Origin: Halorussus halobius
GTDB lineage: Archaea > Halobacteriota > Halobacteria > Halobacteriales > Haladaptataceae
Assembly: GCF_004765805.1 (NCBI RefSeq)
Contig: NZ_SBIU01000003.1
Span: 682,001-746,000 of the forward strand
Length of the DNA stretch: 64,000 bases
Reading direction: 5' to 3'
Below the pieces are notes generated by a model. That model was not told the DNA's origin and made no database searches. It worked only from the letters and a program-made list of their open reading frames with translations. Every line of letters begins with the position of its first letter. Within the stretch, counting starts at the first letter, position 1. Below, in pieces: positions 1-64,000 of this stretch. The position numbers were made by a program, and so were the translations under genes.

Positions 1-130
1 TCACCGACCCGCTGATGGTGCTCGCGCTCGCGTCGGCAGTCGTCGGCGCGACCGCCCCGCTCGCGGTCAACGCCGTGCTTCCGACGAGCGCGACGACCAA
101 CACCGCCGACAGGAGTTGTTTTCGAGTCAC
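1..130 (-). CDS. Secreted protein, N-terminal fragment
   Basis: Only the first 43 codons lie in the window; the gene runs off the left edge. Reading from a GTG at 130 gives a classical Sec-type signal: basic MTRKQ, then a hydrophobic stretch (LLSAVLVVALVGSTALTA), then a small-residue cleavage region and a Thr/Ser/Ala-rich mature start. This is typical of haloarchaeal exported glycoproteins. Function cannot be named from this fragment. It is divergent from the ABC exporter genes to its right, with a 178-bp shared promoter region. Confidence 0.6.
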   Translation of the reverse strand, partial: MTRKQLLSAVLVVALVGSTALTASGAVAPTTADASASTISGSV

Positions 131-277
131 TTATGGTAGATTAGAACGCCCAGCCAAGTAATTTTCTATTTTATTTAGAGTGAATAATATCTTCCGGGCC
201 GCCGCTGCTATCGTCTGGGAACGGTCGTCTCCCAACCGGCGAGCGAGTTCACGGGAAGTCGGCGCAACAAGACAAGG

Positions 278-286
278 GTTTACATA
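278..286 (+). promoter_or_regulatory. TATA-like element of the first ABC exporter operon
   Basis: GTTTACATA lies 23-31 bp before the ATG at 309, the normal archaeal TATA spacing for a leaderless transcript. It supports the start at 309 rather than the longer open frame from 180. The 131-308 gap is AT-richer than its surroundings and also serves the divergent secreted-protein gene. Confidence 0.5.
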
Positions 287-308
287 CGAGAGCGAAAAAT
301 CCGCAATC

Positions 309-1229
309 ATGACCGCCATCGAGATCGACGGCGTAACGAAGCGGTTCGGCGACGTGGTCGCCGTCCGTGACCTCTCGCTCGACGTCGAGTCCGGCGAGGT
401 GTTCGGCTTTCTGGGGCCGAACGGCGCGGGCAAGTCCACGACCATCAACATGCTGCTGGACTTCGTGCGCCCGACCGAGGGCGAGATACGGGTGTTGGGC
501 CGCGACGTCCACGACGAGAGCGTGGCGGTGCGCCAGCACCTCGGCGTCCTGCCCGAGGGATTCTCGACGTACGACCGGCTGACCGGCCGCCAGCACCTCG
601 AATTCGCCATCGAGTCGAAGGGGAGCGACGACGACCCCGACGCCATCCTCGAACGCGTCGGCCTCGACGACGCCGGCGACCGGACGGCCGGCGGCTACTC
701 GAAGGGGATGGCCCAGCGGCTCGTCCTCGGGATGGCGCTGGTCGGCGACCCGGACCTGTTGATTCTGGACGAGCCCTCGACCGGACTCGACCCCAACGGC
801 GCGCGCCGGATGCGCGACATCGTACGCGAGGAGGCCGACCGGGGCGCGACCGTCTTCTTCTCCAGTCACATCCTCGGACAGGTGGAGTCGGTCTGCGACC
901 GGGTGGGCATCCTCCGGGACGGCGAACTCGTCGCCGAGGACTCCATCGAGGGCCTGCGCGAGGCCACCAGCGCCGACACCGTGCTCCGAATCGACGCCGA
1001 CGGCGTGACCGACGACGCGCTCGCGGCGGTCCGCGGAATAGAGGGCGTCTCGGAGGTCAGCGACTCCGACGAGGCCCTCCGGGTGTCCTGCCAGAGCGAC
1101 GTGAAGACCACGGTGCTGTCGACGCTCGAAGACGCCGGCGTCGACGTCCGGGACTTCGAGACAGAGGAAGCGTCGCTGGAGGACCTGTTCGTGGCCTACA
1201 CCACCGACGGGCGGGAGGTCGAAGCATGA
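309..1229 (+). CDS. ABC transporter ATP-binding protein
   Basis: 306-residue ATPase that powers a two-subunit ABC-2 type exporter at the cytoplasmic face. Walker A GPNGAGKS is at about residues 36-43, the signature reads SKGMAQR (131-137) instead of LSGGQ, and Walker B LLILDEP (150-156) is followed by STGLDP. The C-terminal third is the accessory domain of CcmA/NosF-like ATPases. The start is the ATG behind the TATA element. Its stop overlaps the ATG of the permease (ATGA), so the two are translationally coupled. Substrate unknown. A close homologue lies at 6279-7202. Confidence 0.95.
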   Translation: MTAIEIDGVTKRFGDVVAVRDLSLDVESGEVFGFLGPNGAGKSTTINMLLDFVRPTEGEIRVLGRDVHDESVAVRQHLGVLPEGFSTYDRLTGRQHLEFAIESKGSDDDPDAILERVGLDDAGDRTAGGYSKGMAQRLVLGMALVGDPDLLILDEPSTGLDPNGARRMRDIVREEADRGATVFFSSHILGQVESVCDRVGILRDGELVAEDSIEGLREATSADTVLRIDADGVTDDALAAVRGIEGVSEVSDSDEALRVSCQSDVKTTVLSTLEDAGVDVRDFETEEASLEDLFVAYTTDGREVEA

Positions 1230-2110
1230 CCTGGCAGGCCATCGCCCGGAAGGACTTCCGGGACGCGGTGCGCTCGCGGTGGCTGTGGGGGCTGTCGGCC
1301 GTCTTCCTCGGCCTGTTCGTCGGTGCCGCGTACGTCCTCGGGTCGAACCTCTCGGCGGAGGCCCAACAGCAGGTCACGGTCAACGCGTTCTTCCAGTCGA
1401 TAGTCGGGCAGGTGCTCATCACGTTCATCGTGCCGCTGGTCGCCATCGTGGTCTCGTACGGAGCGCTCGTGGGCGAGCGCGAGTCGGGGTCGCTGAAGCT
1501 GCTGCTCTCGCTGCCCCACTCCCGGCTGGACGCCGTCGCCGGCAAGACCGTGGGTCGGAGCGGCGTGGTCGCGCTCCCGATTCTGCTGGGCCTCCTGTTC
1601 GCGCTCGTGGTGTTGGGCATCTACGGCGTAGGCGTGGACGTGATACACTTCATCGTCTTCGCCGCGCTGACGATGCTGCTGGGCGTCGCGTTCGTCAGCA
1701 TCGCGGTCGGCGTGTCGGCGGCCGCCTCGACGAACCGCCGGGCGATGCTCGGGAGCGTCGGCCTCTTTTTCCTGTTCACGTTCCTGTGGAACCGGGTCCG
1801 ACAGATACTCTCGGTCGCCAACGAGCAGTTGTCGCTCGGCCTCGAGATCACCGAACTCCTCCAGTACGGGCTGTTCGTCAAGTTCCTCAACCCCATCCGG
1901 GCCTACCAGACGCTGGCGGCCCGCCTCTACACCGACTCGGTGCTGGGCGCGCGCCTCTACAACACCGGGACGGCCGGCCAGTTGGCCCGCCAGCGAATCG
2001 GCGAGGTGCCGTTCTACCTCTCGGACCCCGCGGTCCTCGCGCAGTTCCTGCTGTGGGTGCTCGTCCCCGTCGCGCTGGGCTACTGGGTGTTCAAGGACGC
2101 GGACCTCTGA
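1226..2110 (+). CDS. ABC-2 type permease
   Basis: 294-residue integral membrane subunit partnering the preceding ATPase. It begins with a short cytoplasmic segment, a first helix (LWGLSAVFLGLFVGAAYVLG), then the conserved ABC-2 core with YGALVGERESGSLKLLLSLP around residues 73-92, the cytosolic coupling segment of NosY-like permeases. About six membrane segments are visible and the protein ends soon after a last helix. Exported substrate cannot be inferred. It resembles the permease at 5392-6282. Confidence 0.93.
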   Translation: MTWQAIARKDFRDAVRSRWLWGLSAVFLGLFVGAAYVLGSNLSAEAQQQVTVNAFFQSIVGQVLITFIVPLVAIVVSYGALVGERESGSLKLLLSLPHSRLDAVAGKTVGRSGVVALPILLGLLFALVVLGIYGVGVDVIHFIVFAALTMLLGVAFVSIAVGVSAAASTNRRAMLGSVGLFFLFTFLWNRVRQILSVANEQLSLGLEITELLQYGLFVKFLNPIRAYQTLAARLYTDSVLGARLYNTGTAGQLARQRIGEVPFYLSDPAVLAQFLLWVLVPVALGYWVFKDADL

Positions 2111-2175
2111 GCCCCGGCGAGAAAAGATATATTTCCGCCCCAAAATATTACTTTTCCGAGTCCGTGGTCTCGTCC

Positions 2176-2793
2176 ATGCCGACCGACGACGAGGTCGACG
2201 CGCCGCCGTCCGTCGACGACGTCGAACCGTTCGACTCCGACGAACTCTCCGGCCGCGTTCCCGACGACCTCGACGACGCGGTGACCGCCGAGTGGACGGA
2301 ATCGACGACCGCGTTCGAGCGCATCCACGCCGTCCTCAAGGACACCACGGAGCCGCACACGACGGGCGAACTCGCCGACGCGGCCGCCACCACGAAACCG
2401 ACCGTGCGAAAACACGTCCGGCCCCTCGTCGACGCCGGAATGGTCGAGGAGGACGCGAGCGCCACGGCGACGCGATACGTCTGGAGTTCGACCCAGCGAC
2501 GCGTCGACCGCGTGGCCGACCTCGCGGCCGACCACTCGCCGAGCGAACTCGACGCCAAACTCCGACGGACGAAAGAGCGACTCGCGTCGCTCGAAGAGAC
2601 GTACGGCGTGGATTCGCCGTCGGAACTCGTGGCGCGGCTCGACCCCGACGACGACGCTGGCTGGGCGGACCTCTCGGTTTGGCGGACGCTCGAAGCCGAC
2701 CTGAAGCGACTCAGGGCCGCCCAGTCGATGACGGAGTACCTTTCGAAGTCGGACCCGGCCGATTCCCGCGGTGACGCGTCCTATCATGCGTAG
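2176..2793 (+). CDS. Winged-helix regulator, DUF7342-like (probable antitoxin)
   Basis: 205 residues. An acidic N-terminal tail is followed by a winged helix (about residues 45-100) with ELADAAATTKPTVRKHVRPL as the recognition part, then a charged helical C-terminal half. Such proteins are common in haloarchaea beside a small basic/histidine partner, and that arrangement is found here. The chosen ATG follows a short AT-rich promoter (AAAAGATATATTT around 2121-2133). Its stop overlaps the start of the next gene by 8 bp. Role as DNA-binding antitoxin and autorepressor is inferred from family and arrangement. Confidence 0.75.
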   Translation: MPTDDEVDAPPSVDDVEPFDSDELSGRVPDDLDDAVTAEWTESTTAFERIHAVLKDTTEPHTTGELADAAATTKPTVRKHVRPLVDAGMVEEDASATATRYVWSSTQRRVDRVADLAADHSPSELDAKLRRTKERLASLEETYGVDSPSELVARLDPDDDAGWADLSVWRTLEADLKRLRAAQSMTEYLSKSDPADSRGDASYHA

Positions 2794-3256
2794 GGCCGAG
2801 CGAGGGGGCATCTCCCGACGCAAGCTCGAAACCGTCGAGACGACGTTCAGGAAGCGGCTCGACGGGCTGGTCAAATCCGTGGAGTGGGTGCCCGAATACG
2901 ACGTTGGCCTCGAAGAACTCCGAATCGAACTCTGGGACGGGATTCTGGGCGATGAATCCCGATTCGACGTCGCGTGGTGGACCCGCCACGGGTACAAGTA
3001 CCACTACGTCGAAAGCACGGAGAGCGACGCGACCGACGAGGGCAGCGACCGCCTTCAGTTCCGGTTCGGGTGGGAGGAGCGGCCAGGCGTCCCCGACAAG
3101 CACTTCCATCCACCCGAGAACCTCGACGCTCACCGGGAATCGTGCGTCAGACACGAAGACCCGAAGCGAGTGACGCTCGCGGTCCTCAAGTGTTGGCACA
3201 CCGCCGCGACTGCGGGCGACCCGGCGAAGCTGAACGCGCTCGCCGACCCGCCATAG
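2786..3256 (+). CDS. Small protein with HFHPPEN motif, probable TumE-like toxin partner
   Basis: 156 residues from an ATG inside the end of the regulator gene. The N-terminal half is helical; the C-terminal half has a beta-rich core with YKYHYVES, then a strand (RLQFRFGWEE) and DKHFHPPENLD. This layout matches haloarchaeal partners of DUF7342 regulators and recalls TumE/DUF6516 toxins, where a histidine-rich motif follows the RYDN strand. Overlap with the regulator gene is typical of toxin-antitoxin pairs. Toxin activity is inferred, and the family assignment is from memory of the motif. Confidence 0.65.
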   Translation: MRRAERGGISRRKLETVETTFRKRLDGLVKSVEWVPEYDVGLEELRIELWDGILGDESRFDVAWWTRHGYKYHYVESTESDATDEGSDRLQFRFGWEERPGVPDKHFHPPENLDAHRESCVRHEDPKRVTLAVLKCWHTAATAGDPAKLNALADPP

Positions 3257-3263
3257 CGTCCGG

Positions 3264-5369
<2,106 letters not shown>

Positions 5370-5391
5370 TTAAACTCCGGTTTCGCGCCCT

Positions 5392-6282
5392 CTATCCGAG
5401 GTCGGCGCGCTCGAACCGGAGGTAGCCGACGACTATCGGGACCACGAGCCAGCAGCCGAGGACGACCAGCGCGAACCAGTCGTCGAGGTACAACGGCACC
5501 TCGCCACCGAGTCGCTCGGCCAGCGTCGGGGCGGCACCGCTCGCTCCGCTCGCGCCCTGCGCGCCCCCGCTCGTCGAGACCTGCACGCCTTCCACGTCAC
5601 CCGGCAGGAACGTTCCCGCGACGGTCTTGAACGCCTCGCCCGGACTCGCCCGCTGGAGGAAGACGTACCACCCGGGCACCGCCACGCCGGGGAGGTCGCC
5701 GAGCGTGACCACGTAGTAGACGCCCTTCACGAGCGTCGACCAGAGCAACTCGAACACGAAGAAGGCCCCGACGGCCAGCGTCATCGCACGGCTTCGGCTC
5801 GCGGCACCGGCGGATATCGCGACCGCGATGCCGACGAAGGCGACGGCGAGGACGACCGTGAGCGCGCCGAGTCGGACGTACGACCCGTACGGAAGCGACC
5901 CGTACATCGCGACGCCGACGACGCCGGCCACGACGAAGCTGACGAGAACCGCAACGCTCACCACCGCCGCCCGGCCGAGATACTTGCCGACGACCACGTC
6001 GCGGCGGGTGTAGGGCAGTCCGAACAGCGTCTTGATGCTCCCGGTGTCGCGTTCGCCCGCGATGGCGAGATAGCCGGTCACGAGCGCCGTGATGGAGACG
6101 AACGTGGTGACCGGCGTGAGCATGTACTGGGGGACGACTACCGGGTCGACCGAGTCGAGCGCGACAGACGGCAGGAAGACGGCCGCCGACGCCACCACCG
6201 TCAGGAGCGCGGTCGCGGTCCACAGTCCGCGCGACCGCATCGAGTCGACGAACTCCTTCCGGACGAGGAGCGGGATGCTCAC
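5392..6282 (-). CDS. ABC-2 type permease
   Basis: 296 residues. First helix near residues 19-40, then the coupling segment YLAIAGERDTGSIKTLFGLP (about 70-89), then further helices and an extracellular Gly/Ala/Ser-rich loop (GGAQGASGASGAA, about 240-252) before the last helix. The start overlaps the stop of the upstream ATPase (ATGA). It is a paralogue of the permease at 1226-2110. Probably an exporter; substrate unknown. Confidence 0.93.
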   Translation of the reverse strand: MSIPLLVRKEFVDSMRSRGLWTATALLTVVASAAVFLPSVALDSVDPVVVPQYMLTPVTTFVSITALVTGYLAIAGERDTGSIKTLFGLPYTRRDVVVGKYLGRAAVVSVAVLVSFVVAGVVGVAMYGSLPYGSYVRLGALTVVLAVAFVGIAVAISAGAASRSRAMTLAVGAFFVFELLWSTLVKGVYYVVTLGDLPGVAVPGWYVFLQRASPGEAFKTVAGTFLPGDVEGVQVSTSGGAQGASGASGAAPTLAERLGGEVPLYLDDWFALVVLGCWLVVPIVVGYLRFERADLG

Positions 6283-7202
6283 GCTTCGACCACCTCCCGG
6301 TCGTCGGAGTCGGTGTAGCTCTCGAACAACTCCTCCAGCGAGGCCTCGTCTATCTCGACGTTTTCGACCGCCACGCCGGTCGACTGGACCGCCGCGATGG
6401 CGTCGCTTTTCACGTCGTCGGCCTCGCAGGAGACGACGACTCGGTTCCCGTCGACTCGAACGCCGGTGACACCGGGCACGCTCCGGATCGAGTCGAGCGA
6501 GGGCACCGAGTCCACGGTCAGGGTCACGCGCGACCCGCTGCCGAGCGACTCACGGAGACCGTCGATGCTGTCCTGTGCGACCAGCTCCCCGTCGTTCATG
6601 ATGCCGACGCGGTCACACACCGCCTCGACCTGACTCAGGATGTGGCTGGAGAAGAAGACGGTCGCCCCGCGGTCGCGTTCGCGCCGGATTATCTCGCGCA
6701 TCCGACTCACGCCGTGGGGGTCGAGCCCCGACGAGGGCTCGTCGAAGATGAGCAGGTCCGGGGAGCCGACGAGCGCGATGGCCAGCGAGAGTCGCTGTGC
6801 CATCCCCTTCGAGAACCCACCGGCCTTCCGGTCGGTCGCGTCCGCCAGCCCGACCCGTTCGAGCAGGTCCTCGACGGAGTCGTCGGCCTCCTTCGAGGCG
6901 ACCGCGAACTCGACGTGTTCGCGAGCGGTGAGGCGGTCGTACAGGCTGGCACCGTCCGGCAGGATGCCGATGCGTTTGCGAATCTCGCGGGTCTCGGTCC
7001 GACTGTCGTAGCCGAGTACGGACGCCTGTCCGGACGTGGCGTGGGCGTAGTCGAGCAGGATGTTGATGGTCGTCGACTTCCCCGCGCCGTTCGGTCCGAG
7101 AAAGCCGAATATCTCCCCCGACTCGACGGTCAGGTCGAGACCGTCGACTGCGACCACGTCACCGTATCGCTTGGTCAAGTCGGTCGTTTCGATCGCTACC
7201 AT
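6279..7202 (-). CDS. ABC transporter ATP-binding protein
   Basis: 307 residues with Walker A GPNGAGKST (about 36-44), signature FSKGMAQRLS and Walker B LLIFDEPSSGLDPHG. It has the same unusual signature and C-terminal accessory domain as the ATPase at 309-1229, so the two operons look like an old duplication now in opposite orientation around ligA. A TATA-like stretch (AAAATACTAAATAC on the minus strand, about 7224-7237) precedes the ATG. First gene of a two-gene operon with the permease. Confidence 0.95.
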   Translation of the reverse strand: MVAIETTDLTKRYGDVVAVDGLDLTVESGEIFGFLGPNGAGKSTTINILLDYAHATSGQASVLGYDSRTETREIRKRIGILPDGASLYDRLTAREHVEFAVASKEADDSVEDLLERVGLADATDRKAGGFSKGMAQRLSLAIALVGSPDLLIFDEPSSGLDPHGVSRMREIIRRERDRGATVFFSSHILSQVEAVCDRVGIMNDGELVAQDSIDGLRESLGSGSRVTLTVDSVPSLDSIRSVPGVTGVRVDGNRVVVSCEADDVKSDAIAAVQSTGVAVENVEIDEASLEELFESYTDSDDREVVEA

Positions 7203-7335
7203 TGGATACTATCGAATTTCTGTCGTATTTAGTATTTTTCATTTGGGCGCGTGTGCGGGAAACGAGGCGTCGCGCGTCGGACCGGCGTGACTACGCAACG
7301 ATTAAGGCGGCCCACTGATACCACGGCTCACGTCG

Positions 7336-8202
7336 ATGTCCGCGCCCTCCGACGCCCCCGACTCCCCCGACCCCCTCGAATCGCCCGCCGAATCGTCCCC
7401 CGAACTCGCCGAGTCGTCCCCCGAATCGGCCGGGCCGCCCACCGGACCGCTGGCGGCGTCCTCCGAGTCGTCGAACTCGGACGAGGACCCCCGGCTCCAC
7501 GAGGCGTTCGTCCGGACCGTCCCCGCGCCCGACGAAAGCCGGGGCGGCCGCGTCACGCTCGTCGGCGTGGTCCACGACCACCCGGCGAGCGCGTATCGCG
7601 CGCGGACGGTCGTCCACCAGCGCGACCCCGAGGTGGTCGCGCTCGAAGTGCCGCCGGTCGCGGTACCGCTGTATCGCGCGTACGCCGACTCGGATTCGCC
7701 GCCGTCGTTCGGCGGCGAGATGAGCGCCGCCGCGCAGGCCGCCCGCGAGTCCGACGCCGAGGTGGTCGGGGTCGACGGCCCGACGACGGCGTTTTTCGCT
7801 CGGCTCGCTCGGACCTGCTGGGACGAGCGCATCTCGCCCGACGCGCTCCGCCGAGTGCTCTCGGGCGTCGCGTCGGTGACTCGCCACGCCGTCGTCTGCC
7901 GCCTCGCGGCCGCAGTCGCCGACCGGACCGGCCTCCGCGTCGAGGTCGACGACCCGGTCGCCCACGACTGCGAGCGGACCGACCCGCCGGCCGAACAGGC
8001 CCGCGACGAGCGCGCGCAGGCCCGGCGGTCGCGGTCGCTGTTGCGGGCCGTCGACCCGCCCGAGCCGGTCGAACTCCGCGAGGCGACCCGCGAGGCGTGC
8101 ATGGCCGACGCGCTGGCCGACCTGCGCTCGCGGGGCGACGCGGTCGCGGTCGTCGGACTCGACCACCTCGACGCCGTGGCCGACCGACTAGTGGAAAAAT
8201 AG
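7336..8202 (+). CDS. TraB/GumN-like protein
   Basis: 288 residues. The first 50 are a Ser/Pro/Asp/Glu-rich low-complexity tail. The core then shows LVGVVHDHPAS (usually GTAH in the family), DPEVVALEVPP, SDAEVVGVDGPT, a long helical middle, and a terminal VAVVGLDHLDAV. These are the spaced motifs of the TraB/PrgY/GumN superfamily, related to putative metal-dependent peptidases. No membrane helices are seen, unlike longer archaeal TraB proteins, so it may be cytosolic. Divergent from the ABC operon, with a TATA-like GATTAAGG about 35 bp upstream. Confidence 0.7.
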   Translation: MSAPSDAPDSPDPLESPAESSPELAESSPESAGPPTGPLAASSESSNSDEDPRLHEAFVRTVPAPDESRGGRVTLVGVVHDHPASAYRARTVVHQRDPEVVALEVPPVAVPLYRAYADSDSPPSFGGEMSAAAQAARESDAEVVGVDGPTTAFFARLARTCWDERISPDALRRVLSGVASVTRHAVVCRLAAAVADRTGLRVEVDDPVAHDCERTDPPAEQARDERAQARRSRSLLRAVDPPEPVELREATREACMADALADLRSRGDAVAVVGLDHLDAVADRLVEK

Positions 8203-8216
8203 GCGCTCCGGCGCGA

Positions 8217-8453
8217 CTACATCTGGTTGCGCAGTCGGACCTCGTCGTCGGTGATGGTGTCGACCATCTCGTCGCGCAGCGGGTAGGTGTCCTCGTCGGC
8301 GTCGCCCCAGTCGAGCGACGCCTTGATGCGGTCGCTGACGCCCGCGTCCGGGTTCACGTGCGCGGTGCCCCCCTCGACGTTCTGAACCATTCCCACCGTC
8401 TCGTCGCCCATGACGACGCTCTTGCCCTCGTCGTCCTCGCTGAACTGTGCCAT
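8217..8453 (-). CDS. Small PRC-barrel-like protein
   Basis: 78 residues from MAQFSEDDEGK. The body (GKSVVMGDETVGMVQNVEGG, then HVNPDAGVSDRIK and ending EVRLRN) resembles single PRC-barrel proteins of haloarchaea, in which a beta barrel is followed by a charged tail. The longer in-frame extension to 8483 is unlike the family, so the inner ATG is chosen. Function unknown; PRC barrels take part in RNA processing and, in archaea, in cell-division scaffolds. Converges with the TraB-like gene. Confidence 0.65.
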   Translation of the reverse strand: MAQFSEDDEGKSVVMGDETVGMVQNVEGGTAHVNPDAGVSDRIKASLDWGDADEDTYPLRDEMVDTITDDEVRLRNQM

Positions 8454-8573
8454 TGCACTCAAACCGACGACGAGAACACGCATGACTACTGTGGCCCGCA
8501 GACGGTAGTTTCAAAACTGGCGGCATTTGCCAGACCCCGCTCACTTATGCCGCGCCGCGGCCAGTGTCCCCGT

Positions 8574-9761
8574 ATGCGCGAGGACTTCCTCCTCCTGAAT
8601 CCCGGGCCGGTTCCCGTGAGCCGGGACGTGCGGCAGGCGACGAGCGAGCCGATGGTCTCGCATCGCTCGGCCGAGTTCGAGGCGATATACGAGCGCGCCC
8701 AGACCGCGCTCGACACCGTCTTCACCGAGGCCACGCTCGACGGCGAGTCGACCGCGAACGACGGCACCACGCTCATCTTCAACGGAACCGCCACGATGGC
8801 GATGGAGGCGGCGGTGGCCAACCTCGTGGGCGGCCTGAGCGGTCGCGACGACGGCGGGAGAGTCGTCCCGCTGGTCAACGGCAAGTTCGGCCGGCGGTTC
8901 AAGCGCATCGCCGACCGGTACGCCTCGGTCGACCCGGTCGAGGCGACATGGGGCGAGTCGCTCGACCTCGACGAGGTGGCCGAGACCGTCGACGACGACA
9001 CGGACGTCGTGACGATGGTCCACAACGAGACCTCCACGGGCCTCCGGAATCCAGTCGAGCGGGTGGGCGAGATTGCGTCCGACCACGACGCCGCCTTCGT
9101 CGTGGACGGCGTGACCTCCATCGGGGGCGACGAGTTCCGCATCGACGACTGGCACGTCGACGTGGCGGTCACCGACGCCCAGAAGTGTCTGGCCGCGCCG
9201 CCGGGCACCTCCGCGATGTACGCCACCGAGCGCGCCCAGGAGCGGTTCGACGGCGACGCCGCGCCGTTCTACGAGGACCTCGACTGGCACCTCCGGAAGG
9301 CCGAGAGCCACCAGACGCCGTTCACGAGCGCGGTGCCGCTGTTCAGGGGGCTCGCGGTCGCCGCCGAGAACATCGTCGACGAGGGGATGGCCGACCGCAT
9401 CGAGCGCCACCGCCGCCAGTCGGAAGCCTTCCGCGAGGCGTTCACCGCGATGGGGCTGGAGCTGTTCGGCGAGCGCAACGACGCGACCGACTACTCGAAC
9501 ACCCTGACCGCCGTGGCGCTCCCGGCTCACACCCGCGAGGACCCCGACGCCTTCTTCGACGCAGTCGAGGAACGGGGCGTCTCCATCTCGGGCGGACAGG
9601 CCCACCTCGGCGGCGACATCTTCCGCGTGAGCAACATGGGCAACCTGTCGAGCGAGCAGATTATCCGGGGCGTGCGGACCGTCGGCGAGGCGTTCGAGGA
9701 GACCGGCGAGGACGTGGACAAGCAAGCCGGCGTCGCGGCGGCGCGCGAGGCGCTCCGATAG
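8574..9761 (+). CDS. Class V aminotransferase (alanine-glyoxylate / serine-pyruvate type)
   Basis: 395 residues, usual family length. Begins LLNPGPVPVSRDV, the substrate-loop signature. VDGVTSIGGDEF (about 178-189) holds the PLP-ring aspartate, and the Schiff-base lysine is Lys204 in TDAQKCLAAPP. A C-terminal arginine region (GGDIFRVSNMGN) binds the substrate carboxylate. Transfers an amino group to glyoxylate or pyruvate; the exact donor cannot be told. The ATG behind GTCCCCGT is chosen because the family starts one residue before RED. Followed 6 bp later by a convergent gene. Confidence 0.93.
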   Translation: MREDFLLLNPGPVPVSRDVRQATSEPMVSHRSAEFEAIYERAQTALDTVFTEATLDGESTANDGTTLIFNGTATMAMEAAVANLVGGLSGRDDGGRVVPLVNGKFGRRFKRIADRYASVDPVEATWGESLDLDEVAETVDDDTDVVTMVHNETSTGLRNPVERVGEIASDHDAAFVVDGVTSIGGDEFRIDDWHVDVAVTDAQKCLAAPPGTSAMYATERAQERFDGDAAPFYEDLDWHLRKAESHQTPFTSAVPLFRGLAVAAENIVDEGMADRIERHRRQSEAFREAFTAMGLELFGERNDATDYSNTLTAVALPAHTREDPDAFFDAVEERGVSISGGQAHLGGDIFRVSNMGNLSSEQIIRGVRTVGEAFEETGEDVDKQAGVAAAREALR

Positions 9762-9767
9762 GGCACG

Positions 9768-10433
9768 CTACCCGCCGTACTTTTGCGCCCAGTAGGCGAT
9801 GAGCGGGACGCCGACCGCCGTCGGCCACAGCCACGCCACGACCCCGAGCGCCCCCGTGAGGTTGACCGCCGAGACGGCGCTGACCGTCGCCACGAACGCC
9901 CCCAGCATCCGGGTGAGGTGGAGCGCCACTCGTGACTCCGGGCGCTCGGACGCCCGGAAGCGCCGCAGGTCGTTGACCCCGAACGCCAGTCCGATGGCCC
10001 CGAACGCGACCAGCACGACACCGAACGACGACCCGCCGGCGAGTCTGACGACGCCCCAGCCGCCGAGACCCAGACACGCGACCGCGACCCCGACGGCCGC
10101 CGCCCAGTCGACCGCCCCCGGGTCGTCGCCGGCGGGCCCGCGCGACAGGACGCGATAGCCCGAGAACGCGAGATAGCCGCTGAACACCGCGACGAGCGCG
10201 AGGAACACCCGAAAGCTCGTGGGGCCGAGCGCCAGAATCAGGAACGTGGTCGCGACGACGAGCCCCATCGACGCGACGAACGTCCGGCCGGCGAGTCGGT
10301 GCCGTCGGCCGCCCTTGGCCGTCACCAGCGCGGAGAGCCCCGCGAGGACCGCGAGCACCCCTGCGGCGACGTGCAACTGAATCGCCCACGTTCCGAGTGC
10401 AGTCACGTGCCCACGTACAGACGCCTGATACAT
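9768..10433 (-). CDS. DUF2306-like integral membrane protein
   Basis: 221 residues with about seven hydrophobic segments. The motif IQLHVAAGVLAVLAG near residues 18-32 and GGRRHRLAGRTFVASM (about 46-61) are those of DUF2306/predicted membrane proteins, where conserved histidines lie near the membrane surface. Start chosen at ATG 10433, directly below a TATA-poor region, so a GTG start at residue 7 is possible. No function is established for the family. Confidence 0.75.
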   Translation of the reverse strand: MYQASVRGHVTALGTWAIQLHVAAGVLAVLAGLSALVTAKGGRRHRLAGRTFVASMGLVVATTFLILALGPTSFRVFLALVAVFSGYLAFSGYRVLSRGPAGDDPGAVDWAAAVGVAVACLGLGGWGVVRLAGGSSFGVVLVAFGAIGLAFGVNDLRRFRASERPESRVALHLTRMLGAFVATVSAVSAVNLTGALGVVAWLWPTAVGVPLIAYWAQKYGG

Positions 10434-10516
10434 AAACCGAGGGTCAGGTCGCGCCGGGGACGACGGGAGCGAACCGGCGGTCCGAACGCCGAGGTTCCGG
10501 GTCGGCCCGGCTCTCG

Positions 10517-11581
10517 CTATCCCCCGAACGCGACCGTCTCGCTCGCGGGGTCGACCGTCACCCGGCCGCCCACGGGAACGGGAACCACGGGTGCGGTGTG
10601 GCCGAAGTCCAGGTCGAGCACGACCGGCGCGTCCGGGTTGTACTCGCCGACCACCTCGGCTATCGCGTCGCGCTGGCGCTCGCGGTACGCGGCGCGCGCC
10701 GAGGGGCCGGGGTCCTCGACGGGGCTGCGCGCCTTGGCGCGCCCGACCAGTACCGCGTCGAACCGCTCCAGCAGGCCGCGTTCGCCCATCCCGACGAGGA
10801 CCTGCCGGACAGTCAGTTCGTCCGGTAGTTCCTCGGAGGTCTCCAGCAGGAGGACCGTCCCGTCGAGGTCCCCGGCGTCCGGGAGGTAGCGGTCGGTCCG
10901 GAGTTGCATGTCGAGCGTACTGAGACAGCCGCCCCACGTCCGACCCGACGCCCGACTGTCGGCCCCGCGCCACGTCCAGCCCGGATTCGGCTCCAGCTCG
11001 CGGCGGCGGTCCAGATTCTCGGGGTCGGCCCAGTCGAGGTCCTCGTCGGTGAACTGCTCGGCCGGCCGGAGGTCGCCGAACGCCGAGAGGTCGTCGGCGA
11101 AGAACGCGGTTTCGAGGTACTCGACCGTGTACTCGTGCATCGACCCCTGCATGGCGAGGTCGGTCATCACGGTCCCGCCGTAGAACGAGACGACGCCGAG
11201 GGTCCAGAGGTAGCTGGCGAGGTTGGTGTTGTCGCTGATGCCGTAGAACCGGGTCGGGTTCTCGCGCAGCACCTCCGGGTCGAGGTGGGTCAGGATTCGA
11301 ATCTGTTCCCAGCCGCCGATGACGGTAACCACGCCCCGAATCTCGGGGTCGGCGAACGCGTCCATCACGTCCCGCGCGCGCTCCTCGGGGTGGTCGTAGA
11401 GGTACTCGCTGTCCTTCGTCGCGGTCGGGAACTCGACGGGTTCGAGGTCGAACACTTCCCGGAGGCGCTGGAGTCCGAGTTCGTAGACGTGCGGGTAGTC
11501 GGTCGCCCGGTTGGACCCGGGCGCGACGACCGCCACTCGGTCGCCGCGTTCGAGCGCCGGCGGGACGACGAAGTCGGGCAT
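10517..11581 (-). CDS. S66 family peptidase (LD-carboxypeptidase-like), nucleophile replaced
   Basis: 354 residues. N-terminal RVAVVAPGS, then VVTVIGGWEQIRIL (about 84-97), RFYGISDNTNL, a Glu in LLLETSEELP and a His in DLDFGHTAPVVP are the landmarks of the S66 family, which includes LD-carboxypeptidase and microcin-C immunity protein MccF. In those enzymes the nucleophile Ser follows the GG pair; here that position reads Gln93. Haloarchaea lack the LD-peptide wall substrate, so it may act on another amide or be non-hydrolytic. Divergent from the TumE operon, whose operators lie in the shared gap. Confidence 0.85.
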   Translation of the reverse strand: MPDFVVPPALERGDRVAVVAPGSNRATDYPHVYELGLQRLREVFDLEPVEFPTATKDSEYLYDHPEERARDVMDAFADPEIRGVVTVIGGWEQIRILTHLDPEVLRENPTRFYGISDNTNLASYLWTLGVVSFYGGTVMTDLAMQGSMHEYTVEYLETAFFADDLSAFGDLRPAEQFTDEDLDWADPENLDRRRELEPNPGWTWRGADSRASGRTWGGCLSTLDMQLRTDRYLPDAGDLDGTVLLLETSEELPDELTVRQVLVGMGERGLLERFDAVLVGRAKARSPVEDPGPSARAAYRERQRDAIAEVVGEYNPDAPVVLDLDFGHTAPVVPVPVGGRVTVDPASETVAFGG

Positions 11582-11636
11582 GGACGGGGATTCGATGTCG
11601 GGTTCGGTATGCGTTTCGGTGGTCCGTGAAAAAATA

Positions 11637-11697
11637 CCATTGGCCGAAATACCAATAGACAAGTTTATGCCATTGGTCTGAGTACCAATAGAAGAGG
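11637..11697 (+). promoter_or_regulatory. Paired palindromic operators around the TATA box of the TumE operon
   Basis: Two 18-bp palindromes of form ATTGG-N8-CCAAT lie at 11639-11656 and 11672-11689. The second is perfect in its outer 7 bp (ATTGGTC-TGAG-TACCAAT). Each is part of a 25-27 bp near-direct repeat with 33-bp spacing. The TATA-like AAGTTTATG (about 11661-11669) lies between them. The ATG at 11698 is about 30 bp below the TATA, so the mRNA is leaderless and the second site covers the start point. A dimeric repressor, probably the regulator encoded two genes on, would block both TBP/TFB and polymerase. Confidence 0.75.
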
Positions 11698-12036
11698 ATG
11701 GCCTCACGGACTGCCGACGACCTCGATGGCCTTAGCGAGGTGGAGAAGTACCCCGATGGAACCGTCGTCCGCGTGTTCTGCATGCGGACGGACCGAGACG
11801 CATACCCGTGTGGGTGGGCGTACAAGCTCCACTACGGCGCGACGGAACCCGACCTCGAACGGACGCTCGAAGACGGTACGATTCGCCGGTACGACAACTC
11901 ACACGAGGACACGAAGGGCCACGAACTCCACGTCGCACCCGACCCCGAACCGGAGGGTATCGAGTTTCCTGGGATGGTCGAGCTCTGGCGACGATTCTGG
12001 AGCGAGATACCGAAGTCCGAGTTCGAGGTCGTGTGA
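11698..12036 (+). CDS. TumE-family toxin (DUF6516-like)
   Basis: 112 residues. The central strands CGWAYKLHYGA, GTIRRYDNSHED and the following HELHV match the TumE fold, in which RYDN and a histidine are conserved. First gene of a two-gene operon whose second gene encodes the DNA-binding partner, 22 bp downstream. Expected to inhibit growth when free and to be neutralised by its partner. ATG start fixed by the leaderless promoter. Activity is inferred from family and operon. Confidence 0.75.
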   Translation: MASRTADDLDGLSEVEKYPDGTVVRVFCMRTDRDAYPCGWAYKLHYGATEPDLERTLEDGTIRRYDNSHEDTKGHELHVAPDPEPEGIEFPGMVELWRRFWSEIPKSEFEVV

Positions 12037-12058
12037 GGCCATCCCAACGGTGATACCC

Positions 12059-12508
12059 ATGAACGATTCCACGCCGCCGCTACACCCGATGGAACGCGAA
12101 CGGCTCCGGACCGAATCGACGCTCGTCGTGACGGTGGAGTCGCCCGAAGAGTTCCGCGACGAAGTCTCCGAGGGCATCGCGGCACTCGAACGGGGGGAGT
12201 CCACGGACTCCCCACCGACGCTCTCGTTTACCAGCTACGACGACCTGATGGCGACGCTTACGCCGCGTGTGCTCGACCTCGTCGAGGCCATCCGCCGCGA
12301 GGAGCCGTCCAGCATCAACGAAACCGCACGAACCGTCGACCGAGATGTCAAGAACGTCCACGAAGAACTCAGCCAGCTCGCCCGGTTGGGCGTCATCTTC
12401 TTCGAGGAGGAGGGCCGGAGCAAGCGCCCGGTCGTCTGGTTCGACGAACTCGTGATCAATCTCCCGTTGGACGGGGGAACGAGCGACACTGCGACCGTAG
12501 CCCCCTGA
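12059..12508 (+). CDS. HTH DNA-binding antitoxin (HVO_A0114-like, TumA-type)
   Basis: 149 residues. N-terminal part (about 1-65) contains TLVVTVESPEEFRDEV and probably contacts the toxin. LSFTSYDDLMATLTPRVLDL links to a winged helix (about 75-130) with INETARTVDRDVKNVHEEL as the helix-turn-helix and a wing KRPVVWFDEL. This is the standard haloarchaeal partner of TumE toxins. A GGTGA motif lies 6-10 bp before ATG, so translation is probably leadered. Likely represses the operon through the 18-bp palindromes upstream. Confidence 0.8.
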   Translation: MNDSTPPLHPMERERLRTESTLVVTVESPEEFRDEVSEGIAALERGESTDSPPTLSFTSYDDLMATLTPRVLDLVEAIRREEPSSINETARTVDRDVKNVHEELSQLARLGVIFFEEEGRSKRPVVWFDELVINLPLDGGTSDTATVAP

Positions 12509-12628
12509 CGGAGATGGGAGCAATCGGACGCCGAAAATCACAGCGTTGACGAGAATAGCGCAGCGAGCGACTCGTATGGCCGACCCCGAACTCCTCGCTC
12601 ACGGTGAAACCGTTCGCGTCTTCGAGGC

Positions 12629-12814
12629 GTGAGACGCCTCGCTGTCGACCGCATCGCCCTCCTGCTGGTCGCGTTGCTGGCCGTCGAGCTGTTCGAACTG
12701 CTCGACGTGGATTTGCTCTCGGTCGTACTCGTCGGGGTCGCGGCGCTCGTGGCCGGCTTCGCGTTCCTCTGGGGCCGGTCGGTGGTCGGACTCCCGTTCG
12801 AGGAGAACGTCTGA
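12629..12814 (+). CDS. Small two-helix membrane protein
   Basis: 61 residues from a GTG: a short RRLAVDR head, two hydrophobic segments (ALLLVALLAVELFELL and SVVLVGVAALVAGFAFLWG) joined by DVD, and an acidic tail. The start lies inside an 8-bp inverted repeat (12623-12641, CGAGGCGT-GAG-ACGCCTCG) that could mask it. An overlapping 18-codon frame from ATG 12576 ends at the same place and might be a leader, or the true N-terminus with a frameshift. No function can be given. Confidence 0.5.
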   Translation: MRRLAVDRIALLLVALLAVELFELLDVDLLSVVLVGVAALVAGFAFLWGRSVVGLPFEENV

Positions 12815-12843
12815 ACCGCCGTCGGTCCCCGAGGCGATGTCGC

Positions 12844-13872
12844 TCACGTCTCGGCCTCGCCCGCCGGGACCGGTCCCCCCGCGCTCGGCGTCCCGTCGCC
12901 GACGACCGGCCAGCCGTCCTCCCACCGGACGGGGTCGAGCATGAGGACCCGCCGGGGCGTGTCGCCGACCCACGGATTGCCGGCCTCGTAGGCGTGATAG
13001 AGCAGCCACCAGTCGCCGGCCGCATCCCGGACCGTCGCGCAGTGGCCGGGGCCGAGAAACCGGTCGTCGCTCTCCAGAACCGTGGTCCCGGTCGCGCCCT
13101 CGGCGGTGAGTCGCTCGCCCTCGCGGTTGCGGTACGGGCCTCGGAGGGCCTCAGCCCGTCCCGCGACGACGCGGTAGGTCGAATCCGGGCCCGCACAGCA
13201 GGTGCCCCGCGAGCCGAGGAAGTAGACGGAGTCGCCGCGCTCGACGAGGGAGGGTGCTTCGACGCCGTCGCCCACGACCTGGAACTTCTCGTCGGGCGGA
13301 ACTGCGGTCGAGAGGCCGTCGGCCGCGAGTTCGATGCCGTAGATGCCCTGATGGCTCCCCCAGAACAGGTATGGCGTCGCCTCGCGCACGACCACCGCCG
13401 GGTCGATGGAGTTTGGGACGCCGACGGCTTCGCTCCGGAGGAGGCCGCCCCGAGGCTCGAACGGGCCGGCGGGGTCGGGTGCGCTCGCAACTCCGATGCC
13501 GGGGTTGGCCGCGCCGAACTCCGAATCCGAGTAGTAGAGGACGATTCGGTCGCCGAACCGGCCCACGCCGGGTGCCCACAGTCCGCGATACCGGGACCAC
13601 GCCGGCGGTTCCTCGAACGCCGGGCCGACTGGCTCCCAGTCGACGAGGTCGGGCGAGCGCAGAATCGGAATCAGTTCGCGGTCGGGGCCCTCGCCTTCGG
13701 TCCACGGGTGGTAGGTGCCGTAGGCGTAGTAGGTGCTGCCGACCCGGAGCACGTCGGGGTCGGGGAAGACGCCGTCGTAGACGGGGTTCCGGTAGGCGTC
13801 CTGCCGGCCCCGCGTACCGCCGACCGCCAGCACGCCGACGCCGACGGTTTCGAGGAACTCGCGGCGATGCAC
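12844..13872 (-). CDS. Glycoside hydrolase family 43 protein, Tat-exported
   Basis: 342 residues from a GTG. HRREFLETVGVGVLAVGG is a twin-arginine export signal. The five-bladed propeller shows the three GH43 acids: Asp38 in GVFPDPDV (base), Asp157 in NSIDPAVV (pKa modulator) and Glu205 in DGVEAPSL (acid). GH43 enzymes cleave arabinan, arabinoxylan or xylo-oligosaccharides, so plant-derived polysaccharide use is likely; linkage specificity is not readable. No sugar transporter or regulator lies nearby. Confidence 0.85.
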   Translation of the reverse strand: MHRREFLETVGVGVLAVGGTRGRQDAYRNPVYDGVFPDPDVLRVGSTYYAYGTYHPWTEGEGPDRELIPILRSPDLVDWEPVGPAFEEPPAWSRYRGLWAPGVGRFGDRIVLYYSDSEFGAANPGIGVASAPDPAGPFEPRGGLLRSEAVGVPNSIDPAVVVREATPYLFWGSHQGIYGIELAADGLSTAVPPDEKFQVVGDGVEAPSLVERGDSVYFLGSRGTCCAGPDSTYRVVAGRAEALRGPYRNREGERLTAEGATGTTVLESDDRFLGPGHCATVRDAAGDWWLLYHAYEAGNPWVGDTPRRVLMLDPVRWEDGWPVVGDGTPSAGGPVPAGEAET

Positions 13873-13943
13873 GCCGGGCGTACCACGACCGGTGACAAAA
13901 GCCCTCTGTCCGGTCGGCTCGCGCCGGGGGACGTGGCCCCGGC

Positions 13944-14405
13944 CTATCGCTCGGACCCGGCGGTCCGCTCGGCCAGAGTCACGAGACCGACCAGCACACG
14001 CCACGCCGCCGCGCCGACTCCGGCCCCCGCGAGGTCGGCGGCCATGTCCCCGAGCGAGAACGCCCGCTCGGGAATCGTCGCCTGCACGAACTCGATGCCG
14101 ACGCCGTAGCCGACCGCGAGCAGGATTGCGAGCGCGACGACCCGGACCCTCCGGCCGCGGAGGCGACCACGGGTCGCGAGCGCCCCGGCGAGCGCGCCCG
14201 CGAGCGCCGCGTAGCCCAGCGCGTGGAGCCACTTGTCGAGGCCGAACAGCCCGAACGGCCCGACCGGGGAAAGTCCGGACCCGGGCGAGTCGAGGACCGA
14301 CCCGTAGAACAGCACGCCGGCCACGGCCACGACCGCGAGCCAGCGCAGCCACGTCGGCGGACGGAAGCGGTCGAGCGCGACCGTCGCGGGAACGTCACCC
14401 TCCAT
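13944..14405 (-). CDS. VanZ-like membrane protein
   Basis: 153 residues, four hydrophobic segments. The loop GLFGLDKWLHALGYAALAG and the third/fourth segment motif GIEFVQATIPERAFSLGDMA (two glutamates/aspartate around FVQ and the SLGD) are the VanZ signature. VanZ proteins are small membrane proteins of unknown mechanism, best known from teicoplanin resistance, but archaeal copies have no known link to antibiotics. ATG start directly after an AT-poor gap. Confidence 0.8.
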   Translation of the reverse strand: MEGDVPATVALDRFRPPTWLRWLAVVAVAGVLFYGSVLDSPGSGLSPVGPFGLFGLDKWLHALGYAALAGALAGALATRGRLRGRRVRVVALAILLAVGYGVGIEFVQATIPERAFSLGDMAADLAGAGVGAAAWRVLVGLVTLAERTAGSER

Positions 14406-14570
14406 CGTCGCGGGGTTGTCACCCCCGCGAGTAAAGGCCGGCGGTCGAGGGCGGGGACCGACACCGCCCCGACCTCCGGCCCCGCGCCGCGAGGCCGTAA
14501 CTGGAATCGGTTACTCGAACACGGCAATCACTAACACAGTTGCGACCTAATACAATTATAGGACGTTACC

Positions 14571-16502
14571 ATGACTGACCTCGGCGGATTCCACGACCGC
14601 GTCGCCCGCATCGACCTCTCCGAGGAGGGGGTAGCCTACGAGGGCATCGACGACGAGGACGCGCACAAGTACATCGGCGCGCGCGGCCTCGGCGTGAAGT
14701 ACGTCTTCGACAACGGCGTCGACGTCGACCCGCTCGGCCCCGACAACCTGCTCGCGTTCATGAACGGTCCGCTGACGGGGACCCAGACCGTGATGAGCGG
14801 CCGCATCGCGGTCGTCACCAAGTCGCCGCTCACCGGCACCGTGACCGATTCGCACCACGGCGGCTGGTCGGGCGCGCGGCTCAAGTGGGCCGGGTTCGAC
14901 GGCCTGCTGTTCGAGGGCGAGGCCGACGAGCCGGTGTACGCCGTCGTCGAGGACGGCGAAGTCGAACTCCGCGACGCCTCCCACGTGTGGGGCTGGGGCG
15001 TCCACGACACGATGGACGAAATCGAGGACGAGATGGACGGCGCGTTCGGCAAGAACCTCTCGGCGATGGCCATCGGGCCGGCCGGCGAGAACGAGGTCCG
15101 GTACGGCTGCATCATCAACGAGGACGACCGGGCGTCGGGCCGCGGGGGCACCGGCGCGGTGATGGGCTCGAAGAACCTCAAGGCCGTGGTGGTCAAGGCC
15201 GGCACCGACATGCCCAAGCCCGAGGACGAGGAGACGTTCCGGAAGGGCCACAAGCAGGCCATGCAGGTCATCCAGGAGTCGGACGTGACCGCGCCCAACG
15301 AGGGCGGCCTGTCGATGTACGGCACCAACGTCCTGATGAACGTCACCGAGGAGATGGACGGGCTCCCGACCCGGAACGCCCAGTACACTTCCACCAGTAG
15401 CGAGGCCAAGGCCGACGCCAGCGAACCCAACATCGACGCCGAGCGGGTGTCGGGCGAGAACGTCCGCGAGAACATCCTCGTGGACGAACCCACCTGTCAC
15501 TCCTGTCCGGTCGCGTGCAAGAAGGAGGTCGAGGTCGACGTCCACCACAAGGGCGAGGACCACAACGTCCGGATGGAATCGTACGAGTACGAGTCTGCGT
15601 GGGCGCTCGGCCCCAACTCGATGTCCGACGACCGCGACAAGGTCGCGATGATGATAGACCGGTGCAACGACGTGGCGCTCGACACCATCGAGATGGGCAA
15701 CACGATGGCGATGGCGATGGAGGCCACCGAGGAGGGCCGCCTCGACGCTGGCCTCGACTGGGGCGACACCGAGACCATGATCGAGATGATAGAGCGCGTG
15801 GCCCACCGCGAGGACGACCTCGCGGACCTGCTCGCGGAGGGTGCCAAGCGCGCCGCCGCGGAGTTCGGCGACCCCGACATGAGCCTCGACGTGAAGGGCC
15901 AGACCATGGCGGCCTACGACCCCCGCGCCATGAAGGGGATGGCCATCGGCTACGCCACCTCCAACCGGGGTGCGTGTCACCTCCGGGGGTACACCCCTGC
16001 GGCCGAACTGCTCGGCATCCCCGAGAAGGTCGACCCTCGCGAGCCCGAGGGGAAGGGCGAGCTCTGCGCGACGTTCCAGGATCTCCACGCCATCTCCGAT
16101 TCCTTCGACATCTGCAAGTTCAACGCCTTCGCCGAGGGCATCGAGGAGTACGTCCTCCAGTACGCCGGGATGACCGGTCGCGACGTGAGCGAGGAGGACC
16201 TGCTGGACGCGGGCGAACGCATCTACAACCTCGAACGCTACTACAACAACCTCGCGGGCTTCGACGGGAGCGACGACGACCTGCCGGTCCGGTTCGTGGA
16301 GGGCGAGCCCAAGGCCGTCCCCGGTCAGGGCGGCTCCGAGGGCGAGCTCGCGGAGCTCGACGAACTCAAGCGGGAGTACTACGACGTCCGCGACTGGGAG
16401 GACGGCGTGGTGCCCGACGAGAAACTCGACGCGCTCGACATCGATGTCGGGCCCGGAACCGGCGTGAGCGCCGGCGGCGCGGCGGCCTCGGGCGACGACT
16501 GA
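14571..16502 (+). CDS. aor: Aldehyde ferredoxin oxidoreductase (tungsten/molybdenum pterin enzyme)
   Basis: 643 residues, full AOR length. The N-terminal domain carries GARGLGVKYV and the pterin-binding region. The [4Fe-4S] ligands are Cys309, Cys312 and Cys316 (PTCHSCPVACK) with the fourth at Cys515 (FDICKFN). Oxidises aldehydes to acids with ferredoxin as acceptor, in the cytosol. Haloarchaeal members may act on amino-acid-derived aldehydes. AT-rich promoter CCTAATACAATTATA lies just upstream. Single-gene unit followed by a hairpin terminator. Confidence 0.95.
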   Translation: MTDLGGFHDRVARIDLSEEGVAYEGIDDEDAHKYIGARGLGVKYVFDNGVDVDPLGPDNLLAFMNGPLTGTQTVMSGRIAVVTKSPLTGTVTDSHHGGWSGARLKWAGFDGLLFEGEADEPVYAVVEDGEVELRDASHVWGWGVHDTMDEIEDEMDGAFGKNLSAMAIGPAGENEVRYGCIINEDDRASGRGGTGAVMGSKNLKAVVVKAGTDMPKPEDEETFRKGHKQAMQVIQESDVTAPNEGGLSMYGTNVLMNVTEEMDGLPTRNAQYTSTSSEAKADASEPNIDAERVSGENVRENILVDEPTCHSCPVACKKEVEVDVHHKGEDHNVRMESYEYESAWALGPNSMSDDRDKVAMMIDRCNDVALDTIEMGNTMAMAMEATEEGRLDAGLDWGDTETMIEMIERVAHREDDLADLLAEGAKRAAAEFGDPDMSLDVKGQTMAAYDPRAMKGMAIGYATSNRGACHLRGYTPAAELLGIPEKVDPREPEGKGELCATFQDLHAISDSFDICKFNAFAEGIEEYVLQYAGMTGRDVSEEDLLDAGERIYNLERYYNNLAGFDGSDDDLPVRFVEGEPKAVPGQGGSEGELAELDELKREYYDVRDWEDGVVPDEKLDALDIDVGPGTGVSAGGAAASGDD

Positions 16503-16512
16503 CCGACCGGAG

Positions 16513-16530
16513 TCTCCGTTTTCGGAGGCG
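16513..16530 (+). terminator. Hairpin after the AOR gene
   Basis: A 7-bp stem (GTCTCCG / CGGAGGC, one G-T wobble) with a TTTT loop begins 10 bp after the stop codon, followed within 30 bp by GTGTTTTCG. Position and shape suggest a transcript end for the upstream gene. Confidence 0.45.
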
Positions 16531-16702
16531 TTCGCTACAGTGTTTTCGCGCGGTCGACGATACTGTCGAGGTCGCGTAAGTCGTGTCGCGTAGCTCCGGG
16601 AGTCGGCGTCCCACGTTTCGATTGTCCGGCTCCGGCTTTCGAATCCCCTATCGTCGGAGCCCGGAGCCGAACCATCGCCGGGCGAAATACGGTTTTCGAG
16701 CC

Positions 16703-17155
16703 TCAGAACGGCCCTTCGTCGACGACTTCCCACGTCTGGACCGTCCCGTCAAGCGTGAACGTGGCCCGGACCCACGTCTTCCCGTTGTGCTCGACCACGG
16801 CGTACGAGACCTCCTCGCCGTCGAGGTAGACGGCGGGGCTGAGCGAGAAGAAGTCGCCGAGTTCGTCCTGGTCGTCGCCGTCCTCCTGGGTGAGGTACAG
16901 GGTCGTGGTCTGGCCGGCGTCGCCCTGCACGGTCCCGATTATCTCGTCGGCGGTCGCCGTCTCCTTGACGAACGTCGTGCTGTCGAGGTCCTCCTCGTCG
17001 ATGCGGGCGTTGTTCGCCAGCGAGTCGGGGGCGATGTTGGACGTCGGCACGAATGCGGTGTCCTCGAACGGGGTCGCCGCGGTGGCGGAGCCCCCGAGCG
17101 CGCTCAGTCCGACTACCGATGCACCGGTCACCTTCAGGAACGCTCTTCGTTGCAT
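16703..17155 (-). CDS. Tat-exported small protein of unknown function
   Basis: 150 residues. MQRRAFLKVTGASVVGLSAL is a twin-arginine signal with cleavage likely after ATAA. The mature part is acidic, Thr/Asp-rich, with beta-strand-like segments (TTLYLTQEDGDD, AVYLDGEEVSYAVVEHNGK, TWVRATFTLDG). No cysteine or lipobox. An ATG nine bases upstream is also possible. The upstream gap (17165-17210) is AT-rich and probably holds the promoter. No family recognised. Confidence 0.8.
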   Translation of the reverse strand: MQRRAFLKVTGASVVGLSALGGSATAATPFEDTAFVPTSNIAPDSLANNARIDEEDLDSTTFVKETATADEIIGTVQGDAGQTTTLYLTQEDGDDQDELGDFFSLSPAVYLDGEEVSYAVVEHNGKTWVRATFTLDGTVQTWEVVDEGPF

Positions 17156-17304
17156 GGTGCACATTAATATTCATTCTTTTTCTACTTGAATTTATCTTAA
17201 CTGTAGAGTGAATTGCGTGTGGTTCTCACGCGCTGACATCGGCGCGCGACGGGGTCGGCGACGTCCTCCGGCGCTACGTCCGCCCGGACCGGTGGAACGA
17301 GGAC

Positions 17305-17502
17305 ATGAGGACGGCCCCGCTGGAAGCGGCCCAGCAGCGGCTGGCCGAGCTGGTTGCGGAAACGGTACAGGCGAGGGTGCTGGCCGACGACGAGACCGGC
17401 ACCGCCTCCGACGAGCGGCGGGGCTTCGAGAGGACCGGCGGGGTCGAGGCGCAACTCGACGGCACGACCCGCACCGAGAACGGCTACGCGAAGGTGCGCT
17501 GA
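17305..17502 (+). CDS. Small hypothetical protein or gene remnant
   Basis: 65 residues from the only ATG: helical, charged (EAAQQRLAELVAETVQARVL), then Gly/Thr/Asp-rich and ending ENGYAKVR. The frame stays open upstream to 17212 and continues to look protein-like (GDVLRRYVRPDRWNED), but no start codon exists there. It may therefore be the C-terminal remnant of a longer gene whose 5' end was lost at the AT-rich boundary near 17210. Convergent with the MOSC gene, 6 bp apart. No family recognised. Confidence 0.35.
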   Translation: MRTAPLEAAQQRLAELVAETVQARVLADDETGTASDERRGFERTGGVEAQLDGTTRTENGYAKVR

Positions 17503-17508
17503 CCGCCG

Positions 17509-18351
17509 CTACTCGGGGTGAGTCCCGACGACCCGGACCTCGTCGCCGACCGCTATCTCCGCGCCCCAGTCGGACTCGGGGACGCGAGTGTTGACCATCA
17601 ACTGGTAGTAGTGGTCGAGCCGGTCGGAGTCGGCCCACTCGGGCAGGGTCGATTCGCGCCGTTCGAGGAACGTCTCGCGGAACCCCTCGGTCGGTTCGCC
17701 GGTGTCGGGGTCGCGGGTCGGGACGACGCACCGCGAGCAGGGCCGAACGCCCTCGAACCGGACGCCGCCGATCTCGAACGCCACGACCTCGCCCGAGTCG
17801 GCGTACAGGCGGTCCTCCCAGAACGCCGGGACGCCCCCGATTTCGAGGCTCGCGCGGAACCGCCGGCGCGCGCCCGCGAGGTCGACGTCGGGAAACCACG
17901 ACGCCACCTCCCGGAGCGTCGCGGTCGAGACGACGGTGGGGCCGGGCGCGTCATCGTCGTCGGGGAACCCGCCCGCCGGTTCGCGCCGGACGCTCACCGG
18001 GTAGCCGAAGTAGTCGCTCAGCCAGTCGTTCAGGTCCGAGCGGTCGCCGTCGAGGCCGAACGTCCGGGACTCCTGTTCTCCCTGCACGCGGAGGGTCAGG
18101 GTCCGCGCGTCGGGGTCGAACGACGACCGGAGCCGATGGACGGCGGCGGTCCGCTTGCCGTTCACGTAGTCGCCGTCGCCGGCGACGGACGCGCTCGCCC
18201 GGTCGTGGGCCGCGTCGGCCGGCGCGTCGACGACGGCGAACTCGCGGTCGCCCGCGAGCGCGCCGCGCTCGACCAACCGGACGCGCTCGGGCGTCTCGGG
18301 GTCGAGCGACTTGACGGGGTGGACCGCGATGCGTTCGAGCGTCGGCGTCAT
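17509..18351 (-). CDS. MOSC domain protein (YcbX-like)
   Basis: 280 residues. N-terminal MOSC-N beta barrel (about 1-110; IAVHPVKSLDPE) and C-terminal MOSC domain (about 120-275) with the conserved cysteine region FEGVRPCSRCVVPTRDPDTG (residues around 205-225). YcbX/mARC-type proteins bind molybdenum cofactor at such a cysteine and reduce N-hydroxylated compounds. No fused ferredoxin domain is present, so an external electron donor would be needed. Cofactor type and substrate are inferred from the family. Confidence 0.88.
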   Translation of the reverse strand: MTPTLERIAVHPVKSLDPETPERVRLVERGALAGDREFAVVDAPADAAHDRASASVAGDGDYVNGKRTAAVHRLRSSFDPDARTLTLRVQGEQESRTFGLDGDRSDLNDWLSDYFGYPVSVRREPAGGFPDDDDAPGPTVVSTATLREVASWFPDVDLAGARRRFRASLEIGGVPAFWEDRLYADSGEVVAFEIGGVRFEGVRPCSRCVVPTRDPDTGEPTEGFRETFLERRESTLPEWADSDRLDHYYQLMVNTRVPESDWGAEIAVGDEVRVVGTHPE

Positions 18352-18560
18352 CGGCGGATGGTCGGGGTGTCGGGACCTGAATCCTGTGGTCGTCGCGATT
18401 TCTGCGCCGCCGCTGGACCGCGGGTCGGACCCGCGGACCGCTGGCCCTGCAGGTCTCGACCGCCACAGCCCGACCCTACGACGGGACAGGAGCGCCCTAC
18501 GGGCGCGGAGACCCGATTTGGGCGCGAATACTAAAGACCGCGAGCGGTGAACGCCGGACT

Positions 18561-19760
18561 ATGCCCGCGAGTCGCGACGATTCGCCGTCGGTGCTGGTGC
18601 CCACGGGCGTCGCGCCCTACAGCTACCCCTGTCTGCGGTCGCTCGCCCGCAGGGGCGTCCACACCGTCGCCGCCTCCGAGCGCGACCACGTCCCCGTGTT
18701 CGCCTCGCGGTTCTGCGACGAGACCGCCCGCCTCCCCTCGCCCGAGGAGAATCTGGTGGCGTACGCCGAGGCGCTGCTCGACCTCGCCGGACGCGAGGAC
18801 GTCCGGACCGTGATTCCGATTCGCGAGCACGACGCCTACGTCCTGTCGAAGCATCGCGAGGCGTTCGCCGACCGCGTTTCGCTCGAAGTACCCGACAGCG
18901 AAACACTGGCGCGGGTCCACGACCGGGTGGAACTCGCGGCGGCGGCCGAGGCGGCGGGCGTCCCGGTCCCCGAGACCCGCACCCTCGACGCTGTCGACGA
19001 CTGGGACGACGACTACGTAATCAAGTCCCGGTACAACCTGCTGGCCGACGCGTACGTCGACTCGTACTCGGCGAGCGAGGCCGAGGAGGTCGGCACCGTC
19101 GTCCACACTGGGCCGGGCGAGGAACCCGACCGCGAGGAACTCGTGGCCGAGATGAACCACGTCCCCGTGGTTCAGGAGTTCGTCCCCTACAGCGACGAGT
19201 ACATGTTCGCCGCGCTGTACGACCACGGCGAGCCGGTCGCCACGTTCCAGCACGAACAGATACGGGGCAACTCCTACACCGGCGGCGGCGGGGTCTACCG
19301 CGAGTCGACCTACGACCCGGAGCTCGAACGCGTCGCCCGCGACCTGCTCGCGGAACTCGACTGGCACGGGCTGGCGTGCATCGAGTACATGGAGCACGCC
19401 GAGACCGGCGAGTTCGTCCTGACCGAGATCAACCCTCGGATGTGGCAGTCGCTGCCCTCGACCGTGCAGGCGGGCGCGGACTTCCCGTACCACTACTGGC
19501 TCCAGTCGCAGGGTCGGGCCGACGAGATAGAGCCCGACTTCGAACTCGGCGTGGGCAGCCACCTGCTGTACGGCGAACTGGGCTACCTCGCCAGCGTGCT
19601 CCGGGACGAGTCGCCGCTGGTCGAGCGCCCGACCCTGCGTGAGACCGCGTGGGAAATCGCCGAGTCGACCTACCGACAGCCCCGATTCGACTTCCTCCGG
19701 CTCGACGACCCTCGGCCGTTCGTCCACGGCGTCCTCCGAACGCTGCGGACCGACCGGTGA
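18561..19760 (+). CDS. ATP-grasp carboxylate-amine ligase family protein
   Basis: 399 residues. N-terminal Rossmann-like domain (SVLVPTGVAPYSYPCLRSLA), then the ATP-grasp fold: PETRTLDAVDDW with VIKSRYN as a nucleotide-contact strand, EFVPYSDEYMFAALY, a glycine loop (GNSYTGGGGVYR) and metal-binding acids in FVLTEINPRMWQSLP. Joins a carboxylate to an amine using ATP. The substrate is unknown; relatives act in cell-surface or cofactor modification. Stand-alone gene ending 26 bp before the broken toxin gene. Confidence 0.85.
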   Translation: MPASRDDSPSVLVPTGVAPYSYPCLRSLARRGVHTVAASERDHVPVFASRFCDETARLPSPEENLVAYAEALLDLAGREDVRTVIPIREHDAYVLSKHREAFADRVSLEVPDSETLARVHDRVELAAAAEAAGVPVPETRTLDAVDDWDDDYVIKSRYNLLADAYVDSYSASEAEEVGTVVHTGPGEEPDREELVAEMNHVPVVQEFVPYSDEYMFAALYDHGEPVATFQHEQIRGNSYTGGGGVYRESTYDPELERVARDLLAELDWHGLACIEYMEHAETGEFVLTEINPRMWQSLPSTVQAGADFPYHYWLQSQGRADEIEPDFELGVGSHLLYGELGYLASVLRDESPLVERPTLRETAWEIAESTYRQPRFDFLRLDDPRPFVHGVLRTLRTDR

Positions 19761-19786
19761 CGGAACTGGTGCGATATCTCCGTGGT

Positions 19787-20398
19787 TCAGGCGAGCAGGT
19801 CGTCCGAGAGATAGTCCGAGCAGTCGACTGGGACGGCTTTCCACGCGGCCTGAATTGCTTGATACCCCGTCCATCCCTCGCCGCGAAGCAAATCATCACA
19901 TGCTTGACAGAACTCCGCGACCGTACATTCGCCCTCGTCGAGTAGCAGATACAGCAGAAAGGTGGGCGCGACCGCTCTCCCGCTCGTCTCCGCCGCCTCG
20001 TCGAACACTCGGTATATCGACCGACGCCCGTGTGAATCCATCAGGATTGCGAACCGATACAGTTCGGTCTCCCGTTCGACCTCGGTCCGAACCGACTGCT
20101 CCCCGGCGTCCTCGCCGTGCGGTCGCGGGACGCACGGAACCGCCGTAAACGCCTCGTTTTCGTCGTCCTCGAACGGTTCGAGTGCCGTCTCGCTTCCGTC
20201 GTGGAGCCACCGCTCTCTCGTGCCCTCGGGCGCTTATTCGGACGTCTCCCGAACGTGGCGTTCGAGTTCGTGATAGCAGACGTTCGTCGTCGTCAGCCGC
20301 AGATGCCCCGTAATTCGAGGCCAGAGACTCGTGTTCGCCACGGCTATCAGCGCGTCGGTATCCGCGATAATTGGGTGGCGGGACTCGTCGTCGACCAT
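19787..20398 (-). pseudogene. PIN-domain-like toxin with premature stop
   Basis: Full frame would encode 203 residues. The N-terminal part reads MVDDESRHPIIADTDALIAV with Asp13/Asp15, then TTTNVCYHELERH (Glu44), as in PIN-type RNases. Codon 55 is TAA (20234-20236), where the surrounding ETSE-x-APEGTRERW continues smoothly in the same frame, so a single base change of a tyrosine codon is the simplest cause. The rest (APTFLLYLLLDEGE, LLRGEGWTGYQAIQAAW) is intact. An inner ATG at 20041 could restart only the last 84 residues, without the active site. Starts 2 bp after the antitoxin stop. Confidence 0.75.
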
Positions 20399-20400
20399 CC

Positions 20401-20709
20401 CTACCGCTGGAAAACGTCCGTCCTATCGAGTTCCGAAGCGTCCTCGAACGCCTCGCGCTCGCGCTCGATTTCTTCCAAGGCGTCACCCAGTAGTATCTCC
20501 GCAACCTCGTCCGAGAGTTCTCCCTGCTCGTACCGCTGGTGGAGAGTGGCCTTCTCCTCGTCCGAGAGCGTCTCCCGAAGCTTTTCGGCAAGTCCTCGTC
20601 GAGCGAGCTCGCTGACGTTGATGCCTCCGAGACGAAGTTGGTCGACGACGTGCGTCGCCTCCTTTTCGGCCGCTCCCCGGAACTGAATCTTGTCGTTGGG
20701 AGTCGCCAT
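20401..20709 (-). CDS. Antitoxin-like protein of the PIN module
   Basis: 102 residues from MATPNDKIQFRG (a longer start at 20739 is possible). NVSELARRGLAEKLRETLSD resembles a ribbon-helix-helix-like or helical DNA-binding part, followed by a charged helical tail (EEIEREREAFEDASEL) of the kind that wraps PIN toxins. Two bases separate it from the toxin frame. Intact, unlike its partner, so it may remain as an antidote against related toxins or as a regulator. Assignment by arrangement and sequence character. Confidence 0.7.
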   Translation of the reverse strand: MATPNDKIQFRGAAEKEATHVVDQLRLGGINVSELARRGLAEKLRETLSDEEKATLHQRYEQGELSDEVAEILLGDALEEIEREREAFEDASELDRTDVFQR

Positions 20710-20832
20710 CTCGGCGTTAGATTCGGCCCGCGCCGACATAACTGTTGTGACGTGCCATCCGTGTCATCACAGACGTTCACGTTGGAGCGCTCTGATTTCG
20801 CAGGGAGTCCGCAAACGTGCGTGACCACCGGA

Positions 20833-21699
20833 CTACGGTGTGGCGTCCGCGACGAGTTCCGCGAGGTCCGCCCGAACCGCCTCGTCGACTTCCCGGTGGG
20901 GCGACCGGGCGTACCCCGCCGGTGCGCCGCGCTCGCGCATCGCGGCCTTCGCGCCCGGCACGCCGTGGGTCGCGGTGACTGCGCGATTTAGCTCGACCAG
21001 TTCGGCGTTGAGCCGTCGGGCCTGCTCGTCGTTGCCCGCCCGGTGGAGTCGGTAGATTTCGCTGGCGCGCTCGGGCGCGACGTTCGCCAGTCCCAGAATC
21101 CCGCCGTCCGCGCCCGCGTCGAGGGCGTGAGCGTAGACGCTGCCGCTGCCGACCAGCAGGTCGAAGTCGGCGTCGGCGGTCAGTCGGCGCTCGCGCTGGA
21201 ACGCGTCGAGGTCGCCGCTCGAATCCTTCATCCCCGCGACGTTGTCGTGGCTCGCGAGCCGGCCCACCACCTCGGGCGAGAGTGTGACGTCGGTGTAGGC
21301 GGGCACGCTGTAGAGGTAGACGGGAATCGGGCTCTCGTCGGCCACCTCGCGGTAGTAGGCGTCCAGCGCCTCGTCGCCGTGGTCGTAGTAGAACGGCGTG
21401 ACCACCAGCGCGGCGTCCGCGCCGGCCTCGGCCGCGAGGTCGGTCTGGCGGAGCGTCTCGCGCAGGCCGGGGTGGCCGGTGCCGGCCAGCACCGGCACGT
21501 CGGCCGCGTCGGCGACTATCTCGACCACGCGGGCGCGCTCCTCGACGTCCATGAGTTCGGCCTCGCTGTTCGACCCGCACGGCACGAGGAAGTCGACGCC
21601 GCCGTCCTCGACCCACGCGACCAGTTCGGCGAGCGCGTCGGCGTCGAGGTCCCCGTCCCGGTCGAAGGGCGTGACCAGCGGCACGCCGGTTCCGTTCAT
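20833..21699 (-). CDS. Dihydrodipicolinate synthase (DapA)/N-acetylneuraminate lyase family protein
   Basis: 288 residues forming a TIM barrel. Begins GTGVPLVTPFDRDG; CGSNSEAELMDVEER replaces the usual GTTGE loop; Tyr in PIPVYLYSVPA and the Schiff-base lysine in NVAGMKDSSGD are present. Family members make C-C bonds with pyruvate (DapA, KDG aldolase, sialate lyase). The unusual Ser-Asn-Ser in the pyruvate loop hints at a non-DapA substrate. Alone on its strand; no lysine-pathway neighbours. Confidence 0.85.
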   Translation of the reverse strand: MNGTGVPLVTPFDRDGDLDADALAELVAWVEDGGVDFLVPCGSNSEAELMDVEERARVVEIVADAADVPVLAGTGHPGLRETLRQTDLAAEAGADAALVVTPFYYDHGDEALDAYYREVADESPIPVYLYSVPAYTDVTLSPEVVGRLASHDNVAGMKDSSGDLDAFQRERRLTADADFDLLVGSGSVYAHALDAGADGGILGLANVAPERASEIYRLHRAGNDEQARRLNAELVELNRAVTATHGVPGAKAAMRERGAPAGYARSPHREVDEAVRADLAELVADATP

Positions 21700-22350
21700 G
21701 TCCTACGCCTCGGCTCCGGCGCTCTTGAATGTGTGCGAGTCGGCAACCGCCGGTTGCGGTCGACCGCTCCGGTCGCACGACCGATTGCGGTCGCACGGCC
21801 GCCCGCGTCTGACGGGTTTTTAAGTGGCCGCCGTACGGAAGCCCGACCGGGCGCGCGAGGCCTCTCTTCCCCATCCTCCCCACACTGCGCGCCCGGCACA
21901 CCACACTCCCCTCTCGCCTGGCTCCGGTTGCGTTCGCGTCCGCTCGTCGGCCGTCCGCTCGCTCCGCCCGCCGGTCCCCGCTCCGGGGTCGATCGCCCCG
22001 GACTCCCTCTTCGTCCCCGTCTCGGACGACGCGCGACCCGAACGGAAGTCGCTGCGGTAACTCCGGCTTACGGCCCGCACAGGTCGCGTCTGGTCCACAC
22101 CCAATCGGTGCCTACGGCCGCGCAAGCCGGCGCATAACAAAGTCCGAATCCGCAGTAGCAGTCGACGCGCCCGACGGCTTGGGCGCACGCGTGCAGCAGT
22201 CTCCCGGTCGGCGTCCCGACGATGCCGGAGGCCCTGGCGGCGGGCTGGCCTCCCGCCACAGTGTCACCAACCCTCCCGCGAAAGTTCTCGTCTCGGGGTG
22301 CCAGCCGCGACCCCGCGCTGCCGCCTGCCCTCCCGTTTTCGTGGTCGGTC
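21700..22350. other. 651-bp gap with structured, pyrimidine-rich DNA; possible ncRNA
   Basis: No convincing protein gene. A TATA-like GTTTTTAAGT (21815-21824, plus strand) precedes a perfect 10-bp inverted repeat, CCGGGCGCGC at 21847-21856 and GCGCGCCCGG at 21887-21896, with a 30-nt C/T-rich loop. A second hairpin, CCGGGG-N7-CCCCGG, lies at 21983-22001. Farther right are G/C-rich inverted repeats near 22215-22258. A small minus-strand frame (22068-22259) is cysteine-rich but has no family likeness. Could be a structured small RNA. Confidence 0.35.
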
Positions 22351-23025
22351 TTACGACGCCGAAGCGGCCGCGTCGCCCTGCAATCGCTGGCGGACCTCGG
22401 CCAGCGCCTCGCGCTCGGTGATGACCGCGAGCCGGTCGCCGGCCTCGACGGTCGCGTTCGGCAGCGGGATGGTCATGCGCTCGCGGCCGTGGCCGTGGGC
22501 GTAGACGCGGGCGTGCCGGGGAAGGTCGACGCCCCGGACCTGCTGGCCCACCACCGGCGACTCGTCGGAGACGACCACGGTGGCGAGCGCGAGTCGTTCG
22601 GTCAGGTCCGCGACGACGTTGAAGTCCCCGCCGAGCAACGCGGTCTTCGCGCCCGCCGCCCCCAGCCGCTCGGGGTAGACCACCTCGTCGACGTCGCCGG
22701 CGAACTTCCGGTAGATGTCCTCGCGGTAGTCGGCGTCGATGCGCAAGACGGTGCGCGCGCCGTGGTGTTTGCCGAGCATGCACGCCGCGAAGTTGACGTT
22801 GAGGTCGCCGGTCAGGCCGCCGACCGCGTCGGCGCTCCCTGGGTCGGTCCGTTCGAGCACCGACTCCGTGGCTCCGTCGCCCTCGACGACCTCGAATCCG
22901 TCCGCGCGGACGCGCTGGGCGGTCTCGGGGTCGTTCTCCACGAGCGTCACGTCGTGGCCCTCCTCCCGGAGGATGCGGGCGGTTCGGAAGCCCACCCGTC
23001 CGGCACCCACGATAACAAGTCGCAT
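22351..23025 (-). CDS. TrkA-type (RCK) potassium transport regulatory protein
   Basis: 224 residues: RCK N domain with MRLVIVGAGRVGFRTARIL (GxGxxG nucleotide-binding site) and acid at the end of strand two (VTLVENDP), then a C-terminal TrkA-C domain (about 140-215; RMTIPLPNATVEAGDRLAVI). Such proteins gate Trk/Ktr channels in response to NAD(H), ATP or c-di-AMP. No TrkH partner lies in the window, so it must act on a transporter elsewhere. Confidence 0.9.
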   Translation of the reverse strand: MRLVIVGAGRVGFRTARILREEGHDVTLVENDPETAQRVRADGFEVVEGDGATESVLERTDPGSADAVGGLTGDLNVNFAACMLGKHHGARTVLRIDADYREDIYRKFAGDVDEVVYPERLGAAGAKTALLGGDFNVVADLTERLALATVVVSDESPVVGQQVRGVDLPRHARVYAHGHGRERMTIPLPNATVEAGDRLAVITEREALAEVRQRLQGDAAASAS

Positions 23026-23084
23026 GGATACGGGTAGGGCGACCGCGACCAAAAGCGTTCGCGCCGAGACTGCGGCCCGGGGAG

Positions 23085-23444
23085 TCAGCGCGAGACCCGT
23101 CCGCCGAGCAGGTCCGACACCGTCTCGCGGAGCACGTCCGTCTCGCCGATGGGTTTCGTGAGATACGCGTCGCAGTCGAGGTCGGCGGAGGGGTCGCTCG
23201 CCGAAACGATGGCGACGCTGCAGTCGTGATTGCGCTGCCGTATCTCGTCGAGGACGTCGCCACCCGACCCGTCGGGCAGGTGCCGGTCCAGCAGGACCAC
23301 GTCGACCGTCGGCGTGAGCGATTCCCGGGCCTCTTCGACCGTGTACGCGGTCCGAACGTCGTAATCGGTCGCGAGCGCTCGCGCGAACCCGTCCGCGAGC
23401 GGCCGGTTGTCGTCGACCACGAGCACTGTATCTGTGTCTGTCAT
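23085..23444 (-). CDS. Stand-alone response regulator receiver
   Basis: 119 residues, one receiver domain: acidic pair Asp11/Asp12 (LVVDDNRPLA), phosphoacceptor Asp53 (VVLLDRHLPDGSGGDVL), switch Ser in AIVSASDP and Lys in YLTKPIGE. No output domain. It resembles the receiver of HalX-type regulators cut short. Probably relays from an orphan histidine kinase elsewhere. Located between the RCK gene and a UspA gene, all on the minus strand. Confidence 0.9.
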   Translation of the reverse strand: MTDTDTVLVVDDNRPLADGFARALATDYDVRTAYTVEEARESLTPTVDVVLLDRHLPDGSGGDVLDEIRQRNHDCSVAIVSASDPSADLDCDAYLTKPIGETDVLRETVSDLLGGRVSR

Positions 23445-23598
23445 TTGAATGGTTGAGGGCCCGTCGACCCACCGAACGTAGACGCCCCGGCGTTAACCAT
23501 CGAGCGTTCGTTGCGGACCGTTGTAGTTCGTTCCAGTGGGCGGAACGGACGTTCCGTACCGGACTCGGCCGGACGGCCCGCGCCAGAGTTCGCGCGAG

Positions 23599-24057
23599 TC
23601 ACGCGGTCGACGCGGCCGCCGGGACGGGTCGCCGAACGATGAACACGTCGAAGGCGTCGTCGGACGCGACCGAAGTGCCGACGCTGTGTATCGAAGACAC
23701 CAGACTCCCCGCGTTGTCGCTCCCGATCACCACGAGCGAGGCGTCGACCTCCTGTCCGACGTCGCGAATCTTTCGGGCGATGGTGCCCGCCGAGGCGTGT
23801 CGACCGACGAACTGGTGGCGGAATCCGGCTGCCGGTGCTAGCTCGGCGACCTCTCGGCCGAGCTGGTCGACGGCGCTGTGCCTGTCGTACTCCTCGTCCG
23901 GACCTATCCAACCGTGCTCTCGGGCGTACGCCGCGTTCGCCGTGGGAACGATAGACACTGCCAACACGCGCTCGTCGAAGACGTCACGGAGTTCGGTCGC
24001 ACGCACGAGCGCCGACTTCGCGAGCGACGACCCGTCGAACGGAACGAGTATCGACAT
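23599..24057 (-). CDS. Universal stress protein UspA family
   Basis: 152 residues; starts MSILVPFDGSSLAKSAL, with the ATP-binding region near the end (LVVIGSDNAGSLVSSIHSVG) diverged from the usual GxxGxxxxxxGS. A Rossmann-like nucleotide-binding dimer is expected. The altered loop may mean it binds no ATP. Divergent from a second UspA gene across a 178-bp gap. Confidence 0.85.
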   Translation of the reverse strand: MSILVPFDGSSLAKSALVRATELRDVFDERVLAVSIVPTANAAYAREHGWIGPDEEYDRHSAVDQLGREVAELAPAAGFRHQFVGRHASAGTIARKIRDVGQEVDASLVVIGSDNAGSLVSSIHSVGTSVASDDAFDVFIVRRPVPAAASTA

Positions 24058-24235
24058 GGCTTACTGTTCGTACGTTTGGGCCCGGTAGACCTTCTCCTTT
24101 CCCATACGCTCTTTGCAGTGACGGCGACGGTACAATCCGTATCACTGTTACGGAGCGTCGATTCGCCGAACCGTTCCCGCGACGCGAAAACCGCGACGTT
24201 CTTATTTCCGCCCCGGATAGGAACGGCCGAACGTA

Positions 24236-24673
24236 ATGTACGACACGGTGTTGCTCCCCACCGACGGAAGCGAGTCCACAGAGACCGTCGTCGAACACGC
24301 GCGGGACGTCGCGGCCAGACGCGGGGCCGACGTCCACGTCCTGTACGTGATCGACGACCGGGCGTTCCTGACGATGGACGACGACCGGGCGGCCGAAGCG
24401 ACCGACGAACTCCGCGAGGAGGGCGAGCGCGCGACCGCCGAGGTCGCGGCCGCTTTCGAGGCCGAGGACCTCGAGGTGACGGCCGCCATCCGACGGGGCG
24501 ACCCCGGCGACGAGATTCTCGCGACGGTCGACGACCGGGACGCCGACCTCGTGGTGATGGGATCGCACGGCGCGGACCCCACGCGCAACCTGCTCGGCAG
24601 CGTCTCCCAGAAGGTCGTCACCGAGGCCTCGATTCCGGTGTTGACCGTGGACGTCTCCGGCGAGAACGCGTAA
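24236..24673 (+). CDS. Universal stress protein UspA family
   Basis: 145 residues; MYDTVLLPTDGSEST opening, a metal/ATP-contact Asp, and LVVMGSHGADPTRNLLGSVS at the C-terminal end, the ATP loop with one Gly changed. Unlike its neighbour on the minus strand, the loop is nearly canonical. TATA-like TTCTTATTTC lies about 30 bp before the ATG, so it is probably leaderless. Role in stress endurance is inferred from the family. Confidence 0.9.
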   Translation: MYDTVLLPTDGSESTETVVEHARDVAARRGADVHVLYVIDDRAFLTMDDDRAAEATDELREEGERATAEVAAAFEAEDLEVTAAIRRGDPGDEILATVDDRDADLVVMGSHGADPTRNLLGSVSQKVVTEASIPVLTVDVSGENA

Positions 24674-24719
24674 CCGGTGACTGTCGGTCCTTCACCGACA
24701 CCGGGGAGTCCCGCCGGGA

Positions 24720-24992
24720 CTACGCCGGCCGCCAGATAGCTGTCAGCACGGCCTCGTCGCCGTCGACGGTCTCGAAGGCGTATCCCCTGTCGTCGAGTTT
24801 CGGGTAGAGGTGCTGTGGCGCGCGGTCGTTGACCTGCACGAGGACCGCGTCGTCGTCGAGGTCCGGCAGCGTCTCCAGCGTCTCCCGCAGGGGATTCGGC
24901 GGCCCGAGGTCCCGCACGTCGAGCACCTCTCGCGGTCGGTCGTCCGGTGCGTCCGTCTCGCGTATCGCCCGTTCGACGGCGTCGACTTGCAT
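24720..24992 (-). CDS. DUF2249 protein (TusA-like fold)
   Basis: 90 residues. VLDVRDLGPPNPLRETLETL, then AVLVQVNDRAPQHLYPKLDDRG and a final hydrophobic strand make the DUF2249 fold, related to the sulfur carrier TusA but without its catalytic cysteine. In haloarchaea such genes often lie near denitrification or other anaerobic respiration genes. Divergent from an HTH_10 regulator, with CGAA-N4-TTCG-type sites between them. Confidence 0.85.
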   Translation of the reverse strand: MQVDAVERAIRETDAPDDRPREVLDVRDLGPPNPLRETLETLPDLDDDAVLVQVNDRAPQHLYPKLDDRGYAFETVDGDEAVLTAIWRPA

Positions 24993-24999
24993 ACGCGAC

Positions 25000-25079
25000 C
25001 GAACGCGCTCGGTCGGGACGGCGCTTCCGGCGAACGTGTTCGGGAATGCTTATCCGGACGCGGGTGCCGAACGTGTTCG
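25000..25079. promoter_or_regulatory. CGAA-N4-TTCG sites between DUF2249 and the HTH_10 regulator
   Basis: Two exact 12-bp copies of CGAACGTGTTCG occur at 25031-25042 and 25068-25079, one on each side of the TATA-like TGCTTATCC (25047-25055), and a one-mismatch copy CGAACGCGCTCG at 25000-25011 next to the DUF2249 start. CGAA-N4-TTCG is, as I recall, the inverted repeat reported in promoters of haloarchaeal anaerobic-respiration genes controlled by HTH_10 regulators such as NarO. Autoregulation by the adjacent regulator is inferred. Confidence 0.65.
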
Positions 25080-25080
25080 T

Positions 25081-25704
25081 ATGCCCACCGCAAAGCTACA
25101 GATCACACTCCCCGAGCAGGTGTGGATATATCAGATATCCTCGGAATACCCCGAGGCGGAGTTCCGGGTGCTGGCCGCGTTCCCAGCCGAGGGGACGGGC
25201 GTGGGGCTGCTGGAGATCACGGCCGAGGACCTGCCAGCGGTGGTGGGCGCGATGGACGACCGCGAGGACATCGTGCGCCTCGACCTCCAGCAGGCCTCCG
25301 AGGAGACCGCGCTGGTGGAGTTCGAGACCAGCGAACCGCTCCTGCTGTTCTCGGTCCGGGAGGCCGGCCTCCCGCTGGAACTCCCCTTTCCCATCCGGGA
25401 CGGCGTGGCCGAGGTCGAGGTCACGGCCTCCCGGGACCGGCTCTCGTCGTTCACGTCCCAACTGGAGGCGTTCGGAATGAGCTTCGACGTGGAGTACGTC
25501 CGCGAACTCGTCAACTCCGAGAGCCTGCTGACCGACCGCCAGCGCGAACTGCTCGGCGAGGCGGTCGAGGCGGGCTACTACGACACGCCCCGGGAGTGCT
25601 CGCTGACCGAACTGGCCGAGCAGGCCGGCGTGGCGAAGTCGACGGCGAGCGAGACGCTACACCGCGTCGAGGAGAAGATAATCAAGGAGTACGTGGAGGG
25701 GTAG
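25081..25704 (+). CDS. HTH_10 (bacterio-opsin activator-type) transcription regulator
   Basis: 207 residues. The N-terminal part (about 1-145) is the Bat/HTH_10 sensor-like region; the C-terminal helix-turn-helix spans about 155-207 with LTDRQRELLGEAVEAGYYDT and LAEQAGVAKSTASETLHRVE. The same C-terminal module is found in Bat, DmsR and NarO. Only one cysteine is present, so an NarO-like metal cluster is unlikely. The ATG directly follows the second CGAA-N4-TTCG site. Likely targets are itself and the divergent DUF2249 gene. Confidence 0.88.
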   Translation: MPTAKLQITLPEQVWIYQISSEYPEAEFRVLAAFPAEGTGVGLLEITAEDLPAVVGAMDDREDIVRLDLQQASEETALVEFETSEPLLLFSVREAGLPLELPFPIRDGVAEVEVTASRDRLSSFTSQLEAFGMSFDVEYVRELVNSESLLTDRQRELLGEAVEAGYYDTPRECSLTELAEQAGVAKSTASETLHRVEEKIIKEYVEG

Positions 25705-25785
25705 CTATCGTGGGTTTTTCCTCTACGACTTCGAGCATCAGGGTTTAACTTTATTAGATGAATAATAAAGGGAGGGTCGAACTAG

Positions 25786-26487
25786 TCACGCGTTGTTCGC
25801 GTAGGACAGCTCGAACCACGCGTTCTCTGCATAGATGAGTGTCAGAGTATCAGCCTCAGACTCTAACGTCCTATTGGATGGGACTCGGATGTTTCCTGTC
25901 TTATCCTCAATAGTTATCGTTTCCCCGTTTGTGCCGTGGATGATGAGCAGTTCTGTCTCTGTTTGCCCGCTAATTGAAGTTAGAGTGTCGGACGACTCTG
26001 ATTCGGTTGTGAGCTGAATCTGTGGAGCATCGGCTGTTATCGACCCGCTGGAAATCGTTTTCGTGACGGTCTGGCCGAAGTCAAGTTGGTCGGTGATGGA
26101 GACACTCCCTGCACTTACCGAATTGGCCTCGACCTGATCGACGTCGATTCCGTCGTGGTTCGACGCTTCCAGAAGCCCGTCGTCGTCGCTGTCGACCAGC
26201 GCACCGTCGCCGCCACCGATGCCCAGATCGACCCATCCGCTCCCGTTGTGGTAGTATATCGTCCCGAAGTCTTTCGCGAAGAACAGCCACCCCTTCGAAC
26301 CGAGGCCCTCCTTGTCCGCGTCGTCACCGATGAACGCGTCCCGAAACGCCATCAGCTCGTGAGCGGCGGCGCTTCCGGAGAACATTCCGATGCCGCTGGT
26401 TCCCGCCAGCGTCGCGCCGAGCGCGAGCAAGCCACGTCGACTGAGTCTCGATACGCCGTCTCGGTCTGCAGGACTCGTTTCGTCCAT
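25786..26487 (-). CDS. AT-richer Tat-exported protein with phage-fibre-like C-terminus
   Basis: 233 residues. SRRGLLALGATLAGTSGIGM is a twin-arginine signal. The mature part has ELMAFRDAFIGDDADKEGLG, then AKDFGTIYYHNGSGWVDLGI, an Asp-rich loop, repeated beta-strand segments (SVSAGSVSITDQLDF) and a C-terminal strand pair like those of haloviral fibre proteins (ETITIEDKTGNIRVPSNR, LTLIYAENAWFELSY). The codons are clearly less GC-rich than in neighbours, suggesting transfer. An AT-rich promoter (TTAAATATAAG on the minus strand, about 26525-26535) lies upstream. Likely an exposed surface or virus-derived protein; function unknown. Confidence 0.8.
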   Translation of the reverse strand: MDETSPADRDGVSRLSRRGLLALGATLAGTSGIGMFSGSAAAHELMAFRDAFIGDDADKEGLGSKGWLFFAKDFGTIYYHNGSGWVDLGIGGGDGALVDSDDDGLLEASNHDGIDVDQVEANSVSAGSVSITDQLDFGQTVTKTISSGSITADAPQIQLTTESESSDTLTSISGQTETELLIIHGTNGETITIEDKTGNIRVPSNRTLESEADTLTLIYAENAWFELSYANNA

Positions 26488-26624
26488 ACGGACAAGTGTA
26501 GAAACCAGCAAAATTCTAGCTTTCTTATATTTAATCATCCGATTGGCCTGCACGAAAAGGGGTCGGCTCGGAGGAGGAACGAAACGGAAGGCAGCGTGAG
26601 AGGAAAACGGGAAGAGAGCGTGAT

Positions 26625-27965
26625 TCAACTGGGCGAGGTGGCGAGGTGTCGGCGCGCCGATTGCGTCCGTTCCGCGAGCGCTTCAGCCACCTGCTCGGCC
26701 TCCCGAATCCGCCCGGGAATCCCGGCTCTCGCGGTGTAGTTCGTGCAGAGGTGGACGCCATCGGGCGCGGAGATTCGGTCGAGCGCGGCCCAGCTTCGGT
26801 CGTAGGCGGGCATCCCGCGCCGGAGTCGGTGGACTGCGAGCGGTCGCGCCGACGCGCCCGTCAGCTCCTCGAACTCCGCGACCGCGACGGATTCGAGTCG
26901 CTCGTCGGACCACTCGACCGCTTCCGGGTTCTTGAACCCGCCGAGATAACAGGTGTGAACCCCGTCCCTGTCGAGCAGGCTGGCGTTCCACGTCGCGCCG
27001 AGCGTCCGGAAGTCCTCGTCGTACTGGACCTGAAAGCCCGCGCCGGTCAGGCCGGCGTCCGAGTGGAGGTGGACCACGACCTGTGGATTGTAGTTCAACT
27101 CGCGGAGCGCCTCGGCCGACTCGCGGACGGACTCGGGGTCGTCCGACCCGTCCGCGAGTCCCGCGAACAGGTCGGCGGTCACGTCGCCGGGCGTGGTCAC
27201 GACGAGTCGGTCGGCGCGCTCGATGCCGGCCGAGGTCCGGAGGACGAACGTCCCATCCTCGCGCCGGACGCTCTCGACCGGCGTGCCGAGGTGGACGCTG
27301 TCGGCGTGGGCGTCAGCGAGCGCTTCGGGGAGCCGTTGGAGGCCGGCGTCGAACGAGACGATTGGCGGGGTGTCGCGGTCGCTGCGAGTCCTCCGGAGGA
27401 GCTTCCGGGCGACCGAGACTAGCACGCTCCCCTCGATGCCCGCCGCGTCGAGCGCGCGCGACAGCGAGTACTCCATCGGCATCTCGTCGGGGTGGGAACC
27501 GTAGATGCCGCCGTACAGCGGTCCGACGTAGTACCGGGCGACCTCCGGGCCGAAGGTGCGGGTCAGGAACGCCTCGACCGTCTCGCCCTCGCGAGCGGCG
27601 TCGGTCAGCGGTTCGAGCAGCGCGCGGACCTTCCCGCGCCACGAGAGCAGGTCGGTTGCGAGGGCGTCTCGCGGGGACCGAGGCACCAGTCGGAGCCGCC
27701 CGTCGCGGTAGACGTACAGCGGGAGGTCGTCGGCCGCGCGCAGTTCGTCGCCCAGGGCCAGCGACTCGACGAGGTCCCCAATGCCGGGCGTGAGCCGGGT
27801 TCGCTGCGGCCCGAGGTCGAGGACTCGCCCCTCGACGCGTCGGCTCCGGACCACGCCGCCCGGTTCGTGGTCCGCCTCGAAGACGACGCTCTCGACGCCC
27901 GATTCGCGCAGGTAGTGGTGGACCGCGAGCCCGGAGACGCCCGCGCCCACGACGGCAACGGTCAT
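26625..27965 (-). CDS. hemG: Protoporphyrinogen oxidase, FAD-dependent
   Basis: 446 residues. MTVAVVGAGVSGLAVHHYLR is the FAD-binding Rossmann motif, followed by EADHEPGGVVRS and a typical PPO/amine-oxidase middle. The C-terminus has a FAD contact (PDGVHLCTNYTARAGIPGR). Oxidises protoporphyrinogen or coproporphyrinogen in haem synthesis; which one cannot be told. The inner ATG at 27965 removes seven non-family residues. Haloarchaea often place it near other hem genes; here only a possible GluTR-like fragment lies next to it. Confidence 0.88.
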   Translation of the reverse strand: MTVAVVGAGVSGLAVHHYLRESGVESVVFEADHEPGGVVRSRRVEGRVLDLGPQRTRLTPGIGDLVESLALGDELRAADDLPLYVYRDGRLRLVPRSPRDALATDLLSWRGKVRALLEPLTDAAREGETVEAFLTRTFGPEVARYYVGPLYGGIYGSHPDEMPMEYSLSRALDAAGIEGSVLVSVARKLLRRTRSDRDTPPIVSFDAGLQRLPEALADAHADSVHLGTPVESVRREDGTFVLRTSAGIERADRLVVTTPGDVTADLFAGLADGSDDPESVRESAEALRELNYNPQVVVHLHSDAGLTGAGFQVQYDEDFRTLGATWNASLLDRDGVHTCYLGGFKNPEAVEWSDERLESVAVAEFEELTGASARPLAVHRLRRGMPAYDRSWAALDRISAPDGVHLCTNYTARAGIPGRIREAEQVAEALAERTQSARRHLATSPS

Positions 27966-28027
27966 GTCCGGAACTGCTCGCCACACGGTCGTACGCTCAC
28001 CCCCGAACTGGTTCGGTCGGGCCGGGA

Positions 28028-28348
28028 CTACTCGACCAGCAGGTCGCGGACGGCCTCGGCGTCGGTGGCCTCGTCGCCGAGCGCGGCGGTCCAGCGGTCG
28101 GCCAGCGCGCCCGCGACGGACGCCGAGAGGGCGGCGACGATTCGTCGCTGTTCGGGCGTGACCTCGCCGCGCGCTTCGAGTCGCCCGAGCGCGTCGTCGA
28201 GTTCCCGACGCCGGACGCGTTCGACTCGCTCGCGAATCTCCGCGACCGCCGGGTCGGAGTCCGGGCGCGCGTCGGCGTTCGCCACCGTCCCAGCGTCCCC
28301 GGCGGGGCTGGCGGTCGAATCGTCACGGCGCTCCACGAGGTCGTTCAC
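28028..28348 (-). CDS. Small helical protein resembling the GluTR dimerisation domain
   Basis: 106 residues from a GTG. The helical region AEIRERVERVRRRELDDALG, LEARGEVTPEQRRIVAALSA and the following VAGALADRW resembles the C-terminal dimerisation domain of glutamyl-tRNA reductase, where a long helix with RxxELxxAL is followed by TPEQ and a helix. The catalytic and NADPH domains are absent. The frame is open farther upstream without ATG, so the N-terminus is unsure. It lies just upstream of hemG on the same strand, which fits a haem link, but the match is by eye only. Confidence 0.5.
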   Translation of the reverse strand: MNDLVERRDDSTASPAGDAGTVANADARPDSDPAVAEIRERVERVRRRELDDALGRLEARGEVTPEQRRIVAALSASVAGALADRWTAALGDEATDAEAVRDLLVE

Positions 28349-28486
28349 GCCTCCCGCTTCGAACGTCGGCCCCGAATCGACTATCCCGAACTCGTTCGGG
28401 TCGAATCGCGGCGACGCCCCGGATTCGACCGCGACGACTGCGGCTGCAGCCGAACGTTTTTCGCGGGTTCGCGAGACGCGGGTTTC

Positions 28487-28945
28487 GTGACCAACGACCG
28501 CGCAGACGCCGAAAACGACGACCTCGAAAGTTCGAGGCCCGACCACGCCGACCCCGAGCGCGCGGGCCAACTTCACCACGTCGAACTGTACGCCGACGAC
28601 CTCGACGCGTCGCTCGCGTTCCGGGACTGGCTGCTGGGCGAACTCGGCGACGACCGGAAGAACGACTGGGCGGGCGGTCGCTCGTGGCGACGCGGCCCGA
28701 CGTACCTCGTCCTCGTGGCGGCCGACCAGCGCGACCACCCGTTCGACCGGCGAGCGCCGGGGTTGAACCACCTCGCGTTCCACGCCGCCTCCCGCGAACA
28801 GGTCGACGACCTGACCGACGGCGTCCGCGAGCGCGACGACACCAGCCTCCGCCACGAGGACCGCCACCCCTTCGCGGGCGGCTACTACGCGCTCTACTGC
28901 GAGGGCCCCGAGGGCGTGAAAGTGGAGGTCGTCGGGCCGGAGTGA
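28487..28945 (+). CDS. VOC/glyoxalase family protein
   Basis: 152 residues. Two beta-alpha-beta-beta-beta units: HHVELYADDLDASLAFRDWL with a first His, and GLNHLAFHAASREQVDDLTD with the second, ending GYYALYCEGPEGVKVEVV where a Glu would be the third metal ligand. Small VOC enzymes act on methylglyoxal, extradiol substrates or drugs; no substrate can be named. GTG start after an AT-poor gap. Its stop is 7 bp before the convergent NUDIX-eIF2B gene. Confidence 0.82.
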   Translation: MTNDRADAENDDLESSRPDHADPERAGQLHHVELYADDLDASLAFRDWLLGELGDDRKNDWAGGRSWRRGPTYLVLVAADQRDHPFDRRAPGLNHLAFHAASREQVDDLTDGVRERDDTSLRHEDRHPFAGGYYALYCEGPEGVKVEVVGPE

Positions 28946-28951
28946 CCGCAC

Positions 28952-30322
28952 TCACTGCGCTCGCCAGTCGGCGAGTCCCCGCAGTTCGTCGCTCACCTCG
29001 CGAACCCCCTCGGCGTCGAGCACGCCGCGCTCGGTGATCACGCCCGCGAGGAGGTCGGCGGGCGTCACGTCGAAGGTCGGGTTGAGCGCGGCCACGTCGG
29101 CGTCGCCGTCGTAGACCGCCGCCGGGTCGCCGTCTTCCAGGTGGACCGCGTCGTCGGTCCGGACCTTGTCGCTTGCCGCGACCGCGTAGGTCGGGACGTC
29201 TTCGCGCGCCGCCGCGAGCGCGGCGGCGCGCGTGCCGGTCTTGTTGACGACTCGGCCGTCCGGGAGTACCGCGTCCGCGCCGACCACGACGGCGTCGACG
29301 TCCTCGGTCGCGAGGACGTGGGCCACGGCGGCGTCGGTGTGGAGGGTCACGTCGATGGCGGCGTTCGCGTCCGTGGCTGACGTCGCGTCGGCGCTACCGG
29401 GGGTCGCCTCGGCGCTGGCGGTTTCGTCGTCGTCTGCGGTCCCCGCGGCGCTCGCGTCCGCGAGCGCCGCCGCGACGTCCACGCCCTCCCGCGCTGGCCG
29501 GGACTCGGCCACGAACGCCGCGTCTGCGGCGGGAAGGGCGTCGAGGACCGTGCCCGACCGCGAGAGCGTCAGGACCGACCGGCCCCGAATCTCGGCGGCG
29601 GCGTTCGCGGCGGCCCGCTCGTCCGCGCGGAGCCCGCGCTCGATGCCCTCGCGGGCGGCCCGCTCGAGGGCTCGCGGCGTTCGCTCGTCGGTCGAGGCCA
29701 CTGCGTCGCCGACCCCCGAGGCCTCGGCCATCGCGCGATTCACGCGATTGGCGACCGCGGCCATGCTCGGTCGGGCCGCGACCAGTCGCTCGGCGATGGC
29801 GGTCAGGGCCGACCAGTCGCCCGTCCCCCGGGCGGCGAAGCTCCCCGCCCGGTCGCGGAGGACCTCGAGCGCGCGGACCGAGAGGTAGGCCGAGCCGTGC
29901 TCGGCGTCGCCGGCGACCGCCTCGATGGTCGGGGCGACCCGCGAGTAGGCCGCCCACAGCTCCGGCACCGTCTCGCGAGCGAGCAGTTCGGGTGGGTGGA
30001 GCCACTCGGCCTCGGCGGTCTCCCAGTCGAGGTCGGCGTCCCGACGGTCGCAGTCGAACAGGTACGGGTGGACGACCCACCGCACGTCCTGCTCGTCGTC
30101 GTCGACCGGAAACGGCGTCCCGGTCCGGGCGAGCGCACACGCGTCGAGCAGCCCGGTCTCCTCGGCTATCTCCTCGCGGGCCGCCCGGTCGGGGTCGCCC
30201 TCCGCGTGACCCGACACGCCGGCCCACAGCCCTCGATACGAGCCGACCGCCGCCGAGCGCCGGAGCGCGAGCACCTCGCCCCGGTTCCGGAGGAAGCAAG
30301 TCACGACGTGGGTCCCGTCCAT
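28952..30322 (-). CDS. NUDIX domain fused to eIF2B-alpha / ribose-1,5-bisphosphate isomerase-like domain
   Basis: 456 residues. NUDIX hydrolase at about 1-150 with the box GHAEGDPDRAAREEIAEETG, then an eIF2B-alpha/R15P-isomerase-like domain (about 165-456) with EGIERGLRADERAA, LTLSRSGTVLDAL, VVGADAVLPDGRVVNKTGTR and a C-terminal FDVTPADLLAGVITE. The second family includes archaeal isomerases that convert ribose-1,5-bisphosphate to ribulose-1,5-bisphosphate. A long acidic Ala/Thr/Asp insert lies around 300-330. The start overlaps the 3' end of the upstream gene by 22 bp. A role in nucleotide-sugar clean-up is inferred. Confidence 0.88.
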   Translation of the reverse strand: MDGTHVVTCFLRNRGEVLALRRSAAVGSYRGLWAGVSGHAEGDPDRAAREEIAEETGLLDACALARTGTPFPVDDDEQDVRWVVHPYLFDCDRRDADLDWETAEAEWLHPPELLARETVPELWAAYSRVAPTIEAVAGDAEHGSAYLSVRALEVLRDRAGSFAARGTGDWSALTAIAERLVAARPSMAAVANRVNRAMAEASGVGDAVASTDERTPRALERAAREGIERGLRADERAAANAAAEIRGRSVLTLSRSGTVLDALPAADAAFVAESRPAREGVDVAAALADASAAGTADDDETASAEATPGSADATSATDANAAIDVTLHTDAAVAHVLATEDVDAVVVGADAVLPDGRVVNKTGTRAAALAAAREDVPTYAVAASDKVRTDDAVHLEDGDPAAVYDGDADVAALNPTFDVTPADLLAGVITERGVLDAEGVREVSDELRGLADWRAQ

Positions 30323-32073
30323 GGTCGAGGCGTGGACCCCGAGCGGCTTGAGTCCGACGGAGACCGGACCGGGGACGCGAGGGACGGACCCGACGCGCCC
30401 ACCGTCGTCCCGTTGTCGGCCGGGGCGTCGCCGACCGTCGCCGGGTCGTCCGTCGTTGGAGCGTCGGTCGTCGTCGCGGTCCCCGCGTCACCTTCCGCGG
30501 CCGAACCGTCGGCCGCGACCGGGTCGGCGTCGGACCGGACCGCCGAGAGCTGGTCGACGGTCGGCGCGTTTACGACGGTGACGGTCGTCTCGTTCACGTC
30601 GAGGTAGAAGGCGTCGGCGAAGCCCCCTTCGTCGATTCGCCACGTGTTCGGGCCGACCTGCTCGCCGCCCCAGTACTCGACCACTCGCTCGTAGCCCGCG
30701 ACGAACTGCTGGGCGTCCTGCGGGGAGTCCCACGCCAGCCGCCAGACGTACCCCTGTTCGCCCGACTCGTTCTCGTAGACGTGAAGCCGGTCGCCGTCCC
30801 AGCCCGCCGAGTAGTCGGACTCGTAGTTCAGCGGGTCGAAGTCGCCGACGTTGCCCGTCTCGTTGTACTCGAACCACTCGTCGGGGGAGACGATCTGGGT
30901 GTCGCCCTGACTGTCGTAGTAGGGGTAGACGAACAGCATCAGCACCCCGACCTCGCCGACCCGTCCGTAGTCGGGCCGGTCGGGCGGTCGGACGCGCTCC
31001 CACGCGCCGGTCGCGGCGTCGTTCAGCGCCACGTCGGTCGGCGGGTCGGCCCGGTACCGCTCGGGGTGGATGACCTGCTCGGCGCTGGCCGGCGGGTCCT
31101 CGTACAGCGCGTTCACCGCGTCCCACCCGCCGAGGTTCCGGGCCAGCCGAACGAACGTCGGGCCGTCGCTGTACGGCTGGTAGGACAGCATGTAGACGCC
31201 GGCGTTGGCGAGGTCGCCCGCCCCGCCGCGCTCGGGCGCGTCGAGACAATCCCACGACCCGCCACACCGGCTCCGGTAGAGTCGCTCGACGTAGCTCGCG
31301 TCGCCCTCGACCAGCCCACGTACCGCGTTCGCCCGGTCGCGGAGTCGCGCGTCGAACGGGGCCGTCGAGAGGTCGAACTGCTGGTCCTGCCACGCGTGGA
31401 CCAGTTCGTGCGCCAGGGTGAGCTCGTCGATGGCGAGCGCGTCGGGGTCGTCCGAAACCACGACGATTTCGTCCGTCTCGGGGCTGTAGAACCCGAGGAC
31501 GCCGGTCCCCTGATTGCGGTTCTGGACCGCGATGGAATCGGCCTCCTCGTCGACGAGGAACATCGCCTCGAACTTCGCATTGTCGAACGCCCGGAGGTCC
31601 TCGGGGACCTGCTGGTTCGTCCGTCGTTCGCGGAACTGCTCGCGGCTCACCACCGACACGGGCACCTCCGCGTCGAACTCGACGCACCTGAGGGCCTCGA
31701 CGCGGGCGGTCGTCCGGGCGACGACCGCCTCGCGCTCGTCGCCCTCGACGCCGTCGCCGACGTCGACCGCCAGCGACTCGTCGTACCAGTAGCCGTTCTC
31801 CCACCCGACGACGTCCGACTCGGGGTCGGCCCGGTCGTCGGGCGGCGTGGCCGCGCACGCCGCGGTGGCGTTCACCGAGCCGTCCTGTCGGCCCGCCGCG
31901 CCGTCGTGTCCGGCCGCTCTATCGGCGGTCTGTCCGGTCGCACGGTCCCCGGTCGCGCCCGCGACCGGTTCGGATTCGGTCGCGAGCGCGCCCGCCGTCC
32001 CACCGACCACCCCGGAGGCGACCAGTAGGACGACCAGAAGCACGGTAGTCGTCCCGTTCGCGTACGTTGACAT
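30301..32073 (-). CDS. Hvo_1808-type surface protein with zincin-like motif
   Basis: 590 residues. Signal: TTTVLLVVLLVASGVVGGTA. A Thr/Asp-rich linker follows, then a globular domain with LTLAHELVHAWQDQQ (HExxH-type) and, about 45 residues on, RGLVEGDASYVE, where a Glu would be the third ligand of a gluzincin. Later parts read WDAVNALYEDPP and GEVGVLMLFVYPYYD. The C-terminus is a Ser/Thr/Asp tail without a PGF-CTF helix, so anchoring is unclear. Haloarchaeal homologues are annotated only as surface proteins; the peptidase idea is inference. Ends inside the start of the NUDIX-eIF2B gene. Confidence 0.8.
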   Translation of the reverse strand: MSTYANGTTTVLLVVLLVASGVVGGTAGALATESEPVAGATGDRATGQTADRAAGHDGAAGRQDGSVNATAACAATPPDDRADPESDVVGWENGYWYDESLAVDVGDGVEGDEREAVVARTTARVEALRCVEFDAEVPVSVVSREQFRERRTNQQVPEDLRAFDNAKFEAMFLVDEEADSIAVQNRNQGTGVLGFYSPETDEIVVVSDDPDALAIDELTLAHELVHAWQDQQFDLSTAPFDARLRDRANAVRGLVEGDASYVERLYRSRCGGSWDCLDAPERGGAGDLANAGVYMLSYQPYSDGPTFVRLARNLGGWDAVNALYEDPPASAEQVIHPERYRADPPTDVALNDAATGAWERVRPPDRPDYGRVGEVGVLMLFVYPYYDSQGDTQIVSPDEWFEYNETGNVGDFDPLNYESDYSAGWDGDRLHVYENESGEQGYVWRLAWDSPQDAQQFVAGYERVVEYWGGEQVGPNTWRIDEGGFADAFYLDVNETTVTVVNAPTVDQLSAVRSDADPVAADGSAAEGDAGTATTTDAPTTDDPATVGDAPADNGTTVGASGPSLASPVRSPSDSSRSGSTPRPWTGPTS

Positions 32074-32203
32074 TTCCCACGTTCCCCCGTGAGCGACACG
32101 GTAGCATCCGGCAAAAGGACACCGACGCCGGGACCGGCGACGAGCCCGGACGCCGGAGGACGCTTCGCACACGTTTTTCCGGTCGCCCGGCGAACCCACG
32201 CGC

Positions 32204-32728
32204 ATGCCCCGAATCGCGCTCGTCAGCGACACGCACGTACCCTCCCGCGCGGACGCCGTCCCGGCGTGGGTCGCCGACCGCGTCCGCGCGGCCGACCATA
32301 CCGTCCACGCGGGCGACCTCGACAGTCCGGACGCCTACGAGACCGTGGTCGACCTCGCGGACGGCGACCTCACGGCGGTCGCGGGGAACATGGACCCGGC
32401 GTCGCTCGACCTCCCCGAAGTCGCCACGCTCGACGTCGAGGGAGTCCGGTTCGTCGTCACCCACGGTATCGCCCGGTCGAGCGAGGAGTACGTCGCGACC
32501 ATCACCGAGGCCGTCGAGACACGACTCGACGGCGAGGGCGTCGCGGTCGCCGGTCACACTCACGCTCTCGTCGACGACGAGATGGCAGGCGTGCGCTTCC
32601 TGAACCCGGGGAGCGCGACCGGGGCGGACCCGGCCGAGCGCGCGACGATGCTGACGGTCGAGGTCGGAGACGGCGAGGTCGACGTGACCGCCTACGAGGA
32701 CGACGAGGAGGTCGACGTCGGCGAGTAG
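32204..32728 (+). CDS. YfcE/MJ0936-type phosphodiesterase
   Basis: 174 residues. Metal-binding motifs in order: ALVSDTHVPSR (DxH), HAGDLD, AGNMD (GNxD), VTHGIA, and GHTHALVDD (GHTH). This is the calcineurin-like fold of small archaeal phosphodiesterases using two Mn/Ni ions. Natural substrate unknown, possibly cyclic nucleotides. ATG at 32204 follows GAACCCACGCGC; the gene is divergent from the Hvo_1808-type gene. Confidence 0.92.
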   Translation: MPRIALVSDTHVPSRADAVPAWVADRVRAADHTVHAGDLDSPDAYETVVDLADGDLTAVAGNMDPASLDLPEVATLDVEGVRFVVTHGIARSSEEYVATITEAVETRLDGEGVAVAGHTHALVDDEMAGVRFLNPGSATGADPAERATMLTVEVGDGEVDVTAYEDDEEVDVGE

Positions 32729-32751
32729 TCGACGGATTCGACCGGCGCGGG

Positions 32752-33354
32752 TCAGTCCTCGGCGGGTTCGGCCGTCGCGGGGTCGCCGTGGTCGACCTCG
32801 GTCCCCAGCACGTCGAGGAACTGGGCGAGCCACTCGACGTGGTCGCTCCAGTCCCGACCCGTCACGAGGTTCCCGTCGGTGGTCACGCCGTCGTAGTACT
32901 CGCCGCCCGCGCCCTCCACGTCGGACTCGAGCGCGCTGTACGCCGAGCAGGTCCGACCCTCGATCACGTCGGCGGCCGCGAGAATCTGGGCCGCGTGACA
33001 GATGGCCGCGACCGGCTTGTCCGCCTCGAAGAAGTGTCGGACCGCGTCGAGGACCTCGTCGTGGGTCCGGAGGTACTCGGGCGCGCGCCCGCCGGGCAGG
33101 ACGAGGCCGTCGTAGTCGCTCGGGTCGACCTCGTCCATCGAGGCGGTCAACTGGAAGTCGTGCCCGCGTGACTCCACGTAGGTCTGGTCGCCCCGGAAGT
33201 CGTGGACCGCGGTCTTGACGACGTCGCCCGCCTCGCGCTCGGGACACACCGCGTCGACCTCGTGACCCACGGCCTGAAGCGCCTGAAACGGCACCATTAT
33301 CTCGTAGTCCTCGCCGAAGTCGCCCACTATCATCAGGAGTTGCGTACCGGACAT
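32752..33354 (-). CDS. DJ-1/PfpI family protein
   Basis: 200 residues. Flavodoxin-like fold with the nucleophile elbow KPVAAICHAAQILAAADVIE (Cys followed by His) and an upstream Glu in PEREAGDVVKT near position 42. LVLPGGRAPEYLRT precedes the elbow. Family members act as glyoxalases/deglycases, chaperones or proteases. Length and motifs fit the PfpI branch. Stand-alone gene downstream of the phosphodiesterase, convergent with it. Confidence 0.88.
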   Translation of the reverse strand: MSGTQLLMIVGDFGEDYEIMVPFQALQAVGHEVDAVCPEREAGDVVKTAVHDFRGDQTYVESRGHDFQLTASMDEVDPSDYDGLVLPGGRAPEYLRTHDEVLDAVRHFFEADKPVAAICHAAQILAAADVIEGRTCSAYSALESDVEGAGGEYYDGVTTDGNLVTGRDWSDHVEWLAQFLDVLGTEVDHGDPATAEPAED

Positions 33355-33526
33355 GGCACGTCGAAGTACGGCCGGGAAGCGAAAATAGGTGTCGCCGACC
33401 CCGCAGTTCCGTCCCGGGACCCGACCTGGACAGTTGGCCGGTGTCCATCGGCGTCGACTCGCGGTGAGCGACGCGCGGCCGACTATCGGTCGTCGCTACC
33501 GGACTCGGCGTCCAAGAAACGTCGAA

Positions 33527-34549
33527 TCAGGCCGGCGCGACGCCGGTCTCGCTCGCTTCGAGCAGTTCGTGGTAGCGGTTGCGGATGGTGACCTCGCTGA
33601 CCTGCGCGACCTCGCTGACCTCGGCCTGCGTGACCTTCTCGTTGGTCAGGAGCGGGCCGGCGTAGACGGCGGCGGCCGCCAGCCCCACGGGCGACTTGCC
33701 GCTGTGGATGCCCTGTCGCTTGGCGGTCCGGAGCAGTTCGCGGGCGCGGCGCTCGGCCTCGTCGGAGATGCCGAGGTCGCTGGCGAACCGCGCGACGTAC
33801 TGCTCGGGGTCGGCGGGCTGGATTCCGAGGTTGAGTTCGCGGACGATGTAGCGGTAGGTCCGCTTGAACTCCATCTCGTCGATGCGGCTCACGTTCGCCA
33901 CCTCGTCGATAGACCGGGGCGTGCCGGTCTGTCGGGCCGCCGCGTACACCGCGCTGGTGGCGACGCCCTCGATGGAGCGGCCGGGGAGGAGGTCCTCGTC
34001 GAGGGCGCGCCGGTAGATGACGCTGGCGGTCTCGCGGACCTCCTCGGGCAGGCCGAGCGCGCTCCCCATGCGGTCGATTTCGCCGAGCGCCTGCTTGAGG
34101 TTGCGCTCCTTGGAGTCGCGGGTCCGGAATCGCTCGTTCCACTTGCGGAGCCGCTGCATCTTCTGGCGCTGCTGGCTGCCCAGCGAGTTGCCGTACGCGT
34201 CCTTGTTCTGCCAGCCGATGTTGGTCGACAGCCCCTTGTCGTGCATCATCTTGGTCGTCGGGGCACCGACCCGGCTCTTCTCGTCTTTCTCCTTGGAGTC
34301 GAACGCCCGCCACTCCGGGCCGCGGTCGACCTGGTCCTCGTCGACCACGAGGCCACACTCCGCACAGACCGTCTCGCTCCCGTGGCTGGCGAGGTCGCCG
34401 CCACACTCGGGACAGACCTGCTGGTCCTCGCGTTCGACCGTCTCCTCGTCCTCGTCGGCTCGCTCGGGCTCGTTCGTTCGCTCTGTCTCGTCGGTCCGGC
34501 CGGTTACGCCGGCCCCTTCGTCGTAGCTCTGGATGCGCGTACTGGTCAT
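33527..34549 (-). CDS. tfb: Transcription initiation factor IIB (TFB)
   Basis: 340 residues. An acidic N-terminal tail is followed by a zinc ribbon (CPECGGDLASHGSETVCAEC splits into two CxxC pairs, about 43-62), a B-finger/linker (RVGAPTTKMMHDKGLSTNIG) and two cyclin repeats (about 150-240 and 250-335) that hold TBP-DNA and RNA polymerase. Haloarchaea have several TFBs; which one this is cannot be told. A TATA-like TTTAAGTAC lies about 95 bp above the ATG, so the mRNA has a leader of roughly 70 nt. Confidence 0.95.
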   Translation of the reverse strand: MTSTRIQSYDEGAGVTGRTDETERTNEPERADEDEETVEREDQQVCPECGGDLASHGSETVCAECGLVVDEDQVDRGPEWRAFDSKEKDEKSRVGAPTTKMMHDKGLSTNIGWQNKDAYGNSLGSQQRQKMQRLRKWNERFRTRDSKERNLKQALGEIDRMGSALGLPEEVRETASVIYRRALDEDLLPGRSIEGVATSAVYAAARQTGTPRSIDEVANVSRIDEMEFKRTYRYIVRELNLGIQPADPEQYVARFASDLGISDEAERRARELLRTAKRQGIHSGKSPVGLAAAAVYAGPLLTNEKVTQAEVSEVAQVSEVTIRNRYHELLEASETGVAPA

Positions 34550-34980
34550 GGATGGATGGGTTGGGAGGTGCTCCGGGAGGGGAGAAATCCTGAAGAAGCT
34601 CCGGACACCTCGCTTCCTAACCATCGGTAAGGCCGGTAAGTACTTAAACCTTTTGCTGCCGTGTCCGTCTCGCGCACTCGAATCCGGCAGATTCGGCCGG
34701 TAGCGTCGATTCGCTGAAGTGGCCGATAACCAGCGATAGAGACCATTTACGTGGCGGTAATGGGAGCCACTCACGCGACTTCTCGAAACTTTGGTCTTGT
34801 CTGTATTAGACAATATCGTTGCGCTCCGGCCGGTGTCACGCGTCGGCCTAGGTCGCCGCTCGCCCGCCGGACACCGGCCGCTGCCTCGCGAGGTCGGGCG
34901 ACCGGCATCGAGGAGTACCGTCGCCCGCTCGGGGAAAAGAGGACAAAACCCATATGTTCCGGGTAGGTGTACGCGAGTGT
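34550..34980. promoter_or_regulatory. 431-bp divergent gap between tfb and the ASST gene
   Basis: No gene. The left part holds the tfb leader and TATA (about 34640-34650). A perfect 6-bp inverted repeat TTGTCT-GTATT-AGACAA is at 34797-34813, a possible operator. The right part holds the promoter of the ASST gene (CCCATATGTTCC, about 34949-34960). The middle is GC-rich and shows nothing else. Confidence 0.45.
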
Positions 34981-36426
34981 ATGCCGAACGACTGGAAGCC
35001 GCGACTCTCGCGGCCGTGGCTGGTACGCGGCGTCGTGTTGTTGCTCGTCGCGTCGCTGCTCGCGCCCTCGGCGGTCTCCGCGCTCACGTACGAACCCTCG
35101 AACACCGACCTCCAGCGGGGGACTATCGAGGAGCCCGCCGACGGGACCACGGTCATCTCCATCCAGGGCTTCAAGTTCGCCGGACAGTCCAGCGGGAAAA
35201 AGCCCGCGCGGCTCGTGGGCGTCGGACCCCGCGGCGAGGTGGAGTGGGTCCACGACGGGTCGGACAACGACGTGACGTGGTTCTACGATGTCGACCCGCT
35301 CGACAACGGGAACCTGCTCGTGACCGGAACCGAGACCGGCGGGAGCAGCGTCTACGAGTACGACCCCGACAACGACGAGATCGTCTGGTCCGAGTACTTC
35401 GACGGCGTCCTCGACACCCACGACGCCACGCTCATCAACGACAAGTCCGAGATTCTGGTCGCCAACATGCGGAACTACAACACCTCGACCGACGACAGCG
35501 AGGACCGCATCTTCGTCTACGACCGCGAGCAGGGCGAGATCACGTGGGAGTGGCACTTCGACGAACACACCAACTGGACCGCGGACATGGGCGGCACCTA
35601 CGAGGCCGAACCGCCGAACAACGACTGGACCCACGTCAACGACGTCGAGAAGATAGCTGACGGGCAGTACCAGATATCGCCCCGGAACATGGACCAAGTG
35701 CTGGTCGTGAACCGCTCCACCAAGGACATCGACATGCGCCTCGGGGAGGACGACAACTACGACATCATGCACGAGCAGCACAACCCCGACTTCCACCGGA
35801 GCGAGAACGGTACGGCCACGATAACGGTCGCCGACAGCGAGAACGACCGCATCGTGGAGTACCAGAACCCCGACGGTGACCTCACCGACGGCGACGGCTG
35901 GCAGCAGACGTGGGAACTCGGGTCGAGCCAGGACTTCAACTGGCCACGGGACGCCGACCGACTCCCGAGCGGTAACACGCTGGTCACCGACTCGAACAAC
36001 CAGCGCGTCATCGAGGTGACCCCCGAGGGCGAGATCGTCTGGGAGTTCTACGCGCCGTGGGCACCCTACGACGCCGCGCGGGTCTACCTCGACGAGGAGT
36101 CCGACGGCCCGACCATCGCCGACCAGAACGCCGAAGGCCAGTACGACGTCACGGGCAGCGCGGGGCTGACGCCCGGCTCGGGGGAGCAACTCACCTTCTC
36201 GCAGTGGGTGAGCGCCTCGTTCGCCGACACGCCGGTCGCGAATCAGGCCGACTGGTTCGCGAGCCGCTGGTCGAAGATCGCGCCGTGGATTCGCCCGGTG
36301 TGGATGGGCCCGTGGGACTTCGTGGGCGTCGTGGTGGCGTCGCTACTGCTGGTCGGGTGGCTGCTGAGCGAACTCGTCTACCAGCGCCGCCGCATCGCCA
36401 ACGGCGTTAAAAGCCGATTCGCCTGA
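34981..36426 (+). CDS. Arylsulfotransferase (ASST)-like membrane-anchored propeller protein
   Basis: 481 residues. Signal/anchor helix GVVLLLVASLLAPSAVSA, then a beta-propeller with repeated NGNLLVTGTETGGSS-type blades (GEVEWVHDG, GEITWEWHF, GEIVWEFYAPW), and a C-terminal helix (about 440-462) followed by a basic tail. ASST proteins transfer sulfate between phenols; related archaeal propellers may bind glycans. The propeller is predicted outside the cell, held by both ends. Exact reaction is uncertain. ATG chosen at 34981, nine codons inside the longest frame. Confidence 0.8.
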   Translation: MPNDWKPRLSRPWLVRGVVLLLVASLLAPSAVSALTYEPSNTDLQRGTIEEPADGTTVISIQGFKFAGQSSGKKPARLVGVGPRGEVEWVHDGSDNDVTWFYDVDPLDNGNLLVTGTETGGSSVYEYDPDNDEIVWSEYFDGVLDTHDATLINDKSEILVANMRNYNTSTDDSEDRIFVYDREQGEITWEWHFDEHTNWTADMGGTYEAEPPNNDWTHVNDVEKIADGQYQISPRNMDQVLVVNRSTKDIDMRLGEDDNYDIMHEQHNPDFHRSENGTATITVADSENDRIVEYQNPDGDLTDGDGWQQTWELGSSQDFNWPRDADRLPSGNTLVTDSNNQRVIEVTPEGEIVWEFYAPWAPYDAARVYLDEESDGPTIADQNAEGQYDVTGSAGLTPGSGEQLTFSQWVSASFADTPVANQADWFASRWSKIAPWIRPVWMGPWDFVGVVVASLLLVGWLLSELVYQRRRIANGVKSRFA

Positions 36427-36458
36427 CCGGGGTTCGGTCGTTCGGAAATCGTGGTGGG

Positions 36459-36760
36459 GTTGCTGTCACGGTCGTTGCGGTTGCTGTCGCGGTCGCGGTT
36501 GCTGCGGTTGCGGTCGTTGCGGTTGCTGTCGCGGTCACGGTCGTTGCGGTTGCTGTCGCGGTCACGGTCGTTGCGGTTGCGGTTTTCATTGGCTCAACGA
36601 TAGTAGCGGTCGGGATTTCGGGTGCTGTCGCGGTCGTGATTGCAGGTGCGGTTGCTGTGGTTGCTGTGGTTGCTGTAGCGGTTGCGGCCCCACTGGCCCG
36701 AGCATAGTAGCGGTCTCAGTTGCTGTTGCAGTCGCTATCTGAGGTGCGGTCGTTTTCTCC
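36459..36760. repeat. Low-complexity repeat array, locus 1
   Basis: A GCNGTN-type array on the plus strand that includes a 27-bp tandem repeat (36512-36538 and 36539-36565, exact, plus partial copies). It holds two copies of a 33-bp unit starting GCGGTTTTCATTGGCTCAA: 36579-36611 and a degenerate 36684-36715. The same unit occurs at 54771-55159. Together with the 36817-37042 element it fills most of an 882-bp gap (36427-37308) without a gene; 37043-37308 shows nothing further. Confidence 0.7.
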
Positions 36761-36816
36761 GTCTCGACCGGAGGCAGTTTCGCCGTCGCTCACGGGAGCG
36801 GAGCCGTCGGCGAGAG

Positions 36817-37042
36817 GCTAGCTATCGCCGAGACCTATGAGTTACCGCAACCGCACCGCCACCGCGCAGCACGGCACCGCAACCGCATCGCCACCGCCAG
36901 CACGACACCGCAACCGCACCGCCACCGCACAGCACGACACCGCGACGGCAAGCCTCACGCCTCCCCAACCGCCTCCCTCACTTCGTTCGGTCGTCCCTCG
37001 CGCGCTTCGGCGCGGTCATGAACGACCGCGCCAGCGCACGCC
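36817..37042 (+). repeat. Dispersed intergenic element, copy A
   Basis: 226 bp from GCTAGCTATCGCCGAGACC to CGCGCCAGCGCACGCC. It includes TATGAGTTACCGCAACCGC, a run of ACCGC/CAGCAC repeats, CTCCCCAACCGCCTCCCTC and a hairpin-like CGCGCTTCGGCGCG. Copies B and C at 53544-53870 share the start, ACCGCAC/CAGCAC, CTCCCCAGCC and end blocks. The open frame that starts at its ATG is not a credible gene. Confidence 0.7.
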
Positions 37043-37308
37043 GACGTTCCGAGGTCAGACGAGCGCTATCGGTCCGGAGTCGAACCAGCACGCAGGGCGG
37101 TGAGAGTGAGACGACTCGGCCGATGGGGCGTCTACCGGTACGCCGACGTTGCCCGCGAAACCTATGAGACTGCTCGGCGCGCGCTCGCACGGCTCGTACT
37201 TCCACGAGAGCGTTCGCGGCCAGTACGACTACCACCGGATTCGATGATGCGGGTTCTGCCACTCCAGAACTCCCGACGCTTTAGGTCCCCGGAGAGCGAA
37301 CCGCCGCC

Positions 37309-38730
37309 ATGATACGGAACCGCGACCGACTCCTCGGCTCCGACGAGCGCGAACCCACTCGAAGCCTCGCGCTCGACTGCGTCGAGGCCGGAATCCGCGC
37401 CGCCGACCCCTACCGAGTCGTCTCCGAGGCTGTCGAAGTCCGCGACGGCGTCTTGACCGTCGCCGGGGAGAGCTACGACCTCGGCGACTACGAGGAAGTC
37501 GTCGTGCTGGGCGGCGGGAAGGCGGCGGTCGGCACGGCGGCTGCGCTCGAAGCCGCGCTCGGCGACCGAATCGACCGGGGCGCGGTCGTCACCGACGACC
37601 CCGAAAGTCGAAGCGACGCCGACGCGCCGGCGCTCGACCGCGTGACCGTCCGGGCGGGCGACCACCCGGTCCCGAGCCAGCGGGGCGTCGCGGCCACGCG
37701 CCGGGTACTCGACCTCGCGGACGCGGCCGACGAGTCCACGCTCGTCCTCGCGGTCGTCACCGGCGGCGCGAGCGCGCTCCTCCCGGCCCCCGCCGGCGAC
37801 CTCTCGCTGGCCGACCTGCAAGCGACCACCGAGGCCCTGCTGGCGAGCGGCGCGACCATCGGGGACCTCAACGCGGTCCGCAAGCACTGCTCGGCGCTCA
37901 AGGGCGGGCGACTCGCCGAGCGCACGAGTCCGGCCACGGTCGTCGGACTCGCGGTCAGCGACGTGGTGGGCGACGACCTCGGCACGGTCGCCAGCGGACC
38001 GCTCTCGCCCGACGACTCCACCTTCGCGGACGCCCGGCGGGTGCTTGCCCGGTACGACGTCGACCCGCCCGCCGCGATTCGGGACCGACTGGACCGGGGC
38101 GCTCGCGGCGAGGTATCGGAGACCCCGACGGCGGGCGACCCGGCGTTCGAGCGGGTGTCGGTCCACGTCGTCGCGAGCGCGACCACGGCGCTCGACGCCG
38201 TCGCCGAGGTCGCCCGCGAGCGCGGCTTCGACCCGCTCCTCGTCTCGTCGCGGATTCGCGGCGAGGCCCGCGAAGCCGCCAAGACCCACGCCGCCATCGC
38301 CGAGGAGATGCCCGACACCGGCCAACCGGTCGACCCGCCGGCCGTGGTGCTGTCGGGCGGCGAGACGACCGTGACGGTCCGGGGCGACGGCGACGGCGGG
38401 CCGAACCTGGAGTTCGCGCTGGCGTGGGCGCTCGACATCGACGCCGACCCGGACGCCGACCTCGCGCTGGCCAGCGTCGACACCGACGGCGAGGACGGCG
38501 GAACCGGGGTCGCCGGCGCGCTCGTGGGGCCGGAGACGGTGGTCGAAGCCGGGGCGGCCCCGGCGGGCAAACGTCGCCTGTCGGCCGAGACCGCCCGGGA
38601 CGCGCTGGCCGACAGCGATTCGCTCGGCGCGCTGGCCGACGCCGACTCCGCGATTCGGACCGGGCCGACCGGGACGAACGTCAACGACCTCCGAGTGTTG
38701 GTGGTCGGCGAAACGTCGGGGTCGGAGTGA
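37309..38730 (+). CDS. Glycerate 2-kinase (MOFRL family)
   Basis: 473 residues. Two domains: N-terminal GCKA part (EEVVVLGGGKAAVGTAAALE, LVLAVVTGGASALLPAPAGD, LNAVRKHCSALKGGRLAE) and a C-terminal MOFRL domain (AVVLSGGETTVTVRGDGDGG, ending NVNDLRVLVVGE). Phosphorylates D-glycerate to 2-phosphoglycerate with ATP, linking glycerate to glycolysis. Stand-alone gene right of the repeat region. Confidence 0.93.
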   Translation: MIRNRDRLLGSDEREPTRSLALDCVEAGIRAADPYRVVSEAVEVRDGVLTVAGESYDLGDYEEVVVLGGGKAAVGTAAALEAALGDRIDRGAVVTDDPESRSDADAPALDRVTVRAGDHPVPSQRGVAATRRVLDLADAADESTLVLAVVTGGASALLPAPAGDLSLADLQATTEALLASGATIGDLNAVRKHCSALKGGRLAERTSPATVVGLAVSDVVGDDLGTVASGPLSPDDSTFADARRVLARYDVDPPAAIRDRLDRGARGEVSETPTAGDPAFERVSVHVVASATTALDAVAEVARERGFDPLLVSSRIRGEAREAAKTHAAIAEEMPDTGQPVDPPAVVLSGGETTVTVRGDGDGGPNLEFALAWALDIDADPDADLALASVDTDGEDGGTGVAGALVGPETVVEAGAAPAGKRRLSAETARDALADSDSLGALADADSAIRTGPTGTNVNDLRVLVVGETSGSE

Positions 38731-38804
38731 CCTCCGAGACCGGCTGGTTCGTCTCACCCCTTCTCCGACATTCTCTTAACGCACCGCCGTATACACTCCG
38801 GTAA

Positions 38805-39242
38805 ATGACGGTTGAAGCTACGAGCGCGGGTGCGATCCTCTACCGGGATACCCGCGGTCGCCGGGAATACCTCCTCCTCAAGTCCCGTCCGGGCGACTGG
38901 GAGTTCCCCAAGGGCGGGGTCGAGGGTGAGGAGGAGCTACAGCAGACGGCCATACGCGAAGTGAAAGAAGAGGCGGGCATCGAGGACTTCCGCCTGCTCG
39001 ACGGCTTTCGCGACGACTACGACTACGTGTTCGAGGCCAACGGCAACACCATCCACAAGACGGTCCACCTGTTCGTCGCCAAGTCCTACGAGGCCAGCGC
39101 GGAGCTGTCCCACGAGCACCGCGACCACCAGTGGCGCGACTACGAGCAGGCCATCAACACCATCACGCAGGACGGCCCGCGCGAAATTCTCGAAGACGCC
39201 CACGAGTTCCTCAACGAGAAGGAGGAGAACGGGGACGTGTGA
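38805..39242 (+). CDS. NUDIX hydrolase (Ap4A-hydrolase-like)
   Basis: 145 residues. SAGAILYRDTRGRREYLLLK, WEFPKGGVEGEEELQQTAIR and REVKEEAGIEDF make the NUDIX box in the bis(5'-nucleosyl)-tetraphosphatase style; a later His/Tyr region (FEANGNTIHKTVHLFVAKSY) fits dinucleoside polyphosphate binding. Hydrolyses NDP-X compounds, perhaps Ap4A. Its stop overlaps the GTG start of the next gene, so the two form an operon. Confidence 0.9.
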   Translation: MTVEATSAGAILYRDTRGRREYLLLKSRPGDWEFPKGGVEGEEELQQTAIREVKEEAGIEDFRLLDGFRDDYDYVFEANGNTIHKTVHLFVAKSYEASAELSHEHRDHQWRDYEQAINTITQDGPREILEDAHEFLNEKEENGDV

Positions 39243-40288
39243 ACGTCGCCGGCGGCTCGGACCCGGAGTTCGTCTTCGAGTTGCGGACCTGCCGGTGGGC
39301 CGAACGCGAGTGGCCGCCCACCGACGACGGCGGAGTCCGTCCCGCCATCGTGGCCCGCCAGCTCGGCACCGAGCGCCGCCGGTGGGACACCATCGTCGTG
39401 GAGGTCGACCCCGAGGGGCTGCGCCGACGCCGCCGGTTCGGCCCCCGGCGGCTCGACTCGGACCTGCTCGACGTGATTCCCCACGCGCCCGCCGACTGGA
39501 CGTGGTACCGCGACGCGCTCCCGGACCCCGGTTACCCGTGGCGCTACGTCCGGGAGTCGATTCATCGGGCCGACGACCGCGGTATTCTGGACGTGCGAAA
39601 GCGCGACAACCGCATCCAGATTCGCCGCAAGTGGGCGTACCCCGACTGGGTCGAGCGAATCGTCGCCGTCGAGAACAAGCCCGACCTGAGCGCGAGCGCG
39701 GCCCGCGACCTCGCGCCCCAACTCGAGTACGACGTGGCGCTGTCGCTGGCCGACGAGGTGTGGGTCGCCACCCGAGCGACCGCCGAGTCGGTCGAGCCCG
39801 CGCTGCTCGAACGTCTGCCGGTCGAAGCGGGCATCCTGACGCTCGACTCCCGCGACGGGGACGCCGAGGTCGAGTGGTTCCCTCGGAACCTCGACGCGGA
39901 CGCGCCCGGCACCCGAATCCTCGAACGCGGCGAGGAGACCGAGTACGGCACGACCGCCGGCCGGTTCGAGTACGCCGACCCCGACTGGAAGCGCGCCAAG
40001 CGGCTCGAAATCGCCGAGCGCGCCTACGAAACCGGGTGGCGCGACTACGCCGAGACCATGCGGCCCGACTGCCGACACTTCGAGTTGGGCCGCGACGGGC
40101 GCGCACTCCTGCCGTGGTGTTCGGCCACGGACTGCCACCAGACCAGCGCGGCGTGTTCGGGGTCGTGTCCGGAGTTCTCCCCCGAACCCCCGCAGTGGCG
40201 CACGCGGGGCTGGCCCATCGAGGGCGGTCCGGGAAAGGGGATTCGGCGACTGCTGGCGGACAGGCGGGAGCGAAATCGACCGGAGTGA
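39239..40288 (+). CDS. DUF5787 protein, possible PD-(D/E)xK nuclease-like
   Basis: 349 residues from a GTG overlapping the NUDIX stop (GTGTGA). The middle reads ERIVAVENKPDLSASA, where E-x-K on a strand is followed by a helix with QLEYDVALSLADEVWVAT, the arrangement of PD-(D/E)xK folds. A C-terminal four-cysteine cluster (WCSATDCHQTSAACSGSC) may bind zinc or an Fe-S cluster. Conserved in haloarchaea and not studied, as far as I know. Nuclease activity is an inference from these motifs. Confidence 0.75.
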   Translation: MNVAGGSDPEFVFELRTCRWAEREWPPTDDGGVRPAIVARQLGTERRRWDTIVVEVDPEGLRRRRRFGPRRLDSDLLDVIPHAPADWTWYRDALPDPGYPWRYVRESIHRADDRGILDVRKRDNRIQIRRKWAYPDWVERIVAVENKPDLSASAARDLAPQLEYDVALSLADEVWVATRATAESVEPALLERLPVEAGILTLDSRDGDAEVEWFPRNLDADAPGTRILERGEETEYGTTAGRFEYADPDWKRAKRLEIAERAYETGWRDYAETMRPDCRHFELGRDGRALLPWCSATDCHQTSAACSGSCPEFSPEPPQWRTRGWPIEGGPGKGIRRLLADRRERNRPE

Positions 40289-40342
40289 GCCGTTCGGTGT
40301 GAAACCGTGGCTCTTTTTCGTTGGCTTTGTCTGACAACTACT

Positions 40343-41647
40343 GTGAAGTCGCCTCCCGTCTCCAGGCGCGCGCTGTTGGCCGGCGCGGCCGCCGGTGCGC
40401 TCGGTGGGACCGTCGCGTTCGGTGCGTCCACGCTGAAGCGCGCCCCCGACTCGGTGTCGACGTGGGTGGACAGTTCCGACTGGCCGCTGGTTCACCACGA
40501 CACGCACAACACCGGGTTCAACTCCCACGCGGACGGACCCGCCGGCGACCCCGACGTTCGCTGGTCGGTCGAGCAGTTCGCCCCGGAGAATCCGTTTCGC
40601 GGCTACCTCAACCTCCCGACGCCGGCGGTCGTCGGCGACGCCGTCTACGTCGGCGGGTCGTCGGCTTCGGCCCGCCGGGTCGGCGACGGCCGCGAGCGCT
40701 GGTCGGTCGGTGGCGACTCCGACCGGACGTTCCACGGGGTCGCCTTCGCCGACGGGACCGTCTTCCTCTCGACGCGACGACCGGACGGCGCGGGCGTCGC
40801 TGCGTTCGACGCGACCGGCCAGCGCCGATGGCAGCGCGACGTAGAACTTCGCCGGGCCGGACCGCCACTGGTGGCTGGCACGACCGTCTACGTGCCCGGC
40901 TACGACTACCTCGTGGCTCTCGACCGGTCGTCGGGTACGAAACGGTGGCGACTCGAAACCGAATCCCAGTCGGTCGGCCACCCGGTCGTGACCGACGCGA
41001 GGCTCTACACGCCGATGGGGTGGCAGGGACTGCTCGCAAGGGACCGCCGCACCAGCCTGTCCGGTGCGCTGCTCGGGGACCCGCCGGCGGTCCAGTGGCG
41101 ATACGAACCGGACGAACGCGCGTATCCGTCTCCGGCGCTCGGCGGCGGCCGGGTTTTCGTCCCCGTGAGCGAAGCGTGGTACCCCAGCGACGCCGAGGGT
41201 CTGGGAGCGCTCGCCGCCCTCGACACGGACGGGACCCGACGCTGGACGCACTCGGGCGGAACGTTCGGTACCTCCCCGGTGGTCGCGGACGGGACGGTCT
41301 ACTACAAGTGCGGCGCGAACGCCGAGACGATAGACATGGGCGAGTACGTCCAGAGCCAGTCCGACGCCCGAGTCACGGCCCACGACGCCGCCGACGGACG
41401 CGTTCGGTGGACCCGGTGGTTCTCGGACCTCGGCGACTGGCAGATAGAACCGGTGGCCGACGACGAGCGCCTCTACGTGCCGCTCCACGACGACGTCGGT
41501 GAGCGGAGCGCGCTGGTCGCGCTCGACGCCGCGACCGGCGAGACGCGGTGGCGACGGACGCTGGACGCACCCGCCTACCACCTCTCGCTCGCCGGCGGAA
41601 CGCTGTACGTCAGCACGACGGACGGAACGCTCCTGGCGCTCGGCTAA
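40343..41647 (+). CDS. Tat-exported PQQ-like beta-propeller protein
   Basis: 434 residues from GTG. VSRRALLAGAAAGALGGTVA is a twin-arginine signal. The mature part has repeated propeller blades (DAVYVGGSSASARRVGDG, GTVFLSTRRPDG, TTVYVPGYDYLVALDRSSG, ERLYVPLHDD, GTLYVSTTDGTLLALG) of the PQQ-binding/BamB type. No catalytic quinoprotein residues are evident, so a scaffold or ligand-binding role is more likely. Overlaps the convergent next gene by 4 bp. Confidence 0.85.
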   Translation: MKSPPVSRRALLAGAAAGALGGTVAFGASTLKRAPDSVSTWVDSSDWPLVHHDTHNTGFNSHADGPAGDPDVRWSVEQFAPENPFRGYLNLPTPAVVGDAVYVGGSSASARRVGDGRERWSVGGDSDRTFHGVAFADGTVFLSTRRPDGAGVAAFDATGQRRWQRDVELRRAGPPLVAGTTVYVPGYDYLVALDRSSGTKRWRLETESQSVGHPVVTDARLYTPMGWQGLLARDRRTSLSGALLGDPPAVQWRYEPDERAYPSPALGGGRVFVPVSEAWYPSDAEGLGALAALDTDGTRRWTHSGGTFGTSPVVADGTVYYKCGANAETIDMGEYVQSQSDARVTAHDAADGRVRWTRWFSDLGDWQIEPVADDERLYVPLHDDVGERSALVALDAATGETRWRRTLDAPAYHLSLAGGTLYVSTTDGTLLALG

Positions 41648-42144
41648 TCCGACACCGACACCTCGACCGCGTCGCGCTCCACCGCCAGTTTGAACGTCGG
41701 CACCGTCCGATAGACGACCTCCACGACGCCCTTGCGCCGGAGGGCCTGAAGCGCGCTCCGGACGTCCTCGGCCTCGGGGTCGACGCCGTACTCCTCGCGG
41801 AGTTTGTTCAGAACCGACACCACGCTCTCGGATTCGTCGTCCGGGCCAGCGACCACCGAGAACACCTGCGCCTGTAGCTCCGGTACCCGGATGGCCTCGG
41901 GCACGCCGGTCTCCTCGTCGTCGACGACGCCGGGTTCGACGTCCACGAGGTCGTTGGCCTCGCCGGTCGCGCGGATGAGACTGTCGTCGTCGCGGTAGTA
42001 GTAGTCGCCCAGTTCGCTTTCGAGGTACTGGTGGACTTCGCTCCCGCCGTCGAGGCCCCACCGCTCCTGCAGTTCGGCGTTCTTGGTCGGCTGTAGTTCC
42101 ACGAGGTCGGCGAGTCGCTCGCGAGCCTCCTCCGAGAGGGTCAT
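41644..42144 (-). CDS. DUF5797 protein
   Basis: 166 residues. N-terminal helical part (LADLVELQPTKNAELQERWG) followed by YLESELGDYYYRDDDSLIRA and a C-terminal winged-helix-like half (VVSVLNKLREEYGVD, VRSALQALRRKGVVEVVYR). The mixed helix/wing layout suggests a DNA-binding regulator. The family is widespread in haloarchaea, function unknown. Confidence 0.75.
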   Translation of the reverse strand: MTLSEEARERLADLVELQPTKNAELQERWGLDGGSEVHQYLESELGDYYYRDDDSLIRATGEANDLVDVEPGVVDDEETGVPEAIRVPELQAQVFSVVAGPDDESESVVSVLNKLREEYGVDPEAEDVRSALQALRRKGVVEVVYRTVPTFKLAVERDAVEVSVSD

Positions 42145-42396
42145 CGGGCGTCGGTACGGCGGGGTGATATTTCCGCTTTCCGGAAAGGCGAACCGCGAGC
42201 GGCGGCCCGGATTCCGGGCCGATACGGGGTTAGCGCGACGCTCGACCCTCGATTTTAAGTGCGAAAACGGGACGAAACGTCGACGTGACGAGCCACCGAC
42301 TGAAATCCGTAGCGAGCGCCGCGACCGCCGTGGCGGCCCTCGCCGTTCCGACCATCGCCACCGTGGTCCTCCCGCCGACAGTCCGAACTGGGTCGT

Positions 42397-43137
42397 TCAC
42401 CCCTCGTACGCCGACCCGTCGGGGCGCTTGGCACCCTCGGAGTCGTGGACGACCACGCCGTCGTCGGGGTCGGCGGGTTCGTACGCGTCGCGGACCGCGA
42501 TGGCCTCCGCCAGTTCCCGGACCGCGCGCTCCTTGAGCGCCGCCGCGAGCGCCTCCGCGTCCTCGCGAGAGATATCTCGGCCCAGCCCCTCGCACTCGTG
42601 GGCGCGGACCATCCCCGCCTCGTCGACAGCCTCGCCCATCGGCTGGCTGGTGCCCCCGAGCGCGACGCTGAAGGGGTAGGTTTCGCAGATGAGCGGTCGG
42701 CTGTCGTGGACCGAACACGCGCCGGTGCCGGCTGCGTCCTCCGTGTAGAAGACGCAGTCACCACACGCGTCGGTCTGGAGCGCCCACTCGAACGTCTCGC
42801 CCGTGGGGTCGGACCCGCCGTCGCGGTCGGCAGTCTCGACTCCGGCCTCTTCGCGCGCGTCGAGCCCGTACGGCATCGGCCGAGCGACCTCGCGCCAGTC
42901 CCGCGAGACGTCGGAGTCGGAGCTCGAAGCAGCGTCGCCGCGCCCGTAGTCGTCGGTGGCGTCCTGCAGCGCCCGGACCTCGTCGGGGAAGACGGTCGCC
43001 GTGTGGGGGTCGTCAGCCTCGGCTTTACAGCAGGCTCCACAGCGCGTACACTCGAAGCCGATTGACTCGATTGCGTCCGCGAGGTCGTCGACGGCGAGGT
43101 CCCGGGCGCGCTCCAGTTCCGCGTCGAGGCTCTGCAC
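42397..43137 (-). CDS. YkgJ family cysteine-cluster protein
   Basis: 246 residues. IGFECTRCGACCKAEADD near the N-terminus and CGDCVFYTEDAAGTGACSVH followed by RPLICETYPF give the eight-cysteine pattern of YkgJ/UPF0153 proteins, thought to hold zinc or iron. An N-terminal helix precedes the first cluster. No function is proven. ATG start directly above a gap shared with the MBL-fold gene. Confidence 0.85.
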   Translation of the reverse strand: MQSLDAELERARDLAVDDLADAIESIGFECTRCGACCKAEADDPHTATVFPDEVRALQDATDDYGRGDAASSSDSDVSRDWREVARPMPYGLDAREEAGVETADRDGGSDPTGETFEWALQTDACGDCVFYTEDAAGTGACSVHDSRPLICETYPFSVALGGTSQPMGEAVDEAGMVRAHECEGLGRDISREDAEALAAALKERAVRELAEAIAVRDAYEPADPDDGVVVHDSEGAKRPDGSAYEG

Positions 43138-43188
43138 ACGCCGGGATTGGTCGTCGCGGATAGAAGGGTGTTTCGGGGTCGCCGAGGA

Positions 43189-43962
43189 CTACGACTCCGC
43201 TACCGGCCGCACCCGCTCGCCGTCCCAGTCGACCTTCGCCTCGACGGCGAGCTTGTCGAGGTGCGCGGCGACCGTGGTCCGCGCGAGGTCCCGAACGCCG
43301 GAAACGTCCTTGTCGTAGGCGGCGTCCACGACCTCGTCGAGCCGGGTCGCGCCCGACCGGACGGCCGCCAGCACGCTCGCCTCGCGATCGAGGCGATGGC
43401 GGAGCAGTCGCTCGATCTCGGCCCGCGCGTCCCCGATTTCGGGGCCGTGGCCCGGATACAGTCGGTCGGGGTTCCGAGCGTACAGCCGGCGGAGCGAGGT
43501 CAGGTACGCCCGGAGGTCGCCCTCGTCCGCGCCGACCACGACGCTGCCCGACGAGACCACGAGGTCGCCCGTGAGCATCGCGTCGCCCGCCGCGAGCGCG
43601 ACGTGGTCGGGCGCGTGGCCCGGCGTAGTCACGACCTCGACCCCGCCGATTTCGGTCCCCTCGCGGAAGGTGCGGTCCGGCGCGACGCCGGTGGCGCGCT
43701 CGAACCGACCGTCGCGGCCCGCCAGCGCCCAGACGGTCGCGTCGCAGGCGTCGGCGTAGTGAGCGACAGCGCCGACGTGGTCGGGATGCGCGTGAGTGAC
43801 GAGGACGTGGTCCACGTCGTGGGTCTCGACCGCGCGGTCGAGGTCGTCGGTTCGCGCTGCCGGGTCGACCAGCAACGCGTCCTCGGCGTCGACGAGGTAC
43901 GCGGTGGTCGTCCCGTCGGGCGCGAGCGTCTCGGTCGGGACGGGGATGGCTCGGACGTTCAC
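43189..43962 (-). CDS. Metallo-beta-lactamase fold hydrolase
   Basis: 257 residues. The dinuclear metal motif LVTHAHPDHVGAVAHYAD (HxHxDH), then TPGHAPDHVALAAGDAML with the third His and LTGDLVVS with the bridging Asp, ending YPGHGPEIGD. A C-terminal extension from about 180 looks like a small winged helix, as in lactonase-like MBL proteins of archaea. Substrate unknown; thioester or lactone hydrolysis is common in the family. Confidence 0.9.
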   Translation of the reverse strand: MNVRAIPVPTETLAPDGTTTAYLVDAEDALLVDPAARTDDLDRAVETHDVDHVLVTHAHPDHVGAVAHYADACDATVWALAGRDGRFERATGVAPDRTFREGTEIGGVEVVTTPGHAPDHVALAAGDAMLTGDLVVSSGSVVVGADEGDLRAYLTSLRRLYARNPDRLYPGHGPEIGDARAEIERLLRHRLDREASVLAAVRSGATRLDEVVDAAYDKDVSGVRDLARTTVAAHLDKLAVEAKVDWDGERVRPVAES

Positions 43963-44013
43963 GTCGGGCCGGACGCGGGCCGTCGAGAAAAGCGAGGTGG
44001 TCGAACGCGGGAG

Positions 44014-44283
44014 TCAGCGGTTCAGGAAGTACACCTGCTTGCGGGCGTCCTTGAAACTGTACCGGGAGTCGACGAGGTCCTCGTCTTCGAGCCGGTTCAG
44101 CGCGTACCGGACCGTGCGGTCGGGCAGCAGCGATTCCTCGGCCAGTTGACCCTGCGAGAGGGGCGCGTCCATCTCCAGTACCTTGGCTACGAGCTTCGCA
44201 CTCGGGGGGAGCTCGCGAAGGGTCTCGCGGAAGTCTTCGGCCGACTGCTCGGTGACGGGGGTCTCGTCCGTAGTCGCACTCAT
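44014..44283 (-). CDS. Winged-helix (MarR/TrmB-type) transcription regulator
   Basis: 89 residues: short acidic head, then ELPPSAKLVAKVLEMDAPLS, LAEESLLPDRTVRYALNRLE (the helix-turn-helix) and a wing ending RKQVYFLNR. Small one-domain regulators of this type are numerous in haloarchaea. Divergent from the PPOX gene, with AT-rich DNA (TTAAAGGAGTATTAACGC, about 44350-44367) between, which likely holds promoters for both. Confidence 0.85.
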   Translation of the reverse strand: MSATTDETPVTEQSAEDFRETLRELPPSAKLVAKVLEMDAPLSQGQLAEESLLPDRTVRYALNRLEDEDLVDSRYSFKDARKQVYFLNR

Positions 44284-44433
44284 GTTCCTCCCACGAGCGA
44301 ACGTACAGGTAAATGTTGGCTATATGTGCGACTGTAGAATCTAAAGTCCTTAAAGGAGTATTAACGCTCCTTAAATTCATTTCACGCCGAGAGTTCGGCA
44401 AAAATTACGGTGGCGGGGAGCGTCAGCCCTCCC

Positions 44434-44838
44434 ATGGAGTCGATTCCCGAGTCGTTCCACGACTTGTTTGAGCGCGAGACGTTCGCCAATTTCGCCACGC
44501 TAATGGCCGACGGCACCCCGCAGGTGACGCCTGTCTGGATAGACCGCGACGAGGAGGACTACCTGCTGGTCAACACCGCACGCGGCCGTCTGAAGGAGCG
44601 CAACGTCGAGCGCGACCCGAAGGTCGGCCTCTGCGTGATGGACCCCGACGACCCCTATCGGTACGTCTCGGTCCGCGGCGAGGTGGTCGAGGTGACCGAG
44701 AACGGCGCTATCGAGCACATCGACGAACTCGCTCGGCAGTACATGGACGTCGAGGAGTACCCCAACCACGGCGAGGAGTCCGGCCCGCGAGTCGTCGTTC
44801 GGATTCGGCCCGACCGCGTCGTCACCAGCGGCGAGTGA
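44434..44838 (+). CDS. PPOX-class F420-/FMN-dependent oxidoreductase
   Basis: 134 residues. Split-barrel flavin fold: FANFATLMADGTPQVTPVWI, then DYLLVNTARGRLKERNVERD and PKVGLCVMDPDDPYRYVSVR. These are the marks of pyridoxamine-5'-phosphate-oxidase-like proteins that use F420 or FMN. Starts at MESIPESFHDLF; the eight residues before it do not fit the family. Substrate unknown. Confidence 0.88.
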   Translation: MESIPESFHDLFERETFANFATLMADGTPQVTPVWIDRDEEDYLLVNTARGRLKERNVERDPKVGLCVMDPDDPYRYVSVRGEVVEVTENGAIEHIDELARQYMDVEEYPNHGEESGPRVVVRIRPDRVVTSGE

Positions 44839-44844
44839 CCCCGG

Positions 44845-45006
44845 TCACTCGCTCGCCTTCGGGTCGGTCGACCGCTCGCCGTGACGGTTGTATCGCCCGA
44901 GCGTTCGCTTGCAGTCCGGACAGTGGACGACCACGAACCGGCCCCGCTCGTGGCGCACGAGTTCGTCCGGGTCGAGGTCGCGCCCGCACCCCTTGCAAGT
45001 CGTCAT
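44845..45006 (-). CDS. Small zinc-ribbon protein
   Basis: 53 residues from MTTCKGCGRDLDPDEL. Two CxxC knuckles (CKGC and CPDC) with 26 residues between form a rubredoxin-like zinc ribbon; the tail is basic (KRTLGRYNRHGER). Small haloarchaeal zinc-finger proteins of this size are common and mostly uncharacterised. Lies between the PPOX and methyltransferase genes on the other strand. Confidence 0.7.
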   Translation of the reverse strand: MTTCKGCGRDLDPDELVRHERGRFVVVHCPDCKRTLGRYNRHGERSTDPKASE

Positions 45007-45130
45007 CGGTTCCAGTACGGTTCGGACGGTCAAAGTGCTTGTCACTGTCTCCCAATCACGGGCGGAGCCGGCGACGAAACGCTTCCAGTACCGTTTTAGT
45101 CCCCCGGTGGCCAACGTACTGACGAGAAGC

Positions 45131-45838
45131 GTGAAAGGAGCGGAGTGGTACCAGACCGACGAGGTCGCCGAGGAGTACGAGGAGAAGCGGTTCTCCCGAG
45201 GCGGACGACTCATCGACCGGCGCGAGAAGCGCGCCGTACTCGACGCCGTCGAACCAGTCGATGAGAAGCGAATGCTCGAAATCGCCTGCGGGACCGGTCG
45301 GTTCACCGTCATGCTGGCCGAGCGCGGGGCCGACATCGTGGGACTGGACATCTCGGCCGCGATGCTCCAGCAGGGCCGCCAGAAGGCCCGAAACGCGGGC
45401 GTCGCCGACCACCTGGAGTTCATGCGCGGCGACGCCGCGCGGCTCCCGTTCCCCGACGACCACTTCGACACCGTGTTCGCCATGCGATTCTTCCACCTCG
45501 CGGACACGCCCGCGACCTTCCTCTCGGAGATGTGCCGGGTCGCCAAAGAACAGGTGTTTTTCGACACGTTCAACGCACGGAGTACCCGGAGCGTCTACAA
45601 CTGGCTGCTCCCGATGGGGTCGCGTCTCTACACCCGCTCGGAGGTCGAGGGACTGCTCGACGGCGCGGACCTCCGACTCGTCGACGCCGACCACGACTGG
45701 ATTCTGCCCTACGGCTTCTACCGCAAGATTCCCGGCGGAATCGCCGACCCGATACGGAGCGTCGACGAGGCCATCGGTGGCTCGCCGCTGGGCGACCCCC
45801 TCGCGTCGGTGTCGTACTGGAACGCCCGCGTGGAGTGA
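45131..45838 (+). CDS. Class I SAM-dependent methyltransferase
   Basis: 235 residues from a GTG (another in-frame GTG at 45107). MLEIACGTGRFTVMLAERGA is motif I, IVGLDISAAMLQQGRQKA motif II, ARLPFPDDHFDTVFAMRFFH motif IV. The protein resembles UbiE-type enzymes, with a conserved region around LPYGFYRKIPGG. TATA-like GTTTTAGTC lies about 35 bp above the GTG. Methyl acceptor unknown; it could act on a lipid quinone or a small metabolite. Confidence 0.87.
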   Translation: MKGAEWYQTDEVAEEYEEKRFSRGGRLIDRREKRAVLDAVEPVDEKRMLEIACGTGRFTVMLAERGADIVGLDISAAMLQQGRQKARNAGVADHLEFMRGDAARLPFPDDHFDTVFAMRFFHLADTPATFLSEMCRVAKEQVFFDTFNARSTRSVYNWLLPMGSRLYTRSEVEGLLDGADLRLVDADHDWILPYGFYRKIPGGIADPIRSVDEAIGGSPLGDPLASVSYWNARVE

Positions 45839-45910
45839 CCAGCCGGGGAACGCAGAACCGACGAGCGCGGGCCGAACCGCTTTTAAGCCTCCGACGGGAG
45901 AATCCGGGAT

Positions 45911-46840
45911 ATGGAGCTCTCCGTGGTGGTCCCCACGCTCAACGGCCGCGAGCGCCTCGCCGCCTGCCTCGACGCGCTCGCGGCGAACGCGCCGGCGGCC
46001 GAGGTGGTCGTGGTCAACGGCCCCTCGGCCGACGGGACCACCGGGATGGTGCAGGCCCGCGACGACGTGGACGTGCTCGTCGAGGTGTCCGACAGGCGGC
46101 TCAACGTCGCGCGCAACGCCGGGCTCTCGGTCGCGACGGGCGAGGCCGTAGCGCTCGTCGCCGACGACACCGAGGTCGAGGCGTCGTGGACCGACGCCGT
46201 CCGCGAGACGCTCGCCACCGCCGACGCGGTCACGGGGCCGGTCCACCGCTCGGTTCGGGCGGGCGTGACCACGGAGTCGCCCGACCGAACCACCATCGAC
46301 GGCCGCGAGGTGACCTACTTCGACGGGGGGAACGTCGCGTTCGCCCGCGAGGCCATCGACGCCGTGGACGGGTTCGACGAGTACCTGGCCACCGGCGGAG
46401 CCCGGGACTGCGCCCACCGCCTCGCGGCCAACGACTACGAGGTGGCGTGGTCGCCGTCCGCGACCGTGACCCGAAACGACGGCGAGCCCGACGACGAGGC
46501 CGACGAGCGCGACTGGGGGTGGAAGTACCGGGCGCTGGCCTACCGACTCGTGAAGAACTACGGACCCCGGCCGGGCATCTTCCGTCGACTCGTCCGGGAC
46601 GCCGCGGCCGACGCCACCGCATCTGCCGCCGACGTGATCCGGGGCGACGCCGACCCCTCCGAGTGGCTCGGCAACGGCAAGCGGGTCGTGACCAGCGCCG
46701 CGACCGGGACCAAGGACGGGCTGGTCGCGCTGGTCCGCGACCGGAGTCCGGCCCGGAACCCCCACGGCGTCTCCGACCGGGCCGACCGCGCGGTCGAGCG
46801 CTACGACTGGCGCACCGAACCGGAAGAGGCTCGACAGTAG
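45911..46840 (+). CDS. Family 2 glycosyltransferase
   Basis: 309 residues. MELSVVVPTLNGRERLAACL is the GT-A opening, VVVVNGPSADGTTGMVQ the sugar-nucleotide region, ALVADDTEVEASWTDAV the DxD-type metal site and DGGNVAFAREAIDAVDGFDE the acceptor region. No membrane helices. Transfers a sugar to lipid, protein or polysaccharide; donor unknown. Likely in surface glycan synthesis, though no other glycan genes are adjacent. Confidence 0.9.
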   Translation: MELSVVVPTLNGRERLAACLDALAANAPAAEVVVVNGPSADGTTGMVQARDDVDVLVEVSDRRLNVARNAGLSVATGEAVALVADDTEVEASWTDAVRETLATADAVTGPVHRSVRAGVTTESPDRTTIDGREVTYFDGGNVAFAREAIDAVDGFDEYLATGGARDCAHRLAANDYEVAWSPSATVTRNDGEPDDEADERDWGWKYRALAYRLVKNYGPRPGIFRRLVRDAAADATASAADVIRGDADPSEWLGNGKRVVTSAATGTKDGLVALVRDRSPARNPHGVSDRADRAVERYDWRTEPEEARQ

Positions 46841-46922
46841 GGCCGCCGCGAGCGGGACGGCCCGGGAACACTGCCGCGAGGGCAGAACAGTTACCGCTGG
46901 AACGGCCGGGACGGAGCAGGGC

Positions 46923-47126
46923 GTGTTAGGTTCCGCGTCCCGTTCCGACGAGTGAATCGTTCGACACGGCGTCTCCGCTCGCGAGCGCGTCGACCGTTCG
47001 TGTGACCTGCCGGAGAGCGCACATCGGCGGTACGTACTCGACGCGCTCCGGTCGGGCGGCCCGGCCACGGTCGCCGACCTCGCAGACGAGGTGGTCGCCG
47101 ACCTCGCGGACGCGGGGCTCGACTGA
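46923..47126 (+). pseudogene. Degenerate DUF7344-type HTH gene
   Basis: The frame starts GTG TTA GGT TCC and reads LGSASRSDE, then TGA (46953). In the neighbouring frame the sequence goes on ESFDTASPLASAS; after a further shift it reads LPESAHRRYVLDALRSGGPA and then TVADLADEVVADLADAGLD before TGA. This resembles the HTH of the adjacent gene (ANHERRDVLGWLMDAPDGTA, LPKLADAGVV), with the middle of the winged helix missing and at least one frameshift. A decayed relative of the neighbouring regulator. Confidence 0.6.
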
Positions 47127-47148
47127 GCGTCCGCAGGGCGCGACCGCG

Positions 47149-47556
47149 TCACTCCTCGCCCGCACGGATGCGGTCGTGCCACGCCTCCAGCCGGTCGTCC
47201 GACCAGTATCGGACCTCCTGGCTCCGAGCGTCGTAGGCCACGACGCCCGCGTCGGCGAGCTTCGGGAGGTGGACGTGGTGGAGCGTGGTCGTGACGTGAC
47301 CCCGGCCGGGACGCTCGCCGGTCCGCTCGGCCCGACGCGCCACGAGGTGGTCGACGAGTTCGTCGACGGTCGCGGTGCCGTCGGGGGCGTCCATCAGCCA
47401 CCCGAGGACGTCCCGGCGCTCGTGGTTGGCGAGTATTTCGAGCGTCTCGTCGAGCGACAGCGTCCCGGGACCGCCCGGATTCGGGGCGGTTCCGTCGCAC
47501 TCGTCGCCGGGGTCGTCGTCAACGGAGTCGCTCTTTTCGCCCCCGTCGTTCACCAT
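47149..47556 (-). CDS. DUF7344 winged-helix regulator
   Basis: 135 residues. Acidic N-terminal tail (about 1-30), then LSLDETLEILANHERRDVLG, ATVDELVDHLVARRAERTGE, and GHVTTTLHHVHLPKLADAGV with a wing (EVRYWSDDRLEAW). DUF7344 proteins are haloarchaeal HTH regulators of unknown target. The inner ATG at 47556 is chosen over the longer frame to 47628. The degenerate relative at 46923-47126 converges on it. Confidence 0.85.
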   Translation of the reverse strand: MVNDGGEKSDSVDDDPGDECDGTAPNPGGPGTLSLDETLEILANHERRDVLGWLMDAPDGTATVDELVDHLVARRAERTGERPGRGHVTTTLHHVHLPKLADAGVVAYDARSQEVRYWSDDRLEAWHDRIRAGEE

Positions 47557-47631
47557 GTCGTTGCGCCTCGCAACCGTACTCGACAGCCTCGGTGGTAAGC
47601 GTTTTGACCAGACCGTGGCAGGCTCCACGAG

Positions 47632-48456
47632 CTAGAAGTCGCCGGGCAGCGAATCGCCGAGGACCCGCCGGGCGTTCTTGTCGAACACCTTCCGCATGGC
47701 GTCCTCGGGCACGTCGAGGGTGAGTATCTCCATCACCGCCACGTTCGGGTGGGAACTGGGCGCGCCGCTGCCGAACAGCACCCGGTCGGGGTGTTCCATC
47801 ACCGCGCGCTCCAGCAGGTCGCGGTACCGGACGTAGCTGGTGTCGAGATAGCAGTCGTCGTGTCGCTCGAGCAGGTCGACCGCCCCGCTCATCAGGTCGC
47901 GGTTCAGCGGGTGGCCGCCGAAGTGGGCCAGCACCACGGGGAACGACCGCGAGAGGAGGGCGTCGGCCGCCGCCTCCGGCGGGAACCCCTCGCCGGCGTG
48001 GACGAGGACCGGCAAGTCGACGTCGTCGAGCTGGTCGAGGGTCTCCTCGTCGGGCAGTCCGTCCGCGACGGGGTCGAGCTTGAACCCGTGGAACCGGTCG
48101 TCGTAGGCGTACTGCTCGACGTCCTCGGGCGAGGTGTGGTGGTCCTTGCGCCGGGCCGCGAGGTTGCGGAGCCGCGAAGTGGCCCGGTCGCCGGGGTCGC
48201 GGGGCCCGTCGATGCGGGCGAACGCGAGGAACGGCCGGTCGACGCTCCGGCGCGCGACGGCGTTGTTCGCGCTCACGTAGCTCCCGCCGTCGCGCTCGCC
48301 GGAAAACACCACCGACCGCACGACGCCCGCCTGGTGCATCTCGCGTTCGAGCCGGTCCGGGCTGATGGCCCGGCCCCGGGTCTGGACGCCCCCGGCGTCG
48401 GCGTTGAGCCGGGCGTGGACGTCCACCACCCGAAACCGGTGCTCCAGCTCCAGCAT
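47632..48456 (-). CDS. Amidohydrolase family protein
   Basis: 274 residues. The start holds FRVVDVHARLNAD (the first metal HxH is DVHAR, so one His is missing). YDDRFHGFKLDPVADGLPDE, DLPVLVHAGEGFPPEAAADA, FPVVLAHFGGHPLNRDL and DRVLFGSGAPSSHPNVAVMEI follow as TIM-barrel strand ends typical of the amidohydrolase-2 family. The single His in the first motif suggests a mononuclear or altered site. Substrate unknown. Confidence 0.85.
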   Translation of the reverse strand: MLELEHRFRVVDVHARLNADAGGVQTRGRAISPDRLEREMHQAGVVRSVVFSGERDGGSYVSANNAVARRSVDRPFLAFARIDGPRDPGDRATSRLRNLAARRKDHHTSPEDVEQYAYDDRFHGFKLDPVADGLPDEETLDQLDDVDLPVLVHAGEGFPPEAAADALLSRSFPVVLAHFGGHPLNRDLMSGAVDLLERHDDCYLDTSYVRYRDLLERAVMEHPDRVLFGSGAPSSHPNVAVMEILTLDVPEDAMRKVFDKNARRVLGDSLPGDF

Positions 48457-48540
48457 TACGCGCACCTTCGGAACTACCCTATTTTCCAGTGTCGGTTTCG
48501 TCGTGGGACGAGAACCCACGGGTGGCTCGCTCGCGGAAAA

Positions 48541-48548
48541 TTTATATA
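48541..48548 (+). promoter_or_regulatory. TATA box of the thermosome gene
   Basis: TTTATATA preceded by GCGGAAAA lies 41 bp before the thermosome ATG; predicted start point about 48568-48572, giving a short leader. It is a very strong AT-rich core promoter, as in other haloarchaeal chaperonin genes, which are heat induced. Confidence 0.6.
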
Positions 48549-48581
48549 GAAGTTCAATCATCTTCCGTATGGGGAACAACC

Positions 48582-50171
48582 ATGGCAGAATCCCATTCCG
48601 GACAGCCACGCATGGGCGGTCGACCGGTGTTCGTGCTGAGCGACGACGCCGAGCGGACCCAGGGCGAGGACGCCCAGTCCTCGAACATCGCCGCCGGCAA
48701 GGCGGTCAGCGAGGCGGTACGCACCACGCTGGGCCCGCGGGGCATGGACAAGATGCTGGTGAGCGACACCGGCGACGTCACCATCACGAACGACGGCGCG
48801 ACCATCCTCGACACCATGGACATCGAGCACCCGGCGGCCCAGATGCTGGTGGAGGTCGCCGACGCTCAGGAGGAGGAGGTCGGCGACGGCACGACCACGG
48901 CCGCCGTGCTCGCGGGCGAACTCCTCTCGAAGGCCGAGCGCCTGCTCGACGACGACGTCCACCCGACCACCATCGTCGAGGGGTACGCCGAGGCCCGCGA
49001 CATCGCGCTCGACGCCGTCGACGACCTCGCGGACGCCGACCTCGACGACGACCTGCTCGAGCAGGTCGCCGAGACGAGCATGACCGGCAAGGGGACCGGC
49101 GACGTGACGACCGAGACGCTCGCGGACCTCGTGGTGCGGGCCATCGGTCACGTCGACGGCGAGGACGGCATCGCCCGCGACGACGTCCGGGTCCACACGC
49201 AGGCCGGCGGCTCCTCCTCGGCGACCGAACTGGTCGAGGGCGTCGTCAGCGACGCCGAACCCGTCCACGAGAACATGCCCCGGCGCGTCGAGCACGCCAC
49301 GGTCGCGGTGGTCGACGAGGCGTTCGGCGTGCGCGAGACCGAGATCGACGCCGAGTACAGCGTCGAGAGCGTCGACCAGCTCACGGCGGCGATGGACGCC
49401 GAGGAGAGCGAACTCCGGGCGTACGCCGACGCGCTCGCCGACGCCGGCGTCGACGTGGTGTTCTCGACCGACTCCATCGACGACCGGCCCGCCGGGTTCC
49501 TCGCCGCCGAGGGCATCCTCGCGTTCGAGGACGTCGACGACGACGAGGCCCGGGCCATCGCCTCCGCGACCGGCGCGACCCGGACGAGCAAGGTCGAGGA
49601 CCTCGAGGACGCGGAACTCGGTGGGGCCGACGCGATCCGGGCCCGGACGTTCGGCGACGAGGACCTCGCGTTCGTCGAGGGCGGCAGCGCCGCCGAGGCC
49701 GTCACCGTGCTGGTGCGGGGCGGCACCGAACACGTCACCGACGAACTCGAGCGCGCGCTCGCCGACTCGCTGGACGTGGTGACCGCCGCGCTCGAATCGG
49801 GCGGCGTGGTGCCCGGCGGCGGCGCGACCGAGATCGCGGTGGCCGACCGCGTCCGCGAGGCGGCCGCCGGTGTCGAGGGTCGCCAGCAGCTCGCGGTCGA
49901 GGCGTTCGCCGACGCGGTCGACGTCCTGCCCCGCACCCTCGCGGAGAACACCGGCATGGACCCCATCGACGGGCTGGTGGACCTCCGCACCGGCAACGAG
50001 GACGAGCCGGGGCGGGCCGCCATCGTCGCCTCCGGTGAACACGGCGAGATCGGCGACCCCGTGGAGGCCGGCATCCTCGACCCGGCCGCGGTCAAGCGCG
50101 AAGCCGTCGAGTCCGCGACCGAGGCCGCGACGATGATCGCCCGCATCGACGACGTCATCTCGGCGGAGTAG
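48582..50171 (+). CDS. Thermosome subunit (group II chaperonin)
   Basis: 529 residues. Equatorial-domain motifs: [47 protein letters not shown] (ATP-binding), and the C-terminal equatorial [20 protein letters not shown]. Folds proteins inside a double ring. The C-terminus ends [10 protein letters not shown] without the Gly-Gly-Met repeats of the main subunits, as in the minor third haloarchaeal subunit (CCT3). The ATG used makes [16 protein letters not shown], the usual start. Confidence 0.95.
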
Positions 50172-50187
50172 GCGTCGCGAGGGCGAG

Positions 50188-51390
50188 CTATCGGCGGTCC
50201 GCCGGGACGGTCACGACCGACACCGCGTCGCGGAGGCCCGACCCCTCCCGGTCGTCGGTCGCCTCCCGACCGATTTCCGCCAGCCGACCGCCTTCCTCTC
50301 GACGCGCTTCGTCCCGCGAGCGCCGCGACCGTCCGAGCAGCGCCAGCGCGGCCGCGCCGAGGCCGGCGAGCGCCGCGCCGGCCAGCCCCCGGCGCTGGGC
50401 GAGCCTGGTGTAGAGGCTGGTCTCGGCCACGTGGCCCTCGTAGTCGCCCCGCGCTCGGCGGTCGCCGACCGGTTCGTCGACGACGTTCTCCTCGCTCCGG
50501 AACGTCGGCTCGTCCCTGCGCTGCTGGTCGAAGAACACCCGCTCCATAATCGTGTCCGTCAGCCCGGACGCGAAGCGCCCGAGCGCCGACAGGACCGGCG
50601 CGGCCCCGCCGACCATCACGTCGCGCTGGGGGGTCTCGGCGGCGTCGAGGATGGCCCGCGCGACCGTTTCGGGGGCGTATGCGGGTGCCGGGAGGTCGGC
50701 GGCCTCGTCCATGTAGTTCTTGGCGTGTTCGGGGTACGGCGTGTCGATGGAGGTCGGTTTCACCAGGGTCACCGAGACCGGCGCGCCCGCCTCGTGGAGT
50801 TCCATCCGGAGCGCGTCGGTGAACCCCTTGACGGCGTGCTTGGACGCCGAGTAGCTCCCCTGAAGCGGGACGGCGCGGTCCGAGACCACGCTCCCGACGT
50901 TGATGATCGCGCCGCCGTGGCCCTCGGGGTGGCCCGCGCCGCGCTCCCGCAGGTGGTCGGCGGCCTCCAGCGAGCCGTACAACAGCCCCCAGACGTTGGT
51001 GTCGAACTGCTCGCGCATGTCCTCGACCGGCGTGTCGGCCAGTCTACCGTAGATGAACTGGGCCGCCACGTTGACCCACGTGTCGAACCCACCGTACGTC
51101 TCCTCGGCGACGCGGGCGATTTCGCGCACGTCCTCGCGGTCGCTCACGTCGGCCACGACGGCGGTCGCGTCCCCGCCGGCCTCCTCGATCTCCGCGACGA
51201 GGTCCCGGAGCGCGTCCTCGCTCCGGGCGGCGACCACCACCCGCGCGCCGCGCTCGGCGGCCATCCGCGCGGTCGTCAGCCCGATGCCCGACGACGCGCC
51301 GGTTATCACGACGACCTGCTGGTCGAGCGGTTTCAGTTGCGGTTCGGTTCGGTCGATGCCGGCGGTCTCCGGTCGTGCTTGCTGACTCAT
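50188..51390 (-). CDS. SDR-family oxidoreductase with C-terminal extension
   Basis: 400 residues. Rossmann domain with VVITGASSGIGLTTARMAAE (TGxxxGxG), the catalytic Ser in GSVVSDRAVPLQGSYSASKH and YxxxK (YSASK). A C-terminal tail from about 255 holds an amphipathic/hydrophobic stretch (LAGAALAGLGAAALALLG) and a basic end, so it may sit on the membrane. Substrate unknown; the long SDR group includes fatty-acid-type and sugar reductases. Confidence 0.88.
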   Translation of the reverse strand: MSQQARPETAGIDRTEPQLKPLDQQVVVITGASSGIGLTTARMAAERGARVVVAARSEDALRDLVAEIEEAGGDATAVVADVSDREDVREIARVAEETYGGFDTWVNVAAQFIYGRLADTPVEDMREQFDTNVWGLLYGSLEAADHLRERGAGHPEGHGGAIINVGSVVSDRAVPLQGSYSASKHAVKGFTDALRMELHEAGAPVSVTLVKPTSIDTPYPEHAKNYMDEAADLPAPAYAPETVARAILDAAETPQRDVMVGGAAPVLSALGRFASGLTDTIMERVFFDQQRRDEPTFRSEENVVDEPVGDRRARGDYEGHVAETSLYTRLAQRRGLAGAALAGLGAAALALLGRSRRSRDEARREEGGRLAEIGREATDDREGSGLRDAVSVVTVPADRR

Positions 51391-51495
51391 GAGTCGTCTC
51401 CCCCACGTCGGGGAGGGGTACGACGGGACTGACGGCCTTAGGCGCGGTGGCTATCGCCGGGGGCCGCTCCGCTCGTCGTCTCTCGACCGGTCCGT

Positions 51496-52302
51496 TCACT
51501 CGTCGGCCAGATGCGCGCCGTCGGGCGAGACCGCCGTTCGATTCGCCAGCACGCCCTCGACGCCCACCGCGAAGACGGTCTCGCCGACCATCGCCATGCT
51601 GGCGACGCCACCGGCCGCCTCGACATCGGCGACCGCTTCGCGGACCTCGTCGGTCGGCAGGTCGACGGCCTGCGCGAACGTCCAGCCCTCGCAGGTCACG
51701 TCGGCCATCGAGGGCTCGTCGGGGAGCGCGTCGAGTGCGGCGGTCCCCTCGCGCTCGATGCGGGCCATCAGGTCGTCGTCGGCCAGCGCGTCCTCGGTGG
51801 CGATGGAGCCGAACGACGCGTACTCGATGGGGTCGTCGCGGTCGAACCGCCAGCGGGTAGTGCCGTCGCCCAGCACGAGACCGCCCATCTGCTGGACGAA
51901 CACGTCGCCCAGCCCGGTCCCCGCTTCGACTTCCGCGCGGTGGGCGACCTCGACCAGTTGCTCGCGCGTTCGGTCGAGTCCGAACTCGGCGTTCGCGGCC
52001 AGCGCGGTCGCCAGCGTGGCCGCGCCGCTCGCGCCGAAACCCCGGCCGATGGGAATCTCGACGGTGAGCTCCACGCTGGCGTCGTCCGCGAGGCCGAGTT
52101 CCCGGAGCGCGATCTCGACCGGCGCGAAGTCGGCCGGCTCGCCGTCCAGTACCACGGCCGACTCGGTGCGGGTGGCGCTCTCGGCGGGGCGCACGTCGGC
52201 CGTGATGCCGTCGGCGACCGTGAAACTCGCGCCCATCGACTCGTCGCCCGACCCGGCCGGGGCGAAGATGGCGGTCACGCTTCCGGGGGCGAAGGCTCTC
52301 AT
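51496..52302 (-). CDS. Pantoate kinase (GHMP family)
   Basis: 268 residues. MRAFAPGSVTAIFAPAGSGD is the GHMP N-terminal strand; IPIGRGFGASGAATLATALA is the ATP loop (GASGA); AEVEAGTGLGDVFVQQMGGL supplies the C-terminal acidic contact. It phosphorylates pantoate in the archaeal route to coenzyme A. Phosphopantothenate synthetase is not next to it in this window. Divergent from artA, gap 174 bp. Confidence 0.9.
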   Translation of the reverse strand: MRAFAPGSVTAIFAPAGSGDESMGASFTVADGITADVRPAESATRTESAVVLDGEPADFAPVEIALRELGLADDASVELTVEIPIGRGFGASGAATLATALAANAEFGLDRTREQLVEVAHRAEVEAGTGLGDVFVQQMGGLVLGDGTTRWRFDRDDPIEYASFGSIATEDALADDDLMARIEREGTAALDALPDEPSMADVTCEGWTFAQAVDLPTDEVREAVADVEAAGGVASMAMVGETVFAVGVEGVLANRTAVSPDGAHLADE

Positions 52303-52476
52303 GGTCGTACGTTGGAGCGGAGGCCCATTTGAACGCTCGGAACTCGCCCGACCGACGGGCGAGGCTGGGAGCCGGGCGCTCGGAAACGCCGCGTTTCGGT
52401 CGGGTAAGACGGGCGTAATCGACCGCCGGCCGGACCGTCAACTCTTTATCCCGTGCGCGCCTGAACTCGGACAACT

Positions 52477-53427
52477 GTGACGTCGGCTCTGACGGACGCG
52501 CTCGCGTGGGTCGTCGTCGGTCTGTTCGTCGCGGCCGCCGCGCTCGACTGGTACGACGGCGACCGTGGCGTGGGCCGAGCGAGATACCTCGCCGCGAGCG
52601 CGTGGGTGGTGTTCGGCGTGTTCTGGGCGGTGCTGTTCCCCCACTTCGCGTTCGAGCAACGCAGCTTCATCGAGGGCGCGCTGAGCCTCGCGGCGCTGCC
52701 CGCCTGCCTGTACGCCGCCTACCTGCTGGTCGACGGCCGCGAGACGCTGTTCTTGCTGTCGCGGGCGGTCGCGTTCATGGGCCTCATCTACCTGCCGTTC
52801 ACGATGCTCGTTCCGGCCCGCGAGGCGCTCATCGAACTCGTCGCGTGGCAGGGCGAGCTCGTGATGAACGCGCTGGGGTACGGTCCCCAGTTCGAGGTGG
52901 TCGAGCGCGGGATAGCCACGGGCGGGGACCACACCATCCGCGGTCAGTATCTGTTCCCGAACGAGGAGCTCGGGGACTTCCGGGTCAGCGTGTTGCTGGC
53001 CTGTACCGGGCTGGGAAGCATGGCCATCTTCGGCGGGCTGATCGCGGCGGTCCGCGCGCCGCTCCGCCGGAAGCTCCGGGCGCTCGCGCTCGCCATCTCG
53101 GTCATCTGGGTGCTGAACCTCGCCCGCGTCGTCTTCATCTCGCTGGCGTTCAGCCAGCAGTGGCTCCAGGTTCTCGTCGACCCGACGATGGCGCTGGTCG
53201 GCTACGACAACCCCAACATGGTGTCGTTTTTCCTCTCGGACCGGGTCATCGCACAGAGCCTCTCGGTGGTCGCGCTGGTGGGCATCGCGTGGGCGGTCGC
53301 CCGCGAGGTGCCGGAACTGCTCACGGTCGGCGAGGACGTGCTGTACATCGCCACGGGCGACGAGTACGACCTCCACGAGGCGGTGGGGACCGACCGGCCG
53401 GTCCGGACGGACGGCGAGGGCGAGTGA
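52477..53427 (+). CDS. artA: Archaeosortase A
   Basis: 316 residues from a GTG. About eight membrane helices. The exosortase/archaeosortase catalytic triad is visible: Cys176 in VSVLLACTGLGSMA, Arg217 in WVLNLARVVF and Arg256 in FLSDRVIAQ. Cleaves PGF-CTF proteins and attaches them to a lipid in the membrane. The active Cys lies three residues later than in Haloferax ArtA, consistent with the same numbering. The C-terminal tail is acidic and cytoplasmic. Divergent from pantoate kinase. Confidence 0.95.
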   Translation: MTSALTDALAWVVVGLFVAAAALDWYDGDRGVGRARYLAASAWVVFGVFWAVLFPHFAFEQRSFIEGALSLAALPACLYAAYLLVDGRETLFLLSRAVAFMGLIYLPFTMLVPAREALIELVAWQGELVMNALGYGPQFEVVERGIATGGDHTIRGQYLFPNEELGDFRVSVLLACTGLGSMAIFGGLIAAVRAPLRRKLRALALAISVIWVLNLARVVFISLAFSQQWLQVLVDPTMALVGYDNPNMVSFFLSDRVIAQSLSVVALVGIAWAVAREVPELLTVGEDVLYIATGDEYDLHEAVGTDRPVRTDGEGE

Positions 53428-53543
53428 AGCGTCTCGATTCGGGTGTTCGCTCGGACTGGATTGCCGTCTCGGACTCGATTCATCTGGTTTCTGTCTCAAA
53501 TCCGACATATCTAACTCTCGTCTCGAACCCGATTTTCCGGACT

Positions 53544-53870
53544 GGCGCGCGCTGGCGAACCCTCGTGGTTCGCCAACTCGTGCGAGGGAGGGGCGCGTTC
53601 ATGCGCCCCGAGGCTGGGGAGGTGTGAGGCTCGCCGTCGCGGTGCGGTGCCGTGCGGTCACTCATTTGTCTCGGCAGTAGCTAGCTTCGCACTGTCTTCG
53701 ATTTCTGTCGAGTGCGTTCGAGCTAGCTACTGCCTCGACCTATGAGTGACCGCACCGCCACCGCACAGCACCGCACCTCGTCCTCCCCAGCCGCCTGCGT
53801 TGCTCGCTTCGCTGCGCTACTCGGCCCTCGCACGACGATGGCGCGACACGAGGTCGCGCCAGCGCGCGCC
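53544..53870. repeat. Large palindrome: element copies C and B head to head
   Basis: Copy C (minus, 53544-53685) and copy B (plus, 53722-53870) are about 145 bp each and face each other. The inner 35-bp arms (53652-53686 and 53721-53755) match at 31 of 35 positions after reversal; the outer ends are GGCGCGCGCTGGCG and CGCCAGCGCGCGCC. The loop is 34 bp and also holds CGCACT/AGTGCG. Copies B and C share their block order with copy A at 36817-37042. No gene in 53428-53939; the frame starting at 53742 is not credible. Confidence 0.75.
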
Positions 53871-53939
53871 GGGGGTAAGAAACCAGCTAGTGCGGCTGAC
53901 CGGGAAATAAATCTCGAAACGAACGAATGGGCACCCGTC

Positions 53940-54713
53940 TCATTCCACCGCGACCAGTTCCTCGGGCGAGTCCGCCAACGCCCGCAACGCGTCGGCCTCG
54001 ACGTGGTGGAGGTCGCCCGGCACCACGAGCAGGTGGAGCGGGTCGCCAAAGTCGCGGTCGGCGAGCGCCGAGAGCCGGTCGGCGACCACCAGCGGCTCCG
54101 GACTCCCCGCGCGGGCGACCACGACCGCCAGCACGTCCTCGTAGTCGTCGGCCAACAGTCCGGCCGCGTGGTCGGCGGTCATGTACTCGTCGCGCTCCGC
54201 TTTGATGTCCAGATAGACCAGCGTGTGGAGGCCCCGCTCGCGGTTCCCGTCGAGCGCGTCGGTCACGCTTGCGGGCACGCCCTCGGCACCGTGGGCGTAG
54301 TCGAACGGGAGCGTGGTCGCCTTGCCGAACCGGTAGTTCTGGAGGCCCGTGAGTCCGCTGGCGGCCGACTCGGCGGTGGGCGCGTGGACGACGCGCGTGT
54401 CGATGCCCCGCGATTCGGCCCGGAGCCGGAGGTCGACGTGCGTGGTCGATATCATCGTGTCCCCGGCGGTGAGGAAGGCGGCGTCGCCGTCCTCGGCCGC
54501 CCCGAGAATCGCCTCGGGGTCGCGCTCGACGCCCGCGCGGTCTCGGACCTCGATGTCGACGCCGTGGTGCGATTCGAGGTCCGCGACGCTCGCGCCGAGG
54601 AGCCGGCTGGTGTAGAACTCGGCGAACACGCGGTCGGCGCTCCGGAGCGCGTCCCGGCCCTCGACCGTAATCGAGCGCTCGTCGTAGAGCCCGAGCCCGA
54701 TGAACGTGAGCAT
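53940..54713 (-). CDS. dphB: Diphthine synthase
   Basis: 257 residues. MLTFIGLGLYDERSITVEGR, then ERDPEAILGAAEDGDAAFLT and AGDTMISTTHVDLRLRAESR, the SAM-binding tetrapyrrole-methylase-like core. LVYLDIKAERDEYMTADHAAG follows. Methylates the modified histidine of elongation factor 2 in diphthamide synthesis. Full length and close to the archaeal family. Sits between two repeat-filled gaps. Confidence 0.95.
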   Translation of the reverse strand: MLTFIGLGLYDERSITVEGRDALRSADRVFAEFYTSRLLGASVADLESHHGVDIEVRDRAGVERDPEAILGAAEDGDAAFLTAGDTMISTTHVDLRLRAESRGIDTRVVHAPTAESAASGLTGLQNYRFGKATTLPFDYAHGAEGVPASVTDALDGNRERGLHTLVYLDIKAERDEYMTADHAAGLLADDYEDVLAVVVARAGSPEPLVVADRLSALADRDFGDPLHLLVVPGDLHHVEADALRALADSPEELVAVE

Positions 54714-54749
54714 GGCGACGACTACGGTCCCGCCGGGGCTATAGCCTTT

Positions 54750-55255
54750 CGAGTCGATGCGGTCGCGGTTGCGGTTCTCATTGGTTCAAGCGTAGTAGCG
54801 GTCGCTGTCGCGGTTGTGGTCGCTGTCGCTGTCGCGGTAGCGGTTCTCATTGGTTCAAGCATAGTGGCGGTCGCTGTCGCTGTCGCTGTCGCGGTTCCCA
54901 TTGGTTCAAGCGTAGTGGCGGCCGTCGGTGCCGTAGCGGTCGCGGTTGTGGTCGCTGAGTGGACCGATTCCGCACTGGTCACCGCGACCGTGACCGAAGC
55001 TATCGTTGAGCCGATGAAAACCGCCTCCGCGACCGCAACCGCATCCGCGACTGCCTCCGCCTCCGCGACCGCAACCGCATCCGCGACTGCCTCCGCACCC
55101 ACAACCGCGACCGCACCAGCCACCGTGACCGAAGCTATCGTTGAGCCGATGAAAACCGCGTCCGCAAGCGCCTCCGCCTCCGCATCCGCATCCGCGACTG
55201 CCTCCGCAACCGCCACCGCATCCGTATCCGCAATCTCCTCCGCACCCGCCCAACG
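54750..55255. repeat. Low-complexity repeat array, locus 2, with inverted halves
   Basis: GCNGTN-type DNA on the left half and its reverse complement on the right half. It contains a 33-bp unit in plus orientation at 54771-54803, 54840-54872 and 54891-54923, and in minus orientation at 54992-55024 and 55127-55159. The two halves join near 54970. Long open frames cross it on both strands, but the strand switch and repeat nature argue against protein. It fills the gap 54714-55290 (577 bp). Confidence 0.75.
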
Positions 55256-55290
55256 GAATTTTACGTGGAAACGGTGTAGCCGGTTGTCGA

Positions 55291-56601
55291 ATGGCCGCCT
55301 ACGAAGTCGCGCTCGTCCTCGCCGGCGTCGCAATCTTCGGAGCCGTCGTGTTGCCCCGAATCCTCTCGGACAAGCCGATGTCGTTCCCGCTGCTCTACGT
55401 GGCGGCCGGGATACTGCTGTTCTCGCTCCCGCTGGGGGTCGAGATTCCGAATCCGGTCGAACACGGCGAAATCGCCGAGCGGCTCACCGAATTCGTGGTC
55501 ATCATCGCGCTGATGGGCGCGGGGCTCAAGCTCGACCGCCCGTTCGACCTGAGCGCGTGGTCGAACACGTGGCGACTGCTCGGCATCACGATGCCCCTGA
55601 CCATCCTCGCGACCGCGCTGCTGGGGTGGGGCGTGCTGGGAACGTTGCTGCCGACAGCCGTCCTGCTCGGGGCCGTCGTCGCGCCGACCGACCCGGTGTT
55701 GGCCTCCGACGTGCAGGCCACGCCGCCGACCGAGGAGGTCGACGAGGACGCCGACCCCGACCAGCAGGAGGGCGAGGTCCGGTTCGCGCTCACCTCCGAG
55801 GCGGGGCTCAACGACGGGCTGGCGTTCCCCTTCACCCACTTCGCCATCGCGATGGCCGCAGCCTCCGGGACCGCGTCGCTGGGATGGGTCGGCGACTGGT
55901 TTCTGGTCTACGTCCTCTACGAGATCGCGGTCGGCGTCGTCGGGGGCTACGTCGCCGGACAGCTACTCGCACGGGCCATCTTCAGCGAGCCCGTTACGAC
56001 CGAACTCGGCAAGCTGATGGAGGGCGCGGAGGCGCTGGCGGTCACCCTGATAACCTACGGCGCGACCGAACTCGCCGGCGGCTACGGCTTCATCGCGGTG
56101 TTCGTCGCGGCGCTGGAACTCCGCCACTACGAGTGGGAACACGAGTACTACCTCGCGCTCCACGACTACGCGGTGATGATAGAGCGCATCGTGATGGCGA
56201 CCGTGCTGGTGCTGTTCGGCGGAGCCATCGCGGGCGGCCTGCTCGCGCCGCTGTCGCTGCTCGACGCGGCGGTCGGGCTCGTCGTCGTGTTCGTCGTTCG
56301 TCCGGTGACCGGGATGCTCGGCCTGCTCGGGACGTCGTTGCCGTGGAGCGAGCGTCTCGTCGTCGCGTCGTTCGGCATCCGGGGCATCGGCTCGTTCTAC
56401 TATCTGGCGTTCGCGCTCAACGAGGCGTCCTTTGGCGAACTGGAGCTGCTCATCGCGGCCGACCAGCTCTGGGCGCTCGTCGGGTTCGTCGTCCTCGCCT
56501 CGATGGTCGTCCACGGCGTCTCGGCCAACGCCGTGATGAGTTGGATGGAACAGCGCCGCGAGGTCACCGCGACCACGGAGTCGCCGGCCGACGCGTCGTG
56601 A
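55291..56601 (+). CDS. Cation/proton antiporter (CPA1-type)
   Basis: 436 residues. Twelve or so membrane helices. Functional motifs: IALMGAGLKLDRPFDLSAWS, VVAPTDPVLASDVQATPP and LTSEAGLNDGLAFPFTHFAI, where the Asn-Asp pair of electroneutral NhaP-type exchangers is present; EGAEALAVTLITYGATELAG and FGIRGIGSFYYLAFALN follow. Exchanges Na+ or K+ for H+ at the membrane. Right after the repeat array; ATG at 55291. Confidence 0.92.
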   Translation: MAAYEVALVLAGVAIFGAVVLPRILSDKPMSFPLLYVAAGILLFSLPLGVEIPNPVEHGEIAERLTEFVVIIALMGAGLKLDRPFDLSAWSNTWRLLGITMPLTILATALLGWGVLGTLLPTAVLLGAVVAPTDPVLASDVQATPPTEEVDEDADPDQQEGEVRFALTSEAGLNDGLAFPFTHFAIAMAAASGTASLGWVGDWFLVYVLYEIAVGVVGGYVAGQLLARAIFSEPVTTELGKLMEGAEALAVTLITYGATELAGGYGFIAVFVAALELRHYEWEHEYYLALHDYAVMIERIVMATVLVLFGGAIAGGLLAPLSLLDAAVGLVVVFVVRPVTGMLGLLGTSLPWSERLVVASFGIRGIGSFYYLAFALNEASFGELELLIAADQLWALVGFVVLASMVVHGVSANAVMSWMEQRREVTATTESPADAS

Positions 56602-56677
56602 TTCGGCCGACGCCCCGCAGGTCGAATCGGAGCGGCGAAGCGTCACGCTTACCGCCGTCCTCCGGCTACGGCGGGGT

Positions 56678-57715
56678 ATGGAAGCGCCGTGCGTGCGCGT
56701 CGACCGCGAACGCGGCGAGGAGACTCGCCGGCGACTCGGCGACGCCGACCTCCTCGCCGACGAGTTCGAAATCGAGGTCGCCGAGGGTGTTCTCTATCTC
56801 CCCGTCGAGGACGCCGACACGGTGCCCGAGGACCTCGACGTGGTGGTCCGCGAAGTCGGGGCGCGCGACACGCAGGACACCCCGGCGGACCTGCTGGGCT
56901 TCGAGCCGACCTACGAGCGCCTCGGCGACGTCGTCATCCTCGACGAGGACGACCCCGAGCGCGCCCGCGAGGTCGCCGACGCGGTGATGGCCTCGGACCT
57001 CCCCGTCCGGACGGTCATCAACCGCGACTCGAAGGTCAAAGGCGAATTGCGCGTCCGCGACTGGGAGGTGCTGGTCGGTGCAGGAACCGAGGAGAGCGAA
57101 GCGAACCGAGCGACCGAAAGCGGGTCGCCCGCGACCGAGACGGTCCACCGCGAGTACGGCAACGAGTTCCTGGTCGACGTGGCCGAGGTGTACTTCTCGC
57201 CGCGACTGGCCACCGAACGCCACCGGGTCGCCGACCAAGTAGGCCCCGGCGAGCGCGCGTTCGACATGTTCGCGGGCGTCGGTCCGTTCGCCGTCCCGAT
57301 GGCCGAGCGAGTCGGTCCCGAGGGCCGGGTCGTCGGCGTCGACCTCAACGAACCCGCGGTCGAGTACCTCCGGGAGAACGCCCGTCGGAACGGGGTCGAC
57401 GAGCGGGTGACCGCGATTCAGGGGGACGTCCGGGAGGTCGCGCCCGACTACGCCGACTGGGCCGACCGACTCGTGATGAACCTGCCCCACAGCGCCGACG
57501 ACTTTCTGGACGCGGCGGTGACGATTGCGGGCGACGACTGCGTGGTCCACTACTACGACATCCAGCACGAGGAGGACCCCTTCGGGCCGGGCGAGGCCGC
57601 GATTCGGGCGGCCGCCGAACCAGAGTACGAGGTCGCGGTGCTGAATCGCCACGTCGTCCGGTCGTACGCGCCCCACGAGCTCAACGTCTGTCTCGACGTG
57701 CGACTGTCTCGGTAG
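56678..57715 (+). CDS. trm5: tRNA (guanine-37-N1)-methyltransferase, Trm5 type
   Basis: 345 residues. N-terminal Trm5 domain (about 1-150) with VRTVINRDSKVKGELRVRDW, then a class I SAM fold: ERAFDMFAGVGPFAVPMAER (motif I), RVVGVDLNEPAVEYLREN, and LVMNLPHSADDFLDAAV where NLPxxA-type motif IV binds the guanine. Methylates G37 beside the anticodon of tRNAs. Encoded 55 bp before a tRNA gene. An acidic insert around 130-150 breaks the first domain slightly. Confidence 0.92.
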   Translation: MEAPCVRVDRERGEETRRRLGDADLLADEFEIEVAEGVLYLPVEDADTVPEDLDVVVREVGARDTQDTPADLLGFEPTYERLGDVVILDEDDPERAREVADAVMASDLPVRTVINRDSKVKGELRVRDWEVLVGAGTEESEANRATESGSPATETVHREYGNEFLVDVAEVYFSPRLATERHRVADQVGPGERAFDMFAGVGPFAVPMAERVGPEGRVVGVDLNEPAVEYLRENARRNGVDERVTAIQGDVREVAPDYADWADRLVMNLPHSADDFLDAAVTIAGDDCVVHYYDIQHEEDPFGPGEAAIRAAAEPEYEVAVLNRHVVRSYAPHELNVCLDVRLSR

Positions 57716-57770
57716 CGGCGGGCGATTCCGGAACGCTTAAACCGATTCTGGTAGCTATATCTGGGTGCGT

Positions 57771-57845
57771 GCCGGTGTAGCTCAGACTGGCTAGAGCGAT
57801 TCCTTCGTAAGGAATAGGCCGAGGGTTCAAATCCCTCCACCGGCT
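57771..57845 (+). tRNA. tRNA-Thr (anticodon CGT)
   Basis: 75-nt cloverleaf: acceptor GCCGGTG pairs with CACCGGC; D arm GCTC/GAGC; anticodon stem ATTCC/GGAAT with loop TTCGTAA, anticodon CGT at 57806-57808; variable AGGCC; T arm GAGGG/CCCTC with TTCAAAT. Discriminator T, as in archaeal tRNA-Thr. No CCA is encoded. A TATA-like GCTTAAAC lies about 32 bp upstream. It reads ACG codons. Confidence 0.95.
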
Positions 57846-57933
57846 CTCGAACGTTTCTTCGGGCCCGCGCGACGCCACTTCCCGAGAGCCGTGAGTTGGT
57901 TCCCAAGCCCCGCCAGATACCCAGCGAGGAGCG

Positions 57934-58725
57934 TCACGGCGGTCCGCCCGCCCCGGCGTGCGGGTCGGCGGGCACCAACCACCGTGCGATTCCGCCGCAG
58001 TCCGGCGACTCCTCCGACCGGAATCGCAGGCGTTCGAGCCCCATCTTCGCCGCGTAGAACCCACCGACCAGGAGGACGACCTCGACCCGCTCGACGACGG
58101 GGTCGGGAGCCACCACGCCCACGAGCGCGAGCGTCAGGAGGAACGCGACGAAGCCGACGACGACAGTCCCCGCGTAGACCGCGACGAACCGGGCCGGGCG
58201 TTCGAGGGTCACGTACGCCGAGGTCGCCTCGTGCTCGCCCCGGCGGAAGTACCTGCGCGGCACGACCAACAGGTGGACGCCCGCCATCGCCAGCCCCGTC
58301 CCGAGCACGAGCGGCGACGCGAACACCGAGAGCGCCGAGACGAACGGCTCGACCGGCGTCCGCGGCCGCCGTCCGGGCCCGGAGATCGTCGCTCGGGTGG
58401 TCAGGGCGATTCCGGCGGGGACGATGACGAAGCAGACGAACGCCACCAGCGTCGGAACGACGGTCCGCAGGTTACGAGGATAGAGCGGCGGCAGCGACCG
58501 GTGGAGGTCGAGACGTCGCGGGTCGTCGGTCCAGTCCCCGCCGAGGACAGGGAGGTGGGTCCGCTCGCGTTCGTCGACGAGGACGCCGGGCCTCGCGAAC
58601 GTCGCGGCGAGGCCGTACGCCACGAACAACCCGACGGCGTCCAGGCAGTACAGTTGTACGACGGTGACGAACGCCCAGTCGAGTGCGAGGGAGCCGACCA
58701 GCGGCAACAGATTGACTACCAGCAA
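57934..58725 (-). CDS. DUF6498-like membrane protein, start unclear
   Basis: 263 residues from a TTG. Several hydrophobic helices (LLVVNLLPLVGSLALDW, RTVVPTLVAFVCFVIVPAGI, FVAVYAGTVVVGFVAFLLTL) and a charged loop between the first two. No ATG/GTG exists upstream in frame. An ATG at 58817 with a TATA-like element beside it is out of frame by two bases; removing one 18-bp near-direct repeat and its 8-bp spacer (58768-58811) would join it. Either the gene uses TTG, or its 5' end is shifted by the repeat. Function unknown. Confidence 0.7.
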   Translation of the reverse strand: MLVVNLLPLVGSLALDWAFVTVVQLYCLDAVGLFVAYGLAATFARPGVLVDERERTHLPVLGGDWTDDPRRLDLHRSLPPLYPRNLRTVVPTLVAFVCFVIVPAGIALTTRATISGPGRRPRTPVEPFVSALSVFASPLVLGTGLAMAGVHLLVVPRRYFRRGEHEATSAYVTLERPARFVAVYAGTVVVGFVAFLLTLALVGVVAPDPVVERVEVVLLVGGFYAAKMGLERLRFRSEESPDCGGIARWLVPADPHAGAGGPP

Positions 58726-58767
58726 CAGCCCGAACTCGAAGCGGTCGGCGACGGCCGGACGGCCGCC

Positions 58768-58811
58768 ACCGGCTCGTGGCCCGACAGCCAGTTACCGGCT
58801 CGCGGCCCGAC
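58768..58811. repeat. 18-bp near-direct repeat at the 5' end of the DUF6498-like gene
   Basis: ACCGGCTCGTGGCCCGAC (58768-58785) and ACCGGCTCGCGGCCCGAC (58794-58811) differ at one base; period 26 bp. Loss of one repeat with the spacer restores the reading frame between ATG 58817 and the downstream ORF. Confidence 0.7.
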
Positions 58812-58942
58812 CTGCATTTAAGTAGTTCTGGCGACAACGGGTAGATACGAAGGGCCTTTTCGCGGTGCCACTCCGTCCGAGCGAGGTCACTCCCTCCGGG
58901 CGAGCAGCGTCTCTCGGCGACCGCTCTATCGGTCAATCGGAC

Positions 58943-59908
58943 CTACAGCCCCGCTTCCGGGCTTCCCTCGAACAGCATCGCCTCGAACATCGACTCGAAG
59001 CGCTCGCCGTCGAACGACTCGATTACGCTGGTCCGGGCCTCGCCGTCGGTGACGTCGTTCTCGTCGACGGAGGTGTAGCCCCGGGTGAGTCCCTCGCGCT
59101 CGTCGACGTCGACGTGGTAGGTGCCCGACTCCTCGACGAGGTCGGGTTCGATGAGCGCGCCCACCAGTCCGGCGTCGGGCTGGGTCGTCATGTCCTCGCC
59201 GAACGACTCCTCGTTGAACTCCCGTACCGACTGGGTTATCTCCGCGAAGAACTCGGCGTAGTCGGTGTCGCTCTCCTCGAACCGCGCGAGGGTGTCGGCG
59301 TCGAACGCGGTGTCCCGGACGGTGACGCCCCAGTCGAACAGCGTCACGTCGAGTTCGCGCAGCGCGACCTTCGCGGCCTCGGGGTCGACCCAGAAGTTGA
59401 ACTCGGCGGCGGGCGTGATGTTGCCCAGGCAGTTGACGTTGCCACCCATCACCCACACCTCGTCGAGCAACTCGCCGAGGTTCGGCTCCTTCCGGAGCGC
59501 GAGCGCCACGTTGGTCAGCGGCGCGATGCAAACCAGCGTTATCTCGCCGGGGTTCTCGCGGGCTTTCTCCACGATGTAGTCCGCGCCGTGCTGGTCGCCC
59601 GACGGGATTCCGGTGTCGGGGAACAGGTCGCCGCCGAGGCCGCCCTCGCCGTGGACGTGCGTCGCGTGGTCGTGGGGCTTGACGAGGGGTTCGCTCGCGC
59701 CCTCGTAGACGGTGACGTCGTCGGTCGCGCCCGCGAGGTCGAGCGTGTACTTGGCGTTCTCGACCATGTAGTCGAACTCCACGTTGCCGGCACAGATGGT
59801 GACGCCTTCCACGTCGAGACGGTCGGACGTCGCCGCCAGCAAGAGCGCCTGCGTGTCGTCGCCGGCCGTGTCGGTGTCGATGATGACTTTCCGCGCGTCG
59901 TCACTCAT
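58943..59908 (-). CDS. Nucleoside hydrolase (IUNH family)
   Basis: 321 residues. IIDTDTAGDDTQALLLAATS holds the DTDxGxDD calcium-binding motif, then EGASEPLVKPHDHATHVHGE with acid/base residues, VCIAPLTNVALALRKEPNLG, and WVMGGNVNCLGNITPAAEFN with the later conserved Asp. Cleaves N-glycosidic bonds of nucleosides to free base and ribose. Last gene of a deoC-rbsK-nucleoside hydrolase group on the minus strand; ribose made here can feed ribokinase next to it. Confidence 0.92.
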   Translation of the reverse strand: MSDDARKVIIDTDTAGDDTQALLLAATSDRLDVEGVTICAGNVEFDYMVENAKYTLDLAGATDDVTVYEGASEPLVKPHDHATHVHGEGGLGGDLFPDTGIPSGDQHGADYIVEKARENPGEITLVCIAPLTNVALALRKEPNLGELLDEVWVMGGNVNCLGNITPAAEFNFWVDPEAAKVALRELDVTLFDWGVTVRDTAFDADTLARFEESDTDYAEFFAEITQSVREFNEESFGEDMTTQPDAGLVGALIEPDLVEESGTYHVDVDEREGLTRGYTSVDENDVTDGEARTSVIESFDGERFESMFEAMLFEGSPEAGL

Positions 59909-59966
59909 GCACGGGCGTATGGAAAGCCCGGAGAAATAGCTACCGACACCGGAAACCGCGTCGCCT

Positions 59967-60899
59967 TCACTGCGTTTCGCCGGCCAGCCCCTCGACCGCT
60001 TCGCGGTCGGGCAGCGCCGGTACGACCTCGTAGTCGGTGCAGGCCAGCGCGCCCGCCCGACAGCCGAACTCGGCGGCCGTCACGAGGTCCGCGCCCTCGC
60101 CGCGAGCCACCGCGAAGCCCGCGTTGAACGCGTCGCCCGCGCCGGTGGTGTCGACCACGTCGACCTCGACCGGCGGTACGCGGGTTTCGGACTCGTCGGT
60201 GACCACGAGCGCGCCGTCGCCCCCGAGCGTCAGGACCACGGCCTCGGGACCCCGGTCGAGCAGGTCGCGGGCGAGCGCGGCCGGCTCGCGGTCGGCGTCG
60301 GGCGGGTGGCCCGTGAGGACGTTGGCCTCGGTCCGGTTGGGCGTCAGCACGTCGACGCCCGAAAGCAGGTCGGCGGGGAGTTCGCGGGCCGGCGCGGGGT
60401 TCAACACGAACTCGGTGTCGGTCTCGGCCGCGAGTTCGGCCACGGCCGCCACGGGCTCGTCCTCGATTTCGAGCTGGGCCAGCGCCACGTCGGCGTCGGC
60501 GACGGCGTCGCTCGCCGCTCGGACCGCCTCGCCGTCGAGGCGAGCGTTCGCGCCGGGCGCGACCGCGATGGCGTTCTCGCCGCTCTCCTCGACCACGACG
60601 AAGCCGACGCCGGTGTGGGTGTCCGGGACGCGCTCGACCGCCGCCGTCACGCCTTCCTCGTCCCAGAGCGCGAGCGCGTCGTCGGCGAACCGGTCGTCGC
60701 CGACCCGGCCCACGAAGGTCGCGTCCGCGCCGAGTCGGGCGGCCGCCACCGCCTGATTCGACCCCTTGCCGCCGACGCCCTCCTCGAAGTCGCCGCCCAG
60801 CACCGTCTCGCCCGGCACCGGGATGTCCGGGACCGACATCGTCAGCCCGTGGTTGTACGAGCCGACGACCGCGACGCTGGCGACCCCCTCAGTACTCAT
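59967..60899 (-). CDS. rbsK: Ribokinase (PfkB family)
   Basis: 310 residues. VVGSYNHGLTMSVPDIPVPG and ETVLGGDFEEGVGGKGSNQA (sugar-binding GGKGxNQA), then the ATP/anion site DTTGAGDAFNAGFAVARGE with catalytic Asp. A second acid region LTPNRTEANVLTGHPPD is typical of ribokinases. Phosphorylates ribose. It overlaps the end of deoC by 11 bp, so they share an operon; nucleoside hydrolase lies 58 bp downstream. Confidence 0.93.
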   Translation of the reverse strand: MSTEGVASVAVVGSYNHGLTMSVPDIPVPGETVLGGDFEEGVGGKGSNQAVAAARLGADATFVGRVGDDRFADDALALWDEEGVTAAVERVPDTHTGVGFVVVEESGENAIAVAPGANARLDGEAVRAASDAVADADVALAQLEIEDEPVAAVAELAAETDTEFVLNPAPARELPADLLSGVDVLTPNRTEANVLTGHPPDADREPAALARDLLDRGPEAVVLTLGGDGALVVTDESETRVPPVEVDVVDTTGAGDAFNAGFAVARGEGADLVTAAEFGCRAGALACTDYEVVPALPDREAVEGLAGETQ

Positions 60900-61593
60900 G
60901 GTCGCCGTCGTCGCTCGCGCTTCCGTCTCGCCCGTCCCCGCCCGTGACTATCTGGACGCCCGAGGACGCCCCGAGCAGGTCGGCCCCGGCGTCGAGCAAC
61001 TCGCGGGCCTGCTCGGCGGTCTTGATGCCGCCGGAGGCCTTGACCCCCACGTCGTCGGGGACGCGCTCGGCGATGAAGCTCACGTTCTCGACGGAGGCCT
61101 GCCCGCCCGCGCCGAAGCCGCTGGAGTTCTTGAGGTAATCGAAGCCGGCCTCGACCGCGTACTCGATTTCGCGCTCGGCCTCCTCGTCGGTGAGCCCGCC
61201 GAGTTCCAGCATCAGCTTGACGGTGGCGTCGCCCGAGGCCGCGACCAGCGTCTCCAGTTCGTCACGGAACGCCTCGTCCTCGCCGGACTTGAGCAGCCCG
61301 AGGTTCGCCATCACGTCGAGTTCGTCGGCCCCGGCCGCCACCGCGTCCCGCATCCCGGCGGCCTTGGTGAGCGGGACGTCGCCGCCCATCGGGTAGCCGA
61401 CCGCCGTGCAGACCGACACGTCGGTATCGGCGAGTCGCTCGGTCGCCAGCGGGACCCAGCACGGCTGGACCATCGCGCCGTCGAAGCCGTACTCGACGCA
61501 CTCGTCGAGGACGTCGAGGACGCGGTCGCGGTCGGCCGTGGGGCCGACCTCGGTGTGCTGGATTCGTCCGGCGAGTTCCGAATCGTGTGCCAT
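60889..61593 (-). CDS. deoC: Deoxyribose-phosphate aldolase
   Basis: 234 residues. GAMVQPCWVPLATERLADTD (substrate loop), VCTAVGYPMGGDVPLTKAAG, TVKLMLELGGLTDEEAEREI with the Schiff-base lysine region, and VGVKASGGIKTAEQARELL with the second conserved Lys. Converts deoxyribose-5-phosphate to acetaldehyde and glyceraldehyde-3-phosphate. First gene of the nucleoside-degradation operon. ATG at 61593 is chosen; the upstream extension is not family-like. Confidence 0.93.
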   Translation of the reverse strand: MAHDSELAGRIQHTEVGPTADRDRVLDVLDECVEYGFDGAMVQPCWVPLATERLADTDVSVCTAVGYPMGGDVPLTKAAGMRDAVAAGADELDVMANLGLLKSGEDEAFRDELETLVAASGDATVKLMLELGGLTDEEAEREIEYAVEAGFDYLKNSSGFGAGGQASVENVSFIAERVPDDVGVKASGGIKTAEQARELLDAGADLLGASSGVQIVTGGDGRDGSASDDGDHEY

Positions 61594-61816
61594 GGGTCTA
61601 CTCCGTGGGCGGGCGGTCAAAAAACGGTCGCTCCCGGCGAAGCAGTCGGACGGGTTCGGTCGGGGGTTCGAACTCGGCGACGGTCGCACCGTCGACCCGC
61701 CTCGACCACCGGCAGAGCAGCGACAGACGCCAACAATTAACCCGCATCAACTCCAAGTTCGGGTACTGCGGGCGCGCTGCTACACGGCCGGACTCTGCAC
61801 AACCAAGTGAAAAGCG

Positions 61817-62770
61817 ATGGTCACAGACCAACAACTCCGACGAAGCAAGGCGATTCAGCAGCGAACCGGCAGAACCTTCTCGTTCGCGACGCGGCTGCTC
61901 CCCGAGCGGGTCCGCCACCCGACCTACGTGCTGTACGCGTTCTTCCGGGTGGCCGACGAGGTCGTCGACGGCGACGACGACCCGTCTGCGGCCGAACAGC
62001 GCGAGCGACTCGAACGGCTCCGGGCCGAGGCGCTCGGCCGGGACGACACCGACGACCCGGTGGTGGCGGCCTTCTCCGAGCTGCGCGAGGAGTACGACAT
62101 CCCCGAACGGGAGGTCGAGGTGTTCATCGACGCGATGGCCGAGGACGTCGAGACGGAGCGTTACGAGACCTACGACGAGCTCGCGTCGTACATGCGCGGG
62201 TCGGCCGCGGCGGTCGGCGTGATGATGCTGTCGGTGATGGACGCCGCGAACGAGACGACCCGACCGCCGGCGGTCGCGCTGGGCGAGGCGTTCCAGTTGA
62301 CCAACTTCCTGCGCGACGTGCGCGAGGACGTCGAGGACCACGGTCGCATCTACCTGCCCGCGGCCACGCTGGAGCGACACGGCGTCACGGCCGCCCAGAT
62401 TCGGCGTTGCAACCCGACGAAGGGCTTTCGCGCAGCCATGGCCGAGGAACTCCGGCGGGCCGAGCGCAAGTACCGCGAGGGCGTGGCGGGCATCGAACAC
62501 CTGCCCGACGACTGTCAGTTCGCGGTGCTGTACGCCGCCGTGCTGTACGCCGAACACCACCGGGGCATCCGGGCGCGGGACTACGACGTATTCGGCTCGT
62601 CGCCGGAGGTCGGCGCGCTCCGCGCGGCGTGGCTGTGGGCCAGGACCCGATGGCACTGGCGGCGGAGCCGCGACCCCGTGACGGTGTTCCACCGCGTGAG
62701 CGCCGTCCCGGACCGCGAAGACGGTCACGACGCTCCGGACCCCACGGGCGGCGTGCCACACGTCGAGTAG
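61817..62770 (+). CDS. crtB: Phytoene synthase
   Basis: 317 residues. FATRLLPERVRHPTYVLYAF, FRVADEVVDGDDDPSAAEQR (first DxxxD-like acidic site), then AFQLTNFLRDVREDVEDHGR with the second (NFLRDVxED) and YRKYREGVAGIEH-type later helices. Joins two geranylgeranyl diphosphates to phytoene, the first step to bacterioruberin. Convergent with cruF, 1 bp apart. The upstream 200 bp holds the promoter (CAATTAACCC, about 61734-61743). Confidence 0.95.
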   Translation: MVTDQQLRRSKAIQQRTGRTFSFATRLLPERVRHPTYVLYAFFRVADEVVDGDDDPSAAEQRERLERLRAEALGRDDTDDPVVAAFSELREEYDIPEREVEVFIDAMAEDVETERYETYDELASYMRGSAAAVGVMMLSVMDAANETTRPPAVALGEAFQLTNFLRDVREDVEDHGRIYLPAATLERHGVTAAQIRRCNPTKGFRAAMAEELRRAERKYREGVAGIEHLPDDCQFAVLYAAVLYAEHHRGIRARDYDVFGSSPEVGALRAAWLWARTRWHWRRSRDPVTVFHRVSAVPDREDGHDAPDPTGGVPHVE

Positions 62771-62771
62771 T

Positions 62772-63668
62772 TCAGCCCCGTTCCGGAGCGTTCCGCCCCG
62801 ACGCCGCGAAGTCGAAGCGGTCGGTCCGAACGAGTCCCCCGGCGAGCGCCACGGCCAGCGCCACCGCGACCCAGTTGCCGAAGTAGACGTTCATCGCGCC
62901 CCACAGCACCACGAAGCTCACGAAGTCGTCGAGCGCGAACTCACAATCCGCCAGCCGCGCCGCCACCGCCTCGCGGTCGAACCCCCACTCGACCAGCCCC
63001 AGCGCCACCAGCCCGCTGAGCACCCAGCCCGCGTAGTTCGACAGCGGGACGCCGTAGTAGGCACCCCCGGCGTCGTACGCCCAGAAGCCCAGCCCGACCG
63101 CAGCCGGGTCGAGGACGAGGTCGACCGCGAGGACGACCGCGAGCGCGGCCCCGAGCCGGACCGCACGCCCCGCGCGGGGCAGGAGGAGCAACACCAGCAG
63201 GTAGCTGTTCAACACCAGCGGGACGAAAAAGACCGGGAGCCCGACCGGGACGCCCCCGACCATGGGGCCGAGCGAGAGCTGGTAGCTGAACTCGCCGTAC
63301 GGCACGCCGTAGTGGACGCCCACGGACTCGATGGCGTAGCTGTACGCCGCGACCGCCAGCAGGCCGAGACCGGCCCGCCGGTCAACGAGGGGCGCGAGCG
63401 CGGCCGCGAGCGGCGTCCGCATCACGAGCGTCCCGAACAGCACCAGCGCGGGGTGCATCGCGAGCCACGCCGGGAGCCACCGCTCGGCGCTGGCGACGAA
63501 CAGCGCGGCCCCGACCAGCGGGAAGACCACCGCGATGGTGAACCGGTTCTGACGGACCAGCCCGGCGAATCGGGCCTCGGCCGCACGGCGGTCGAACCCC
63601 GTCGTCCCGGAGCCGCCCGACCGTCCGACGCCACCCGACTGTCCGGCGTCGTCCGACCGCTCAGACAC
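62772..63668 (-). CDS. cruF: Carotenoid 1,2-hydratase-type protein CruF (bisanhydrobacterioruberin hydratase)
   Basis: 298 residues, about seven to eight membrane helices. VGVHYGVPYGEFSYQLSLGP, then PVGLPVFFVPLVLNSYLLVL and a late segment FALDDFVSFVVLWGAMNVYF match CruF, which adds water across the double bonds of the C50 carotenoid end groups. Located between crtB and the lycopene elongase gene as in other haloarchaea. Its start overlaps the elongase end by 8 bp, so both share a transcript. Confidence 0.92.
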   Translation of the reverse strand: MSERSDDAGQSGGVGRSGGSGTTGFDRRAAEARFAGLVRQNRFTIAVVFPLVGAALFVASAERWLPAWLAMHPALVLFGTLVMRTPLAAALAPLVDRRAGLGLLAVAAYSYAIESVGVHYGVPYGEFSYQLSLGPMVGGVPVGLPVFFVPLVLNSYLLVLLLLPRAGRAVRLGAALAVVLAVDLVLDPAAVGLGFWAYDAGGAYYGVPLSNYAGWVLSGLVALGLVEWGFDREAVAARLADCEFALDDFVSFVVLWGAMNVYFGNWVAVALAVALAGGLVRTDRFDFAASGRNAPERG

Positions 63669-64000
63669 GCACGACCCTCCAGAGGCCGCCGAGCGTCAGC
63701 ACCGCGCCGACGACCGCGTTGACGGCGGGATACCACCAGTAGGCGCGCGCCACGTCGACGTCGGTCTCGGCCACGGCGACCGCGAGGACCGGGTACAGCG
63801 ACAGCAAGACGCCGGCCCGGGGGTCGAGCAGGCCGAACAGAACCGCCGCGAGGAGCCAGCACGCCGCGCAGTACGCCAGCGTCGCGCGCTCGCCCAGCGC
63901 GGTCGCGGTGGTCCGGAGTCCGGCCCGCCGGTCGGGTTCGATGTCGGGCACCGCCGAGAAGGTGTGCATCGCCATCGTCCACAGCCAGCCGGCCGCGAGC
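63661..64000 (-). CDS. lyeJ: UbiA-type lycopene elongase, C-terminal part
   Basis: 113 codons in the window; the start lies past the right edge. LAAGWLWTMAMHTFSAVPDI, then EPDRRAGLRTTATALG gives the second Asp motif (DxxPD-type) of UbiA prenyltransferases, followed by helices LAYCAACWLLAAVLFGLL and LLSLYPVLAVAVAETDVDVA. Adds C5 units to lycopene to form the C50 backbone. Immediately upstream of cruF on the same strand. Confidence 0.9.
   Translation of the reverse strand, partial: LAAGWLWTMAMHTFSAVPDIEPDRRAGLRTTATALGERATLAYCAACWLLAAVLFGLLDPRAGVLLSLYPVLAVAVAETDVDVARAYWWYPAVNAVVGAVLTLGGLWRVVRV

Follow-up and report, generated by a model that had tools for sequence, protein, structure and literature searches.

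A putative toxin-antitoxin (TA) operon of Halorussus halobius is preceded by two copies of an 18-bp palindrome, ATTGG-N8-CCAAT, which raises the question of what the pair is for and which protein recognises it. The reading favoured here, on the evidence of sequence comparison, is that the palindromes serve as operators for a mobile and self-contained TumE TA cassette, each being bound by a dimer of the helix-turn-helix (HTH) protein encoded by the second gene, alone or together with TumE, with repression of the operon as the outcome. This reading is regarded as very probable, because more than 50 related operons have the twin pair upstream of these genes as well. The features concerned are listed below in coordinates of the window, i.e. 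the whole stretch of 64,000 nt that was analysed.

11624-12537, plus strand: acquired cassette holding the operators, the TumE gene and the HTH gene (approximate, placed by the breaks in homology with congeners)
11639-11656, no strand assigned: distal operator op1, ATTGG-N8-CCAAT, ATTGGCCGAAATACCAAT
11664-11669, plus strand: TATA element TTTATG
11672-11689, no strand assigned: proximal operator op2, ATTGG-N8-CCAAT, ATTGGTCTGAGTACCAAT
11698-12036, plus strand: TumE toxin gene (PF20126, Pfam E = 7.7e-12), probably leaderless
12049-12054, plus strand: Shine-Dalgarno-like (SD-like) GGTGAT, a few bases upstream of the HTH start codon
12059-12508, plus strand: gene for an HVO_A0114-family winged-helix protein (PF25212, Pfam E = 2.1e-31), presumed antitoxin and autorepressor

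Both products are members of the families named: TumE scores 45.5 bits against a curated cut-off of 23.4 (PF20126), and the HTH protein 108 bits against 27.6 (PF25212). The toxin gene is intact, and the family-invariant residues R64, Y65, N67, H69, H75, H78 and F100 are all present in its product. The HTH gene directly follows the toxin gene in 233 of 247 TumE loci, a set that was partly drawn via the HTH gene and is to that extent somewhat biased; such a two-gene operon, in which a toxin and a DNA-binding partner are kept as a pair, has the layout of a type II TA module. According to the portion of PMC10584680 available to us, the TumE-TumA superfamily (DUF6516) was defined in 2023, the TumE pairs tested experimentally are gammaproteobacterial only, with no archaeal member, and translation-inhibiting toxicity is known only for such gammaproteobacterial members. 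The window TumE is probably a toxin neutralised by its partner. The window operon shares with TumE-TumA the PF20126 toxin, the two-gene organisation and a predicted DNA-binding partner, and differs from it in two respects: its toxin gene comes first, whereas the toxin is mostly second in clusters 1, 2, 4 and 6, and its partner is an HVO_A0114 winged helix, whereas a RelB-like antitoxin is given for a cluster-1 partner (same portion of PMC10584680). As for operators, that portion describes none for the TumE family; in the open literature searched, no paper describing such TumE operators was found, HVO_A0114 was unmentioned, and DUF6516 was mentioned only by PMC10584680. At several other loci (L097, L136, L161, L173 and others), the TumE frames look interrupted and the HTH gene and operators are kept, as if the toxins had been lost earlier than the antitoxin and the control region.

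The palindromes lie exactly where the first-pass annotation had placed them, with a measured distance of 33 bp from start to start, and they stand, as it had claimed, on either side of a TATA element; these two matches in the window compare with none in 100 dinucleotide shuffles. In the whole genome (3.93 Mb), the motif occurs three times, namely as the window pair and as one copy in an unrelated gene, within the reading frame of a cation-antiporter-/TrkA-like gene. This third copy was considered as a target in trans and rejected, as it falls in coding sequence.

The usual haloarchaeal distance between TATA element and start point is about 26 bp (PMC6523106). With the TATA element taken at about -26, transcription is predicted to start near 11690-11694, 4-8 nt upstream of the TumE ATG (11698); op2 would then span approximately -21 to -4 and the right half of op1 would lie near the BRE, so that occupancy of either site would hinder TFB/TBP or the polymerase. 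The sites had also been described as sitting over the start point: op2 does lie between the TATA element and the start, and it abuts the predicted start instead of covering it. Since this start falls 4-8 nt from the ATG, the TumE message would have little or no leader, and leaderless messages are the majority in haloarchaea. Concerning the second gene, an SD-like motif, usually GGTGAT, precedes it in 43 of 50 orthologues. In the mechanism proposed, a dimer of the HVO_A0114-family protein, alone or with TumE, would occupy each 18-bp palindrome, op1 being on or next to the BRE/TFB region and op2 in the interval from the TATA element to the start point; occupied operators would block assembly of the preinitiation complex and keep the operon repressed; and a drop in antitoxin would open the promoter, giving a single mRNA in which the toxin frame is almost leaderless and the antitoxin frame is preceded by the SD-like motif.

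The palindromes are conserved in homologous operons; their absence there, which the first-pass annotation had named as refuting its reading, is not what was found. Loci were taken from two sources, i.e. 60 loci with TumE relatives from public haloarchaeal genomes and further ones from 392 genomes sampled from the class. Among the 56 distinct orthologous promoters, a set chosen by an op2 match with at most one mismatch, from which only identical sequences were removed and in which some loci of the two sources may share species, op2 is present in 56/56 and op1 in 53, being unrecognisable in the other three. In the group with a 29-bp spacing (n = 50), the core columns reach an identity of 0.84 to 1.0, except for the last base of the left half of op1, the more degenerate half, which is often T and not G; the columns upstream of op1 are mostly near random. 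The TTAT core between the two sites is strongly conserved too, 3 bp upstream of op2 in the window and in the orthologues, and op2 ends 8 bp upstream of the ATG in most orthologues. Exact twins with a gap of 8-18 bp were found 20 times in the 392 haloarchaeal genomes, all 20 at TumE operons (one of these TumE genes being cut by a contig end), and a reversed-pattern control over the same genomes gave zero twins. The palindromes are operator-like elements kept with the TumE/HTH operon, as had been supposed, and their exact twins occur solely upstream of TumE. Conserved operators overlapping the operon's own promoter are the mark of an autoregulated TA promoter, and the best explanation of the locus is a promoter of this known kind. 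The sites would thereby predict the mode of control of a large haloarchaeal group of TumE modules and mark HVO_A0114 proteins as likely autorepressors.

Some loci show additional features around the sites. In Natrinema ejinorense (L084, also L131), three successive ATTGG-N8-CCAAT sites precede TumE, vs. the usual two. At L039, L040, L044 and similar loci, an upstream frame ending in ...ECDDCYCSPDQ-stop (or a close variant) enters op1, its stop codon overlapping the CCAATAG of op1, and the ATTGT variant of the left half at these loci may be due to this overlap.

Concerning the distance between the sites, the 33 bp of the window had been read as about three helical turns, and this does not hold as a rule. 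The spacing is 29 bp in 50 of 53 orthologues and 33 bp in three (the window, L160 and L088), the longer one being made of four extra bases between op1 and the TATA element, with fixed TATA-op2-ATG distances. Over all operator classes, the 97 high-scoring twins are spaced by 27-30 bp (83), 33 bp (5), 35-36 bp (7) or 24 bp (2). Because most orthologues have 29 bp and the overall range is 24-36 bp, three-turn phasing is not conserved; a helical-phase rule was rejected, and the near-integral number of turns proper to a phase-dependent cooperative pair is not conserved. Of the two sites, op2 appears to be the primary one, with op1 in an auxiliary role.

The variable spacing also bears on the first alternative, according to which the TumE-HTH complex is the sole or main binder and the toxin:antitoxin ratio toggles the twin sites by conditional cooperativity. 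Ratio-dependent control is common among type II modules (PMC6393540) and a TA complex could bridge two sites, but the spacing shows no sign of a rigid bridge, and the operon is toxin-first, conditional cooperativity being absent from HigBA of Proteus vulgaris, GraTA and MqsRA (PMC6393540); this alternative is thus held to be unlikely. For autorepression by the HTH partner, the nearest mechanistic parallel is GraTA of Pseudomonas putida, in which the HTH antitoxin represses its own promoter, as is predicted for the window protein; in GraTA the antitoxin does so alone, two GraA dimers binding cooperatively through the DNA of a 33-bp operator (PMC6393540). The GraA dimers, however, occupy opposite faces of one central palindrome at a bacterial promoter, whereas in the window two full palindromes bracket an archaeal TATA element, and the presumed antitoxin of the window operon is ArsR/MarR-like, unlike those of GraTA and HigBA-type modules. 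HigBA-type modules have the toxin gene first, as does the window operon; no HigBA with two operators was found in the open literature searched.

The AlphaFold model of the HTH partner (mean pLDDT 76.8, with block means of 88-95 over residues 61-110 and above 90 over residues 71-110) confidently predicts a winged helix, the recognition helix being residues 97-110. The nearest solved folds are those of ArsR/MarR-type repressors (PDB 6j05, MexR, SlyA), which have the predicted winged-helix fold in common with it; the likeness is weak overall (best E 2.8e-3, TM about 0.37 over the query), and the partner has an extra N-terminal region. Sequence-profile searches of solved structures with the HTH protein and TumE matched no PDB chain, and none was found in a viral-contig search for the HTH protein. 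Another PF25212 protein is encoded in the window genome (L285, G000 C9:31119-31331), with no TumE match nearby in the genome search.

Twin sites are not restricted to the ATTGG class. When the upstream regions of 220 distinct TumE loci were scanned de novo for palindrome pairs, 97 scored at least 18/20, vs. 1/220 in mononucleotide shuffles, and outside the ATTGG class twins were found in 58 of 147 TumE-HTH operons, vs. 0.9% of dinucleotide shuffles. The half-sites vary by subfamily, being ATTGG, GTTGG (N8 or N9), TATGG, GATGG or GWTGT, and an AT-rich element lies nearly always between the paired sites, across classes. The window genome itself has three TumE-HTH modules, one each of the ATTGG, TATGG and GATGG classes, the TATGG module with a single recognisable site and the GATGG module with a twin spaced by 29 bp; distinct half-sites per genome are not a general rule, because genome G377 has two ATTGG-class modules. 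The recognition helix starts with RDVKNVHEEL (minor substitutions) across the whole ATTGG class, and with RDYKQVHRNL for TATGG, RDVRQVHxNL for GWTGT and RDVSdVHsdL for GTTGG-N8. In a partial Mantel analysis controlled for overall identity, residue 97 is the top single column (partial r 0.44, confounded by descent), nine-residue windows elsewhere in the HTH protein and in TumE outscore the recognition-helix window, and in a thinned set operator similarity is not predicted by overall HTH identity. Since L181 and L183 pair KNVH-type helices with GTTGG-class sites, the first half-site base is not set by the recognition helix alone; TumE could contribute to operator binding. As a whole, the covariation between operator class and HTH subfamily is suggestive, and confounded by descent. 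An operator code shared by haloarchaeal HVO_A0114-family antitoxins, with paired N-W-T-G-K half-sites around the TATA element and bases 1, 2 and 5 varying by subfamily with recognition-helix residues 97-103, is plausible, if somewhat short of likely; it would give different TA modules in one cell separate operators. Half-sites specific to subfamilies make recognition specificity directly testable.

These helix and Mantel comparisons do not single out the HTH protein as the determinant, which leaves room for another haloarchaeal regulator, global or local, that would bind the palindromes, the HTH partner merely neutralising TumE. Such a regulator is improbable: the motif of the window genome is found at the TumE promoter and otherwise only once, within a coding region, which argues against a global regulon, and the site is co-inherited with the TA operon over many genera and plasmids and varies with the TA subfamily. 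The HTH protein remains the probable binder, and its binding would repress.

The mobility of the whole is apparent from the congeners, in which homology ends at about 11622 and is picked up again at about 12537-12573, which fixes the left border of the cassette to about 10 bp and the right border to some tens of bp. Congeners with both flanks alignable have 13-60 bp in place of the approximately 914 bp of the window; as judged from these alignments, the operators and both genes were inserted as one unit, with little else. Several genera have orthologues on plasmids; one of these plasmids is pNRC200 of the laboratory strain Halobacterium salinarum NRC-1, where the orthologue (VNG_RS10520) lies beside an ISH7A transposase gene. 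The operators are kept in both plasmid copies read, the pNRC200 orthologue being among the copies with the same sites, so that this archaeal example of a twin-operator TA promoter has its counterpart on that plasmid. Even though the inserted cassette starts near op1, it is most improbable that the inverted repeats are mobile-element ends or RNA hairpins, as both copies lie on one side of the cassette with none at the other end, their positions are fixed relative to the TATA element and the ATG, and both would stay untranscribed because they are upstream of the predicted start.

On the left flank, the neighbour is a divergent LD-carboxypeptidase-like gene, which all 17 of the congeners examined carry. 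Its promoter region (window 11582-11640, minus strand) abuts op1, and the insertion may therefore have put this gene under the same repressor.
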